This document shows positions 1 through 64,000 of a DNA stretch of 64,000 nt, in pieces. Every line of letters starts with the position of its first letter. Position 1 is the stretch's first letter. Both the position numbers and the translations under genes were made by a program. The notes beneath the pieces were generated by a model. It had not been told where the DNA came from. It saw only the letters and a list, made by a program, of their open reading frames with translations, and did not search any database. Source of the DNA: Nigrospora sphaerica (Eukaryota; Ascomycota; Sordariomycetes; Amphisphaeriales; Apiosporaceae); contig JAGVVL010000022.1 in the NCBI GenBank assembly GCA_018287875.1, forward strand, positions 620,001 through 684,000, in the 5' to 3' direction.

Positions 1-53
1 ATGCAAAGACACCGGATCCTGCTTATGCTGTTCGCCAGTGTTGTAATCACAGG

Positions 54-767
54 GTGCACAGATGCGCCGCCCCTGATCCCATAACCCCAGAAGACCCCCG
101 TAGACGGCACTGCTTTCCCTTTGGCCTATACCACTGGCTTACCCGCCCGCACCACCTGGCGGCTTGTTTACACTTGCCCGGACTGTTTCATGCACACACG
201 CCTCCGGCGCGTTCCTCCTTTCATCCCACAAGGCATGCGTTCTGCCTTGCCCCGAGCAAAATACCCGACAACCCCCGACGTTTCGACCACGTCGTCGACC
301 ACGTCGTCAACCACGTCCCGAAGCCGAGCGTGGCGAGCCCCCGACTACAAGCCCGACAGACCGGTGCACAAGTGGAAGCCCGTAGAGGTCGCTTGCACGA
401 GATGCCGCCCCAGACAGCGAAACGGGACGGCGAGAGGCCCGACCTCGGCGCTTGCCGCCAGCACCACACCAAGCGCGAGTACGACGACTGCGACCCCGAT
501 ACGATGCCGCATGCGAATTTGAGACGGGAATACCAGCACCTCGTCGGGAAGGTGGCGGGCTACGTTCAGCTTCTCGAGCTGTTGCGGACCCGTCCAAAAG
601 AGGAAGCTACTCTCATTCTTAAACAACTACGGGGAAACCGCAGTGCGCACGCCGTACTCGGCCTCATCAAGGAGGGGCGCCCGCCACTCGACGGCTCTAG
701 TTTCCCTATACATCAGGAGATCGAATCGGCCCATACGAGTCTTCTTGGTGGACGGAACTCGTGCTGA
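54..767 (+). pseudogene. Decayed Zn2Cys6 (Gal4-type) transcription factor fragment
   Basis: This is the remnant of a fungal binuclear zinc-cluster transcription factor. A reading frame at 121-522 gives VEVACTRCRPRQ, the start of a C-x2-C zinc cluster. The motif then continues in the frame of 54-767 as KRDGERPDLGACRQHHTKREYDD, followed by a coiled-coil-like linker (LRREYQHLVGKVAGYVQLLELL) of the kind that follows Zn2Cys6 domains. The two halves are joined only by a frameshift near 405-425, and at least three expected cysteines are replaced (KRD for KCD, PDLGAC, TKREY for TKCEY). It therefore cannot form the cluster and is called a pseudogene. A roughly 12-bp tandem repeat (CGACCACGTCGT-like, about three units) lies at 288-320. 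The original start and the C-terminal activation domain are not recognisable. Confidence 0.6.
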
Positions 768-1698
768 TCGTCGATGACGCGTTGCACCTCGGCCAATGCC
801 CTGGGTAGTGTCGGTTTTCAACCACCCCGTTTTCATTGGCGGTTGTTCCTGTCCTTGCTATAGTAGTACTTGATGTCCTTTTTTATCTCAATGCCGCTGT
901 AACTCCCTGGGTGTTGGCTACCCGGATGCCTGACGGAAGGAGCCAGCGGGAACAGAAGACGGGCCAGCGGCTGCTGACGCCTTGCATATCGACCATTGCC
1001 CTGCGGCTGAGAAGCGACGTCCGGGGTGTTCCAATGTTCCAGGGAGCTTTGTGTTCGTGGGCGGCCCATCAACCCTAGCCCCAGGCGTGCCGTCGTTAAC
1101 GTAGCCGGCGCCGGTGGCGTTTTCAGTGTGGCGTGCAAGACCTGCCTAGCCTCTTTACGCCCGTTGGCACGAGACAATCTCTATTTCGAAACGGCCGACT
1201 GCGATGGGAATCTCGAGGAGTTCCCATGCCTGCCTCGAGGCCCAATGCTTTCTTCACCTCCATACCCGGCTGCATGACGAGAACGGCAACCAACTGGTCG
1301 CAAATCAAGAGCGTTGATGTTCCTGACAACAGGGCCAACAACAGAGCCAACAACAGTTCCCGCCAGGCATCGAAGTAGCCAGGAAGCTGCCGGTACTCAC
1401 CCACGGGCCCCACTGGTCAATTGCAATACAACAAAGCTCTCTTCTCCTATGCAACTTACATTCTCTGAAACCACTTAACATACGCATCCAAAACTCGCAA
1501 CGCCCCTCGCCGACGCCCAGCCAGATGTAGCCCCCGAGTAAGGCTGCATCGTGCCCTATGTCTCTTTCGATATGGTTTACAGCCTCAGATCCACTTCAAT
1601 AGAGCTGACTTGCTCGTAATTATTCCCTACTGAGAAGTGGTCAACAATGTCCCACCCCATGGATTCTTGTTTGTTCGACCATTCAGGGTTTTAACAGC
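768..1698. other. Intergenic, nothing recognised
   Basis: Short open frames on both strands show no domain or repeat that I recognise. There is no clear promoter, RNA gene or transposon terminus. Confidence 0.4.
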
Positions 1699-2553
1699 TT
1701 AAAAGGGAAACCCTCGCACCATTAAGCTGGGTCGGGGGCAGAAAACTGGAACAGGTATCAAGGCAGTGGGATCGCGAGAGCCAACGTACAGTAGGGCCAA
1801 GGTCAGATCGCCATGGATACTGGCCTTCAGCGTCACCTCCACCTCGAGATTCAAGTCCAAGCGAAGTTTCATGCCGTTGTGTCCCTCGTCCCTGTGGCGG
1901 ACCGTTTGCTGCTGCGGATTCTCCGGTGTAATCTCGCGTTGTATCTGCAAGTCCTGCTTCTCATCTAGGCTGTGCCTTCGTCTGTGACGAGATCTTACGT
2001 TTCTCTCCCCGTCGTCCGCTCCCTGGTCCACCCCCACGTATGTAGACCAGTTGCGGGGCCTTCTAGCTCGGGGCCGCCTCCCCGGCATCTCTTGCATGGG
2101 CCGTAGCGGATCGCAGCGCGAGCGCCTTGGGTGCGACGGTGGTGAAGAGTCCTCAACCGCTGTTGCGGGATCGCTATTGACGAAAGTGTTTAGCTCGCCG
2201 CATCCTAGCTGCTTCTCGGCCTGGATCGAGGCATACTTTGCTTGTCTGGACTCGCCAGAAGTTTCCGCCTCCGTACAAGGAGCCCGCCGGCCCCCATCCC
2301 ATTGGATTCCTGGCCGGTCGTCTGGAGTGTCGTTTTGCTGGAGGCTTGCACCCTCCTGGCGACGTTTAGTTATGTGCTGGCCTGGAAACGATTCGTTGAA
2401 CGGTTCATAGCCACGCGTACCGTCGGCCTGGGAATCCCGTTGGTAGTACTCTGCATCCATCAGATCCCGTGCTCGAGCTGTGTGATCTTCTGGCTCGGAT
2501 GGCTTGCTATAAGGCGTGAGGAACGCCTTTGTTCTTGTATTACGATATGTCAA
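1699..2553 (-). CDS. Hypothetical fungal protein with basic C-terminus
   Basis: An uninterrupted 284-residue frame. The first two thirds are polar and low in hydrophobics. Around residues 140-205 it is rich in Arg, Ser and Pro (RRSRCDP, RRPRARRPRNW, RSRHRRRHS). Near the end it carries LRLDLNLEVEV followed by IHGDLTLALL, an amphipathic beta-like tail that I associate with conserved hypothetical proteins of ascomycetes. In those proteins the tail is normally the end of the chain. Here about 30 further residues follow without similarity to anything I know, which suggests loss of the original stop. No signal peptide, membrane segment or catalytic motif is visible. The function is unknown. It sits alone between decayed sequence, so it may be a relic that happens to remain open. 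Confidence 0.5.
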   Translation of the reverse strand: MTYRNTRTKAFLTPYSKPSEPEDHTARARDLMDAEYYQRDSQADGTRGYEPFNESFPGQHITKRRQEGASLQQNDTPDDRPGIQWDGGRRAPCTEAETSGESRQAKYASIQAEKQLGCGELNTFVNSDPATAVEDSSPPSHPRRSRCDPLRPMQEMPGRRPRARRPRNWSTYVGVDQGADDGERNVRSRHRRRHSLDEKQDLQIQREITPENPQQQTVRHRDEGHNGMKLRLDLNLEVEVTLKASIHGDLTLALLYVGSRDPTALIPVPVFCPRPSLMVRGFPF

Positions 2554-5313
2554 ATTTCTCTTATCTGTCCTGACCTACGAGGATTATAAGGGTTGTTCTC
2601 TGCACCCATCCATTCGGTATTCCCGTCCTTCCCACTTCGCTTGCCACATTGCACAAAGATAGAGGGAGCAATCCTCATCGAGATCACCCTGCCACCTTCC
2701 TCTCCACAAAACCCCTCCTAGCCACAGTCTCACTCCAGTGGGCAAGGCTTAACGCGCCACGACGAGTCCCTCTACAGTGGCCTTGACACGTTAGCGCTGA
2801 CCAGAACCCTGGATTCTTTAGCGTGGTTCGACGTGAGGCGATTTCCTTAGCCGCGACCATACGTAGCTCCAAACCTTCGTCGCAGGGGGCGACAGTCCAG
2901 GTAGGGCTTAGAACTAAGGCAGCCTAGAAGGGACCAAGGCCAATGTTGGTGGTTTCAGCGTTTCCAGCGCGGAATCCACCGTAAGGTAACCCAATTCCGC
3001 GACCATCGCCGGGACCTCGGAATTCAAAGTGATGTACAACCGGGGCACCGGCGGTCATGACACCAGGGTTTCCTACAGAGCGACCAAACGACATACATAG
3101 CTACATCAGGCACACGCCCTTTCCCCTCTCTGGCCGAACCCCTGACGTGCGACGTGATCTTTGGCCAATGGGCCGACCAGAGTGGCAAGCAAGAGGGATT
3201 GGGCCAATGCTGCGGATGAGTAAACGACGCGCGCCCTTCCACGCTCTCACAGCAGAACCCAGAAGGGTACGGGACCACCGATTCAAACTCTCTAGGAATT
3301 CCACGTCTGTTCCGCCATTCAATGCCAAACAGGGAGCGTTGACCTACAGCGAGAGACCCACGCCCCCTCTTGCGGTGTACGCCAACAGAGGCCATCACTG
3401 AACAGAAGCAGCCAGCTAAAGAATAACAACCCGGGGCATCATATTGTTGTTCACTATGAGATTTTTGGGGTGCTCTCAGAGTGGTTATGCGTGGTATGAC
3501 CAGGTGTGACATGCCATCGGTCTCCGCGCAACGACAGTACGCATACTAGCGAGGCCACACCGCAGACGACGCCACGGCAACATCCACCACGCCGGTGGCC
3601 TTCGGCGGGACCTTGAGATGGCTATCAGCAGGGCAAAGCATCAAGGATCTCATCCTGATACCAATGGCGACCCAGCCGCACTTTCTGCCTATCTTGGCAA
3701 CGTTAACGAATGACGTGTAAAGCGCCGTCCTGATTTCGACCCCATGAAACCTTCCACAGCCCACACCGTACAGGCCTGGATCATTCCATGGCCTACTACA
3801 AAAGCCAGCTAGTTCATGTTGACGACCAGGCTCAGACGGCCCATCAGAATGACGGCCGGTCTCTAGCACATGTTGTTGACCAAAACCCCTTCGTGCAATC
3901 GACCCCAGCGGGTTGGTGGACGCTATGCTTGCGTGCCCCCATCTCCCGAATACCGCATCTTGGCAGGCCCCTCGCCCTACCCTCTACGTAGCGATGTCCC
4001 GATCCCATTAAACCGACGAACCAGGACAGCCGTACTGTCTACCAAGAAGACGTAGGATATTCTCTATTCCTAATATTGCCACCGCCATGCGAGTCTCCAG
4101 CACCTCCCATGATTGCTTCTGCCATATGGGCCTTTGGGATCTTTGATGGCTGCTTTCTGGTCTAGTGGTTTCTTTAGCTCCGCTACTTTCTTTAGCTCTG
4201 CTGCGGCCATATCGAGTTTAATAATAGTCCTACAGGCCCCCTCGTCCACGACCAGTAGTGTCTTCTGCTTTGCAGTTTACTTAGGCAGCGACAAAACATG
4301 GGTAACCGCTAAATGCATTTCTGCCTGAGAGCCTAGCGTTTCAGATTGCTAAACATTACCGCCCCTTCCGCGGATGGATTGGTTTCGTCCTCCTTTTGTC
4401 ACGGCGTGTTCGTTGTCTCTGGAACCGAAAGCTCTGAATTCTTGGTCTTTCAGTCATCAATCATTCTTCAGTGTTGCCGCGAACCCACATGTCAGGGTGG
4501 GAGACGTGTATGTAGAGCAACCATGTGGCGCGATGGACACTGGAGGGAATCCCTTTTCTTGATATTCCTTGCACATCCAGAAAATAGACACCAGTCTGTA
4601 CCACTACGTCTGAACCCTTACAAGTACCCCGCGACCACAAAGGCAGAGGCTATGCTGTTTCTAAAAATCGACCGATCGGATCTTGCGCTCGCGTATCGTT
4701 TGGATGAGCCAGCGGCGGATGTCCTCGAACCCCCGCGTGACGACCGTTCACTGCATTTCGGTCGACCAAACACTCCCTTTTAGCAGGCTAGCTCGGGACC
4801 GTTAACATGCTGGATAAGACGAAAAGATATGACCAACGTTGATCGGCCATTACATGCCAGGAATCTTGATGTAAAGACCGCGAGACCATATCCAGATCGA
4901 TTGGGTCTGGAGCGGAATACACCCCATCTTTCGCCCGCTAGAAAATCTACCCACTACCGTTCATGACCTGACCAGCACACCAGCAGTCGGACGATGTATC
5001 ATTTCCACCACCTCAACGTACCCAAGCTTCAGCCTTTTCCGATTCATCTTGGAAAACCCATCAACACTCAGTAACCCCATTTCAAGAGACAATCATAAGA
5101 AGTCCGTACTCAAATGGCCGAACTATAAAACATACAAGGGACGGATTACCCTATGTGTAGCTACCAGGCCTTCTTCCACTTTCCACACTTCACCTTCCAT
5201 ATCCACACTCCGCATTCCGTGGTGCCTCTTCCATTTCACATGGATATTTCAGGTCGTCTGATGGTCATCTGGGATTCAGGCTTTACCGATACGGCCCGGA
5301 CCCCGGTGGACGG
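2554..5313. other. Gene-poor stretch, decayed sequence
   Basis: No intact gene is recognised. On the minus strand at about 4090-4290 a short frame reads LDMAAAELKKVAELKK and looks like a heptad-rich tail of a lost gene, but it is too short to call. The rest has short frames only, with no transposon ends or RNA genes that I can identify. Confidence 0.35.
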
Positions 5314-5619
5314 TCACGGTGTGTGTTGTCGCTGATGCAGTTTCCTTTTTTCGTAGTTGGAAGGATAGTATTTTCCCGTAGGTGTAAGGATGGGGTGAGT
5401 CACACTAGGGACATAGGTCGCCACAGGCGTGCTGCCATTGACAGTCATGGTGGGAGGGGTTGCCGATAGGGCGGGGTTAGTAAACGCTAGAGGAAATGCA
5501 GCATTGCTGGTCGAGGCTTGTGCGCTGAAGTGGAAGGCGCGGATTTTGTCTGATTTTGCTGTGCGTCTAACGAACTGGTGTGTGAAGCTTGTTGAATCGA
5601 TCGTTCTTGTGCTCTGCAA
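5314..5619 (-). pseudogene. Possible fragment of a hypothetical fungal gene
   Basis: A 101-residue frame with a Thr/Ser/Pro-rich composition and the segment PSVTHPILTPTGKYYPSNYEKR, which looks like real coding sequence rather than a chance frame. I cannot name the family. It lacks a recognisable start context and is bounded by non-coding sequence, so it is best treated as a fragment. Other open frames just to the right (5758-6071, minus) may be further pieces, but I cannot join them. Confidence 0.25.
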
Positions 5620-8168
5620 GCATCGGCGTGAAAGGGGTGCCCACGGTAGAGCCGGTCCTGGTCCTCGTGGAAAGGGAAGTAGCCGCTGTCAGTGAGAATT
5701 TGACTGTCAGTGAATGAACATTATATGTAAACAGTAGATAAGGGTGGTTAGCTACAGCTAATCGCCAGGTCGTCGGAGTACTAGAATTGACGCTTTTGTC
5801 GGGTTCAGGGAACTGGGAATGGCTAGGGCCGGTTCAGGCAACGAAGGCGCACAACTCACCCCGGAAGATCGCCTCTCGCCGACAATGGGGTGGGTGGGGT
5901 AAGAATAATCGACATATCGTCGTTGGTGACTCTGGTCGGGGTTGGCAGCTCTATAGCAATGGGACGGCTGCGGGCGGGGAGCTGGGCGAATCTGGTGGTT
6001 ACCAAGAGGCGATTCAGTATCAGCCTCAGCGTCAGACGGTGCACATAGATCCGGGCCTTTGTCAACCACATCCTACGAATGGATTAACGTACCGGGCATT
6101 TTCATGTGCATATCGCCAGGTTGCCGTCTCGTTGATGAAGAGTACGATGGCGGTTCAAAATGGCCGACTTACTGCTGCCATGTATGCATTCACTTTCTCA
6201 GTGTCTGTAACCAAGGAAGAAGCAGCAGCGGCTAGCGTCGATCGCCCGTACAAAAGCGAGCCTATTCGTCGTAATTAGCCGTAAACACTCTATATACGCA
6301 GTGGAAAATGCCATCTGGTGAAGCGGATAGCAGGGTTTTGGGACTGGCCAGCGTAGGCTCTTTGGTGATAATACCCAGGAAATCTGGGGGGGCGCATGCG
6401 GATATTAGACGTCTGGCGTGCGCTGTGTAGTCAGGGTGGTGGGGGCGACAGTGGTATGGGTCCGAGTACGAGAGCTGGGGCGCGAGGCGCTTACCTTTCG
6501 GTCGCTATTTATCTTTACGCGGATTGTGTAGCTGGAGAACCTAACAACAAGACCAAGCGACGGGTAGCCTCCCGTTCTCGAGTGGTTCACTTCTCGACCT
6601 GGACCGTTGCCGGGCGCAAAGTCTCCACTGCCAATTTGTTGAACTGGACCGAGGAGGCCCGTTTCGGGGACGAACGAATCTTCTTGGGGATCCGGCGTTT
6701 GTCTCCTGGGGGCGCCTGTTATCCTTGCCACCACGGAGTGGACGGCGAGGGGTTGGCTTCTTAGCAAAGTAACGGAGAGGTGAAGGCTGGGATGCAAGAG
6801 CAAGCGGAAGAAGGACGGACATGGAAAAAAGTAAGTCGGCGGGCGTGGGCCTGAGATGTACAAGAAGCGGATAGAGTGGCTGTGGCCTGGCAGAAGTCCG
6901 TCTGAATCCCAGCAGCTCTATCAAAAGAGAGGATTCTGCGAGGCCGATGTATTTATTGATCGATGGACTAGGGTACGAATGTTCCTACATGACATGAAGC
7001 TGACGGTTCCGCCGCCACCTAGGGCCAGCCGTAGTGTTTAGTGGGCAAGATAGCCTGCAGCCAATGCCATAAGGTTTTGGGGCCGTGACAACGGCGCTGG
7101 TTCCATTTCGCTACGTAACAACAACCCAGCGTTGACACGCTGAACTGGTGATGATTCACAGAAAAACATCTGCCTCTTGTCATAAGAAGGGATATTCCGG
7201 GCATGCTACTCGATCTGTTTCAAAGGATTCAAAATACAAGGCCGTCATTAGCATAGGCAACATCATACTGTTGGCTCCCAAGTTGCTCTACCCCAACTTA
7301 CGTCAAAACTGGTGGGATTGGTGGCGGCACAAAAAAGCAATGGCCTATTAATAGAGCCCTCGTTCGCCAGAAGGTAGATGCCCTTTTCTGTAAGAGCTAT
7401 CGCATTATGTGGGATGTCAGCTGAAAGTCGTCGCGATGGCTGTCCACGTAGTGCGTTGCTGGTCGATATTCTGTTCCATCTAACCGAGCAGTGGTTGGAA
7501 TGTCTAATTCAGGCTGAAACCCCCGATGAGTTGCTGTGGGGACCTTTTTAACATCGATAGGCTGTGCATCAGGGCGACTGGATATCTGCCAAGGTGGACG
7601 ACGAAGCGTTGGTGCCCAGCAGCTTCCGGCTCTGCTGGCCAACAATTGAGCATGGAAGCAATATACCTGTATCGGGCTTCACGAACCCTATCTAAAGTTT
7701 TCTGGAGAAGCAATGGCAATACACGGCTGACCTGCAAGGTGTTGCAACAGGTCTGGACCAACACAGACAGCGGCATAAAGTAAAAGGTTCGGGAATGATC
7801 TACCAATGGAGCACTGCACTATAAGGGCTACCCCGCAGAGGACCAAGCTGCGACCGTAACATACCGTCTGCAGATTCACGTGATCGCCGACGTGCTCAAG
7901 CAGAGGAAACCTAATTAGAGATAATCTTTCACACCATGCCATGATCAAAAACTGTATCGGTTCAGTATGTTTGGTTTTATGGGAAGTACCTTCACACATT
8001 GGCGCTGCCTCATCCAAAGATTATATCTTTACTTTGGCTACCGCTCACGTTGTTTCGCCAACCGATCGATCAGTCCGCATTAAGCTACACTTGAGCAAGC
8101 TCTCATTCTGAGTTCGCCCTCAGACCGTTGTCTAACAACTTACGGGCGATTTCCACGTCCGATATATA
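5620..8168. other. No supported gene
   Basis: Several open frames of 60-160 codons exist on both strands, for example 5787-6278 plus. None has a domain, codon pattern or neighbour that supports it. No transposon termini were seen. Confidence 0.35.
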
Positions 8169-8196
8169 GTGATGTTGCCCTCTTTTCAACAACACT

Positions 8197-8559
8197 TTGA
8201 AATGGCAGCTTCATCTCAGGAGCGCTATGAAGACCACGTCTTCCACCCTACAGGGAGAATCGCGGGATTCCACGATGCATGTGTTTTATGCTTCTCCGTC
8301 ACGCATGCAACAACCAGGCTACACCCACCAAGGGCCCCAATATCCTGTGCGCCCGCCCCAGACACCCCAAATACTAGTCCAAATAGAGACTACTAGAAAG
8401 ACGAAGAAGAGGGCATATCGCGCCTCACATGTAAGTACAAAACGTACTACCTCTGTATGGTCACGCTAATGATGGCTGAAGGCGTGCAAGAGTTGTAGGA
8501 GATTAAAAGCCAAATGCGACGAGAAGAATCCTTGCTATTGAGACGGGGCTAGGGTACGT
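8197..8559 (+). pseudogene. Truncated Zn2Cys6 transcription factor, 5' part only
   Basis: A first exon with a basic end (TRKTKKRAYRASH) runs to 8430. It is followed by a good intron, 8431-8481, with donor GTAAGT and acceptor GAAG. The second exon begins ACKSCRRLKAKCDEKNPC, four of the six cysteines of a Gal4-type zinc cluster with correct spacing (C-x2-C-x6-C-x6-C). A TGA at 8539-8541 ends the frame, and the remaining two cysteines and the rest of the regulator are absent. Immediately downstream lies the LTR of a Gypsy fragment, so the gene was probably cut by that insertion or by a later rearrangement. The family assignment of the zinc cluster is firm; the target genes are unknown. Confidence 0.65.
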
Positions 8560-8862
8560 AAGCACCCAATGCCAGGGGTCTGATCAAGGACTTGCACCTA
8601 TAAGTAGCCGTCCAGCTTCCACCGTAGAGATAAGACAACAACAAGACATGTTCACTTCCTTTTATCTTTTGAGACCATCACTCGTAACCGTTTTGTCCCA
8701 GTTATTGTCCCAGTTGGACCTCACTTTTACTTGGGTGATAGACATACCCTTGATCAAGGACTTGCACGTCCTAAATCGAGGGCATGTCTATCACATTATC
8801 AGGGATCGACCTCACGACCGCGTCTTTCCACCAGGCACTACACCTAGTGTTTGTCTGTTCTA
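8560..8862 (+). repeat. 5' LTR (partial limits) of Gypsy fragment
   Basis: This stretch lies directly before the primer-binding site and resembles the stretch before the primer-binding site of the large Gypsy element at 32390-32659. Both have TGATCAAGG, then TATAAGT (8602-8608 here), and near the 3' end GGATCGACCTCACGACCG followed by CTTTCCACCAG. A TATA-like box followed by a downstream block fits U3-R-U5 organisation. The left limit is not determined. The right end is TA rather than the expected CA. A 19-bp TGATCAAGGACTTGCAC segment occurs twice, at 8581 and 8751. Confidence 0.5.
8735..8794. repeat. Inverted repeat (hairpin) in LTR
   Basis: GTGATAGACAT at 8735-8745 is the exact reverse complement of 8784-8794, with extra CCCT/AGGG pairing inside. 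The loop contains the TGATCAAGG copy at 8751. It lies within the LTR, and the matching LTR near 32.4 kb lacks an obvious equivalent. Confidence 0.6.
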
Positions 8863-8909
8863 TGGCTCCCCCCACAGGCTCGAACTGTGAACCTCTTGAT
8901 TAACAGTCA
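8863..8909 (+). other. Gypsy primer-binding site complementary to tRNA-Asn
   Basis: The stretch begins TGGCTCCC, and its reverse complement reads as the 3' half of a tRNA. That half has an anticodon loop CTGTTAA (anticodon GTT, Asn), a T stem CACAG/CTGTG with loop TTCGAGC, and an acceptor strand ending in CCA. The match is about 47 nt, against the usual 10-18 nt for a primer-binding site. One G is missing in the acceptor strand compared with the copy at 32660. Confidence 0.75.
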
Positions 8910-9052
8910 GAAGAGAGAGAGAGACGATGAAGCATTGAAGACGTGCTGAAGATACCGTGTTGCGGATCTGTTGTTGAGGGAAGATTGAGTACCCCAACAG
9001 ACCGGACTTTCGGGAAGTATTACCCCTCTTTTGATTACCGACGAGACCTCAC

Positions 9053-10263
9053 ATGATGGTGGGAATTATTGATCAGCGCGAAAAGCGCCAGTTACGAAAT
9101 GCACAGAGACCCAATGTTGGGGTAAAACGGAAAAGTTTCCAGCAAGGACAGCGCGATGCTGACAATTCGAGTCATGTTAAGCGGCACGCTGAAGCCAGCA
9201 ATGCACTGTATGAGCTGCAAGATAAGATGTGGATACTACTAATTATGGTACTGCGAATGGCATGCTGGAGTCTAGGTGGACTAGTGTCCACTTTAGACCT
9301 CCTTATAAGGGTCTTCCAGACAGCCATGAAGATAAGACTAACAATTGCGGACTATCCCAAGTGGGAAGGTCAGTTAGTGCGATGCTCTGATCAACAAAGT
9401 GCGGGGAAGAGGAGACGAAGTTACCAGAGTCGTCGGCCAAGATGGCTACGACCTCAGAGTCGAGTGACTATTTATGATCGTCACAATGAAAGGGGACATC
9501 ATGGACAGGACACTGAGCACGAAGCAAGTATTATGTCTACCTCCGACGACTCTGATCAGAACTTTGCCCCAAAAAGCCTTGCAATTGACAATACCCCTGA
9601 GAAGACGCCGAACGACGAAGTCCACCAGCAACATTCGCAGGCAGACCCTGACCAACTGGATGCAATGGCAACTGAGAAAGGAAAAGGAACGCAAGACGGG
9701 CCAGGTCCTGCTTATCCTCATCCTGATCAAGGCCATGCGCATCCAATGGAAGTTCCTCCCTGGGTATGGGCGATGTCGCGACCCCTCCGGACCCCAGCAG
9801 ATACCCCCACTTGCGTTTTGATGGGAACAACGTGTCCAGCTTTCTCGAGATGTTTGACCTGCACATGCGAAGGTACAGATTCTCTGATCAAGACCTGATG
9901 GACGAAGTGTTGGCCTATTGCGAGGGTCAGCAGACGCTGTTCAATGTCAAGAATTGTCTCGACAAAAGCAAGACTTGGAGAGAGATGAAGGCCAACATGA
10001 TCTCGGAGTTCAAGATGGGGGATCTGCTGCAGCAGATTCCAGTCACGCAGAAGTTGAACGACCTTGAGTCGGGACCAAAGCTGAGCGACTATAAGGAGAT
10101 CCACAGCTACATTCAAGAACACCAGCGCCTCGCGCAGGAGCTCAAGAACGTGGCCGGATCCACTGGATCGCATGCCAGGGCGACGAAGGAAGGTTTGATC
10201 AAGAGATTCCACCCGTCCATCCAACACAAGCTGTACAAATGTGTCGCACTTCAGGGGACGTGA
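9053..10263 (+). pseudogene. Broken gag of a truncated Gypsy element
   Basis: Two overlapping frames (9053-9898 and 9766-10263) together match the N-terminal 400 residues of the Gag encoded at 32797. Shared blocks include YPHLRFDGNN, EFKMGDLLQQ, LESGPKLSDY and EGLIKRFHP. A frameshift near 9770-9890 separates the halves. The N-terminal extension also has a hydrophobic segment (MWILLIMVLRMACWSL). Homology stops at 10260, where a Copia-type LTR begins, so zinc knuckle, protease and polymerase are all missing. This is a related but distinct Gypsy family member, not a recent copy: identity to the other Gag is only moderate. Confidence 0.8.
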
Positions 10264-10441
10264 GGAACGAGATTCTAGTTGTTCTATTAGGAAAAACAAA
10301 GGAAAACTATCTGAGGATCCAGACGTAGATATAGTAGTTCCGTAGCCTGCCTGACAGGCTAGGCTCTTGAGCTTACATAAAGTCACGTGACCTGGTAGGC
10401 TTGTTAGTGACAATAGGCTCGTCTCGCGACACACCCCCTCA
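10261..10441 (-). repeat. 3' LTR of the Copia element
   Basis: Read on the minus strand, this 181-bp block starts TGAGGGGGTGTG and ends GTTCCTCA, the TG...CA ends of an LTR. It separates the gag fragment (left) from the Copia interior (right), as expected for the 3' LTR of an element transcribed leftwards. No matching 5' LTR exists right of 17376, so the pairing with this Copia is inferred from position. Just inside the element, 10439-10469 folds as a hairpin (TCAGCC/GGCTGA with ACCGA/TCGGT). Confidence 0.5.
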
Positions 10442-10880
10442 GCCGAACCGATCCGCTCGGTGTGGCTGAAAATCGCTTGGTAAGGGTCCTGTGAAGCGAT
10501 CCTTTTGAGTTTTCGCTTGCGGGCTGCGATCATCCCTAAGATCGGACGATGAGTTGTTGTAAGTAACAGCCGCGCATTGAGATCAGACGATGAGTTGTTC
10601 TGATCAATAGCGCGTCAGAACTCCTCGCAGCCGCAACTCATGCGAAATCACAACTCCTCTCTTTGAATGCGGCACGTCCGCATCTTGACTCCTCTCGTCG
10701 GTGAGAGCCGCTGTGCTGCTTCACTGCACGCGTTGCTTAGCGATATCTTAGTCGTCTAAACTCTCGCGCTGCTTCTGAGTGAGTCAGTGTCCCGTCACTC
10801 GCTGCCCAGGTGGATTCATCGCGAGTCTGGCAGCTTCGGTGAGCAACTTCGAATGGGGCGTGTCCTCAGAGGCTTAAGGG

Positions 10881-10888
10881 TATAAAGG
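10881..10888 (+). promoter_or_regulatory. TATA box of the antisense gene
   Basis: TATAAAGG lies 129 bp before the ATG at 11017 and is followed by a pyrimidine-rich tract (CTTCTTCTTCCCC), a common start-site context in filamentous fungi. Confidence 0.45.
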
Positions 10889-11016
10889 AAGCCCTCCCCC
10901 GGCTTCTTCTTCCCCTTATCATCATCATTGCGCTTCCCACTGTCTTCTGCACTTCTTCTCTCGCCTTTCAGGCCATCCATCCAGCTTCTTCTCGCCATTT
11001 TCCAGTATCATCAGCA

Positions 11017-11794
11017 ATGTCTGCCGGTTTGTTCGCACCTCGCCTGTTCTCTGGTGCTCATTTTGCTAACTTTTCGCTTCATAGCGGTTGGCCAGGGCAG
11101 TGGCGGGCGTGCGCCTTTCCAGGGCAGCGGCAAGCCTGGCCGCGATCACGAGGACAGCGAGTCCGACATAGACCCCGAGGAACTCAAGCGCGCCAGAGAG
11201 CTCATCAAGCGCGCCAGGGCCAAGGACAAGGCTCGCAAGGCCGCCAGCCCGTCTCGCGCTGAGATGGCTATTCTGCGGCGCCAGAAAGGTGACTTGCGCT
11301 TCACACCCTGTCTCCCCTGTTTGCGTGGTGCCGAGCGTCATTCTCGTGGCCATTGCCACGATACTCGCTTGCCAGGTGCCTTGAAGTGCTACGAGTGCAC
11401 TTTAAACAACCATCAGTGCGAGGAGGTGCCCGAGTGGCTTGCCCTAGCTGCTCGTTCCCTGTTGCGTGAGCTGAACCGCCCGGTCCAGAACGTTGTGAGT
11501 ACCTTTTTGCTGCTGATTCTCCTGCTGGCTGTTCTGACAGGCTTGAAGCCTCAGATTCGTCGCATGAGAGCAACCGTGAAGGGCTTGCGCGACCTGCATG
11601 GCCTTCCCGATGACCACACGCTTCTTGGAGGCGACGTGGGCTCTCCTGAGCCTCGCAGCGCTCCTGCGTCCGACAGCTCTTCGCCGCTCTCTTCCCCTCC
11701 ACCTTCTGAGTCTTCTCCAGCGCCCGAGACGCCTACGCCTGGCCCTAGTGCGCGTACCAAGCTGCCTGAGAGGCGTGGCGAGCGGAGAAAGTAG
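11017..11794 (+). CDS. Six-cysteine protein gene, antisense within Copia
   Basis: The ATG at 11017 is followed by a good intron, 11027-11084 (donor GTTTGT, branch GCTAAC, acceptor ATAG), after which the frame stays open. Features in order: an acidic stretch (EDSESDIDPEE); a Lys/Arg/Ala helix; a cysteine cluster with C-x2-C, a single C, then C-x2-C-x6-C (FTPCLPCLRGAERHS...KCYECTLNNHQC); and a Ser/Pro-rich tail. The cysteine pattern resembles fungal DUF3716-type motifs and is likely zinc binding. A GTGAGT...CAG pair at 11495-11540 looks like a second intron but would shift the frame; if it is not spliced, it encodes a hydrophobic stretch. The TAG at 11792 is followed by 52 more open codons to 11953, suggesting a recent CAG-to-TAG change. 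The gene lies between Copia pol and its 3' LTR, on the other strand. Function unknown. Confidence 0.55.
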
Positions 11795-11995
11795 GACTTG
11801 AGCTCGAGCTCCAGTTCCTCCAGTGTTTCCGGCGACAATCCTGCGGAGCTTGGCCCCATTGTGGAGCTCAGGGAGCGCGCTCCTCGCGTGCAGTACCACA
11901 CGAAGGAGGCTCAGAGGAAGGGAAAGCAGGGTCGGTGCGTTTATAGATACTAAAGCCCTGCTCTTAGCAGCAGGTAGTATCTTGTCCACGATGCT

Positions 11996-14290
11996 TTAAG
12001 ATTCTTCAATCCATATGCGTTGTTTTCCATTCTCTGCTTCCTCAATCGCTTGTCGGATGTCCTGAAGGTTGAGAGTCGCTCTAAATTGCTCAAATCTCGC
12101 CCGTGGTATATTCTTCGTTAGTCCGTCGGCTGGCATGTCCTTTGTGGCGAGATAGATCAATTGAAATGAGCCCCTGGAGTATTCTTGGCGGAGCCAGAGG
12201 TTGTGTATATCAACGTGCCTTAGCTTCGTAGATACCCTCTCCTGATTGCCGATGACAAGGCGTATCGTCTGCTGGTTATCGCAGGAGATGCTAAAAGGCA
12301 CGTCCAGGACGAGTTGGATGTCTCTGAATAGCCTCTGAAGTGCCATGGTCTCCTTGGCTGTCTCGCTGAGCGCCAGAAGCTCTGCCTCCGTGGTGGAAGT
12401 GGTAACTGTCGCTTGTCGGCTGGCCTTCCAGGCTACTGGTCCTCCGAATAGCTGGATGAGGTATCCCTGGGAAGAACGACGCGTCTCCGGATCGTCTGCA
12501 AATGAAGCATCCGTTGAGATAACTAGCGCTTGTGGGATAGACTGCACTGGTTTCTTCATTCCGTAGCGTATCGACACGTATCGAGTGCTAAACGCGTACC
12601 GTATGCACCAGTCAGCTGCCTCGAGATGCTCTTGACTTGGATTCGTGAGGAAGCGAGATAGCTGTGAGCAGGCGAAGGAAAGGTCCGGCCTGATCATAAT
12701 AGCGCTGTAGAGGATGCTCCCAACGCGTTCCTGGTAAGCTTTAACTCGGTGAGCTGGAGCAGTGTCTTGATAAGCTTCCAAGGCTGTGGACGGGAGTGGC
12801 GTCGCTGGTGACTTGTCGTCCTGGAGGTTAAAACGTCTCGCTATCTTCTCAAGATAGCTGTCATGCGAGAGCCAGAGTAATCCCTCGTTTCTCTTACGAG
12901 TGACCCTGACCCCCAGGTAGTAGCCCACAGATCCTTGGTCTTTTAGCTCATAAATCCCCTTGAGGGCTTCGATTAAGGCGAGTGCCTCCTCTTTAGCTTG
13001 TGGGCTATAACAGACTAGGAAATCGTCCACATAGAACACAACGAAGATCGTGCGTTTCTCGTTATAGAACAGGCAGGGTTCCTCAGGTGTGCTAACAAGC
13101 CCAAGTCTTCGAAGTGAGCTCGAGAAGTCTCGGAACCATAGTTGAGGTGATTCCTTGAGTCCATAGAGTGCTCTGTTCAGCTTGAGACAGTATCCTGGCC
13201 TCTCATAGCCTGGTGGATGTTCCACGAAGATTGGTTCGGAGTTTTCTGCGAAAAGTGCGTTCAGGAATGCGTTAACAACGTCGAACTGTCTGACTTCCCA
13301 GTCGAAGTAGGCTGCTAGGGCCATGATAATCCTGAAGGACTTCGAGGCTAGCGTGGCAGCGTACGTGCTGGCTAATGAAGTGACAATCTGCTTATCTCCT
13401 CGCACGCAGATCCTTGCTTTGCAGCGAAGGTGCTTATTGTTCTCATCGAATTTATCGGTGAAAACCCATTTCAAGGGCAGCTTGAAGAGCGAGGGAGCGT
13501 CTGAAACCTCCTCCCAGGCTTTCATAGCCACTGCCTTGTCGATCTCGAGCTTGGTAGCTTGTCTGAACTGATCTCCTCTGGGGTGAGTAGCTAATTCACG
13601 CCAGGACTTGGGTGGAGGTGCGAAGCCCTGCGGTCCGCTTGGTTCGTCTAGCTCCTTAAGTGCTCTTTGAGACCGTGTTGACGCGAATATTCGCGCATAA
13701 ATGGTTCTCAGGAGGTCCTCATCTTGGTTTGTGGCCTCCTTAGCGAGACAGGTGCTTAGGAGAGCATCGAGATGATCAGTCTCTTGTTGGGTTATCTCCT
13801 TGAGCCCGAATAGCAGCGAAAGGAACGACTGCTGATCCGTTTCCTGTTCTCTCTGGAGTCTCGAGCTCCTCCTCGCCGGTTGCGTCGGCTGTGAGGCTCG
13901 GGATCTCCTACCCCTAGTTGCTCTGCGGCTCTCAGGCGGTCTCTGGTCCGTCTCTTCGTCAAGAGGCCGAACAATAATTTCGTCATGGATCTCTTCTTGT
14001 AGATCCGTCTCTGGAGTCTGACCTTGCAGTCTCTGAGGAGTTATCCTCTGGTCTGGAGACTGACCATGCAGTCTCTGAGGAGCTATGCTCCGGTCTGGTG
14101 TCCCAGTTGAGCTCGTCGGCCTGCGCGCCGAGATGCCTGCTGGTTCTGACACTTCGGGTGAGCCTGAGAGTGGCCGCTCTGCTGCTCGTCCCGTGTTTTC
14201 TGACCCTGACTCTCCAGCAGTTGCAACTGGCTGGTGATCACTGGATCTATGCCGTGGTTCGCTTGTGAGGTGTTCCGTAGGGTAAAGCAT
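11996..14290 (-). pseudogene. Copia pol, reverse transcriptase and RNase H part
   Basis: This 764-residue frame is the C-terminal half of a Copia polyprotein. A low-complexity linker comes first. The RVT_2 reverse transcriptase follows, with LKWVFTDKFDENN, RQFDVVNAFLNA, ALYGLKESPQLW and the catalytic YVDD in VVFYVDDFLVCY. The RNase H has STDASFADD, TTSTTEAELLAL and CDNQQT, and LRHVDIHNLWLRQE and KDMPADGLTK close the chain. All these blocks look intact. The frame is offset by one base from the upstream segment: SEPEGENS lies in this frame where the other frame reads VSRRAKTA. It would therefore be translated only with a frameshift near 14290-14325, and this copy is called a pseudogene part. 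Confidence 0.85.
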
Positions 14291-14754
14291 GCTGTTTTCG
14301 CCCTCCGGCTCACTTGACTGGCGACCAGGCGTAGAAGTCCTGTCTGTGCATCCGACATCCTAGGCCCATGAATTCCTTGGATGTCTTCAGGTGCGCATCT
14401 CACCCCCGAGTTCTTGTCGACTGGTCCCTCAGGTGTGTCCGGCACCCCCGAGTCCACGAGATGAGCCTCTCGAGTGGAGTCGGGACGTGTTTCAGGACTT
14501 ATGGCGTCGTCTAGCTCCTCAAGAGCTTCCCAGAGCGGCATCGACTCGTTTGTAAAGCCTGCTTCGCTCAATGGGATCTCTGAGGGCTGAACTTCCAGAT
14601 ATTCTATCGCCTCTGGCTCAAGACGTTGCGAGTCTCGGCTAGAATAGAACTGCGTCTCGTCGAAGGTGACGTCTCGCGTCTGAATGACTCTGCCGTGCTT
14701 GGGCAACCAGATCCTGTAGATGTTCCTAGCGGCGTAACCTACTAGATAACCGAT
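14291..14754 (-). pseudogene. Copia pol linker between TAG stop and frameshift
   Basis: Directly after the integrase frame, reading through a TAG at about 14752-14754, the same frame continues IGYLVGYAARNIYRIWLPKHG. This is the standard segment following the Copia integrase. The stop therefore replaces a sense codon, most simply CAG (Gln), by a C-to-T change. The frame stays open through an acidic Ser/Pro-rich linker and meets the RT frame only by a one-base shift near 14290-14325. Confidence 0.75.
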
Positions 14755-17376
14755 CTAAGCCCTTGGTTGAACTTTGAACGCTCGTCGGTCCAGCCCAGCC
14801 GCTCGTCTCTGGTGTAACGCATACGCTTTACAGCCGAACACGTATATCCCAGACCAGTCTGGCCGCAGGTCTGCGTGGATGTCACGCACCTGAGCTGGGC
14901 TATACCGCTCCTCATTCTGCAAAAACCAGGAGTCTAGCACCTCATCTGGGCTTCGGAAGCGTTGCGCCTGTGATGGGCACATGTTGATGAGCTTCGTTGC
15001 CGCTCTCGTTGCTTCCGGCCAGAGCGCCTCGGGTAGCTTGGCGTGCTCCCTTAGCTTCAGTGCCCTATTGATGACCTCCTGACCTGCTCTTTCTGAGCCC
15101 CCATTCGGCTCATGGGTGTTCGGAGGGGATATCTCCAGTTCGATTCCTTCCTCCTCTGCCCAACGCTCATATTCGGTCATGCCCTGGATTGCTATCACCC
15201 CCTTCTCCCCGTCGTGCTTGAGGATTGCGATGTGAAGGTTGTAGCGCCTGAGGACATGCCTTTCGAAGCTTCGCAGTATTCGAAATAGCTGCGTGTGTGA
15301 CTTGGTAGGCGAAGTGAACGACCAAAGCTTTCCGCTGTAATCATCCTTCAGGACTATTAACCAGCGAGACCCATCATACCCACGTGGATAGTCAAATAGG
15401 TCCCAGAGCACCCTGAAGAATGGTCTTGGGGCTCTTTCTGCTGGAATTCGACTGATAAGTCGTCTGGCGTCCGTAAGTCTGCAAGTCTCACACTCCGTGA
15501 GCGTCTCGCCTTTGAAAGCGACATTCTGTCCTCTCTCAGCGAGCTTTCTGAGCGCATCTCGGCCTAGGTGTCCAGCCCTAGCATGCCAGAGTGCCTCAGA
15601 ATCCATCCGTATCCTTGGTCTTGTTTGTTGAGCTTCACCCGTGGGTGCTTTTCGTATGGCGGGAAACGCTCTCACTGTCCCAGCCGGTGCGGAGATGACT
15701 TGAGAGGCGAAAGAGAAATAGGAGTAAAGAGGCTTGTATTCGAAGAATGTAAGGTTGCCTACTCTTTCCAACTTTCGCACCAGGACGCCTTCTCCGTGCT
15801 CACCATAGCGTAGAGAGCACTCTCTGCCATGGTACCAGATCCCTGCTTTCAGGAGTTTCGCCTCTGAGATGATGTTGGTGTGGAATCCTTCGACTAGTTG
15901 CACGTCATGTAGCACCAGGTCTACCTTGCCACCCTTGGGACTGTTCAGTAAGCCCCTCAGGACCCTTGTGCCTGATCCCTTGATGGAAAAGGCCGACGAC
16001 CCTGCCTCCACAACTGATCCAGGACGCGCAGGAGTGAAGCTTCCCTCCTCAAGTAGCTCCATGGAGTTGACAATGTGCGAGGAACCGCAACTGTCAACGA
16101 CAGTCGACTGTGAGAGGTTGTGCGGGCCGATTTGAGCGGTAACAGCCAGGTTAATGTTGGCAGGCATGGGAAAGGTCTCAGGGACGATAGTAACCGCGAC
16201 GAACGGTTCAGCGGTGGTCTGTCCTGCTCCCTCACCTGGCTTCTTCTCCTCGATGAGCTTGCGGAGTGTGCCCCAGTGATTGGACATGGCTCTTTCTCGT
16301 ATTTCCTTTGCCTTAGCGTTGGTGAGGCCTCGGAACTTGACTCCGTTAGGTAGGAGGTCCGCAGAGCCATTCAGGGCAAACTGGAGACGTCTGCACACCC
16401 TGGGTTCCCATTGGTGCTTCTCTCCGCGAGGCAGGCAGGGACAGGCGTGTAGAGTGCCATTCTTCCGCTTTCTCGCCTGTGAGGTGGTCTGATGGGCTTC
16501 TCCTTGATCTCCTAACGTGGTGAATGACTTGTGACGTCTGTCTAGCGTGCTAGAAGAAGTCACCTGCTCAAGAAAGATGGAGCTCAGCTGAGTTAGCGTG
16601 AGTAGTTCCTTTCCCGTCACTTCGGCTTTGAGGATATCGTCCAATTGAATCTGAGCCCATTGTGGAGCCATGCGCTCACGAACTGCCTTCAGAAACGCCT
16701 TTATTGCAAGTGCGCCTTGCACTTCAGGGATCCCATGGGCATCGGCGAGAGCGTGAATAGCGGTGAACTCGGCGTGCCAGGCTTCTGGAGAGATTCCCCC
16801 CTTTGACGCGCTTGTCAGGACTCGCTGGTAGCGTTCTTGTATTGCGGAGAGGACAGAGGAGTCCGCCGGCTGATACTGCTTCCTTAGTTCCTTAAGCAGC
16901 TTCTGGAGCGTGTTGGTCTTGCTTCGCTCGACAGTCGTGGTCGTTCCGCTCTCAATAGCAGCGGTGGCTTCGGTGGCTATTCTGACAAGCTCGAGTTTCT
17001 TCTCCTGGGCTTCGATGCGTCCGTAAGCTGCTGTGAGATACTCCTTTTTGACCGTCTGCTTGACCCATTCGGTCAGAAACAGATAATGGTTGTTGAGAGT
17101 GTTCCAAGTGCTTGTATCGGCGGCAAAGGTTCGCAGTTCTCGTTGAAAGCGCCTCTCTGCTGCGTCCAGTGCAGTCGGAGAGTCTGAATTCGCTCCTTGA
17201 GGCTCCTGGTAGACTGGCCTTTCTGGAGGTGTGTTGATGTAGCTATTAGGCTCCGCGTCTGGGTTGATGTAGTCCCAGATACGTCGATCTTCAGCTCCTC
17301 TCCGAAGCGAGTTGTACCAATCAGGCCAGTCGTACTTGCTGACGAGCAGGACCTTCGTGAGCGTTTGGTCGGACAT
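14755..17376 (-). CDS. Copia Gag, protease and integrase
   Basis: The 873-residue frame starts MSDQTLTKVLLVSKYDWPDW, a Copia-type Gag opening. A Gag helical region follows, with a small Cys/His cluster (CPCLPRGEKHQWEPRVC, about residues 310-330). The protease motif at D428 reads VVDSCGSSHIVN, where the usual D-S/T-G is interrupted by a cysteine. The integrase then has the H-x4-H...C-x2-C finger (HARAGHLG, CETC) and a DDE core (WDLFD, KHDGEKG, NGGSERAGQEV). The ATG is the first in frame and is close to the edge of homology. The frame ends at a TAG that interrupts otherwise continuous pol sequence. Whether the altered protease motif is functional cannot be judged from sequence alone. Confidence 0.85.
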   Translation of the reverse strand: MSDQTLTKVLLVSKYDWPDWYNSLRRGAEDRRIWDYINPDAEPNSYINTPPERPVYQEPQGANSDSPTALDAAERRFQRELRTFAADTSTWNTLNNHYLFLTEWVKQTVKKEYLTAAYGRIEAQEKKLELVRIATEATAAIESGTTTTVERSKTNTLQKLLKELRKQYQPADSSVLSAIQERYQRVLTSASKGGISPEAWHAEFTAIHALADAHGIPEVQGALAIKAFLKAVRERMAPQWAQIQLDDILKAEVTGKELLTLTQLSSIFLEQVTSSSTLDRRHKSFTTLGDQGEAHQTTSQARKRKNGTLHACPCLPRGEKHQWEPRVCRRLQFALNGSADLLPNGVKFRGLTNAKAKEIRERAMSNHWGTLRKLIEEKKPGEGAGQTTAEPFVAVTIVPETFPMPANINLAVTAQIGPHNLSQSTVVDSCGSSHIVNSMELLEEGSFTPARPGSVVEAGSSAFSIKGSGTRVLRGLLNSPKGGKVDLVLHDVQLVEGFHTNIISEAKLLKAGIWYHGRECSLRYGEHGEGVLVRKLERVGNLTFFEYKPLYSYFSFASQVISAPAGTVRAFPAIRKAPTGEAQQTRPRIRMDSEALWHARAGHLGRDALRKLAERGQNVAFKGETLTECETCRLTDARRLISRIPAERAPRPFFRVLWDLFDYPRGYDGSRWLIVLKDDYSGKLWSFTSPTKSHTQLFRILRSFERHVLRRYNLHIAILKHDGEKGVIAIQGMTEYERWAEEEGIELEISPPNTHEPNGGSERAGQEVINRALKLREHAKLPEALWPEATRAATKLINMCPSQAQRFRSPDEVLDSWFLQNEERYSPAQVRDIHADLRPDWSGIYVFGCKAYALHQRRAAGLDRRAFKVQPRA

Positions 17377-17610
17377 GTTTAACAGGGTTCGCAGTGAGGC
17401 TGGTCTCAGCTGCGAGTAAATGGATGGATGGATGGAAATGGGGTTTGAAGAGAGTCCTCACGATCCTGAGACTTGTGCAGCGTTTTAAGTGCGTTGAAAG
17501 ACGCAAGTAAAGGCCGGGCTCATAACTGTGGCACAAAAAACGGACCCGTTAATTGCCTTGCAGTAACTGCGCCTTATATGCGACATAATCTCTATATTCA
17601 ATTTCTTATT

Positions 17611-18785
17611 ATGAAGCAATTTTCACAAGCAGAACTTCAAGAAGCCCTAACTGCTATTGCAGCTGTACAGGTCCAGAAGAGCCGGTCTATCTACTCGCAG
17701 CGTGTTAATGGCGCCTCAATCGAGGTAAGTCGCTTATGGTTCCGATATCTTCAACTGCCGGAGATCCAGAGGGTGAAGCCGGCTAACCGCCACAACATGG
17801 ATGAAGAAGGACTCCTAGAAGGTGCTGGATCGAACGGTCTAGTACTTGTAGGTTCCGAAAAGCGCTCAGTCCGAAAGAAACAGCCTGGTTCTCGTGCTTG
17901 GACGTCCTTCATTGAATGTATCTCTACTCAAGGCCGCGCCCTGCCCCCATTAGTCATTTTCAAGGGCAAGACGGTTCAACAGCAATGGTTCCCGCTCGAT
18001 TTAAGCCAATTTGGAGGCTGGCAGTTTACTGCAACCGAAAACGGATGGATCACAGACGAAACAGCGCTCGAGGGCTCAAGAAAGTCTTTATCCCAAATAC
18101 CACCCCGGAAGACCCTTCCGAGTACCGCCTACTTGTTATGGACGGCCATGGCAGCCATAAAACGACTGATTTTATGTTCCAATGCTTCTCTCATCTGATA
18201 TATCTTCTTTTTTTGCCCCCTCATACCTCTCACGTTCTTCAAGCTCTCGATCTAGCCGTTTTCAGTTCCTTAAAATCGGCGTACCGGAAAGAGCTTGGAT
18301 TTCTAACCCAGTTAACGGACTCAACGGTAGTTGGCAAGCGGAATTTCCTTGCCTGCTATCAGAAGGCTCGTTTAGCCGGCCTTACCGGTCAGAATATCCG
18401 GAATGGGTGGAAAGCCACCGGTCTCTGGCCGGTTAATATGGCTAAACCGCTTCTAAGCTGGAATCTGGTTCAAAATACACACCAAACAACACCCGATACA
18501 GCAAATTCGAAGCAATCCCACTCTAAAAGAGCCTTTTTAACACGTCTAAAGAGATCCCATACTTCTACAGTGGTGTGGTTGACTCCAAAGAAGACGTCGG
18601 ACTTCAAGGACCAAGTGCAGCTTTCGAACCAGCTAGCGGAACACTCAACCACACAACGGCTACTCTTCCGGAAAATCCAAAAGGCCTTTGATGAAAATAA
18701 TGTCAATTGGCTACCGCGCAAAGGCAAATTCAGGCTCTTGAAGCTAGGATTGAGACTATTAAACCAAGAAAGAGGAAGAAGGTAG
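17611..18785 (+). pseudogene. Fot1/pogo transposase, degenerate
   Basis: Starts MKQFSQAELQEALTAIAA and then jumps to VQVQKSRSIYSQRVNG. The intact copy has about 87 residues (helix-turn-helix CENP-B-like DNA-binding region) between these points. The DDE_1 core follows: NMDEEGLLEGAG, then a frameshift near 18065, then MDGHGSHKTTDF and LQALDLAVFSS. The three acidic positions (NMDE, MDGHGS, LDLAVF) remain, but in different frames. A second frameshift near 18710 (after FDENN) alters the C-terminus. The protein cannot bind terminal repeats or transpose. The deletion junction shows a short shared GCAGC, consistent with microhomology-mediated loss. Confidence 0.85.
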
Positions 18786-18797
18786 ATTTAAGCCCTA

Positions 18798-19086
18798 TGT
18801 CAAGGAGCGGGCAGGCAGGCGGATAACAGAATCGATTTAGGTTCTATGCTACAGGTCCAGGTTCCTATTCTGTCGGTACAGGTCAGACTTGGTGGACAGG
18901 ACGTAGCTTGGAGAGCTACAACTGAAGTCTTCTCGGTCGCAGACTTCTTATCTAAATCCCCAACGGAGGTCCGTACTGAGCGGTCTTAATAGAACTCCAT
19001 CACGGGACGACTAATCCGTAGCCAGTTTAGGATGTCTCAGAGGCTGCCCTATGCCGGTACGGTCTGTCACGGTCCACCCCGTGACA
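18798..19086. repeat. Solo LTR with 5-bp target duplication
   Basis: A 289-bp block begins TGTCAAGG and ends CCGTGACA, flanked on both sides by CCCTA (18793-18797 and 19087-19091). In the other Fot1-like copy the flanking sequence is continuous (AGCCCTAATTCGAAG), so the empty site is known. This is a solo LTR left by recombination between the two LTRs of an element. Its family does not match the Copia or Gypsy LTRs in this window. Confidence 0.85.
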
Positions 19087-19275
19087 CCCTAATTCGAAGT
19101 TTGCAAATATCGAAGACATCCACCGGACTCAACTGGCGGTTGGGGAAATTGAAATTGGTCTAAATGAAGAGAGCGATAGCGAAAGCCTAAGCGAGGCTGG
19201 TTTTTGTATTAGAGTTGTCATTAATTGAGGCTGCATCTGAAGTTCTATTGAAAGGGTTGGTTTTAAGCGTGGTGT

Positions 19276-19325
19276 TGCTGGGGGGCCCAAATGTGGGGGG
19301 GGCCCAAATGGGGGTCCTCGAACCT
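19276..19325. repeat. Right terminal inverted repeat of Fot1-like copy A
   Basis: Contains two direct copies of a G-run followed by CCCAAAT and ends GGTCCTCGAACCT before TA. It has one extra C near the tip compared with the two ends of the other copy. Confidence 0.8.
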
Positions 19326-19327
19326 TA

Positions 19328-19975
19328 GTTAGTCCTACAATGACAATCTACCAGTTGCACTCTCTGCTTCTTAGTAGTATGTGCGTTCAATCAATAGCCA
19401 CGGCAAGCAACGACAGGGTTTTACTTTTGTCGCGATTTCCCAACGTTAGCAGAATATACTGGAACAAACCAACGTCATTAGCCCGTCTTTGGTGTACTTG
19501 ACGTGATTCAATATAACGTGTCTTTTCGCTGCGTATGTAGACAGTGGCCCAGAAGGAAGGAATGGACGCTGCCCATTGTTCAACGTGAACCTATCCCCGC
19601 ATTACACATGACTGCTTCTCCCTCTACATAGTCAACTGCGTTACCATTCTTTAGTCATGTCCCAAGCTAGATTTCCGAGGCAAATGGCAGAAAATTCAGT
19701 GGGTACGTGAATGCTGCGGACTGTATCCAAACTAGCTTTTTCCCTCTTCTCCCGTAGTACCAATGGGCCCATAAAGTGGACGGTAATGCCATCTCAACAC
19801 TACAGTATCCAAATCAAGAGCTTCGAATTTTTCAGCAAGGAACGTAGACCCGCTATATGGTCTTAAAGTATGCACTGGACTCGTAGGCCATCTCCGATGG
19901 TCCCATTAGATCGCCATCCATAGGCTTTTAGAACAGCAGTTGCATGCGCTAGGCGAGGGCGACAGCCTTCAACGA
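19328..19975. other. Intergenic, nothing recognised
   Basis: This lies between the Fot1-like terminus and the 3' end of the chitinase frame. It presumably holds the chitinase 3' untranslated region. No gene or repeat was recognised. Confidence 0.4.
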
Positions 19976-20989
19976 TTATTTCATCCCCTCCGCAATATTT
20001 GCGTAGATGCTGTCGGGATAGTGCAAATTATTCTGATAATGCCTCATCGCTCCCAGAGCAGCGTAACTCGCTGCAATCAGGCTCTGGGAATCATTTCGGT
20101 CGCCACTTGCCTCCCAAAACATACTTCCGCCTAACTGTCTTTGTTTAAGATATTTTACTTTCTCTGTGACCATGTCTGCCGTATCGAAAGAGATTAACTG
20201 CCTGGTTTTGGAATCATAGGTGAATGTAGCTCTAGAGACAAGGTCGGTTTGCGGCTGCTCGTTGTTGAGTGGAAGGGCTTTGTTATCCCAGACCCCACTC
20301 TCCCAAGAGCCCATGCCGACGCCAGCGTAAGGCTGCCCAAGGCCGAGAGTATTACTGAACCCGCGACCGTAGAGGGGCATACCAAGGACTATCTTGGATG
20401 AAGAGACTCCGGCCGCTAGGTAGTCCGAGACGGCCTTGTCGGTTGAGAATGGAGTTGACTCCGGGTTCTGCGGGTTTGGATACAGGTTTGCTTGGTGTCC
20501 GCTAAAGGAAGAGAAGGACCCTGCATAGTCGTAAGCCATAAGGTTGAAGGTATCCACTATCTGGGCCAGTTTCGCCAGCGGAAGCTTATTGTAATGGTCC
20601 GGACCGGCGGGCATGGCCACGCTCAAATGAAAATGGTAGTTGGGTGTAGCTTTGGCGGCATAGCTGTCGAGAGCAGCTCGCACAGCTTGCAGAAGCAAGA
20701 CAAAGTTGTCTGCCTCGGTTGCGTCGGAAGGGTATTCCCAATCAATATCGATTCCATCGAAGCCCCAATCTTTCATCAAGGACACTGACGAATGAGCGAA
20801 CTGGGCCCTCTTTGCATCTGAGGAAGCGGCAGACGCAAAACGCCCATTTTGGCTGTATGTCCACCCTCCGACAGAAAGCATAACTTTCATATTGCGGTTC
20901 GCTTTCTTGAGAAGATACAATTGCTTGACACAGCCATGGACGTAGTTGCTAGGATCATCCCACGCTCCAATGAAGTCAGCAGCGTACAA
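19976..20989 (-). CDS. GH18 chitinase, 5' part missing or displaced
   Basis: A glycoside hydrolase family 18 endochitinase, which cleaves beta-1,4 linkages of chitin and acts in the wall or outside the cell. The 337-codon frame covers the core. It begins near HGCVKQLYLLKKANRNMK, then SVGGW (residues 39-43) and the catalytic DGIDIDWE (78-85, Glu as acid). LMAYDYAGS, VLGMPLYGRGF, GGSMFWEASGD and a normal C-terminus (NLHYPDSIYANIAEGMK) follow. Family members carry about 75-90 more residues before this point (signal peptide and first beta strands). No ATG lies at the left edge of the frame. The 100 bp upstream hold a few open codons (VYMNFYKHH) and then the terminal repeat of a Fot1-like element inserted at TA. 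The gene is probably 5'-disrupted, though missed upstream exons cannot be excluded. Confidence 0.85.
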   Translation of the reverse strand: MYAADFIGAWDDPSNYVHGCVKQLYLLKKANRNMKVMLSVGGWTYSQNGRFASAASSDAKRAQFAHSSVSLMKDWGFDGIDIDWEYPSDATEADNFVLLLQAVRAALDSYAAKATPNYHFHLSVAMPAGPDHYNKLPLAKLAQIVDTFNLMAYDYAGSFSSFSGHQANLYPNPQNPESTPFSTDKAVSDYLAAGVSSSKIVLGMPLYGRGFSNTLGLGQPYAGVGMGSWESGVWDNKALPLNNEQPQTDLVSRATFTYDSKTRQLISFDTADMVTEKVKYLKQRQLGGSMFWEASGDRNDSQSLIAASYAALGAMRHYQNNLHYPDSIYANIAEGMK

Positions 20990-21092
20990 CTGTCGTGCCA
21001 GGGGAAATCTAGCTGCGGGGTGCTAATTATTAGGGAAACGACAGCCGCACCGGTGGTGTTTGTAAAAATTCATATAGACCCTGAGAATGCTA

Positions 21093-21145
21093 AGTTCGAG
21101 GACCCCCATTTGGGCCCCCCCCACATTTGGGCCCCCCAAAAAAAC
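21093..21145. repeat. Left terminal inverted repeat of copy C
   Basis: AGTTCGAGGACCCCC followed by two ATTTGGGCCCCCC-type units. It is the mirror of 28617-28668 and is preceded by the TA target site. Confidence 0.9.
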
Positions 21146-21188
21146 CACGCTCAAAACTAACCCTATCAACAGAACTTCACATGCAGCC

Positions 21189-21692
21189 TCAATTAATAAT
21201 AACTCGAATACAAGAACCAGCCTCACTTAGGCTTTCGCTATCGCTCTCTTCATCTAGACCACTTTCAGCCTCCCCGACCGCCAATTGAGCTCGGTGGATG
21301 TCTTCGATGTTTGCGAACTTCGAATTAGGGCTTAAATTTACCTTCCTCCTCTTCCTTGGTCTGATAGTCTCAATCTTAGCTTCGAGAGCCTGAATCTGCC
21401 TTTGAGCAGTAGCTAATTGGACATTCTTCTCATCAAAGGCCTTTTGAATCTTCCGGAAGAGTAGCCGTTGTGTGGTTGAGTGTTCTGCTAGCTGGTTTGA
21501 AAGCTGTACTTGGTCCTTGAAGTCCGATGTCTTCTTTGGAGTCGACCAAACCACTATAGAAGTATGGGATCTTTTTGGAGGTGTTAAGAAGACCCTGCTC
21601 GAGTAGGATTGCCTCGATTTTGTCGTATCGGGTGTTGTTTGGTGTGTATTTTGAACTAAATTCCGGCTTAAAAGCGGTTTAGCCATACTCAC
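21189..21692 (-). pseudogene. Fot1-like transposase, C-terminal part
   Basis: Continues the transposase from SMAKPLLSRNLVQNTHQ through a Ser/Thr-rich linker to a coiled coil (LATAQRQIQALEAKIETI), a basic patch (RPRKRRKV) and an acidic tail. It joins in frame to GLWPV at 27406-27420 once the LINE and one target copy are removed, which places the LINE insertion inside the transposase gene. Confidence 0.9.
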
Positions 21693-21704
21693 TGGCCAGA
21701 GACC
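21690..21704. repeat. LINE target site duplication, left copy
   Basis: CACTGGCCAGAGACC, identical to 27406-27420. The sequence belongs to the Fot1-like transposase gene (codons for GLWPV on the minus strand). Confidence 0.95.
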
Positions 21705-21817
21705 ACCTTCCTTCCTATTTATTCTTTTCTGGCACCCACTGTTAGTGCCAGCCTGCTATTTACTGCCAAATCCTTAACAATCCTCTAACGGCGCCTCAAC
21801 GCCAACCCAGAGGCCAA

Positions 21818-23368
21818 ATGGACTCTGGGACCATCATCGTGATGGCTTCACCTCCTCGTGAGGACATCACCGATGAGGTGATGACGGGAAACGATCCTCC
21901 CGACCACCTGGCAGAAGCTTCCCCCACTTATACTCACAAGAGGAAGCGAACGGGGCAGAATGAGGCCCCTGCGAACGGTCCACTGCGAAACCGAAGGAAG
22001 GTCGACGACACTCGAGAAGCTTCGACGACGGAAGAAGCCGCGCTGCAGACTGCAAAGGAAGGACACCAATTGGCCACGGACGCACTGGCCCCGATCCTGG
22101 GCGATATGGATAAGCGACACAATACCCGACGATCGGTACTCACGAAGATCGCCCGCGCTCTAGACAACATCATCGAAGAATACCGCGACGAAGATAAGGA
22201 AATGGCCGCGGAGATTACGAAAGGTTTCACGGCGTTCCTACTGGCTAAGACTGGGGAAACGATTGGCCCCCACCCGAACGAACACCTCCTACAGGCGAAC
22301 GGCCCGACCCGAGCGGAGCCCCTTAGGACCCCCACACGCAGCTGGGCTGACGTCGCCCGAGCTGGACAGAAGCTAACACCCCAAGACGGTTCAGATAAGC
22401 GAACTAAGGAAACGAATCAACGAGAGGACCTTCGAGTTCTTGTGAGGATCCCAGAGGAACATCGAAGCTGGGCACATGCCCAATATAACTTCGCCCTGCG
22501 ACAAGCCGTATGTAACACCCTCGACTTATCTTTAGTGGACGTTCCCGATGTCCACCATACGGCGACGGGCGTTGCTGTCCGTCCGAGATATAAAGAAACG
22601 AGGGAGGTTCTCCTCCGAAATAAAGAAAAACTAGCACGAAGCCTCCGAGCTAGCACAGTCGAGGTCCCGGTTACGTGGGTGAACTACGTAATTCCCGGCT
22701 GCCCGACGCAACTCTCTAACATTTTTGGCGAGACATTCGAGACCGACACACTCTTACGAGACGAAGTTCTTGCCCAAACAGGCATCGAGCCAGTAAGCGT
22801 ACGCTGGTCGCGACAGGAACCGATTCCGGGGACGAATAAGAGATCATGCATCGTCTCGTTCTTACAGAAAGTTCGTCCGTTCCGGCTCTTTGGGGCGAGT
22901 GGGCCCGCCCGGCTGATTGAGAAACGGACGCCTCCCAGCCGCCACAACCCAGGATGCCAAGGATACCACCCGAGCCGGGTGTGTACAAGAACCGAAAGGT
23001 GTGAGAACTGTAGCGCCCGGCTCCCGACAGGACATGAACACCCGCAGCCGTGCCAGGAACGCCCACGATGTGCGAACTGCTACGGGCCAGCTCCAGCGAG
23101 CCACGAGAACTGCCCGGCGAAGCCAGTGGTGAAACACGGAAAGCTAGTACGCCCAACGCGAAGCGAGCTTGCGAAGATCCGCCAGACGGGTAGCTTGCTC
23201 TATAAGGCAGCCCAACCGCAAGGAACAAGCCAGGGAGGCAACACACTGGAGGAAGCCAGCCCGGGATTAGACACGCTTGATGTCGACAGGAGCACCGTCG
23301 ATGCGGCCATGGAGGACTCAACTCATATGCCCATAGAAGCCCTAAGAAGACAACCTCAGCCCTCCTAA
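21818..23368 (+). CDS. LINE ORF1 (Gag-like RNA-binding protein)
   Basis: A 516-residue protein, the nucleic-acid chaperone of the element that would coat its RNA. A charged N-terminal half with helical character (residues 1-130) is followed by a region matching LINE ORF1 RNA-binding folds (LRVLVRIPEEHRSWAHAQYN...). Cys/His knuckles lie at about residues 385-445 (HNPGCQGYHPSRVC, CENC, CANCYGPAPASHENC). The ATG at 21818 is the first in frame and lies 113 bp from the 5' end of the element. ORF2 starts 49 bp after this stop in another frame, so it needs reinitiation or a similar mechanism. Confidence 0.85.
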   Translation: MDSGTIIVMASPPREDITDEVMTGNDPPDHLAEASPTYTHKRKRTGQNEAPANGPLRNRRKVDDTREASTTEEAALQTAKEGHQLATDALAPILGDMDKRHNTRRSVLTKIARALDNIIEEYRDEDKEMAAEITKGFTAFLLAKTGETIGPHPNEHLLQANGPTRAEPLRTPTRSWADVARAGQKLTPQDGSDKRTKETNQREDLRVLVRIPEEHRSWAHAQYNFALRQAVCNTLDLSLVDVPDVHHTATGVAVRPRYKETREVLLRNKEKLARSLRASTVEVPVTWVNYVIPGCPTQLSNIFGETFETDTLLRDEVLAQTGIEPVSVRWSRQEPIPGTNKRSCIVSFLQKVRPFRLFGASGPARLIEKRTPPSRHNPGCQGYHPSRVCTRTERCENCSARLPTGHEHPQPCQERPRCANCYGPAPASHENCPAKPVVKHGKLVRPTRSELAKIRQTGSLLYKAAQPQGTSQGGNTLEEASPGLDTLDVDRSTVDAAMEDSTHMPIEALRRQPQPS

Positions 23369-23417
23369 GAGAACAAGACGAAGCGCAGCCAACGGAACAT
23401 CCCACGCATCAACTATC

Positions 23418-26400
23418 ATGAATAGGGAAAGCGATCGAACACACTCGACACGCACTAGACTAGGGCGACAAGTCCTACGGGTAGCGCAGGCTAACGTAGG
23501 CAAATCACCGCCGGCACACACGGCCTTACTACAGCAATGCTGGGAGGATCACATGGACGTGATCCTTGTGCAGGAGCCATCCGTCATAAACGACGGCAGG
23601 AACAGATTTAACTCGCACCCAGGCTACAGTGCTTACGTTCCGGTTGATAGCTGGGACAGCATCGCTACTCAGCCCCGGGTCATGACCTATGTCCGGAAAG
23701 ATAGCAGGCTGAAGACGAGGCAAAAGCGGCCATGGAAGTCTAGAGACCTCCTATGGCTGGAGATCGACCACTTCACCTTGATTAATATTTACAGACCCCC
23801 ACAAGAACCGCTAAGTCAGGCGACAAGACTCCTCTTAAGCCTGCGACCACCAACCCAATGCACGGTCGCAGGGGACTTCAACGCATGGTACAGCGCTTGG
23901 GACCCAGACGTGCCCCAAACTCGGAACGGGGGGATTGAGGTCCACGACTGGGCCATCGCTAACGGGCTCAGCTACATTGGCGAGATAGGGACCCCAACAC
24001 ACGCAGCGGGACGAACCATCGACTTAGCCTTCTCTAACATTCCTTTTGCGGCAGCGGAGGTGGACCCAAGGCTTCGGACAGGAGCAGACCACGAAACAAT
24101 CCGAATCTTAATTCCCCGAAGCGACCAGACACTAGGGACACAGTTCCGGTACTCGATGCCAGATAATAAACTCGAAGCTTTTGCCGGCCTAGTCGCGCTC
24201 GGCGTACAAAGCCTCACGCCACTTCTCCCAATACCGACGGCGGATCAACTGGACCAACGGGCAACGGAGATCCTAGCCCTCTTACGCAGAGCGCTAGAAA
24301 CAATCGGGAAGCAGCCAATTAGGAACGGTCACAATGCGCCATGGTGGACCGACGCCTGCCGGGCAGCCCGGGACGCGTTCCGACGAGCAAGACGACACCA
24401 CCAAGGGGACTGGAGACACCTAGAAGAACGAAGACACTTCCTCGCGGTGATACGGAGAGAAAAGCGGGAATATTGGCGACGGAAAATCGACTCTGTCCAG
24501 TCCGATCAAGACCTATACAGGGTCGTCCAATGGCATAAACTGCAGCCCGCCTTACAGGCACCTCCTCTAGTTATCGGGGACAAGACGATCGAAGACACGG
24601 AAGAGAAGGCACACGCCCTACGCAAGGCCCTTCTAGAGCGATTCACGGACGCCGAAGACCTCGAGGACGACCCTCTCAAGATCCCAACGGTACCGCGGCG
24701 CATCCTGCCCTGGAGCACCCACATATCTAAGGAGGAGCTGACAGCCGCCACAATCGCGGTGAAGAGCACTTCGCCCGGGACCGATGGAATCTCGGTACGG
24801 CTGCTGAAAGCGTGCTGGGAGGCCATCCAAGAACCCGTACGGTCCCTCTTCCAAGCCTGCCTACGGATCGGTCACTACCCACGCCCGTTCCGCACAGCCG
24901 AGGTCGTGATGCTTCGGAAGCCGAACAAGAAAGACCTCTCGAACCCCCGCTCCTGGCGACCGATCGCGCTTCTCTCCTGCCTCGGGAAAGGCCTCGAGAG
25001 ACTCGTAGCTAGACGAATAGCGAACACCACGCTCTTATATAAGGTGGTCAGCCCACAACAGGCCGGCGCCTTGCCGACACGGGCAGCCTCAGACCTCCTC
25101 GCCTGCCTAACACACGAGATCGAGCATTCCCTAGAGAACAAAGGCACAGCCTCGATTCTCACCGTGGACGTGAAGGGCGCATTCGACGCCACCCTCAAGA
25201 GGCGGCTCATGCTTCGTATGAGGCAACAGGGCTGGGCAACCCAGCTTATTAAGTTTGTCGGCTCCTTTATGGAAGAGAGACAAGCACGGATCCGACTCGA
25301 CGACGTCACAACAAAGCCACAGGCAATCCAATGCGGCCTACCACAAGGGTCCCCCGCCTCCCCCGTCCTCTTCCTTCTATACATCGCAGACATCCTACTC
25401 GAGGACACAAGACACCGTTTTGGGTATGCGGACGATATATGCTTTTACCGAGCTAGCAAGTCCCTACACGATAACGCACGACAGCTAGCGAAGGACTTAA
25501 ACGATGTCCTCAACTGGGGCAAGGGAAACAAAGTTACTATCGACCCGGACAAAAGCGAGCTGCTCCATTTCACGTGCATAAAGAACCCAGGGGAACTCCC
25601 TAGCGTGACGGCACGGGACCATGGGCTGACCATACACGCCTCGGCCCAGCCTATACGATGGCTCGGCGTCTGGTTCGACTCGAAGCTTCGGTTCACGGAG
25701 CACGTGAAGAGGAAAGCGGCACAAGCGCGAAACGTCGTACGACACCTTCGGAGCCTAGCCAACACCCAGCAAGGCCCTCCGCCAAGAGCCCTCCGGAAGG
25801 CTATCTTTACCTGCGTTCTCCCTATCCTCACATACGGGGCCGAGGCATGGTACGAGGGACGCACGAAGACACGAAAGTTCGCTAGCCGACAACACAATAC
25901 GGAGGTGTCGACACGACAAGAGGCACAAATAGACGAAATAGACAGGGTCCTAAGGGAGGCCATACGAGCTGTTCTGCCTGTATGGAAGACAACACCGATA
26001 GCCACGCTATATAGGGACGCAGGTGTCCCAACGGCGCGAATCGCACTGGAAGCGGCGTTCTATCGCTTCGGACAACGGCTCCAGTCAATGGACAACAGCC
26101 ATATGCTAACAGCGCGGACGGCGCTGCGGCCCTATCTATCAGGCCGCGGCTACGGCTCTTTCCAGCCCACGCGAACCAGGCTCCAGAGAGCGGCCAGACT
26201 CCTACCTACCATCCCGAGGCCACAGTACCTCCAAAAAAGTTACACGTTCAAACCGGACCCGCAGAAGGACAAGAAAACAGCGGCGAAGGAGTTCATAGCG
26301 TGGCAATCAAAGCTTCCCGACACCCACCTCGTCGTCTTCTCGGACGGGTCGAAAAGACCGGACGAGGCAGTCGGCTGGGGTTTCGTGATCTACAAAAACG

Positions 26401-27203
26401 GTCGGAAAATAAGACAAGGAAAAGGCCGACTAGGCCTAGCGGAAGTATTCGACGGAGAGGCCGTAGGAGCGTGGCAAGGTCTACGTCAAGCCCACCGGAC
26501 CAACCCAGGCGCGACAATCCACGTTTGCCTAGACAACACCTCGGTTATCCAAGGCCTCACAGGAACCTCACCGAAAAGCTCGCAAGAAGTTTTCCTCGCC
26601 TTTCAGGAGCTAGCGACCATAGCCGAAGTCCGCATTCGATGGGTGCCAGGTCATGAGGGGATTCAAGGGAACGAAGAGGCCGACAGGCTAGCGAAGGAAG
26701 GGGCCGCACTCCCAGCACACCGGTCAGCCCAAGCTACGTACGCAGGCGTGAAGCGACTCCGAAAAACAATGATACGAGAACAATTCACGAAGTGGTGGGA
26801 GGAGGCCTCCCAAGGCTGTAAGCGCTACCGAGAGCTTGAATTCACCGACGCTACCCTAAAGGTGCCTAAGGAGCTGGACCTCCCTAGACGGACACTCCAC
26901 AACTTTCTCGCGCTCCGATCAGGACACGGAGACTTCGACTGGTACCATAAGAAATTCCAACATCCCCAGAACGACCGATGCACCTGCCGAATGTTACGAA
27001 CACCGGAGCATCTAGTCTACTGCCGCAAAACAAGAAGGCAACAGGCCCGTTGGCCGAAATTCGACCCCGAACCGAAAACCTTAAAGGAATACTGGCAACG
27101 GCTGATACACAACCCGGAGAGGTTCCAGCTCTTTATAACGCTAACGAAGTACTACGAGGATATATGCCCACCATCGGTAGGCCGCAGAAGTTACTCTATG
27201 TGA
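23418..27203 (+). CDS. LINE ORF2: endonuclease, reverse transcriptase, RNase H
   Basis: A 1261-residue polyprotein. The endonuclease/exonuclease/phosphatase domain is at about residues 17-240 (LRVAQANVGKSP, ILVQEPS, VAGDFNAWYSAWDPD, AGRTIDLAFSN, GADHETI). The reverse transcriptase spans about 430-740 (SPGTDGISVRLLK, SWRPIALLSCLGK, TVDVKGAFDATL, GLPQGSPASP, with the catalytic FGYADD at Y670-D673). The RNase H is at about 970-1110 (VFSDGSKRPDEAVGWG, FDGEAVGAW, CLDNTSVIQGL, WVPGHEGIQGNEEAD). A terminal zinc-knuckle-like motif is CTCRMLRTPEHLVYCRK. All catalytic residues that I can check are present. It would nick DNA and prime reverse transcription at the target. Confidence 0.95.
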   Translation: MNRESDRTHSTRTRLGRQVLRVAQANVGKSPPAHTALLQQCWEDHMDVILVQEPSVINDGRNRFNSHPGYSAYVPVDSWDSIATQPRVMTYVRKDSRLKTRQKRPWKSRDLLWLEIDHFTLINIYRPPQEPLSQATRLLLSLRPPTQCTVAGDFNAWYSAWDPDVPQTRNGGIEVHDWAIANGLSYIGEIGTPTHAAGRTIDLAFSNIPFAAAEVDPRLRTGADHETIRILIPRSDQTLGTQFRYSMPDNKLEAFAGLVALGVQSLTPLLPIPTADQLDQRATEILALLRRALETIGKQPIRNGHNAPWWTDACRAARDAFRRARRHHQGDWRHLEERRHFLAVIRREKREYWRRKIDSVQSDQDLYRVVQWHKLQPALQAPPLVIGDKTIEDTEEKAHALRKALLERFTDAEDLEDDPLKIPTVPRRILPWSTHISKEELTAATIAVKSTSPGTDGISVRLLKACWEAIQEPVRSLFQACLRIGHYPRPFRTAEVVMLRKPNKKDLSNPRSWRPIALLSCLGKGLERLVARRIANTTLLYKVVSPQQAGALPTRAASDLLACLTHEIEHSLENKGTASILTVDVKGAFDATLKRRLMLRMRQQGWATQLIKFVGSFMEERQARIRLDDVTTKPQAIQCGLPQGSPASPVLFLLYIADILLEDTRHRFGYADDICFYRASKSLHDNARQLAKDLNDVLNWGKGNKVTIDPDKSELLHFTCIKNPGELPSVTARDHGLTIHASAQPIRWLGVWFDSKLRFTEHVKRKAAQARNVVRHLRSLANTQQGPPPRALRKAIFTCVLPILTYGAEAWYEGRTKTRKFASRQHNTEVSTRQEAQIDEIDRVLREAIRAVLPVWKTTPIATLYRDAGVPTARIALEAAFYRFGQRLQSMDNSHMLTARTALRPYLSGRGYGSFQPTRTRLQRAARLLPTIPRPQYLQKSYTFKPDPQKDKKTAAKEFIAWQSKLPDTHLVVFSDGSKRPDEAVGWGFVIYKNGRKIRQGKGRLGLAEVFDGEAVGAWQGLRQAHRTNPGATIHVCLDNTSVIQGLTGTSPKSSQEVFLAFQELATIAEVRIRWVPGHEGIQGNEEADRLAKEGAALPAHRSAQATYAGVKRLRKTMIREQFTKWWEEASQGCKRYRELEFTDATLKVPKELDLPRRTLHNFLALRSGHGDFDWYHKKFQHPQNDRCTCRMLRTPEHLVYCRKTRRQQARWPKFDPEPKTLKEYWQRLIHNPERFQLFITLTKYYEDICPPSVGRRSYSM

Positions 27204-27386
27204 AGTCGCAGCTATTCGGACGGAGATAGAGCCGGGAACGAGCTCGCACGGAGGAGCCACGGAGACGGTTTGACCAAAAGGTTGCCATTGGGCTTGACAT
27301 GCGAGATATCTCGTGTTCATGTAGATAGACTCTCGCACGCCAGATGCCCCTCGGGAGGCGGGACAATGTCCCAGTATGGCGATAAT

Positions 27387-27408
27387 ACACACACACACAC
27401 ACACACAC
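27387..27408. repeat. (AC)11 microsatellite at LINE 3' end
   Basis: An uninterrupted AC run immediately before (and sharing its last bases with) the right target duplication. It takes the place of the poly(A) tail expected of many LINEs. Confidence 0.95.
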
Positions 27409-27420
27409 TGGCCAGAGACC
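27406..27420. repeat. LINE target site duplication, right copy
   Basis: CACTGGCCAGAGACC, identical to 21690-21704. Confidence 0.95.
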
Positions 27421-28517
27421 GGCTGCTTTCCACCCATTCCGGATATTCTGGCCAGTAAGGCCGGCTAAACGAGCCTTCTGATAGCAGGCAAGGAAATTTC
27501 GCTTGCCAACTACCGTTAAGTCCGTTAGTTGAGTTAGAAATCCGAGCTCTTTCCGGTACGCCGATTTCAAAGCACTGAAAACGGCTAAATCGAGCGGTTG
27601 GAGGACGTGAGAGGTATGAGGGGGCCAAAAAGAAGATAGATCCGGTTGGAGAAGCATTCGAACATGAAATCAGTCGTTGTATGGCTTCCATGGCCGTCCA
27701 TAATAAGTAGGCGGTACTCGGAAGGGTCTCTGGGGGCGGTATTCGGGATGAAGACTTTCTCATGCCACTCGAGCGCTGTTTGGTCTGTAACCCATCCATT
27801 TTCGGTTGCAGTGAACTGCCAGCCTCCAAATTGGCTTAAATCGAGCGGGAACCATTGCTGTTGAACCGTCTTGCCCTTAAAAATGACCAATGGGGGCAGG
27901 GCATGGCCCTGGGCGGAGATGCATTCAATGAAGGACGTCCAAGCACGAGAACCAGGCTGTTTCTTTCGGACTGAGCGTTTTTCGGAACCTCCTATCACTA
28001 GACCGTTCGATCCAGCACCTTCTAGGAGTCCTGCTTCATCCATGTTGTAGCGGTTAGCCGGCTTCACCCTCTGGATCTCCGGCAGCTGAAGATATCGGAA
28101 CCATGGACGAATTACCTCGACTGAGGCGCCATTAACACGCTGCGAGTCAATGGATCGACTCTTCTGGACCTGTACAGCTGGGTTCCTACGTAGGAAGGCC
28201 TGCAGCCACCTCTTTCCAAGTGGCTCGCTGTCGCCCTGAGCCCGGAGGATTCGTTCGGCGAACTCCTTGACTTGGGCGTGTGAAGGCGGAAGCCCAAGGG
28301 CAGCTTGGGTCAGGATCCAAGTCGTAAGTAACTCTTCCTGGACCGGTCTGAGCCTCTGTTGGTCTGCGAAGGCTTCGGGTCTAGGTTGATGACCTTTAAT
28401 TCGGTTCTGTAGTGTTGACTTCGGTATACCGTAATCTCGAGAGGTCTGCTTGATTCCACCCCCTGCTGCGATAGCAGTTAGGGCTTGTTGAAGTTCAGCT
28501 TCTGAATATTGTTTCAT
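27406..28517 (-). pseudogene. Fot1-like transposase, N-terminal and central part
   Basis: Begins MKQYSEAELQQALTAIAA at 28517, aligned with the start of copy A. The CENP-B-type helix-turn-helix follows (GIKQTSRDYGIPKSTLQNRI and the second HTH up to WLQAFLRRNP). The DDE_1 core has NMDEAGLLEG, MDGHGSHTTTDF and LQPLDLAVFSA. A one-base deletion in a T run near 27640 shifts the frame between the second and third acidic residues. The last codons before the LINE are GLWPV. Two helix-turn-helix units plus a DD-D core is the standard Fot1/pogo transposase layout. Confidence 0.9.
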
Positions 28518-28616
28518 AATAAGAAATGAAATATAGATACTAAGTTTTAGACAGATTGAAGCCAATTTACTGAAGTAAATTTAAAAAGAAGTCGAGGGGC
28601 TGGAAATTCGGTGGCT

Positions 28617-28668
28617 GGTTTTTGGGGGGCCCAAATGTGGGGGGGGCCCAAATGGGGGTCCTCGAACT
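28617..28668. repeat. Right terminal inverted repeat of copy C
   Basis: Reverse complement of 21093-21145, ending CCTCGAACT and followed by TA. Confidence 0.9.
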
Positions 28669-28670
28669 TA

Positions 28671-29302
28671 CAGCCTTGTCTAACTGGCCGTTTTATGCTA
28701 ACAATCACCTCATAAGCTGCTCTTCCCTACACTTTGCACCAGCGCCAAGCATCATTTATGTGCTCTTCCGTCGCTACGTCACACACGCCCATTGGACTAT
28801 CCTGTACTCTTTTCCGCTTTCGCCCCAGTACTGTGGGTCCCGAGTTGTCCCCATTTGACACAAGCCTTTGTTAGCAAGCCTCGAAGATGGCAACTGGACG
28901 TAGCGAAGTAGACGGCGAAGACGGGCTATCTTGCCGTGAAAATAAAGGGATGTCGCTTAGGGTGCATCTACTATGAGAATTTGGTGCTGTGCTCAGCTTA
29001 CCTCGCTAAGGCGTGTGCCACTACAAGCCCGACTTTACATGTTCACAGAGCCGGGCTGGGGTGCTTACAAGACAGCGGCATTTAAGTCCATGACATACTA
29101 GCTACTGCTAATATAAAGAGGTGTCCCATGCCAGTTGCTATTCGGGTGAGAGTGGAATCAAGTTACGGAAGGGCCCATGGTTTATAGATTGCAGGTGTCT
29201 TTATACAGACTTAGGAAGGCGCAAAGACCACGCGTGAGCTTCATCCGTGACAGCAAAGAAGGAATGAAGACAAAGAGAGGGACGAACAGAGCCGTTGTCG
29301 TC
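28671..29302. other. Intergenic; expected site of the chitinase 5' part
   Basis: If the Fot1-like element is removed, this sequence abuts the 5' side of the chitinase frame. I see no chitinase signal peptide or first-exon sequence here on the minus strand, so that part is lost or never lay here. Confidence 0.4.
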
Positions 29303-30015
29303 CTATTCGAAATTTAAAAATTCGCCTTCTAAAAAGTTCTCGGCCGTTTTCGCTCTCGAGTCCTGCTCGATGACCGCTTGCAGTTGGGCTACCCAACCCT
29401 CCATCGTGCGGTTCAGTTCCTGGAAGCTGCACTAGCGTATTAATAACCATTGCCTAATTTTATTACCTAGCGTACATACCCTTTCTCTACGGTCTGGGCG
29501 CTAGGTCGATCCTTAGTTATAACCTTAAAAGCGATGCAACTTACTTACAGCACTTTAATTCTGTATAGAGAATTAGAAAGAAGTGGATTGCGGCGGAGGA
29601 TGTATCAGGACGACGTACCTTTCATCAAGCTGCGTTAATTGCACAGATTGCTTGGCCATCTGGACCGCTAGTTGATCAACTGCCTCTGAGAGGCGTTTCG
29701 TCGCTCCTTGCGTGCTGGACTATGTCAGTCCACCTGCAGCTCCCGGGAGCGACACCTTGCGCACTCTGATGTCGAATCTAAGTCCAGATCGTCAAATGAT
29801 GGGATGGCAGGGAGTCGAGGGGCGACGTGTGGCCGGAAGTTGCGGGGCAGCGAATCGGTGCGGGACAGCGAATCGGTGCCGGGCAGCGAATCGGTGCCGG
29901 ACAGCGAATCGGTGCCGGGCAGCGAATCGGTGCGGACTCGCGCCGGGTGGGGCCGCCTAACGCCAGAAGCCATCGGCCGCGGTGCTAACCGAGCGTCTTC
30001 TCGGGGACGAAACAT
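29303..30015 (-). pseudogene. Hypothetical fungal gene remnant with hexapeptide repeats
   Basis: Minus-strand coding pieces can be chained through plausible introns. An Arg/Pro-rich N-terminal frame (30015 to about 29725) has five TDSLPG-type hexapeptides. A later frame reads TKRLSEAVDQLAVQMAKQSV then QLTQLDER. An intron with donor GTACGT (about 29637 down to 29580) leads to RIKVL. A second intron with donor GTAAGT (near 29550) leads to FQELNRTMEGWVAQLQ. The end is AENFLEGEFLNFE and a stop at 29303. The heptad pattern suggests a coiled coil. A frame conflict remains near 29720, where TGACATAG interrupts, so the gene may be broken there. Function unknown; the C-terminal coding reading is convincing. 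Confidence 0.45.
29845..29934. repeat. 18-bp minisatellite, five units
   Basis: Five tandem units of GGGCAGCGAATCGGTGCC with alternating GGGCAG/GGACAG. On the minus strand each unit encodes a TDSLPG or TDSLSG/R hexapeptide. Confidence 0.9.
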
Positions 30016-30952
30016 GGTGCGCGGTTGGTGAAGAACTGGGCATGTCCTGCGACGATGTCGCCCGTATTAATAGTCCCGGTCCTGGCGGCTCATAGGCGTC
30101 GTGGCATAAGCAGGCCTTTCCTACCGCTAACCGTGATTGCTGGTGGCAAAAGGCCCATTCCGACGCGAGCTAGTTGAGTACGTACTCATGGCGATAGGTT
30201 GGCCCCAGACGTTAATTCTGGTCGTAGTAGATTCCTATATCTAGCGGCCTGTCTAGGCCATGCGCCTTTAGGTTACGGTCTTGATTGGTATGTACCTTAG
30301 AATCTATGAGTAATTACACTCCCTATTTTGGAAGGCAACGTCACTGGAGAATATCTTAGTGCGCGGTGTAGGAACCGCAGCTATACTACGGCGCTTTGGT
30401 TCCCATTGGTGTCCTCACAGTATATCGCCATTAGGTGTTACGGCCTAGCAGTTGGTCCCTGCAGGGGTAGCGCTTGTAGTGCAGAACTGGACAAATGACT
30501 CCAATAAATGGATTATTCCCGAAGCTTTTGCTTTATGCCTCAGCGGGCACTTAGTCCAGACGCGCCGTATGTAACATGGGGGGTTTGTCGAACACAGCTA
30601 AAAGAGACGGCGAACAGCCAACAACTTTCAGACTAAATGTGGTACGGGCAAATCGAGCGCACTTAGGCCTGTGCCCGAAACGGCGCGTTGAAGACACAGA
30701 TTAGAAAAGGCCGTCAAGCCCTTCTCTAGTACGGAGCATGACTGCCATCGAAGATCTAGTTTTCAATGAGCTTGGATTTGGCCTACTGAATACATGGAGA
30801 TGCTAGAAGAAGTTCATTGTTCTTAGCCTGGCGGCGTATAATTAGCCAGCTCATAAGTCGTCTTACGCATACATACCGGGCCGGGTCCTTGCATTCTCTG
30901 CGAATGCTTCCATCTATCCCAATCACCCTTTACAGAAGCTGAACCTCTCTAC
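30016..30952. other. Intergenic, nothing recognised
   Basis: No coding frame of note, repeat or RNA gene was recognised in either strand. Confidence 0.4.
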
Positions 30953-31351
30953 ATGCCAGTCTTATCCAGCCTGGCGCTGACCTACCACGCTATGGATGCA
31001 AGAAAGAAGGCGCACCAACCACGGCCCTACCCATACTCGCCTACGTTAGTCGATATCGAAGTTCGCAACCTCGGAGGTACGACAAGCACCTGCGATATGG
31101 CACCCAAGAACATCCAAGCTATGAAAACCCCTATCTCCCACCAAGAGCGGTTAGTGGAGCTGTCGCGAGAAAACGGAAGGTTTAGGCAGGAAGCACTGTA
31201 TTTTAGGGGTCTCACGAGGGAGGTCACGCCCCTCCTATCAGTGTTGCGGTATCACCTTGATGGACTCTCCTCCACTGTGCGCAAATGTAACGAAAAAATT
31301 AACCAGGCCGATGCCCAGTGGGAAGTGGAGGAAAATGAAAGAAACCGCTAG
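30953..31351 (+). CDS. Hypothetical coiled-coil protein, possibly partial
   Basis: A 132-residue frame. The N-terminus is ordinary polar sequence (PYPYSPTLVDIEVRNLGGTT). From about residue 65 there is a clear coiled coil: SHQERLVELSRENGRFRQE, then LSSTVRKCNEKINQADAQW and a charged end. This looks like genuine fungal coding sequence of a short conserved hypothetical protein, but I cannot name a family. There is no signal peptide or membrane segment. It could be a fragment of a longer gene, since homology to the remnant at 29303-30015 in general style (C-terminal heptads) hints at related origins. Confidence 0.45.
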   Translation: MPVLSSLALTYHAMDARKKAHQPRPYPYSPTLVDIEVRNLGGTTSTCDMAPKNIQAMKTPISHQERLVELSRENGRFRQEALYFRGLTREVTPLLSVLRYHLDGLSSTVRKCNEKINQADAQWEVEENERNR

Positions 31352-32389
31352 TGACGAGATGTTGGCAGGGTCAGCCTCGTTTCTTCCTATATATACCACC
31401 ATTTGCCTTAGAGCAATAGGCGGTTCCGTCTTTTACCTCAGCCGGCTCAATGGTCTTGTCAACACGAGACTATTCGAGGATAACTTTAAGGCAGCAGTGT
31501 TGGAAAATACAGTTGTACGCCTCGGCAACTGAACTGCGACAGTGGAACTACTGTATCCTTGCGTAGTTGAATCTGAAATAGAAATTGCTACCGTGTGCAT
31601 GCTTTCTGATGCCCGAGCTCGCGAAGTAAGCTATGTTTCTAACCAAATGGCAGTGGAACTAAGAAGAAAGAGAAACGATAGGGATATATTGCCCATAGGA
31701 GGCAAATCAGTCTCAGTGTATATCTGTGTTGCTGTACACACACATATTCGTATACACACACGCGCACCCATGCGCGCGATCCATGGTCACCCGGGTGGCT
31801 GTGTCTAAAGGGCAACTACCGCCACTGGGCTTACAGTATTTGTGGCGTCGCCAGTTTTTTGTCTTCGGGTTTTAGCATCTCAGTTCGGGATCTACATCCG
31901 TGCTCTCGTACTGCTGTTAAAATCGTCGCTGTCGGAAGTCGAGCCACAGATGAGCAGGCGTGACGGAATGCACATAGACGGGAATACTGGACGTCCGTCC
32001 ATTAGTATGTACCATGTATTGCTTTAGTAGGCGAATCCCACTGTGCCTCTACTCATTACAGTGGTTTGGTTAGCAAATAAAGGGAACCATTTACGGTTTA
32101 GCGAAGTGTTTAGTAACGCTGGACTACGAATAGGGACTAGCACTATCAGACACAATAAGCCGAAAGTTTGTCATGTCCGAAGTACTTTAATGTGTGTGCT
32201 CCTATGTTGGATGCGACACTTCTACTCCTACTGTTTTAAGTAGGCCGCTAGCAAACCTGACACTAGTGGGCGGGATCAAATCTGCTGCGGTTCGGAAGCT
32301 GCGTCCTGCATGTATTAAAGGAGGCTAGGAGAGTAGACCGGCTTGTTCGTATGTACATTAAGACCGGGCCAGGGCTCTTACGTAAGCCT
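31352..32389. other. Intergenic; possible left end of the Gypsy LTR
   Basis: No gene was recognised. A CA/CG-rich tract lies at 31735-31780. The left limit of the Gypsy LTR probably falls in the last few hundred bases (a shared TACGTAAGC lies just before 32390), but no TG start or target duplication could be fixed. Confidence 0.35.
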
Positions 32390-32659
32390 TGATCAAGGGT
32401 TTACACAAGTATAAGTTAGGCTTCGGTAGTCCAGTTCATAGTCAGAGACACAGCGCGCTTTTTCCCTCCTTTTAATACACTGCTACTCTTAGTACGGTAC
32501 TTCACGCTCATTTTTTCGTGACTATTTTGAGCTTCTTTTACTTCCCTACGTTAAGGATCATCTTGATCAACGATATCCTCACCTGATTGTCCCTTGGGAT
32601 CGACCTCACGACCGTGTCTTTCCACCAGACTCCCTACAGTTTGGGGTTTCTTGGTTCCA
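32390..32659 (+). repeat. 5' LTR of the Gypsy element (right limit firm)
   Basis: Shares TGATCAAGG, TATAAGT (32411-32417) and the GGATCGACCTCACGACCG block with the LTR at 8560-8862. It ends GGTTCCA, a proper CA terminus, directly before TGGCTCCC of the primer-binding site. The start given is only the first shared block. Confidence 0.6.
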
Positions 32660-32709
32660 TGGCTCCCCCCCACAGGCTCGAACTGTGAACCTCTTGATTA
32701 ACAGTCAAA
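32660..32709 (+). other. Extended primer-binding site, tRNA-Asn 3' half
   Basis: The reverse complement gives, in order, four bases of the 5' anticodon stem, loop CTGTTAA (anticodon GTT), 3' stem TCAAG, a five-base variable region, T stem CACAG, loop TTCGAGC, CTGTG, a seven-base acceptor strand, discriminator G and CCA. The pairing therefore covers roughly 48-50 nt of tRNA-Asn. Confidence 0.8.
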
Positions 32710-32796
32710 ACTAACTGGGATGGATGGCGACAACTAACTGAACAGAATGAACGTGGAAAATTGAGGAAAATATAAGGCAAGAGCTGGAAGTCGGGA

Positions 32797-35700
32797 ATGA
32801 TGAGTACCCCCAGCATGGATGAAAATATTGTTACCCCTCCCCACGAAAAGAAACACCGCAAGGCGGTGGAGATTATTGATCAAATGACGCAGAACACGAT
32901 GAACAAGAAAGCCGAAAGATACCGGGCTAATGTCGGTGTCCGAAGAAATGCCTCTGTACAGAAACAACGGGAACTTACGCCGACCGTGGCTAACCTAGCT
33001 AACGAACTGACCTGCCTAATGTGGCAACTTACAGAGAGGCTAATGGGAGTTGCCGTGTTACTCCTGACACTCTTAGTTGGGACCAGCTCCTATGCCCTCA
33101 AGACGCTGCAATGGATAACACGAATAAGACTAACGATTTTAACAGAGACATGTGAAGTTGTCGGTGAGCGAACGGATCAAGGGATTCCGGTGTGCGAATG
33201 CCGACATCTGGGGCCAGCCAGGAAGCAAGTCACGCACCGGTTCTCGAGGAACCGATTAGCTATCCCAAGACGACTATATAAGAATCCTCCCAGACAACGG
33301 AAAAGCAACATGAGCACCAGATCCAACAGACAAGCCGCGGATCAAGAGACTTCACGCATAACAGAGTTCGTGGAGCCTTCCCTTACGACAACCACGCACA
33401 AGCAATCAACTGCCCCTCTAGTCCAAACGCCCAGCCCCTCCCCGAACCTAACGATGTCTGCCACTTCCACTCCTAAGAGTGAGACTCCTCAGGGTATCCC
33501 TGATCAAGGGAATCCACCCCTACGACTCTCGGACCTGAGACTCTTACCCGACCCAGGGCACTACCCGTATCTGAGGTTCGACGGCAACAACATCACGGCC
33601 TTCCTAGAAGACTGGGAGAGACACGCCCAGCGGTTCCGTTTCTCCGAAACCGACAAGATTGCAGAGCTGATGGCCTACTGTATCGGTCAAGGAACACTCT
33701 CCCAGATCCATCTAGCAATCAAGGAGTGTACCACCTGGCCGGATTTTAAGCAGCGCCTCCTTTCTGACTTCAAGATGGGGGACCTCTTACACCAGCTTCC
33801 CCTGAGCGCGAAGTTGTCGGAACTCGAATCTGGACCCAAGCTGTCAGACCATCAAGAGATATACAACTACCTTGTCGAGCACAAGCAAGTCGCCAATGCT
33901 TTGAAGGCTGCATCCGCAGCACAAGGAGGTGTCATTAAACCAACGCGAGAAGGTCTGATCAAGCGTTTGCACCCGGATATCCAGCACATGCTATTTAAGA
34001 AGAACCGGCTTGCAGGATATGAAGACACCTTCAAGGACATCTCGGACTGGTTAATCGAGGAGCGCATGTTCAGCAACACCCTTGATACTGATGCCGCTAA
34101 AATGCGTGCTGCGAAGATGATGCCAGACAGGAAGAACCTCGTGCAAAGAGAGAGGACCGAAAGAATGACTGAGGACGACACGCGCGTGGACGCCAGGATG
34201 ATCGACAATGCAATCGACGAGATGACTAAGAAGTTCGAAAGTCTCGGGGTTAACCGGATTCAAGCTTTAATCGACGAAAGACTGAAGCAGTTATGGCCGC
34301 CTCACTTGCAAGACAACTCACAGACCTATCCCCATGTCAGCAACATTCAGGCAAGAGAGATGACAGCAGGCGTCGTCGATCGAGACTCCTTTCGACGCGG
34401 GGCACCTGGATCAGGGTTTTCCTCCTATGGGAGAGGTGGCCGAGGCGGTAGAGGCTCTTACGACCGCATCCTCCCGGATAACAGCGTCCAGTTGCATAAC
34501 ACGTACGGACCTGGAGACTGCTATGCTTGCGGTGAGCCCAGCCACAGGAGCAATCGATGCCCCATGTTGGCATACTGCACCGAGCAAGGCTTCCTACACT
34601 GGGATGCTGATGCCCAGAGATACCGAGCGGGCAGACGAGGAGAAGGCCACTGGCTAGACGAGTCGATCTCAGGAGACTGCCTCCGCCGAAAGAAACCGGC
34701 CATTTGGATGTGCCTGATGGATATCTTCTTCAACAGACTGGGAACATATCAGCAGCAAGCGCACGCCAGGAACGAACTATTCAAGCGAGACCTGATCACT
34801 CAAGAGGACATGAACGAATTCGCAGCCTATCATGGAAAGAGGCAAATCGTTGATCAAGGACAAGCACAACCAGCCATGACAACCGTCAACTCAGTCGAGA
34901 CCTGCGAAACGACTTGTCAACCAGATGTTGACTTCGAATTCATGTGCGTCGGGCACGACTCGGACGGTCGAGAGATCCTGCGTGTTGTGGAAAGGCAAGC
35001 CGTGCCACCACGAATTGCCTCGATCGAGGAAGTTCCAGACGAAGAAACAGTAGCTGTTATGGTGAACGCGGGAGAAAAGAGAGTAAGACTGGAAGATGGC
35101 AGGTACGCCCTAAAAGATGCCACTCAGCCAACGAACAGCCGGGCGAAAGGAGACAACGACGCGACCACCTCGCGACCAGAGGAAAAGCTTGATCAAAATG
35201 ATGTCGACAAATGGACCAAGCGAATCCTCCAGGAATTTGGCGACAAGAAGTTCACGGTCACCTGGTCAGACCTGATTGCGGAAGTCCCCAATTTCAGCCA
35301 AGGACTGCTGAAGGTGGCGACAGACGCCATGGACAAACATCAAGGGATTGAAGAAATAATCGACACACGCGGGGCTTCTCAAGACCCCGACTGCATCACC
35401 GTGAGGACCAGTGGAGACCCTAGGAACAGCACTACGACCAAAGGATCAGTAAGGTTTACTGATGGAGCACACCTAGCCAATGAACTACGACAAGAGTGGA
35501 GAACACGGAATGTTACGAAGCGCACTGATCAAGACTCCCCACATGCCGTCAACGCGACCGACTTCTTCACAAGACCAGACGAGATCAAAGCAGCGAGACC
35601 CTTAGGACGCCTTCCAGTGAGAGTCGGACCCAATGGCGATGAGACTTTAGTACGAGGTCTGCTGGACACCGGAGCCGCGATCAATGTCATCGTGGACACC

Positions 35701-36144
35701 TACTGCAAGAAGAACAACCTGCCTTTTGTGGCATCCAGCACAGTCCTAAGAGGATGGACGGCAAATTCCGCGCCCACCGAGTCAATAGGGACCCTGGCCG
35801 ACTACCTTTGGATTGGGGGACGCAAGATCCGGACTTCCTTTCAAGTCGTCAAGGCTGAGAATAGCAGTCATGATATGATTCTCGGCTTACCTTTCATCTG
35901 CGATAGTCGTGCGGTCATATCTTATAACGTACCCGAGGGCACTCCACCGATAGCCCAGCTCATCATGGGCAATGCGAAGCTTCATGTTCCAGTGATCCCC
36001 GATAAGAGGAGCGCTGATCAATGGAATGCAACCGAGGGCGGCTCCCCAAAAGGCGCGCTACTGAGGAAGACAGCCGGCCCAGTAGCGATCACAGGCTGGC
36101 AAAACCGTCTCTCTCGGCCACACGCTGTGCACTGGCAGAATTAG
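32797..36144 (+). CDS. Gypsy Gag and aspartic protease
   Basis: A 1115-residue frame. Residues 1-170 form an N-terminal extension with a hydrophobic stretch (MGVAVLLLTLLVGTSSYAL). A second candidate start, MSTRSNRQ at 33310, has a counterpart (MSTSDDSD at 9533) in the related fragment and may be the true Gag start. The capsid-like region has YPYLRFDGNN, DFKMGDLLHQ and GLIKRLHPDIQHM. One CCHC knuckle is CYACGEPSHRSNRC. A retropepsin motif, LLDTGAAINVIVD, with the later loop DMILGLPFICD, lies near residues 955-1030. The protease is therefore encoded with Gag, and pol follows in the -1 frame through the overlap at 36021-36144. Confidence 0.85.
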   Translation: MMSTPSMDENIVTPPHEKKHRKAVEIIDQMTQNTMNKKAERYRANVGVRRNASVQKQRELTPTVANLANELTCLMWQLTERLMGVAVLLLTLLVGTSSYALKTLQWITRIRLTILTETCEVVGERTDQGIPVCECRHLGPARKQVTHRFSRNRLAIPRRLYKNPPRQRKSNMSTRSNRQAADQETSRITEFVEPSLTTTTHKQSTAPLVQTPSPSPNLTMSATSTPKSETPQGIPDQGNPPLRLSDLRLLPDPGHYPYLRFDGNNITAFLEDWERHAQRFRFSETDKIAELMAYCIGQGTLSQIHLAIKECTTWPDFKQRLLSDFKMGDLLHQLPLSAKLSELESGPKLSDHQEIYNYLVEHKQVANALKAASAAQGGVIKPTREGLIKRLHPDIQHMLFKKNRLAGYEDTFKDISDWLIEERMFSNTLDTDAAKMRAAKMMPDRKNLVQRERTERMTEDDTRVDARMIDNAIDEMTKKFESLGVNRIQALIDERLKQLWPPHLQDNSQTYPHVSNIQAREMTAGVVDRDSFRRGAPGSGFSSYGRGGRGGRGSYDRILPDNSVQLHNTYGPGDCYACGEPSHRSNRCPMLAYCTEQGFLHWDADAQRYRAGRRGEGHWLDESISGDCLRRKKPAIWMCLMDIFFNRLGTYQQQAHARNELFKRDLITQEDMNEFAAYHGKRQIVDQGQAQPAMTTVNSVETCETTCQPDVDFEFMCVGHDSDGREILRVVERQAVPPRIASIEEVPDEETVAVMVNAGEKRVRLEDGRYALKDATQPTNSRAKGDNDATTSRPEEKLDQNDVDKWTKRILQEFGDKKFTVTWSDLIAEVPNFSQGLLKVATDAMDKHQGIEEIIDTRGASQDPDCITVRTSGDPRNSTTTKGSVRFTDGAHLANELRQEWRTRNVTKRTDQDSPHAVNATDFFTRPDEIKAARPLGRLPVRVGPNGDETLVRGLLDTGAAINVIVDTYCKKNNLPFVASSTVLRGWTANSAPTESIGTLADYLWIGGRKIRTSFQVVKAENSSHDMILGLPFICDSRAVISYNVPEGTPPIAQLIMGNAKLHVPVIPDKRSADQWNATEGGSPKGALLRKTAGPVAITGWQNRLSRPHAVHWQN

Positions 36145-39100
36145 TTGTCAACACGATCACAGCTGCAGAATCACCTGATCAAGACCTTCCACGACTAGGA
36201 AAGGATGAGACGATCGTCAACAAGATCTCCGACAACGGACTCCTACTCCTGCTTCAGGGGCTGAGAGATGAGTGCATGGGGGACGAGGAGGCCACAGCCA
36301 GGAACGAGGAGATGCCCTCATCCCCTCAGCCCAGGCACACTTCACGACAGCAAGAGTGCCACTTAAACCGCGCCCACAAGAACGGAACAACCGAACAGAT
36401 TAACACCATGTATAAAACAGTCGCCCAGAAAGTGCAGCCAGTGGACGACTACCCTTCGGACGGATCAGTCCCAGCCGGATCGACGTCGTGGAAACAAAAG
36501 GCCCTGGAAGAAATCGCAGGCAGGCTTGCACCTAAGCCGCCAGATGGCCCGATGAAGAATATGCAGCCAAGGTTCACCACCATGGGACTCAAAGAGCGAC
36601 TGACAGATGAGCGATGGGCGGAAATCCTTGATCAGCTGAAACCCTCAGAAATGACACCGGAAGAAACGGCCATTTTCAAGCAAATCCTCCAGAACCGAGA
36701 AGCATGCCTGGCTTGGGACACCATGGATATGGGCCATATTCGGCCAGAGATCTCACCCCCATACGAAATCCGCACGGTACCGCACGTCGCATGGCAAGCT
36801 AAGAGTGTACCGATCCCAGGGGCGCTGATGCCAAAGGCAATTGAGGTCCTCAAGAAACGACTTGCTAAAGGATGGCTCGAGGAAGGCCACGGCCCCTACA
36901 GGAACAGCTGGTTCGTGGTCGCGAAGAAGGACGGCAACGTCAGACTCATCAATTCAGCCACTAGGCTTAACGGAGTTACGATCAGAGACGCACTCCTGCC
37001 AAGGGGCTGCGACGAATTCGCGGAATCCTTCGCGAACTGCCAAATACTCTCGGGACTAGATCTCCTTTCTGGATACGACCACTGCGCTTTAGCTCCGGCC
37101 TCTAGAGACTTGACGGCCTTTTCGACACCGCTAGGAGTCTTACGAATGACAACGCTGCCCCAAGGATTCACTAATTCCCCAGGACACTTCATCCGCGTTA
37201 TGGCAAGAATCCTATTCGACATACCAAAGGAAAAGGCCGACTTCTTCTTTGACGACGTCCCAGTTAAAGGACCAACTACACGATACGCCGATCAAGAGCT
37301 TTACCCTGGGATCCGGCGCTTTGTGCTGGAACACCTCGAGAACCTGGACGCTGTCCTATTTAATATGGAGCTAGCCGGGGTTTCAATTAGCGGACCAAAA
37401 TCGACTTGGTGCCAGAAGCAGATTGAGATCGTGGGCTACCTATGCGGCTCCGATGGACGCAAACCACCCGAGAGGAAGGTGATCAAGATCATGGAATGGA
37501 ACGTCTGCAGAGACGTCACCGAGTTGAGGAGTTTTCTAGGGCTGGCGGGCTGCTTTCGGGCATGGATCGACCGATATGCGGAAAAGATAAAGCCACTCAC
37601 CAAACTCCTACGGAAGGATGAGCCATATAAATGGGGCTCTGATCAAGACGAAGCACTCAACGTCGTCAAGACTGAGATCGCCAATGCCATGGCACTCGTT
37701 AAACCGGAGTACGGCAAGCATAAATTCTACCTGCGGACCGATGCCTCCGGAATTGGCTGGGGAGCTGAGCTTGGACAACTCATCAACGGAGAACACCGAC
37801 CTATTCGCTTCGAATCCGGGTGCTGGAATGATGCTGAGACGAGATACGACTCGGGAAAGCAAGAGTGCCTCGCTATCGTGAAGGCTCTACGCCGCCTACG
37901 GTTGTACCTCTTTGGGGACGAGTTCCTTTTAGAGACAGATGCGAGGACCCTACGGGACCAGCTGAACGACGGCTCCATGAACCTCTTGCCTTCAGCACCA
38001 CTCACACGCTGGCTAGCCTACATCAAGCTATTTGCATTCGAAGTCAGACATATCCCTGGTAGACGGAACCACATTGCTGACGCGCTGTCGCGGAAAGGAA
38101 GAGGACCATCAGATGATGGAGATGATGCGGCTGAGGGGGACGTGGACGACTTCATCGAAACACAGATCAATTTGGTGACCATAGCAAACCCACAGGATGC
38201 ACCTAACTTGATCAACGAATACCGCCATTACTTAACCACCCTACAGTTGCCAACGAGACTTCAGAACCCTTCCACGAAGAACCTACGCCGGCTAGCGATT
38301 AAGTTCAGAACCCAGGCCAGTCACTTCTTCCTCCGGGACGGAGTCCTCTTCAAGAAAGGAACGCACGAAGTACCAATCCGAAGAGTGGTGGAATCCGTTG
38401 ATCAGAAGAAGGAGATATTCCAGCAAGCACACCAGGACCTCGGACACAAAGGGAGGGATGCCACCTATAAACGAATCGCCAACTTATACTGGTGGGACAA
38501 CATGTACACGGACATCCGAGACTGGCAAGCGGCTTGCCTTCGCTGTGCTAAAGCATCCGACCAGCGACCCATCGACGCCCAGCTGTGGACAGAGCCAGCA
38601 GACATCCTCACGACCTGGGTTATGGATGTCCAATACATGCCACCCTGCCAAGGATTTAATGCGATTATTGAGGCCCGTTGCGAAGCCTCAGGCTACCTGG
38701 AAGCCATGGCACTTAAGAAGGTCAACTCGTTAGCAATTTCACGGTTCCTAAAGAGTCGAATCATCTACCAGCACGGTTGTTTTCGACTCCTCAAGGTCGA
38801 CGGTGGACCAGAGAACAAGGGCGAGGTCACGAGGATCGCCAATACGCTGGGCTTTCAAGTCAGCACTGGGCCACCCTACAGCTCGAAGACGCAAGGCCTG
38901 ATCGAGGGAGGGCACAAGAGTATTGCAAAGAGCCTAATGAAAATGACGAATGGCAGTGGTCGCAACTGGGTGGCAGCACTCCCTCTGGCTGTCTGGGCTG
39001 ACAGGACAGTGGTGAGGTATTTCGGCATGTCCTCATACCGCCTCCTATACGGAAGGGAACCATTAATGCCCTTTGAACTCAGCATACCGACATGGCGAGT

Positions 39101-39731
39101 ACTTAATTGGGACAAAACCATGGACCACGATGGGCTGCTAGAGCAAAGGATCCGGATGTTGGAAAAACGACCCGAGGACGTCGAAGCAACTTGCAAAGCA
39201 ATTGCCACCCAACGAAAACGAAGAGCGCAAGCCGTTGATCAAAGGAGTCACCACAAGATGCGCCCAATGGCCTTAACGAAAGAACACCTGGTTCTAGCGT
39301 ACGACTACGTCCGCCACATCGACATGTCCAACAACAGGAAGCTCCAGTACCGATGGATGGGCCCTTACAGGATCGAGGAGATCATGCCACACAACCGCTT
39401 CAAGCTGAAAGACGTCACTGGACAACCCATCAGAGGAATCTTCCACGGCGACCGACTGAAGGCATTCATCAAAGACCCGGACGGAACTTGGGAGCCGGTG
39501 GACGCAGATAAGGACATTTGGAGTCAGGACAACCCATTGGCACCACCAACCGGTTCCGATCAGCAGAAAGCACCAAAAAGGCGCCGCGGACGACCGCCTA
39601 AGAACAAAGAAAAGCCAACACCAGCTAAGGATCCCACGACACATAAGGAACGAACCAACCAGACAAAGCTTGAAATCCCAATACCTTCCGGTACCTTGCA
39701 AGGATACAAACGCATTCCGGGCTTTTTCTAG
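36021..39731 (+). CDS. Gypsy Pol: reverse transcriptase, RNase H, integrase
   Basis: The pol frame overlaps Gag-PR and would be entered by -1 frameshifting at 36051. The reverse transcriptase has KGWLEEGHGPYRNSWFVVAK, LLSGYDHCAL, TLPQGFTNSPGHF and the active site FFFDDVPVKG, with Phe in place of Tyr in the usual YxDD. The RNase H has RTDASGIGWGAE, YDSGKQECLAIV and IPGRRNHIADALSRK. The integrase zinc finger is HQDLGHKGRDATYKRIA with CLRCAK. Its DDE core is WVMDVQYMP, KVDGGPEN and LIEGGHKSIAKSL. A GPY/F module (YRWMGPYRIEEI) follows. The C-terminus carries an AT-hook-like KRRRGRPPKNK. No stops or frameshifts interrupt it. Confidence 0.9.
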   Translation: MECNRGRLPKRRATEEDSRPSSDHRLAKPSLSATRCALAELVVNTITAAESPDQDLPRLGKDETIVNKISDNGLLLLLQGLRDECMGDEEATARNEEMPSSPQPRHTSRQQECHLNRAHKNGTTEQINTMYKTVAQKVQPVDDYPSDGSVPAGSTSWKQKALEEIAGRLAPKPPDGPMKNMQPRFTTMGLKERLTDERWAEILDQLKPSEMTPEETAIFKQILQNREACLAWDTMDMGHIRPEISPPYEIRTVPHVAWQAKSVPIPGALMPKAIEVLKKRLAKGWLEEGHGPYRNSWFVVAKKDGNVRLINSATRLNGVTIRDALLPRGCDEFAESFANCQILSGLDLLSGYDHCALAPASRDLTAFSTPLGVLRMTTLPQGFTNSPGHFIRVMARILFDIPKEKADFFFDDVPVKGPTTRYADQELYPGIRRFVLEHLENLDAVLFNMELAGVSISGPKSTWCQKQIEIVGYLCGSDGRKPPERKVIKIMEWNVCRDVTELRSFLGLAGCFRAWIDRYAEKIKPLTKLLRKDEPYKWGSDQDEALNVVKTEIANAMALVKPEYGKHKFYLRTDASGIGWGAELGQLINGEHRPIRFESGCWNDAETRYDSGKQECLAIVKALRRLRLYLFGDEFLLETDARTLRDQLNDGSMNLLPSAPLTRWLAYIKLFAFEVRHIPGRRNHIADALSRKGRGPSDDGDDAAEGDVDDFIETQINLVTIANPQDAPNLINEYRHYLTTLQLPTRLQNPSTKNLRRLAIKFRTQASHFFLRDGVLFKKGTHEVPIRRVVESVDQKKEIFQQAHQDLGHKGRDATYKRIANLYWWDNMYTDIRDWQAACLRCAKASDQRPIDAQLWTEPADILTTWVMDVQYMPPCQGFNAIIEARCEASGYLEAMALKKVNSLAISRFLKSRIIYQHGCFRLLKVDGGPENKGEVTRIANTLGFQVSTGPPYSSKTQGLIEGGHKSIAKSLMKMTNGSGRNWVAALPLAVWADRTVVRYFGMSSYRLLYGREPLMPFELSIPTWRVLNWDKTMDHDGLLEQRIRMLEKRPEDVEATCKAIATQRKRRAQAVDQRSHHKMRPMALTKEHLVLAYDYVRHIDMSNNRKLQYRWMGPYRIEEIMPHNRFKLKDVTGQPIRGIFHGDRLKAFIKDPDGTWEPVDADKDIWSQDNPLAPPTGSDQQKAPKRRRGRPPKNKEKPTPAKDPTTHKERTNQTKLEIPIPSGTLQGYKRIPGFF
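36045..36087 (+). promoter_or_regulatory. -1 programmed ribosomal frameshift signal
   Basis: In the Gag frame the codons are TCC CCA AAA GGC, which embeds the slippery heptamer C-CCA-AAA (36045-36051). Slipping by -1 leads straight into the pol frame. Four bases later CGCTACTG (36056-36063) pairs perfectly with CAGTAGCG (36080-36087), an 8-bp stem with a 16-nt loop. Heptamer pattern, frame and hairpin all agree; the spacer is slightly short. Confidence 0.75.
39573..39605 (+). other. AT-hook coding motif at the integrase C-terminus
   Basis: Encodes PKRRRGRPPKN, a core RGRP flanked by basic residues, the classical AT-hook. It could direct integration to AT-rich DNA; this is inferred. Confidence 0.6.
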
Positions 39732-39906
39732 CCTTGGAAAAATCGTGGGAAGCCGGAGCGATTTTATTGACCTATGGAACGGGAACGACGGAAATTCAAG
39801 AGCTATGGGGGACGCCCACGTCACCCTATGCTACCTTCACAAGTCCCCATGAACCTGATCAAGAGACCGCACCCAGAAACTAGATCGCAGCACGAATACC
39901 TCGTAT

Positions 39907-40788
39907 CTACCACGAAGGTTTTCCAGTTTCGAATTCCTGCCGAGCGATGTCCACCAATTCCTTGCCCTTAAAGACCACCCCCCCTTCCGTACGCTTGTGA
40001 TCAAGAGCGAGAGGAGCCTTGCCCTTGTCTTGAATATTCGCAAGATCTTCACCGCCGTTCACCCATTCGCAAGTCGTCCGACGGCCCACCATTAAGCAGT
40101 TACCACAGGCTCGGTGGTACGGAGTGTGAGAGACACAGCCCAGAAAGGGATTCATACCGCGCTGCTCTTTGCGATCAGAGTCGGACAACAGCTTCTCGCA
40201 GTGCGAACAAGGGAAGAGATTCGGTTTCCCAAGTGACTGCGCTAGAGTCGCGGTGCGCAGCTCAGGCCGCCCCAGGAGTTTCGAAACAACAGAACCGTAT
40301 GGACCCCCCTCAAGGATGTTGACATAAATGGGAGGAAGCTGCGGACCACCCTTCGCACGGGCAAGCATCTCGATGATTGGCGCCGCCCGACTGGCCTCGA
40401 ACAACTGGCGATCGAAAATCCATTCGACATACCGATGCTTCGTTAAAGGCATAGTCGTGATGGTAAGATGTTCAAGGACCTGATCAACATAAAGCACTCG
40501 TGAGCGAGACCAGAAGCGTGATGGGCAAGAACCACGTACTTGAAGGTGGATAAAAGACAAAGCCTCAGAATCGCCCTTGCCTTTCTTGCCAGCACCAAAC
40601 ACCGAAGTCTTCAAGAACAGGCGACGAACTTGGGACTTGTCATTGAGAACGAGTTCGGGCAGATCAGCGGCAGGCATAAGGTACACTGCCTCATTACACT
40701 CTCGACTGTACACGCTAGCGCCATCGCAAAACTCGCGCCGCTGCTCACGCGGAACCTCAGGAAGCCGGTACTTGTCATGGGAAGACAT
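39907..40788 (-). CDS. Six-cysteine protein gene, antisense within Gypsy
   Basis: A minus-strand gene between pol and the expected 3' LTR. From the second ATG (MSSHDKYRLPEVPREQRREF) it encodes 293 residues; an upstream ATG at 40812 adds eight. The N-terminal two thirds have mixed helix/strand character with no family that I recognise. The C-terminal third holds FPCSHCEKLLSDS...NPFLGCVSHTPYHRACGNCLMVGRRTTCEW, that is C-x2-C, C, then C-x2-C-x8-C. This resembles the DUF3716-type cysteine motif of ascomycetes and is likely zinc binding. The frame is intact, contains copies of the TGATCA motif typical of this element, and ends 175 bp from the pol stop. It is probably an accessory gene of the retrotransposon, though a host gene captured or overrun by it cannot be excluded. 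Confidence 0.65.
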   Translation of the reverse strand: MSSHDKYRLPEVPREQRREFCDGASVYSRECNEAVYLMPAADLPELVLNDKSQVRRLFLKTSVFGAGKKGKGDSEALSFIHLQVRGSCPSRFWSRSRVLYVDQVLEHLTITTMPLTKHRYVEWIFDRQLFEASRAAPIIEMLARAKGGPQLPPIYVNILEGGPYGSVVSKLLGRPELRTATLAQSLGKPNLFPCSHCEKLLSDSDRKEQRGMNPFLGCVSHTPYHRACGNCLMVGRRTTCEWVNGGEDLANIQDKGKAPLALDHKRTEGGVVFKGKELVDIARQEFETGKPSW

Positions 40789-40812
40789 GGTACAGTGGAA
40801 AGAGTTGATCAA

Positions 40813-41360
40813 GAAAAAGAAAAAGCTGTTCAGGTGTGGCCGATGTTCTGGGGGACGAGGACAGCAGACGCGCAGAAACCACTAAAAGTGTTATGAAGGA
40901 AAAGAAGGATGATAACAACAGCACCACCTTGGGGAAGAAAAAGGACGAGAAAGAAACTACAAATTAAGTCCAGAACCTGGTGTTCTGGAGGCCGAATTTG
41001 GCAAGCGCGGGATCCCGTTTTCTGACGGCACGACACCGAGGAACCCGGTCGGTTATGGTTGCTCCCACGTACTCGGTACTTCGGCCCCACCCAGTTAGAC
41101 GCTGGCCTGCTCGATGCAGCCGCCCGTTCATGGCGCCCCACTCACCCTCCATTCAGCGGTTCCTGAGATCCGTTCCCTGTCTCCCCAGCATCCCTCTATA
41201 AAAGCCACTGTCACTGCCACGATCAGCTGCTTTCTGACGGAACAACCCAAGTTCACTTTCATTATGTATGCGCTTGGGTTCGCATCCGCGCATACCTGTG
41301 TCTCCCTCCTGCTCTTCTGCTCTCCCGTTCACTGCCCCTGTGGAAGACTGCGCCGCGACG
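40813..41360. promoter_or_regulatory. Divergent intergenic region with TATA box
   Basis: Holds the 5' side of the antisense Gypsy gene and the promoter of the DUF3435 gene. CTATAAAAG at 41195-41203 lies about 160 bp before the ATG at 41361. A palindrome CCAGAAC...GTTCTGG sits at 40974-40992, close to where Gypsy-like features end. The boundary between transposon and recombinase locus probably falls here, but no clean terminus was found. Confidence 0.45.
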
Positions 41361-43824
41361 ATGGCACCAGCACGACCTCGCCCCGGACGCCGGCAGGACC
41401 CTGATCATGCCTTCGTGACCCAGTTCATCCAGGAGGAACAGCAAAGCAGCGTCGATGAGCTCCCCAAAGCTCTTACAACAACAGAACACCAGGCACTTCT
41501 GACCCAACTCCAGAGTATAGAGTTCCTCATGCCCAATTGGGCCGAGAAAACCAAGCTCAATATTGCTAGGATACTGGGACAATGGGAACGGTATGATCAC
41601 TTGCCCGAATATCGGCGAACGGACTAACTCTCTAATATTAGTTACTGCAAGGCCCACTGGAACGAATCGGGGGACGTCATGATTCGTCAAGTTTCTCGAG
41701 AAACCGTGATGGGCTTCTTGCATTACCTGTGCGAGGTTTGCAAAATCAAAACCCGGGGTACCTTGTTGGCGTATTTTCGCCACTATAGGCAACTATACAG
41801 CATCATGAATAAACGCCGCATGGACCAGAACGACAGTGGAGAGATACAGAAGGTATGTCGGCGTTTCAGGGCTTTTTCGATCGCTCACCTTAGTTCCAGT
41901 ACTGCGCTACCATACTGGTGCGCCATTTCCAACTACGCCTGTCCAATATGAAGGGAAAGCCGGTCCTCGGCGCGGATGATCTTCTTGTCCTTCAAGCGTT
42001 TAACGTCGCCTACGATACGAGCGTGTTCCCCACCGAGCGCCAGCGTATCCAACTTCTGGGCCTGTACCTTGGCCTGGCGTACACGGGTGCCCGACCGGCC
42101 GAGTTTGTGAACAACGAAAGGCCCAAGCCCAAAGATGGCTCTTGGGAGCACCTCTTCTCCTCTGCCCCAAGGAACCCACCGTGCGACGACGGCGACGATC
42201 AGGCGCCGGATGCAGAATCGAGGATCCTGGAAGATCTCCTTCTCCAGGAAGCCTCCCGGCGCGAGCGCCCGAAAGCGCTGTGCTACGAGGATATCAACCT
42301 CATGGTCGTTCGTCACCCAGAGACGGGCCTCGACGTGCTGGCCATGGCCGTGAAGTTTATCCATCATAAGGGCGCAGATAATAAGCCCAAGCCGTGCGTG
42401 GAGATATCCAGTCTGAGTTCGGTCCCCCTGCTGACGCCATCGCCAGAACAATCTTCTATTTCACGATGACTCGCAAGGTGATCCTCTGCTGGATCACAGT
42501 AATCATCAGTCTGGCACTACATGACCAGGCGTTTGCCGCTTCGAATCTCACCACAGCGGCCAGTGTCTTTCAGGTCCGGAATCGCAGTCCTGTCCAATGT
42601 ACACCCCTTCGCTGGAAGCGAGAATGGCTGAAGCGGCCTATTTTCCGTCGGTTCGAGGGCTCTCGCGTCTTGCCGTGCGAGGCCCTGCCGTATCACAGAC
42701 TTCTAGACGACCTCCAGCGGCAAAGTCTTGACTGTGGATTCGAAACGGCACTCGAGCCAAAGGCCTTCCGGAGGGGTGCTGCGAACTCTGTCAATGGTGG
42801 ATCTCACTATAAAATTTCCCGTGGACACGCCACTAACTTTTGACTAGGCAAGGCACCTGATACTGTTCGGGATCAGATGATGCGTCATGACCCGAAATGG
42901 GCCACCTTTAACAGCGCCTACATTAACGAAAAGGTTCAGTTCGACATTCAGAACGCATTCCTTGAGGAGCCCAGTGAGGACAGCCTAATCAGGCTTTTCA
43001 CGCACGTCAGTTTGTCGCGCGACCCCCGTGCCCGCCGGAACATGGTGCCTGACAATGTCATGGCACATTTGCGATCAAATCCTGAGATCACGGCACTTGA
43101 AGAGAAGCGCAAGGCCCTCAAAGGTGGAGAGCATCGATACCGAGGAAAGGCCAACGAAGAAGCCATTCGCGAACTCACTAGACAGATCAGTGCCAAACGG
43201 GAACGGCATCGCAAGAAAGTTCAAGTGAGGTACCGCCGGCACTACTTTGATAACCGGCCTACATGGGACGTGGAACGGCAAGCCAATGACGAGGACGAGG
43301 ATGAGGAGGACTACAATGGCCCGGCTATTGATCTCCATATTCCCGAGCGGGCACGGTTGGCGGAGATCCTCTGCCGCCAACCTGAAACACAAGACTTCAA
43401 GGCGGCAATGCGACTACATTCACAGGCCTGCGAGCTTATGGTAAAGCTCTGCGAGAAGCGGGAAACCCCCCGACGAGATCACCTACAACGTCATGATGCG
43501 CCGCAACCTGCGACGTCCCAGATCGCTCCGGCGCAGAAGCCATTCCCGTTACTTATGCTGAAGACGCAGTGTCCCCGATGCATCGGCGATAACAGACTTT
43601 CTCGCGAAGAACGAACGTTCGCATACAGCCGGCCCGCTGTGATGAACAACCATTTTGATCGTGCACACCTAGCAGAGATCCAGCAGCTTGCAAAAGATAA
43701 GCTTCTGTTCTGTGAATACTCGCCGTGTTTAGAGCAGGGCGTGAAGTTGGACACCGTGGACGAATATAGGAATCATTGCTACATTGAACACGGGGTCTGG
43801 CTCCGGCCTTCGAAGCAGAATTGA
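41361..43824 (+). CDS. DUF3435 tyrosine recombinase (Starship captain family)
   Basis: Five exons splice into one open frame of about 753 residues. The introns are 41591-41641 (branch ACTAAC), 41853-41899 (acceptor could also be 41893, both in frame), 42394-42446 and 42797-42847. The spliced protein has the DUF3435 core blocks: YTGARPAEFV (Arg near residue 212), FIHHKGADNKPKPTIFYFT, ISLALHDQAFA, LEPKAFRRGAANSVNG (near 420), and RHDPKWATFNSAYINEK with the likely catalytic Tyr near 453. QNAFLEEPSEDSLIRLFTH follows. The C-terminal 110 residues carry two C2H2-like fingers (CPRC...HFDRAH; CEYSPC...HCYIEH). Members of this family move Starship elements as the first 5' gene, transcribed inward. No stop or frameshift remains, so it may be active. 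Ends of an element were not identified. Confidence 0.85.
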
Positions 43825-44879
43825 GACAGGGAACACGGTTTTGGGATGGCAATCCGAACGGATATAGTCCTGGGGAGGAAGTTGTTGGTTCTTGATTGTA
43901 TATTCACGAGATTGTCACCGAGAGACGCTGCTAGTTTAGCAAGCTTCATAGTTAAAGAATCTACACTTAACCGTTTCCGAGCCCACCATATTTCTAGCCT
44001 GTAAATTCCCTAGCATTATACATCCTATTCTGTGACCAATACTGGTTGCAGGGGGATACTGTCGACTTATACACTAAGCAAGGCATATGTGCCAGTGGGG
44101 AACTCGGCTTGTACGACATCTCAGCAAAAGATCTTATAATACATCAGAAAGATGATTACTATACCGGAGAAAGACAGTTTATCGTACGAAGCATGTAGTT
44201 ACAGATTCCAAAGTTTAGATTATCCGATGCTGGACAGGCCTAGCTGGACAAGAGGCGACGGAATACCTCTTAGCGCGGAAGGCACCCGCACTGCGAAAGA
44301 GAAGTCAAAGAGCCAGGCGTCGCAGCTGGGCCAATGCAAGGCACTGCGCTAGGCCGAGCAGAAACACTGCCCTCGCAGGGGGGAGTAGTTACGTTACCTA
44401 CCCTATCTCGCTTACAGCCGCCGACCCATGCTTGGCCACCAAAGAAACGATGCGTTTCTCATTAGGCTGATACCGAGTCTGCCTTGTCAGGGCAGCTGCA
44501 GCCACCGCCATGTCAGCTTTGCCGCTTTCTCGGAACGGAAGCAGCGCAACCTACATAGCGCTCGCCCAGCCCCTCCCTGCATTGGCAGCTAATTGGGCGG
44601 CCATCATAAGACACCCATAGCGCCACCAGGGGAGCCGCTGAGTGCCCATGTTTCAAATTCCTCCCAGCGAGGCAGATTCCAGTGTACCGAGCAGCCGTAG
44701 GATAGAGGTGACGTGCTCATGTTCACCGGCCTCGCACACGATACCTACAACAGAGAACGTAAACAATGACAGCGAAAATCAAGCCCCGAACTGCCCCCAC
44801 CACCCAGTGTCGCGCTCTGTAGGACGGAAATCCGCTCACGACCGCTTGCTTCGCACGCCGCCGCCGACCCCGCCGCGCA
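43825..44879. other. Intergenic, nothing recognised
   Basis: Lies between the recombinase gene and the PNP-NLR remnant. It has short frames only. If a Starship is present, this would be its first cargo interval. Confidence 0.35.
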
Positions 44880-46002
44880 ATGGCCAAGTCCGTGCCCGCC
44901 CGCGACTTCACCGTCGGCTGAGTCTGCGCCCTGCCCGTCGAGCTGGCCGCCGCCGCCGAGATGATGGACGAGGAGTTCGCCGACCTCCCCTCCCACCCGG
45001 CCGACTCCAACCTCTACTCCTTCGGCCGCGTCGGCGTCCATAACGTCGTCGCGGCCTGCCTGCCTGCCGGCCAGATGGGCACCCACCAGGCCGCCACGGT
45101 CGCCAGCCAGATGAGGCAGAGCTTCCCTTCGCTGCGCTTCGGCGTCCTCGTCGGCGTCGGCGCCGGCGCCCCGCGTCTCGATGACGACATCGACATCCGG
45201 CTCGGCGACGTCGTGATCAGCCAACCGGCCGGTCAGCATGGTGGGGTCGTCCAGTATGATTTCGGGAAGACGGGGCCGGACGGTCGCATCGGCGCGCACG
45301 GGTAGCCTGAATGCCCCTCCCCCCCCACGATTCTTCTGAACGCCCTGGCTAAGCTCCGCGCTAATGATCTCCGAGGCAGGACCCAGGTCCTCACCCACCT
45401 ATCCAAACTCTCTTCCCAACCTAAGTTCGCACCACCGGGCCCCGACCACGATACCCTTTACGACGCCTCGTCGGCACACGTGAGCGGGGCCACCTGCGCA
45501 AGATGCCGCCCGGAGGATGTGTTCGACAGGGAACCACGCGCGACGGCCGACCCGGTCTTCTTCTTCGGCACGATCGCGTCTGGCAACCAGGTGATGCGGG
45601 ACGGGCCGACGCCGACCGATACAGCCAGGAGCTAGGCGGTGTGCTGTGCTTCAAGATGGAGGCGGCCGGGCTAATGAACAACTTCCCCTGCCTAGTGGTG
45701 CGCGGGATCTGCGACTATGCGGACGCGCACAAGAACAAGCGGTGGCAGCCGTATGCGGCGGCGACAGCGGTAGCGTATGCTAAAAAGCTTCTGTCTATCA
45801 TTCCGCCGCTAGCAGCAGGCGATCCAGCTGGGACTGAGAATTGTAAGCTAGATGTGAAGATATCTAGATCCAAAACGAGTCTAATGCTTGCCAGCTCGTC
45901 CAGCTCGTCCTAAACGACACTTTCTCGTCCCGTTCGGCCAGAACGAAAACTTTGTGGGTCGGAACGCCATTCTAGACCAGCTTCTCGAAAGGATCCCCCG
46001 CC
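44880..46002 (+). pseudogene. NLR remnant: PNP/UDP phosphorylase domain, start of NB-ARC
   Basis: MAKSVPARDFTVG is followed by TGA (44919-44921) where the family has Trp, then VCALPVELAAAAEMMDEEF in the same frame. The rest is a purine-nucleoside-phosphorylase-like sensor domain: [87 protein letters not shown]. At least one further stop (45303) and three frameshifts (after 45300, in the C run near 45320, and near 45610) break it. At 45912-46000 RHFLVPFGQNENFVGRNAIL is the usual entry to the NB-ARC domain, after which homology ends. PNP domains of this type form the N-terminus of fungal NLR immune receptors. This one is dead and truncated. Confidence 0.8.
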
Positions 46003-46029
46003 TCCGCGTGAGGCAGCCGTACGCCAATG

Positions 46030-46830
46030 CAGCAAACACGTCCTAAGATGACGCCGTGGCACGAACGCGGGCCGGCGCATGCGACTTCGCCTTTTCGTCG
46101 GCCCATTCGTCGCGGTACTTGGCGCAAAGGCTGGATGGTTCCCGCGACCTATCAGCGTGCCTTCGCCGGAATGCGACCAGCCTACTTAGTGTGTCCTGCA
46201 CGATAACCGCCTCGCTTCAGAGGATAGCCGCATCATCGTATGGATGGATGCCAGCCCCCGTCTTGGTACGGTGGCCGCCAACGCCAACACTGCGATGTGC
46301 CGGTGGATTAGTCGTATTAACGGCTCCCTGGCTTGCTACGGCGCGGATAGCCGAGTTAGATGCGGTCATATCGTTTCCTTCCAAGGGGATGTCACCCTTC
46401 TATGTCTTGCCCACTCGCTCCCCTTCGTCCGGAAGCACGAAGCGACATCTAGAGATCGCGAGTGCTGCGGCACCGGCCCTTGCTGAGAAGCCTAGAGAGT
46501 GGTTTCGAGCATAAGTACAGGCTGTCGCCCTCATCTCCACGGACGGTCACTTGGCCACGGACCACCATGAACGCCCATTTCAACACGATGGACCAAGCAC
46601 TACAGGCACAGCTAGAGAACTATGCTGTCAGGCAACCATACGGGGCCATGCAGCAATTTGACGTTGCACGTCGTGAAGGACGTCAGGCCCACGCCGGCTG
46701 GCAGGCACCCTGCCCAGGTAAGGCGCCCACACAGCAACGCGGACAGGACTGACTGTCGGTAGACGGATACGCCGTCCACCACTACGGGCTATCCCCCGGG
46801 CCACCATTTTTTGGGACGAACAAAGCCACC
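46030..46830 (+). repeat. Diverged dispersed repeat, left copy
   Basis: Resembles 59890-60710 in the same orientation by many shared blocks, for example AACACTGCGATGTGCCGG, GGAAGCACGAAGCGA, GAGAACTA and CACGCCGGCTGGCA. It is clearly homologous but well diverged. The end encodes QPYGAMQQFDVARREGRQAH, which the other copy mirrors with a stop. It may descend from a gene family; no function was recognised. Confidence 0.6.
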
Positions 46831-47559
46831 GTCAGCTCCCACTGCCCTGAGCTATGTCAGTGCATACCGATATCGATTCTGGCACGTCTTTGACTTCCGT
46901 AACATAAGACGCGAGCCTCCAGCTTGTCCCGGGCGTTACATTGCCGCAGCTTGGTAGCTTCCAGGCCGATCGGACCTAAATCCATGATGGCGACGTGGTA
47001 CCTCGGTGCCATTACGGCGAGATCCTGTTGACGAGGCTGGACCTGCACGTTCCAATCCCACTTCCAAAATCGGTGTTCTAACGGCAGAGTACCACGACAG
47101 CGCTTAATTTTCCGCATCAATAGGCCGACTCTGTTTCCGACTGGCATTGTTTACATCGTCCCGGTGCTGTAGGTCCTTACTGCCGTGGAGAGCCTTCCGG
47201 AGGGCCACTGCCAGACTGTATCAGCATTTGTGCTAAACTTCGGCGTCGCCATCATGATATGCTTCTAGGGGTTTCTCCCCGCATTGGTCTCTTTGTCCTC
47301 ATGCTAGGATCTTGTTCCTATCCTAGGTAGGTAAGAAATGGTAGTATGCAATCGAGGGGCGTATATGTGCGATAGGGAGTAGACATAAGGACGGCCATTT
47401 ATGGGCCAAATCTACAGACATGGAGCAATTATAGAATGATGCCATACGGAGAAGGAGTCACATGTTTATAGGATTGCGCTCTCCTACCCTCTGTCCCGAC
47501 GAAGAGATCTTGCTGTGCAGGCTAAAATGAGTACGGTGCTAGTCGGAGCTAGAGCAAGG
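46831..47559. other. Intergenic, nothing recognised
   Basis: No gene or repeat was identified between the dispersed repeat and the inverted duplication arm. Confidence 0.35.
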
Positions 47560-47892
47560 AGACGAACCTGCCCTGCCAACCCCGCATCTTGAACGGTCTT
47601 TCCGGCGTCGCTCCGTGCAACGGAAGGTTCTAGCTATGCCGGCAAATAGCGTGTCCTTGGCTGTGCGCCACCATCAGAAGGCCCATCATAACTAATAGGT
47701 GTCTTCCACGAACTACGGTCGCATTCGTTCGTATAGAAGACGAGCTATCTATTCGTAACGATTCGTCGATAAACCTTGTCCTCAAAGATTCCGCCATAAC
47801 AGTGCGAGGTCTATAAATTTGTGCCGCCCCCTAGGACCCTCCTTTACAGAGAGATCAGAAAAGATAAGAGCTTGGAAGCGATCGAGGAAGGG

Positions 47893-50739
47893 TTAGAAAC
47901 GTGACAAATGAAAGAGATAAACCCGACCGGACGCGCAACCGAGAACGAGGTGCGTGCCCTTCTCAGTAGCGAACACGGTGGACGCGGTCGGCCGATACTC
48001 GGGCGGGAGCCAGAGGACCGGATGCGATTGCTGCTGAATCCAAGCCTCATCGGCACTCAGACCGAAGTCTTCCTGTGGCGGAGGCGCGGGCTTTGACTTT
48101 GGGAGGTACGTATCGTCTTTCATTAGCATCGCTTCGTCGATGGCAATATTGCCCTTGTCGGTGTGGATCCGGGTGCCGGTCGGATCGAACGCGACGGTGG
48201 AGGTGTGGCCGACGTGGTAGGTACGGAGGCATACGCCCGTCTGCGCGTCCCAGAGCCGGACGGTGCGGTCGCCCGACGCCGAGACGACGCGCCGCCCGTC
48301 GGCCGAGAAGGCCGCCGACCAGACGTCTCTAGTATGGCCCTCGAGGACGGCGGCGCACGTGCCGGTCTGCGCGTCCCAGAGCCGGACGGTGTCGTCGTCC
48401 GACGCCGAGACGACGCGCCGCCCGTCGGCCGAGAAGGCCGCCGAGTTGACGTAGGAAGTATGGCCCTCGAGGACGGCGGCGCACGTGCCGGTCTGCGCGT
48501 CCCAGAGCCGGACGGTGTCGTCGTCCGACGCCGAGACGACGCGCCGCCCGTCGGCCGAGAAGACCGCCGACCGGACGGAGGAAGTATGGCCCTCGAGGAC
48601 GGCGGCGCACGTGCCGGTCTGCGCGTCCCAGAGCCGGACGGTGTAGTCGCCCGATGCCGAGACGACGCGCCGCCCGTCGGCCGAGAAGGCCGCCGACCAG
48701 ACCCAGGAAGTATGGCCCTCGAGGACGGCGTCGCACGTGCCGGTCTGCGCGTCCCAGAGCCGGACGGTCTCGTCGTCCGACGCCGAGACGACGCGCCGCC
48801 CGTCCCTCGAGAAAGCCGCCGAGTTGACGTCATCCTTATGGCCCTCGAGGACGGCCTCGCACGCGTTCCATTGCTCCGCTAACTTCGTTTTACACTCCAC
48901 CCACTTTGGTGCCTCGGTTGCAAACAGGCCGCGTAATAGGCTCTGCCTTGGGCTCAGCACGAGTGGTGCCACGTATGTCTGAAGTGGCCGGCTCTCGATG
49001 GCCGGCCAAAAGGTTTGCAGAAGACGGTAGGCGTCTTTCACGAGCGCTTGGAGTCTCGACGCCCCCGGCCGTTCCTTTACACTATTAGCTCTAAAGACAC
49101 CGTGCTAAGGCGTGTAAAGGCGTACCTCTAAATGCCGTAGTAGCCTCTCTAATGCGTGCATTCCCTCTAATATGCTCCGTAGTAGACTTAACGACTCGAT
49201 CCAGTAGAGTCCCTTACGTCGCAGGAACATGTCGACCGCCTCGTACGCTCGTATGCCGTTATCCCTCCCCGGAACTTTGTTAGCGTCGATTAAGTGATTG
49301 GCCCAGTAGACACAGGAGTATCCTATTGCTGCTAATGGATCTGGGTTAGGTGTCCGCCGAGGGACATCCTCGATAGGGATGGCTAGGTCCTGTAATCCGT
49401 AGATGTCGCGTTTCAGTGTCTGTGACATGGCCTCGATCGATTTAAAGAGGATCTGACGGTGGAGGATAGCTTGCTGTTCGGGGAAAAGGATGGCCGATTG
49501 CTCCTTCATTAAGAAGTCCTTCGCCGACTGGTGGACGAAGTAGACCGTCTCCTCGCGCACTGTAAGAAAGGACCCGCAAAGGCGAACCATATCGTGGAGG
49601 GGTTGGATGTTGCTGAGCATGCCTTGCCATTCCTCGATAAAGACGGTCGACTCAGCGAAAGAAAGTGGCCGGTATGTGGTTGCGACCAAAGTCAGGATCC
49701 TATAGCAGAGCGCTGCATACCGCGACGTAGAGATCTGTTCCATCATTCGCTGGTAGAGGGGGCCAAGTCCTGGTGGAAATGATTTCGCTGTTTGCACCGC
49801 TTCCCATTCAAATGCCTTGCTCAGCTCATCGTAGACCAAGGCGACCCAGAGGAAGGTGCCGTTAGCGTTCGACGACAGGTACCGGCGCACTTCTTTGGTG
49901 GTGGTGTCTCGATAGCGCTTGCGTTGTGCAAGGTCAGACACCTTATAGGTGATGTAGCTGTCCACAGCGACTGCGACTGACAGCGCATTGACCTCCAGCG
50001 ACAGCCTGTGCGCCACGTTGCACAGCTGCTCTTCGATCTCTAGCTCGTTGCGGCTCGAGACGAGCCATTTGGCGTGGGTTGATTGCGAGGTCTCGACAAT
50101 TAGCTCAAGGAGCTGGGGTAGGCCACCTATACACTCGTCTAGTGCATCGACCACGAGGGAGACGCCTTGCAGCTTCGGGTCGCGGAGCATCCTAGTGAAG
50201 ATTTCGGAGAGCGCCTGCCATGCGTTAGCATCCTCGAAGAGCGTCTTCCCAGCGGTGTCGTATCTCTTCTTTAGATGGGACATAAGGGACGCGTCTTGGT
50301 CGAGAAGCATGAAGATGAGACCGCGTAGGACAGCCGTCGCGGTGTTAAGGCGCTCGTCGGTGGCTTGGCAGAAGAAGTAGGCGAGGAATTTTCCCTCGGC
50401 CGACGATTTCTCCAGCTCGTCGATGATGCCGCAGAGGAGCATGGTCTTGCCCTTGCCCGGGTCGCCCTTAACCCAGAGCAGCCGCTGGTCCTCATTATCG
50501 CGCCACTGACGGAAGTCAGGGTCGTCGAGCACCCAGACGTACGAGTCCACGCGAAGGCCGCCCTTGGTGTCCTGGATGCGTTTCTTGTCATAGCGGGGGT
50601 CGGTGACGCGCAGGTCGGCGAGGCATCGGTCGGCCGTCTGCTGGATGTTGATGATGTTGCCTTGATGTAAGGTTCCCGACACGTCGTACTGGCCGCCGAA
50701 ATGGGAGCCGTACTGGTTGGCGTGCGTTCCCATGTCCAT
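47893..50739 (-). CDS. NACHT-WD40 NLR receptor 1 (HET-E type), short N-terminus
   Basis: A STAND-class receptor, with NACHT nucleotide switch and WD40 ligand sensor. The first 33 residues hold one amyloid-like motif (GSHFGGQYDV...HQGNIINI, residues 11-32). NACHT follows: Walker A GDPGKGKT (92-99), Walker B VSLVVDALDE, WLVSSRN, and the winged-helix end VYFVHQSAKDFLM. A TAG at about 49111 lies in frame between NACHT and WD40. It falls inside a potential 51-nt phase-0 intron, 49075-49125 (GTACGC...CTAAT...AAAG). Splicing gives one protein of about 931 residues; without it, NACHT (544 residues) and WD40 (382 residues) proteins would be separate. Five near-identical 42-residue WD repeats and a diverged sixth follow. 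A divergent paralogue lies at 52529. Confidence 0.85.
48232..48861 (-). repeat. Five tandem 126-bp WD40 units of NLR1
   Basis: Each unit encodes 42 residues with GH...SAAFS.DGRRVVSAS.D.TVRLWDAQTGT. Differences concentrate at a few positions: the three residues after GH, the one after V, and the residues on either side of the D in SAS-x-D-x. Confidence 0.95.
50644..50709 (-). other. HRAM-like amyloid motif of NLR1 (residues 11-32)
   Basis: GSHFGGQYDV then SGTLHQGNIINI. It aligns with the two C-terminal repeats of the HET protein at 56652-56816 and with the motif of NLR2 by GS-x-[FY], a small residue, [NQ], a central Gly and QGN-x-I. Confidence 0.6.
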
Positions 50740-52528
50740 AATTGGTACTCAAACCATCGTCTGCCACAGATACAGATTTAGCAATTTTTTGAAGCCAACC
50801 CCTTCTAGGGATACACTCACATTCGAACCTAGGAACGCCTCACTGCCGTAATCAACGAAACAAGCGGTGCTCAGTGGCATTACAGAAAAGCCCTTTCTAA
50901 GTAAATGGTGATTCACTCTTAAAAACCGTCCCTGAATATACCTCGATTGAAAAGCCATTTGCGTACAGTTGAGAGACGGTCGCTCTGGACCAAGTTGTAC
51001 CTGCATTGATGACTTAGCGTTAGCTAGGAATGGAACCCATGTGATTGAGCGGGTGACCACGATGCAGCGCCTAGCGGCCGCAAGCCGTCACCCCATCACC
51101 AAGCGCATTCGGTCGATGCACTCCTTGGCTATGAGGACAAGGATGCTCCTATGTGGGCATAGGGTGACGATGCAGGTTAGTGGAATGGCCTTCCGATTGG
51201 CTTTTCCCAGGCCTAGCCATCACAGCAAGCTCGCTTCCGGAGCGTGCCTAGGCCTCGAGTGCGCAATTATCGAGGAAACCAGCACAGCTCACATAGATTC
51301 TCCCTCGTGCGCAAATCCCAGAGTCGTGTTTCCTAAGAGCAAACGTCGGGTCTTACACAATGAGAGCCGTGGAACTTCCCACCCATCTGCTTCTTGGAGT
51401 GACTATTGTAGCTCTACTTGCTGCGTACGTGTACCAGCTGTTTTGGGGGGGCGCATTCCTCACAGTAACAGAGTCTTGGCCCTGATAACACTGAGCCAGC
51501 AACATTTCCCGCGAGTCGATGCTACAGGTGGAAGAGGTCCCTACTGGAACATTGACGACAAATACCGGCCTGGCAACGGTGCCAGACAAACATTCAGTTC
51601 CCCTAGGAGTACACAATTCAAAACTTCGTCTTCAGCAGTACATCGTGTGTGATCCTAGGTTGCCTACCAGAAAGGAAAACGCCATATGCTACTGATAACA
51701 TGACAACTGAGGTCGGTTTCTTAACACAGCGGCTGGTCTTCCCCCGATTTGCTGGGGAGTTGGCTCGCTAAACGTCATCTTGCTGGATGCAATTGAGTTT
51801 ACGGACGGCAGCAAGTTTCCTATTAAACAAGCTTTAGAAATCGAGCCGTCCCAATCGGGTGTGGTAAGCAGTAGCTACGATTGTAGGCGTTCGTGTCATC
51901 CGTCCAAGCTCCCCACAGGCTTCACCCGAGGCACGATTGCTCTGCACCTGGTCAGAATGGACCATGGAGCTTGCTGCTAACTCGCGCGGCAGTATCCGCG
52001 GCTGAGCCTATACGAGTCCACTGTCGCCCTACGCTGGTCGAACTCTATCTCGATGCCAATCGATCAAATTGAGTGCTCACAAGTGGTGAATTGGCATACT
52101 GTCGACGGCAGTACAGTTACTGCTCCCGGACGGTGACAGGATAGCGGCATCTCTGACCTTTGACGACCGAGGCGGGCTCGACGGACTTGGACAAGCATCC
52201 TTGGCCGTAGCACTAACCATCTTCCAAATCTGCATACTTAACCCAGCGTTGATTATGGACCCATCGCATTAGCTTGTCCACTACACCCACTACCATTCGG
52301 GGCTTCTAGTAGTGTCCTAGCGCTGCATTCAGCGAAAAGCCTAACGCCACGGGCGCTTGCCCTTCGCCCAAATCATCCGACCCTCCTACGCCCAGGGTCG
52401 ACGATGCACTCTCTCCTACTCATGACGGTTCTTCATGCAACTTTGATATGCTGAAAATCCCAGTGTGTCTCACAAGTCTTATCTTCACGCAGCACCTAAA
52501 CTAGCATGGTGTTATCCTAACTTAGGAG
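50740..52528. other. Spacer of the NLR inverted pair, shared promoter region
   Basis: A 1.8-kb divergent promoter region between the two NLR genes. Open frames at 50749-51060 (minus) and 50969-51652 (plus) have no recognisable domain. An effector domain for either NLR was looked for and not found. Confidence 0.45.
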
Positions 52529-55500
52529 ATGAGCCCCGAGAAGCGAAAAGGAGAAGACTGCGAAGACACACAAAGGCAAAAGCGGCGCCACGTCACCAGT
52601 CAAGAGATCCATACAGGAGCGGACGAAGCCGACGCTGAGCCATCAAGCTTTTCCCATCAACCGGCGAGACCCGGAAGATTCAGTCAGAGCGGCACCCCAC
52701 ATGGCTCCCATTTCGCTGATGAGCATACGGCGAAATCCATATCCTCCTTTTCCCAGGACGGCTCTCATTACAACGGTCAATTTGACCTGCAACCTGGAGC
52801 GTCTCTCCATCAAGGCAACGTCATAAACATTCAGCAGACAGCCAAACGATGCCTCGCCGACCTACGCGTCACCGACCCCCGCCACGATAAGAAACGCATC
52901 CAGAGCACCAAGGGCGGCCTGCTCTCGGACTGCTACGTCTGGGTGCTCGACAACCCCGAATTTTGCGAATGGCGCGACCACGAGGACCAGCGACTGCTCT
53001 GGGTCAAGGGCGACCCGGGCAAGGGCAAGACCATGCTCCTCTGCGGCATCATCGACGAGCTGGAGAAATCACCGGCCGAAGGAAGGCGCCTCGCCTACTT
53101 CTTCTGCCAAGCCACCGACGGGCGCCTCAACACCGCGACGGCTGTCCTACGCGGTCTTATCTTCATGCTTCTCGACCAAGACGCCTCACTTATGTCACAC
53201 ATGAAGAAGAAATACGACACCGCCGGCAAGGCGCTCTTTGAGGATGCGAACGCGTGGCAGGCGCTCTCCGAGATCTTCACGAACATGCTCCGCGACTCGA
53301 AGCTACAAGGCGTCTACCTTATGGTCGATGCACTAGACGAGTGTGTGGGTGGCCTACCCCAGCTCCTAGAGTTGGTAACAGAGACCTCGCGATCAACCGG
53401 TGCCAAATGGCTTGTTTCGAGCCGGAATCTGCCGCATATCGGGCAGCAGCTGTCCAACGTAGCGCACCGGCTCTCGCTTGAGGTCAATGCGAAGTCGGTC
53501 GCAGCCGCTGTGGATAACTATATCACGCATAAGGTGTCTGACCTTACACGACGTAAGGGCTATCGAGACAACACCACCGAAGATGTACGCCAGTACCTGT
53601 CGTCGAACGCTAACGGCACCTTCCTCTGGGTTGCCTTAGTCTGCCAGGAACTCGAGAAAGGTCGCCGAGGGAATGCATTACAGGAAGTTAAGTCTTTCCC
53701 ATCGGGCCTCGATGCTCTGTATGGACGGATGATGCAGCAAATCCGCGCATCGAAGGACGCCGAGCTTTGTACGCAGGTGCTTGCTCTTATCGCAATAACC
53801 TATCGCCCACCTTCACTCACCGAGTCTACTGCATTCATTAAAGAGCATAAGAGTACGGTAGAAGACACCGAAGAGCTAGAAGAGATTGTCGGTCTTTGCG
53901 GCTCGTTCCTTACGGTCCGCGAGGAGACAGTTTATTTCGTCCACCAGTCGGCGAAGGACTTCTTAATGATGGACCAATCGGCCTTTCTCTCCCCTAAACA
54001 GCAAGAAACCGTCCATGGCCAAATATTCTCGAAGTCGGTCGAGGCCATGTCCCGGACCCTGAAGCGCGACATCTACGGACTACGGGACCCAGGCTTCCCT
54101 ATCGAGGATGTCCATCGGCGGAGATCTAACCCCGATCCATTGGCAGCAATAGGATACTCCTGTGTCTACTGGGCCAATCACTTAATCGATGCTAGCGAGG
54201 CTCCGGGTAGGGACGGCAGCGTACAGAAGTACGAGACAGTGTACAAGTTCTTACGGAGCAAGGGACTCTACTGGATCGAGTCGTTAAGTCTACTACGGAG
54301 CATATTGGAAGGGATGCACGCATTAGAGGGGTTGATACGGCATTTACAGGTACACCTTTACACGCCCTAGCACGGTGTCTTTCGAGCTAATAGTATAAAG
54401 GAACGGCCGAGGGCGTCGAGACTTCAAGCGCTCGTGAAAGACGCCTGCCGTCTTCTGCAAACCTTTTGGCCGGCCATCGAGAGCCGGCCGCTTCAGGCGT
54501 ACGCCGCACCACTCGTGCTGAGCCCAAGGCAGAGCATAATGCGAGACCTCTTCAAGCACGAGGCACCGCGATGGGTGGAGTGTAAAACGAAGTTGGCGGA
54601 GCAATGGAGCGCGTGCGAGGCCGTCCTCGAGGGCCATACGAGTTGGGTCACTTCGGCGGCCTTCTCGGCGGACGGGCGGCGTATCGTCTCGGCATCGGGC
54701 GATAAGACCGTCCGGCTCTGGGACGCGCAGACCGGCACGTGCGACGCCGTCCTCGAGGGCCATACTGATGACGTCACTTCGGCGGCCTTCTCGGCGGACG
54801 GGCGGCGCATCGTCTCAGCGTCGGACGACCAGACCGTCCGGCTCTGGGACGCGCAGACCGGCACGTGCGACGCCGCCCTCGAGGGCCATACTTCTTTAGT
54901 CACTTCGGCGGCCTTCTCGGCGGACGGGCGGTGCGTCGTCTCGGCGTCGGACGACAAGACCGTCCGGCTCTGGGACGCGCAGACCGGCACGTGCGCCGCC
55001 GTCCTCGACGGCCATACGGATTGGGTTACTTCGGCGGCCTTCTCGGCGGACGGGCGGCGCGTCGTCTCGGCGTCGTGGGACAAGACCGTCCGGCTCTGGG
55101 ACGCGCAGACCGGCACGTGCGACGCCGTCCTCGACGGCCATACGAGTAGCGTCACTTCGGCGGCCTTCTCGGCGGACGGGCGGCGCATCGTCTCGGCGTC
55201 GCGCGACCAGACCGTCCGGCTCTGGAACGCGCAGACCGGCACGTGCGACGCCGTCCTTGAGGGCCATACTTCTTTAGTCACTTCGGCGGCCTTCTCGGCG
55301 GACGGGCGGCGCGTCGTCTCGGCGTCGGACGACCAGACCGTCCGGCTCTGGGACGCGCAGACCGGCATAGGCCTTCGTACCTACCACGTCGGCCACAGCT
55401 CCACCGTCGCGTTCGATCCAACCGGCACCCAGATCCACACCGACAAGGGCGATATTCGCATCGACGAAGCTATGCCGGTGGAAGAGGATACGTACCTCCC

Positions 55501-55717
55501 ACAATCAACGCCCGCGCCTGCGCCACAAGAAAACTTTGGTCTAAGTGCCGATGGGGCTTGGATTCAGCGGCAATCGCATCCGGTCCTCTGGCTCCCTCCC
55601 GAGTACCAGCCAATAGAGTCCGCCGTGTTCGCGACCGAACGGGGCACGCATCTCGTTCTCGGTTGCTCGTCCGGTCGGGTCTATCTCTTTCATTGTCACA
55701 TTCCTAACACTTCGTAA
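52529..55717 (+). CDS. NACHT-WD40 NLR receptor 2 (HET-E type)
   Basis: The better preserved receptor. Residues 1-77 are polar, with a bipartite nuclear-signal-like KRKGEDCEDTQRQKRRH. Residues 78-101 form the amyloid-like motif (GSHYNGQFDLQ...HQGNVINI). NACHT has Walker A GDPGKGKT (161-168), Walker B LMVDALDECVGG, KWLVSSRN, and VREETVYFVHQSAKDFLM. As in NLR1, an in-frame TAG (about 54368) follows LYTP. It lies in a potential phase-0 intron of 51 nt, 54350-54400 (donor GTACAC, branch GCTAAT, acceptor AAAG). Splicing yields about 1045 residues. The WD40 part then has six 42-residue units and a diverged seventh, ending in a conserved tail (VLWLPPEYQP...VYLFH). Expected role: ligand sensing by WD40, oligomerisation by NACHT, and templating of a partner effector through the N-terminal motif. 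Confidence 0.85.
52760..52831 (+). other. HRAM-like amyloid motif of NLR2 (residues 78-101)
   Basis: GSHYNGQFDLQ then PGASLHQGNVINI. Position directly before NACHT and match to the HET protein repeats are as for NLR1. Confidence 0.6.
54614..55369 (+). repeat. Six tandem 126-bp WD40 units of NLR2
   Basis: Exactly six 126-bp units from the TGC codon at 54614 to 55369, highly alike. Variable positions are the same as in NLR1. After the conserved Val, NLR2 has Thr in every unit, whereas NLR1 has Asn, Trp or Arg. Confidence 0.95.
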
Positions 55718-56060
55718 AGGGCTTTTAAGCTCTCGTCTTTTCTTATCTCTATAGAAAGGAGGGTCCCAGGTGGCGGCACAAATTTATACGCTTCGCACTG
55801 TTGTAGCGGAATCTTCGAGAACAAGTTTTATCGACGAATCGTTACGAATAGATAGCTCGTCTTCTATACGAACGAATGCGACCGTAGTTCGTGGAAGACA
55901 CCTATTAGTTATGATGGGTCTTCCGACGATAGTGCACAGCCGACAACATGCTACCTGCCGTCATTGCTACCTACTGGCATTGCCACCGCTAGCATAGCTA
56001 GAACCTTCCGTTACACGGAGCGACGCTGGAAGATACGTTTAGGATGCGGGATTAGCAGGG

Positions 56061-56624
56061 TAGGCAGCCTACGTCAGCCTGCCGGAGCTAACAGCGGTTC
56101 TATTAGTCGTTGGTGCTATGCGGTACTGAAAGCCCTGATTACATGTATGCATTGAGACGTGGCGGGACACGTCTTCATTGTCTCCTTTTAATATTCACGG
56201 AAGCCTTTCCACTACCTTGTGTAGGTACTCGTACAGAGCTCCTGCTAGGGGGAGTAGTAGACACAGTGCCGTTGGCCGGTAGGAGGGGTAGCCCGGCAGA
56301 TAGGGTGCGGGGCAGGGCGAGCCTATCCAATCCTATCCGAAGGCCAACGTGTTAGGGCAGACGGGACACTCTAGCGACGGAGTTATCGAGGTATAGGGTG
56401 ATGGGTCGTCCCTGCTACAGGCATAAGCGCATGACAGCTCGCCAGCTATGGGATATACCTAGAGTTCATGCATTAGCTTGTGGCTCTATTTTCCCCAAAA
56501 TGTGATGGTTTCCCCGGCCTATCTATCATCCAGTAAACCTAAAGATTTCATCTAGACGAAGATCTTACAGGTCTCCTGTAACGATGTCATCGCGCTCCCG
56601 CTACCAAGTGGCCAGAGCACCCGC
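56061..56624. other. Intergenic, nothing recognised
   Basis: Separates the convergent ends of NLR2 and the HET gene. No gene was recognised. Confidence 0.4.
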
Positions 56625-57686
56625 TTACTCCATAGTAGCTGTCTTCGCGTCGATTTGGTTGCCCTGCAACGCCTGAGCTCTGCCTCCCGCATTCACGTTT
56701 CCACTGAATTCCGATCCCTCTTGCACTATGTCGCCCTGGGTAACGCCTCTTATCTTGTTGCCTTGATCGGACGACGCGTTGCCAGTCAAAGTGATGTTGC
56801 TCTGAAATTTGGAGCCCCCTTGTCTTATGCGGAGACTTGCGGGCCTGACTGACTGGAAACCATCGTCTTCGTGTAATGCTGGGGAAATTAGCAAGTGAAA
56901 TACGAAGAGAGAAGCTAACTTGCCATTGCGTATTTTGGAACGGCTTTGAGCGCGTTTGTCAATTTCGTCCTGGAGTCGGATGAACGCGTTCTGCTCCCCT
57001 TCGCCGTAGATTAACGGCAGGTAGATGTCGAAGATCCCGAGCAAGGAGTAGACCCGGTCTTCTGCACGTTTGGTTCTCCGCTCTCCTCTCCAGGAAAGTC
57101 GCTCCTCCACGCTGAAGGTTGGTAAAGACCCCCCTCGAAGTGCGTCGATCGAGATCCCCGTGATCTCATACAGAGGCGTCTCGAGCGACGCCTTATCGCC
57201 CAGTTTCTGGCCGTTCTCTGAGAAGAAGATGACTGACTTCGGGGCGATCAGCTCTTGAAGCGTCCACCCACGGGTAAACCATCGGCTTTCCCGGAAGGCC
57301 GCATCCCAAGGTATGCCAGGCTTCCCCTTCCTCTCGCTAGTACCCACTGAAACGTCAGATAGGTAGACGTAGCACTGAACAGCGTTCTGATACCAGCGAA
57401 ACATCGAGTTGATGGCTTCCGACAGCTCCGTGCTGTTCGACTTGTCGATGCAGCACGTGTCGACCCAGAAGTACTGTAAGCCGTCCGCGGCCGCTTGCTG
57501 GCCGCAGAACGTAAGCTTCCTGTACCCCTCCTTGTGCTGGCCTGTATGGTGTTGGATGTCCTGGAAGGTGACTTCCTGGTGATCGGTCCCCCACGTGTGG
57601 GAAAGAATGGCGTATGGCGGGATCCCGTCGATGAGATCCTCCGTCAGGCTCAGGCCCCCCTCGCGCTGAAGCTGTAGGAGGCGCAT
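56625..57686 (-). CDS. HET-domain protein with C-terminal tandem amyloid-like repeats
   Basis: A 353-residue putative cell-death effector of vegetative incompatibility. The HET domain (residues 1-240) has PPYAILSHTWG, EVTFQDI, YFWVDTCCIDKSNSTELSEAI, WYQNAVQCYVYLSDV, WFTRGWTLQELIAP and AEDRVYSLLGIFDI. After a short linker the last 63 residues hold two repeats, 291-312 (GSKFQSNITLTG...QGNKI) and 324-345 (GSEFSGNVNAGG...QGNQI), 11 residues apart. This resembles the two-repeat prion domain of HET-s, and the repeats match the single motif of the neighbouring NLRs. A 75-nt in-frame intron (56845-56919, donor GTTAGC, acceptor GTCAG) may be spliced from the linker; a tempting 41-nt alternative would destroy the tail frame. 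The start is the first ATG (MRLLQLQREGG, typical of HET proteins). Convergent with NLR2, about 0.9 kb away. Confidence 0.85.
   Translation of the reverse strand: MRLLQLQREGGLSLTEDLIDGIPPYAILSHTWGTDHQEVTFQDIQHHTGQHKEGYRKLTFCGQQAAADGLQYFWVDTCCIDKSNSTELSEAINSMFRWYQNAVQCYVYLSDVSVGTSERKGKPGIPWDAAFRESRWFTRGWTLQELIAPKSVIFFSENGQKLGDKASLETPLYEITGISIDALRGGSLPTFSVEERLSWRGERRTKRAEDRVYSLLGIFDIYLPLIYGEGEQNAFIRLQDEIDKRAQSRSKIRNGKLASLFVFHLLISPALHEDDGFQSVRPASLRIRQGGSKFQSNITLTGNASSDQGNKIRGVTQGDIVQEGSEFSGNVNAGGRAQALQGNQIDAKTATME
56652..56816 (-). other. Two HRAM-like amyloid repeats of the HET protein
   Basis: R1 spans 56751-56816 and R2 56652-56717. Each is 22 residues: GS-x-F, a Ser/Gly, Asn, a hydrophobic, then Gly at the middle, Ala, and QGN-x-I at the end. 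A Gly/Asn/Gln-rich strand-turn pattern fits beta-solenoid amyloids such as HET-s. Confidence 0.6.
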
Positions 57687-59379
57687 GGTGCGGTGCAGTA
57701 ATCGTGTTGAAGTGGCGGGAGACGAAGTAGAGGTTGGGTGCAGTAAAATTTGGACCTTCAGACGCGCGCGATCATCGAGGCGGAGCGGAGCTGCGCCTGG
57801 GACGTCGCTGTGCTGTTGTGGCGCCGTGGATGCTGCGCAAGCGCTGGATGACAGGCTGGCCTCCCTCCCCGTGGGCTGGGTGGCTACAACAGTCTATGCC
57901 GCGAGTGCAGCCAGAAGAACACTGCACATGATGCCGGTCCAGTATAAATTAGGCAGATCATTGACCTCGTGCGGAGTGGTGAATCGCACTTGCCAGCACC
58001 TTTGTGCAGGCATGGCTGGAGCGCTGTGCGCGTATGCCGTGCGCATGAGTTAACAAGGCAGAGTAGCTCCTCTGCCCCCACCAGGTGCTACAGCCGCACA
58101 GTTGACCCCTGTGCGGGGTAGCACTCGCTATGCAGAACGGGCAAATGCCACGAAATAAGTTTGCTTCGGGGTTTATGGCTTCGCCACGTCATCGCCCTGT
58201 ACATGGGTCAAACATGCATCGTGGGATTTAGCGTCTATGAAAACCCAGCGTGGGTATGGGAGGTGCTTCCTAGCGCTCTTTAACCAACTGAAATCTACCC
58301 ATCACGATTAACTGCGCTGCTTGGAACAGACGATCGGTCGGGCCACGAATCCCAGAGACCAAACGACCTCCGTTGCCTGGCTCGCCTCGTTCCAAACCAC
58401 ACTTGAAGACGCAGAACACGCACAGCTTTCAATGTGATCACCCTCGCCCAGTCCGAAGGGTAGCCAAGCGCATTCTGGCCGTATGGGAAGACGGGATCCA
58501 ATTGGCGTACATCATTCTCCCGGCAGCTGGCCATCGCACTAAACGGTGGGCTAATAGCTTGTATGAATTTCGGCTATTTGATCTTCTCTGCCAAGAAGCC
58601 ACTTTAGCTCCCGAAGCTGGTCATGTCCTGGCTAGTATTACGGAGATGACGAAGCTGGCATGATGGTCACGATCCTCGATGTCTTGCCAGGGCAGACAGT
58701 AACGGATCTCGGGAAGCATACTAACTATTGTCGACAATACGACGCGAAGGAGACATCGAGCGCGCTTCCTTCTCCGCGAGGCAAAACGCAGTAAGCCTTG
58801 TGGTCATGGAAAGATTGCGATGCAGATTGGCCGCCCTAACGGAGGGAATAGAATGGGGAGTAGCTAGTGGCCACCGTTCGTCGGGAAAGCGTGTCGTGGC
58901 GCGCTGTGTGGTGGTGCGGGTGCGGGGCTGTCCAGTACTACTGGGCCCACGGAAGCACGCGACACGATTATCGAAAGACGGCATTCTATTGTCGCTTCAC
59001 ATAGTCGCTCTGTTATCCAAGTTGCGCCAGAGAGTACCTCGCCGTGCATGCTTGACCCTCCACGGCTGGCCTCGACTGCGGCGGCGCCTGGCCCTCGCCG
59101 ACGCAGAGCCGCCGGCATCCCTGCGGTTGGGTCATACTCGACCAGCGGAGCCGGGTACCCCAGCAAGCGCCCTGTCGCGTTTTGTACGGACAGCGTCACG
59201 GCACGCGACGGAGGGCTCCTCTGTACCGCCTGGTATCGCCTCGGAAACCAGGGACGCCCGGTACGTCTCCCTGTTCAGCTGTATGCCATCCGAGCCCGGC
59301 AAACGATGGACGTTCCGGCCGCCTTGGTCATCAAGTCCTCGATATCCCTTCGATCCGACGCGCCCCCGCCATACCAATC
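57687..59379. other. HET gene upstream region and unassigned sequence
   Basis: The first 300 bp are the likely HET promoter; a TATAAATT-like element is at 57942-57949 but its orientation is ambiguous. Long frames in the GC-rich part (58728-59852 plus, 59048-59563 plus) lack any recognised domain and overlap one another, so they are probably chance. Confidence 0.35.
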
Positions 59380-59640
59380 TTCTCGCCTCGCACCGAACCA
59401 GATCGCAGACCACGACGCGACTTCCCCACGACTCATCAGCGAGAATAGCACAAGAGAGCCGGGGCAGGCTAGCGAAGCTTTCCGTTCCTGGGGCGGGCCG
59501 GCCCACGACTCCGCCTGCCACGCTACGCGCTCGGGCGATCGTCGTTACGGAGCAGACAGGTAGCGGAACGCGCTACAAGGCCCGCGACACGCTCCTACAA
59601 CGGCCAACCGAAGCCACTCCGAAGCACCTAGGCGTCGCCT
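59380..59640 (+). repeat. Diverged direct repeat, copy 1
   Basis: Resembles 61445-61700: CGGGCCGGCCCACG, GCGATCGTCGTT and AGTAGCGGAA/GGTAGCGGAA blocks in the same order. It is non-coding as far as I can tell. Confidence 0.55.
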
Positions 59641-59889
59641 CTCCATCTCATCGAACCGATCGTTTCTCTTCGTGTTTTTGGACCTTAGCGCAGGGGAAGG
59701 CAGGTGGTACGCAACAGGCGGCTGATTGGCGTGTGCTGGCCTCTTCTACCACGGGGGCAATCTCCCAACGGAAGGCCGTCCGACGAGAGGTAGATTGCAC
59801 CGCGTGCAAGAATAAACGGGTACCATACCACACAGCGCTAGCCCGGCCTTGACCTCCCGTCTCCAAGTGCGGCACACGAGCGACAATGC

Positions 59890-60710
59890 ACCACCACGCC
59901 AGGCGGACGCCGCAACACAAACGCGGGCCGACACATGCAATCGCGGGCCGACACATGCGATTATGCATGTTCATCGCTCCCATTCGCCGCCATGCCATGG
60001 CGCAAACGCTGAACGAGCCGAGTGACCCACGAGCATACCTGGGTTAGCACGCAACGAGCCTCCTTAGTGTAGCCACCCCCAGTGGACGCCTTGTTTCGGG
60101 GGATAGCCGCAGCATCTTTGGGGTCGATGCCAGCCGCCGCCTTGGTATGGGTGCCTTAAACACCAACACTGCGATGTGCCGGCGGACCAGTGGCACCAAC
60201 GCGCCCTTGCTTACCATAGCGAGGATAGCGGCGTCGGATACGGTTGTACAGCCTCCTTCCATGGAATGGCACCCGCCATGTCTGGCCTACTCGACTCCTT
60301 GCCTCACGTTCGGAAGCACGAAGCGAGAGCCCGAGATTGCATTCGCTGCGTCACCCGCCCTTGCTTGAAAGCCCAGCTGGTGGACTCGAGCATAACTACG
60401 GGCCGTCACCCTCGTCCCTCTGCGGACGGTCTCTTGGCCACAGACCGCCATGGACGCGCCTTTCAACGTGATAGACGAAGCACGGCAGGCACAGCCAGAG
60501 AACTACGTTGTCTGGCATCCATACGGAGCCATGTAGGAATCCAACGTCGTGGGTCGCGAGGGACAGCAGGCCTACGCCGGCTGGCACGCACCCTTCCCAG
60601 GTAAGGCATCCACACAGGAACACGAGCAGGACTAACCTCAGTAGATGGATATGCCATCAACCACTATGGGCCACCCCTCGACCTACCACTTTTTGTCAGT
60701 GGTCTTCGAT
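59890..60710 (+). repeat. Diverged dispersed repeat, right copy
   Basis: Counterpart of 46030-46830 in direct orientation. The pair brackets the NLR and HET cluster. Confidence 0.6.
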
Positions 60711-61444
60711 ATCCACTAGCGATGACCGGAGACCTGATCCTGCACCAGGCCACAGCATGCGATGGTGCTGGATCTACCGGGCTCTTGTACGCCGTCCCGA
60801 GCAGCCGTGGAATGGAATACGGCGGGGTGCCTGCAGGGACTGTCTTTGGGGGCTCTCCAGCAGTCCCGCATGCCAATACCTTTGTCTGGGTTGCAAGGAC
60901 AAGATACACGGGGGAGATCGTTAGGGTCTGCATAATGGACTATGTGCTGTACTCGAGGATCGCCTGCCCTTACTGTTGCTGCTGCACGATTGCGTGACTA
61001 CGCGGCTGAAGGGGTGAAGGGCAGTGCGTTCAGATGGCAGGTGCATTGCATTGAATTGGGCACGACGCGGTACAGCGCTCCGTTATCGACTAATTTACCT
61101 AGTGTCCTACCTTTCAAGTGAAGTAAAGGTGATTGGTCTGCCTGGTCTTGGCTTCCAAAAGGGATGGGCGGCAGACTGGGTGGTGGGCTGCCGAGGCTCA
61201 CGTACAGACTCCAGCTGTGGCAGAGCTCTTGGCAGGCCGAGTGACCAAGGCCAGAATGAATGCGATGGAATGGCTAATACGTATCAAAAAGTCTGATATC
61301 GCTTTGGAAATCAGATACGCCCAGTAGGCCTCCCTATTCTGCCGTACGCCACCCCACCCTAGCGCGATGGACGTCGAGGCGGCCCTCGACCGTCAAAGCC
61401 TCAAAATCCCTGCAACCCGAGCCGCCACCGCCATCAGTTTCCCT
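60711..61444. other. Intergenic, nothing recognised
   Basis: No supported gene. A frame at 60722-60997 has no recognisable domain. Confidence 0.35.
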
Positions 61445-61700
61445 CGCTCAGCACCCTAAACCGAATCGCAGACCCCGGTGCAACTTTTCCCCACGATTCA
61501 TGACCGAGAACGGCACGAGAAGACTGGGGTAAGCTAGCGAAGTGTTCCGTTCCCGGGGGCGGGCCGGCCCACGGCATTGCCTGCTACGCTACGCGCTTAG
61601 GCGATCGTCGTTGCAGAGCAGACACCAGAGTAGCGGAATGCGATACCAGGCCCTCGATGCTGCTACGCAATCGCACCGAAGCCGGACCCGGCGCAGAAAC
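61445..61700 (+). repeat. Diverged direct repeat, copy 2
   Basis: Counterpart of 59380-59640. Confidence 0.55.
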
Positions 61701-62100
61701 AAGTACGCACGATGTAGCCCGCGGAGACGGATCCCTCGCACTACAGTGATGGACGTTAGGGGCCGTTGGTAATGACCGCCTCGCACGGTGGTGACCAGGC
61801 TTAGAACGCTCCGCGCCCATGGCCGCGGTCTGATTACGAAGCGTGTTGTCATTCCCACTGATGGCCTTGCCCGGTCTTACCCTGCTCTTGAAGCTGTAGT
61901 TACCGTCTCTCCACCCATCAAGGTCGGGAGCAACGCGGCCGGGGCTCTGAGCGTGGCGCTGTGCCCCCACGAAGATGGCGTGGTCTGGTGATGCCGGATG
62001 CGCTTCATCGCCCGACCTAGGTTGCGCAGTTGTGCACGGACCACATCGCGATGCCGCTGAAGGGCCCCCAGCGTTCACCGCTTTCGGGTCGGCTCCCAAT
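61701..62100. other. Intergenic, nothing recognised
   Basis: No gene was recognised between the repeat copy and the presumed MULE terminus. Confidence 0.35.
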
Positions 62101-62104
62101 AGGC

Positions 62105-62145
62105 GCACGGGTACCCGTGCGGATAAAATCGCACGGGACCCGTGC
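62105..62145. repeat. Paired palindromes at the presumed MULE 5' end
   Basis: GCACGGGTACCCGTGC (62105-62120) is a perfect 16-bp palindrome. GCACGGGACCCGTGC (62131-62145) repeats it with one base less, 10 bp later. They lie about 130 bp before the transposase start and are candidates for the terminal repeat or transposase binding sites. The right end is outside the window. Confidence 0.5.
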
Positions 62146-62273
62146 GGATTCTGTTTATAGCTTAGCGTGCCTTGGTTCCGGCCGACATCGCACACTTTAC
62201 GCGCTATAGAACGCGCTGAGACGCGCTCGCGTGTTACTTTTGTCACCATCACCATCCTAAGACTTGTCTTGCA

Positions 62274-64000
62274 ATGGCAGCTATTACCAATATCCACCAA
62301 AAATTCCCCGACGACTGTCTTCCTCCAGAAAGCACCTACGAGTCCCGAGATGCCTTAGTCACAGCTATCAACAAGTGGGCATACACCAGAGGTTACGCCT
62401 TCGTTACAAAAAGGTCAACAAAGGAGAAGACTGGCAGGCTCTCGGTCGTGTACGCATGTGATCGGTCATGCCGCGAATACGCCTCCGGAAAGGCCCGCCA
62501 GCGAAAAACATCTACGCGCAGTAACAACTGTCCGTTCTCGGTGCTAGCAAAAGAATCACGAGGCGGGGATACATGGACATTGCGACACCGGCCCGATCCG
62601 CAGTTTGCCCAGCACAACCACGAGCCGAGTCTACACCCATCCGCCCATCCTAGGCATCGCGCACTTGATACCGAAACAAAGACCCGCCTCTCCAGCCTTT
62701 CGAATGCTGGCGTCCCACCTAAGGAGATTCGAACGTACATACGCCAGAACACGGGTTCCATTGCAACGCAGCAAGATATCTACAACCGTATCGCGGACAG
62801 CAGGCGCGAGATATGCGAAGGGCAGAGCACGATCAATGCCCTAGCTAATCAGCTTGACCGTGAAGGGTTCTGGAGCCGTTTACAGCTCGATTCGGAGAAC
62901 CGCGTTAAGGCTTTACTTTTCGCGCATCCAGAGTCGCTGAACTATCTTCAGGCTTATCCGGATGTTTTGATTCTCGACTGTACCTACAAAACGAACAAGT
63001 ACGGAATGCCGCTCCTAGATATGATCGGGGTAGACGCTTCTCAACGGTCCTTCTGCATCGCATTTGCATTTCTTAGTGGAGAGAGCGAGGAGATTTCATT
63101 TGGGCTTTAGAGCGTCTACGGTCACTCTACGAAATCAGCAAATCCCGCCCACCTTCAGTCATTCTTACCGATCGATGTCTTGCTTGCATTAACGCGATTA
63201 AAGTATGCTTTCCTCTGCTACTTCATTGCTATGCCTTTGGCATGCGAACAAAGCCGTCCTTCGTTACTGTCAGCCATCATTTGCTACCCAGCCACAACTC
63301 CGAGACTCCGAAGCCGACAGATCTGCAAGCCTTAAAGAGTGGAACAACTTTTACCAGCATTGGCACCAAATCATTCGCTCTCCTACCGAGGAAATATTTA
63401 ACACCCGTGTGTCTATATTTGAACAGCGCTATATTACGACACATATTCGGGACGTGGCCTACGTTAAGGAGACATGGCTCGACTTATATAAGGAAAAGCT
63501 TGTGAAGGCCTGGGTTGACAGCTACCCTCATTTCGGCAATGTTGTCACTTCGCGCGTCGAAGGCATTCATGCTCTTCTTAAAAGCCATTTAAAAAAATCA
63601 ACACTTGATTTGTTTGAGGCTTGGAGGGCTATCAAGCACGCGTTGATGAACCAACTTGGAGAACTAAGGTCCAACCAGGCAAAGCAGCAGATTCGGTCCC
63701 CGATTGAACTGTCCGGTCCACTCTATAGTGTGGTACGGGGCTGGGTATCACACGAGGCTCTTCGAAAGGTTGAAGAGCAGCGGAAGCTCCTCCCGATAAG
63801 CGGTCCGCTACCACGCTGCACAGGCGCATTCTCTCGGTCGCAAGGCCTGCCATGCGTTCACACACTTGAGGCTTTGTTATCCGAAGGTAAAGCTCTCTAT
63901 CTCGGGGACTTCCATTCTCATTGGCACCTAGTCCGAAGTGGTGCCAAACCTTTCCTTCAAGAGCCTCGCCAGCGTATCGACTTAACAGCTGCCAAGTCCT
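62274..64000 (+). pseudogene. MULE (Mutator-like) transposase, frameshifted, runs off the window
   Basis: Starts MAAITNIHQKFPDDCLPPES. A FAR1-type DNA-binding region (about residues 20-120) follows: GYAFVTKRSTKEKTGRLSVV, CDRSC, NNCPFSV, HNHEPS. The MULE core begins with VLILDCTYKTNKYGMPLLDM (first Asp). A frameshift near 63090 leads to FIWALERLRSLYEISKSRPP and VILTDRCLACINAI (second Asp). Another shift near 63205-63215 leads to LLCLWHANKAV, the conserved C/H motif, and VTSRVEGIHALLKSHL (Glu). A SWIM-like C...CVH ending (GLPCVHTLEAL) follows, and the frame is open to 64000. Two shifts make it a pseudogene unless they are assembly errors. Fungal Hop-type elements have this composition. Confidence 0.85.

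Follow-up and report, generated by a model that had tools for sequence, protein, structure and literature searches.

A HET-domain gene and two NACHT-WD40 receptor (NLR) genes carrying one shared motif lie close together in a 64,000-nucleotide stretch of Nigrospora sphaerica DNA (the window). They probably form a two-gene immune or cell-death module, derived from a HET-NACHT-WD40 receptor that was split in two, in which the motif would template the activation of the HET protein. This reading builds on the domain layout, the motif homology, the linkage and recurrence of the genes, the kinship of both HET and NACHT to fused receptors of the same genome, and the substitution pattern in the HET tail.

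Results

Gene content of the cluster

The putative effector gene (positions 56,625 to 57,686, reverse strand) is an open reading frame (ORF) of 353 amino acids with a double C-terminal motif. It matches the HET family PF06985 with 54.9 bits (curated cut-off 22.5) over profile positions 1-90 of 146, the matched part being residues 25-113 (57,348 to 57,614, reverse strand). The motif repeats R1 (56,751 to 56,816) and R2 (56,652 to 56,717), both on the reverse strand, are 22 residues long each. Between the HET domain and the tail lies a candidate in-frame GC-AG intron of 45 nt (56,879 to 56,923, reverse strand), whose branch-point-like TGCTAAT and AG resemble, by eye, the HET-NACHT interval of fused paralogues. 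The ORF also stays open across this stretch if it is not spliced.

NLR A (47,893 to 50,739, reverse strand; ORFs 49,105 to 50,739 and 47,893 to 49,041) is composed of an r0 motif, NACHT and WD40 repeats, and NLR B (52,529 to 55,717, forward strand) has the same order behind an extended N-terminus. Both give NPHP3_N/NACHT matches, followed by a WD40 ORF past a putative 51-nt intron placed by eye (49,125-49,075 on the reverse strand in NLR A, 54,350-54,400 on the forward strand in NLR B). The WD40 arrays hold five 42-residue repeats with 85% mean identity in NLR A (48,235 to 48,863, reverse strand) and six with 86% in NLR B (54,612 to 55,367, forward strand). The r0 motif has 20 residues in NLR A (50,650 to 50,709, reverse strand) and 22 in NLR B (52,760 to 52,825, forward strand).

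Neither receptor has an N-terminal effector domain and each bears a single motif, as in receptors of the NWD2/HET-S type, and the NLR-adjacent gene with a doubled C-terminal motif has the layout of the corresponding effector. HNWD receptors combine HET, NACHT and WD40 in one polypeptide, whereas the window has them on separate genes. The initial annotation, which had proposed two repeats at the end of the HET protein, one copy ahead of NACHT in both NLRs, and close linkage of receptor and effector, was correct in all these points; the 3' ends of the HET gene and NLR B are 0.9 kb apart. Its motif alignment stands as well, with R1, R2 and the r0 of NLR B aligning without gaps, and the r0 of NLR A being two residues shorter.

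Motif homology between receptor and HET tail

Sequence comparison indicates that the r0 and HET-tail motifs are homologous beyond composition, with HMMER support being borderline. When R1 and R2 were shuffled with their composition kept, two of 5000 and none of 5000 shuffles, respectively, scored on average as high against eight r0 copies as the real repeat. None of 182,836 background 28-mers, taken from six-frame ORFs of about 250 kb of DNA after exclusion of 591 windows with ten letters in common with an r0 or effector motif, scored as high as R1 or R2. A likeness due to chance or composition is thus rejected by both comparisons.

The initial annotation had named HMM-level similarity between the two motif sets as one condition of its reading. 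Such similarity was found by hhalign, which aligned r0 and effector motifs with a probability of 75% (P 2.6e-5), and only in part by HMMER, with E values from 0.026 to 30. Among 6214 ORFs, an effector-motif HMM had its best untrained matches in two r0 motifs, one from an NLR B paralogue (E 0.026) and the other from NLR B itself (E 0.071), while an r0-only HMM scored the HET-tail repeats at just 2.8-6.1 bits (E 2.7-30). Single-sequence searches of the genome gave no link between HET tail and receptors at E<=10.

Recurrence and selection on the tail

The HET/NLR cluster was found again on C33, broadly colinear. The HET/NLR pairs of C13, C33 and C16 are duplicates of one segment, therefore their recurrence represents one event that was copied. 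Of the eight effector loci with the motif, six have one of nine r0 NLRs at a distance of no more than 10 kb, against an analytic expectation of 0.02 (positions rounded to the nearest 10-1000 bases), the copies being non-independent. Only two intact HET copies with a tail are present; the remaining two HET-type copies, of four in all, are either decayed or devoid of HET. A divergent double motif on C33 is accompanied by no recognizable domain.

Between C13 and C33, the tail differs by six substitutions, all at third codon positions and five of them synonymous (dN 0.006, dS 0.118), a pattern which fits purifying selection. The HET part shows 20 synonymous and 16 non-synonymous changes. Between the two intact copies, all six changes in codons 263-285, just ahead of the tail, are non-synonymous, and codons 244-262 have three synonymous changes and one non-synonymous change. 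In the relic tail of C18, five of nine changes are non-synonymous. For the r0 of the NLRs, uniform purifying selection is rejected, as dN exceeds dS in two of the eight pairs compared.

Kinship to fused HET-NACHT-WD40 receptors

Searches for NACHT relatives in the genome gave 37 matches, and 30 of these loci were fetched. HET lies directly upstream of NACHT in 13 loci (three of them identical copies), r0 takes its place in nine, and eight have neither. In one of the nine r0 loci, a detached HET fragment lies 1.3 kb upstream. For 11 of the 13 NACHT-fused HETs, identity to the HET of the window is 67.6-78.8%, compared with 22.7-27.9% for eight other HETs. In a NACHT tree of 25 rows (eight r0, 11 HET-fused, six other), a single clade (99/100) unites all but one of the eight r0 NLRs with one row of neither kind, and this clade sits among the HET-fused NACHTs (outer fork 86/93). 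Because the HET is 68-79% identical to the fused ones, and HET-upstream and r0 loci number 13 and nine, the HET and NLR genes apparently represent a HET-NACHT-WD40 receptor split in two. The kinship of a separate HET to the NACHT-fused HETs of the same genome is new here, and so are the third-position pattern of the tail, the motif on hydrolase-like genes and the recurrence of the cluster on C33.

Relation of the motif to HRAM families

The initial annotation had left open whether the motif falls into a described HRAM class. The invariant Gly of HRAMs, numbered 19 in PMC4518210 and 17 in PMC5485727, has its counterpart in the G of QGN, which is invariant in an alignment of eight r0 motifs with five effector repeats and absent from the hydrolase-like motif of C1. 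The HRAM hydrophobic pattern (positions 5, 8, 10, 16 and 18) was compared by eye. Positions 8 and 10 are retained, with Ala at 10 in R2; the first hydrophobic residue is at position 4, not 5; position 16 is S in R1, A in R2 and L in the r0 of NLR B; and position 18 is Q. A Q before the key Gly is given as a feature of HRAM4 in PMC4518210. The HRAM preference for Arg or Lys at position 15 is absent from R1 (S) and R2 (Q); of all the repeats, the second one of the divergent C33 copy alone has R there.

The Pfam families HET-s_218-289 and HET-S did not match the genes of the cluster; this is a weak criterion, because only 38 of the 155 double-motif proteins described in PMC4518210 match PF11558. 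The Q-G pair thus resembles HRAM4, but the Pfam HET-s families are unmatched and two pattern positions deviate. The motif may conceivably be a class of its own, near the described HRAM families yet outside them.

Further motif-bearing genes and the mobile-element context

The same motif was found at the end of hydrolase-like genes, two of three being near receptors (those of C18 and C1, near r0 NLRs). These genes may be "SesB-like", judging by their GHSLGG and FFGVP stretches; GHSLGG is altered in the copies of C13 and C1. DUF676 (PF05057) had no match at the hydrolase-like loci, and a Pfam search with two open stretches from the C18 copy gave nothing relevant. HeLo was also weighed as an effector type for this motif and rejected, as the separate HeLo locus of this genome (C18, 809 kb) bears its own PF11558-like tail.

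The duplicated cluster segment adjoins mobile-element genes. A DUF3435 (PF11917) gene, matched in two pieces with one in-frame stop, points toward the cluster at the edge of the C33-colinear region (41,975 to 43,446, forward strand). In both C13 and C33, DUF3435 matches holding in-frame stops face the cluster from one edge. Both C33 and the C18 relic cease to be homologous to the window at one and the same base, 41,914. Starship elements are recognized by a DUF3435 captain gene that sits at the 5' edge and faces the cargo, together with defined ends and target-site repeats. The receptor-effector set is possibly located on a DUF3435-bearing, Starship-like mobile segment. A megablast comparison with phages was uninformative and gave nothing.

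Structure predictions

The AlphaFold2 (AF2) model of the tail has two alike repeats of four strands, starting at 12, 18, 30 and 36 and again exactly 33 residues on, at low confidence (pLDDT 57.7, pTM 0.30; the remaining four models 34.7-40.0) and with no PDB match. Foldseek and VIA-align searches with this model gave no noteworthy match. When the PDB was searched by sequence, using the tail or the HET alignment, no row was better than E 0.2. The full-length HET model has a pLDDT of 50.0, with the tail under 50. Its Foldseek rows in the PDB, including a deoxyribosyltransferase and a plant TIR domain, were all non-significant, therefore the TIR likeness of HET rests on the literature, not on these data.

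Discussion

The HET and NLR proteins are likely an in-trans signalling pair, because a receptor with one motif is closely linked to an effector with two homologous ones, and because the pair recurs, the receptor is apparently split, the tail has a characteristic substitution pattern and a second gene class bears the motif. We infer the following course of events. NLR B, and probably also NLR A, would sense a ligand by its WD40 propeller and oligomerize through NACHT, thereby clustering the r0 motifs. These could take up an amyloid-like beta-solenoid fold and, by templating, impose it on both tandem motifs of the HET protein. The HET domains would thus be brought together, switching on a TIR-like killing activity and leading to cell death.

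The motifs could instead be a docking or co-assembly element, recruiting HET in trans through a finite beta-structured or other contact, with no prion-like conversion. Such docking would fit the same comparative facts, from the NACHT loci and HET identities to the tail substitutions and background windows; furthermore, the amyloid nature of the motifs is itself inferred, and the AF2 tail model is of low confidence and without a PDB match. Yet, we regard it as unlikely, since the Gly/Asn/Gln-rich composition, the length of 22 residues, the one-versus-two copy number, the conserved G and N and the repeated strand pattern all resemble described amyloid signalling motifs. Still less probable is a functionless relic, in which a break between HET and NACHT, or recombination with an r0 NLR, put a motif-bearing linker behind HET that was then duplicated. 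The two decayed or HET-less copies among four, the drifting C18 relic tail and the duplication of the segment next to mobile-element genes would agree with a relic. The intact copies speak against it, with five of six tail changes synonymous versus six of six non-synonymous just upstream, as does the reappearance of the motif on hydrolase-like genes near r0 NLRs. The borderline HMMER values would agree with a chance likeness of Gly/Asn/Gln-rich tails in neighbouring genes, but such a coincidence is very improbable, being largely excluded by the shuffles, the background windows and the six co-locations.

Beyond the motif-templated module, we tentatively put forward a wider reading, which is less likely than not. 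It would combine amyloid-type NLR control of a TIR-like HET, the split receptor, a motif class of its own that serves HET as a double copy and an unrelated hydrolase-like protein as a single copy, and the DUF3435 segment.

HNWD receptors and in-trans amyloid pairs are both known (PMC3321046). That paper, a 2012 screen with HET as a candidate, reported no HET/NLR pair, a gap which our pair would fill if the proposal is true. We found no pair of this kind in the passages searched in the open-licence literature. Fused and split forms of one receptor would then exist side by side in a single genome. If the activator of HET is a separable 22-residue motif, HET activation could be induced on demand and studied on its own.

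In Podospora anserina NWD2/HET-S, an in-trans system with HRAM1, the receptor is likewise an HNWD-family NACHT-WD40 protein without an effector domain, with one N-terminal motif and an adjoining effector with two C-terminal copies (PMC3321046, PMC4518210). In contrast, the effector here is HET and not HeLo, the Pfam HET-s families do not match the motif, Q stands before the key Gly in place of a hydrophobic residue, and the amyloid is putative. HET is described as TIR-like (PMC9815663), which would set this effector apart from HET-S, a pore former. With the HNWD receptors HET-E, HET-D and HET-R the cluster shares the module order and the highly conserved WD40 repeats, but HET and NACHT-WD40 are two genes here, with motif copies on each. 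The use of one motif class by more than one effector type is known from the PP-motif (HELLP, SBP) and the sigma-motif (SESA, SESB), where SBP and SESB are lipase-like (PMC5485727); the motif sequence is another one here, and HET is among the effector types. In bacteria, an NLR-associated amyloid motif of the BASS type has been reported on a TIR-domain protein (PMC7889193), to which our pair would be a fungal counterpart, although the motif families differ and HET is merely a remote TIR relative. An HRAM-like motif on an enzymatic effector also occurs with NLR12 and PNP_UDP (PMC9815663), in a single copy there, and in a double copy on HET here.

A probable split receptor and its shared motif

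Our best reading of the cluster, which we consider reasonably well founded, is that a HET-NACHT-WD40 receptor was split into separate receptor and effector genes, and that the two halves were reconnected via an HRAM-like motif, probably through amyloid templating. The HET gene of the window (56625-57686, minus strand; Pfam HET match of 54.9 bits) ends in two 22-residue repeats, R1 (GSKFQSNITLTGNASSDQGNKI, 56751-56816, minus strand) and R2 (GSEFSGNVNAGGRAQALQGNQI, 56652-56717, minus strand). One copy, r0, precedes NACHT in each of the two NACHT-WD40 receptors, NLR A (50739-47893, minus strand; r0 GSHFGGQYDVSGTLHQGNII) and NLR B (52529-55717, plus strand; r0 GSHYNGQFDLQPGASLHQGNVI). This arrangement, described in the initial annotation, was confirmed and extended to relatives elsewhere in the genome (51.6 Mb, 33 contigs, at least 138 PF06985 matches at E <= 0.001), of which the window covers C13:620001-684000. 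Its HET, NACHT-WD40 and HeLo genes point to a filamentous fungus. Both receptors have, by reading, a putative 51-nt intron between the NACHT and WD40 ORFs. Their 42-residue WD40 repeats, five in NLR A and six in NLR B, have a mean identity of 85-86%, and few positions hold the variation. NLR B starts with a charged extension (52529-52760), common to the r0 receptor locus L021 and partly to L033, in which a second GSHF-like stretch (52703-52756) lies ahead of r0.

With eight receptor copies as reference, the score of R1 lay at z 5.3 relative to shuffles of the repeat itself and that of R2 at z 6.2; 2/5000 and 0/5000 shuffles, respectively, attained the observed score. None of 182,836 background 28-mers scored as high as R1 or R2; these came from six-frame ORFs of about 250 kb of the genome sequence, leaving out 591 windows with ten letters in common with a known motif. 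Three of the four double-motif repeats scored were equalled by no background window, while 455 of the 182,836 scored as high as the first repeat of a divergent copy on contig C33. Comparing profile with profile (r0 against effector motifs) gave a probability of 75% (P 2.6e-5). Similarity was weaker in HMMER, where the r0 profile gave the HET-tail repeats 2.8-6.1 bits (E 2.7-30). In the reverse direction, the top untrained hit of an effector-motif HMM run over 6214 ORFs was a paralogue of NLR B at E 0.026, followed by NLR B at E 0.071; the r0 of two further receptors, L019 and L020, scored at noise level (5.2-5.5 bits), and the remaining r0 copies were absent among the best 30 hits. Whole-genome searches with single sequences (the HET tail, r0 of L019, r0 of NLR B and repeat two of the divergent C33 copy) gave no cross-over between HET tail and r0 at E <= 10.

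Among 37 genome matches to the NACHT query, 30 were fetched. Nine of these 30 carry r0 (L014-L021, L033), 13 have a HET domain directly upstream (three being identical copies and one decayed), and eight have neither. Eleven of the 13 upstream HETs were compared with that of the window, leaving out one identical copy and the decayed one, and share 67.6-78.8% identity with it; for other HETs, taken as the eight best-scoring of at least 138 matches, the figure is 22.7-27.9%. In a NACHT tree of 25 rows, from which L021 was left out as too short, seven of eight r0 receptors fall into a single clade (99/100) that also takes in L029, a locus lacking both r0 and HET. This clade is nested among the HET-fused NACHTs (outer fork 86/93, not starred), and the eighth r0 receptor, L033, forms a long branch elsewhere. 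Such a distribution and tree are the pattern expected from the split of a HET-NACHT-WD40 gene. In most of the fused genes, intron-like DNA lies between the HET and NACHT ORFs. Its end, TGCTAAT ... AG, has a similar counterpart at the corresponding position of the HET-tail gene, and this stretch may have served as the joint. At L021 (C18:354 kb, far edge), a separate HET fragment lies 1.3 kb upstream of the receptor; for 31 residues, the r0 stretch of this receptor and that of NLR B are the same.

Copies, selection and a second effector type

A genome search found the HET tail at five places. Besides the window copy, whose HET is intact, a copy at C33:130.7 kb is 99% identical and also has an intact HET. 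At C18:1116.3 kb (1116179-1116607; 94%) the HET was deleted and only start and tail are left, the tail frame still being open despite the deletion. The copy at C16:1198.3 kb (1196944-1198521; 84%) is decayed, with several stops; it holds two inserted stretches, alike to each other, and adjoins an r0 receptor with an open 547-aa NACHT frame. The divergent double motif at C33:137.4 kb (137444-137626, minus strand; 41%) sits between two r0 receptors, with no recognised effector domain upstream.

The two intact copies, in the window on C13 and on C33, have six differences in the 68 codons of the tail, all at third positions and five synonymous (dN 0.006, dS 0.118). Small as these numbers are, they show this to be the reading frame of the tail, and suggest its retention. 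Of the differences in the HET part, 20 are synonymous and 16 are not. Codons 244-262 have three synonymous differences and one non-synonymous, and none is synonymous among the six in codons 263-285, just before the tail. In the C18 relic, which has lost its HET, five of nine base differences from the window tail are non-synonymous. The r0 copies gave a mixed picture, with dN > dS in two of eight pairs.

The same motif occurs in a second effector type. An r0 HMM run over the fetched loci detected one further motif (E 1.7e-5), ending a 57-aa ORF at C18:806.9 kb (806908-807006, plus strand), about 4 kb beyond the end of the r0 receptor L020. A genome search with this motif recovered the r0 of L020 (E 0.01) and two more copies, at C13:182.4 kb (182457-182558, minus strand) and C1:2715.7 kb (2715701-2715781, plus strand). 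In all three (L048, L049 and L050), a single motif copy ends a hydrolase-like gene, with GHSLGG-type and FFGVP stretches in the DNA upstream. We read this DNA as coding for a putative SesB-like hydrolase; Pfam gave no support for this identity at the motif-bearing loci. The C18 and C1 copies each have an r0 receptor within 7.5 kb, the C1 copy being 7 kb from L033, and the C13 copy has none within 480 kb; decay may have affected the copies on C13 and C1. Overall, six of eight motif-bearing effector loci lie within 10 kb of an r0 receptor against 0.02 expected, a count inflated by duplicates.

Possible mobility of the cluster

The C33 cluster matches the window across HET, receptors and flanks, which keep their order, with two exceptions: C33 alone has the divergent double motif, and the NACHT parts seem to have changed places, that of L016 being nearest to NLR A and that of L015 to NLR B. 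A DUF3435 (PF11917) gene or piece marks the cluster edge in the window (41975-43446, plus strand) and on C33 (146566-148010, minus strand), facing the cluster in both, and on C18 (1114299-1115741, minus strand). The similarity of both C33 and the C18 relic stops at window base 41914, just upstream of DUF3435, the Starship captain family (PMC12134995). With no more than 68-69% likeness between the DUF3435 copies, and in-frame stops within their matches, a mobile or formerly mobile segment is at most suggested. The C16 pair of HET tail and r0 has no DUF3435 nearby. Among eight ORFs tested, those of retroelements lie in window 11996-39731: an RVT_2 ORF with gag_pre-integrs in the ORF next to it, an RT-RNaseH-integrase ORF, and a LINE-like RVT_1 accompanied by endonuclease and RNase H.

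Predicted fold

In the best tail model, built from four sequences, strands at 12-14, 18-25, 30-33 and 36-40, then 45-47, 51-58, 63-66 and 69-73, repeat with the 33-residue period that a two-layer solenoid would need, but confidence was low (mean pLDDT 57.7, against 34.7-40.0 in the other four models; pTM 0.30) and PDB comparison gave no match of note. The full-length HET model was weak (pLDDT 50.0, tail < 50), and its fold search gave nothing significant. The amyloid fold is therefore inferred, on the basis of how the motif is patterned and of published work.

Comparison with known systems

HRAM effectors described in the accessible parts of PMC4518210 and PMC9815663 are HeLo, HeLo-like, sesA and PNP_UDP. 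A HET-S-like locus, in which a HeLo domain precedes a PF11558-like tail that runs across two frames, occurs at C18:809284-809886 (plus strand; L045, L046), about 10 kb from an r0 receptor. At five places a HET match is followed some 0.5 kb on by HeLo on the same strand: C16:2770753-2772063 (plus strand), C2:32981-34317, C16:2817186-2818522, C17:9408-10512 and C18:8942-10047. Four have equal HET scores, one of these sitting 9 kb from a contig start. At C16:2770 kb both matches are in the same phase, with a 521-aa open frame, so two death domains may be in one protein.

For HET itself, the screen described in PMC3321046 included it among the candidates but came upon no pair of HET and STAND genes, and its account names no HET among the PSI-BLAST hits of the motifs. 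PMC9815663, in the text available, has PF06985 among 19 effector families and, tables aside, names no HET pair. No such pair is mentioned in the available portions of reviews from 2017, 2021, 2023 and 2025 (PMC5485727, PMC7889193, PMC10197012, PMC12881547) or of PMC4986451, PMC12258605 and PMC12261475, and a literature search on HRAM and the HET domain returned no further report of one.

The initial annotation had left the HRAM class of the motif undecided. Compared with the HRAM pattern, the first hydrophobic position is one off and the positive charge is absent, and the Pfam HET-s motif families do not match; we therefore call the motif HRAM-like rather than an HRAM. It retains the key Gly and the next Asn of the HRAM pattern, and has a Q before the Gly, a trait given for HRAM4.
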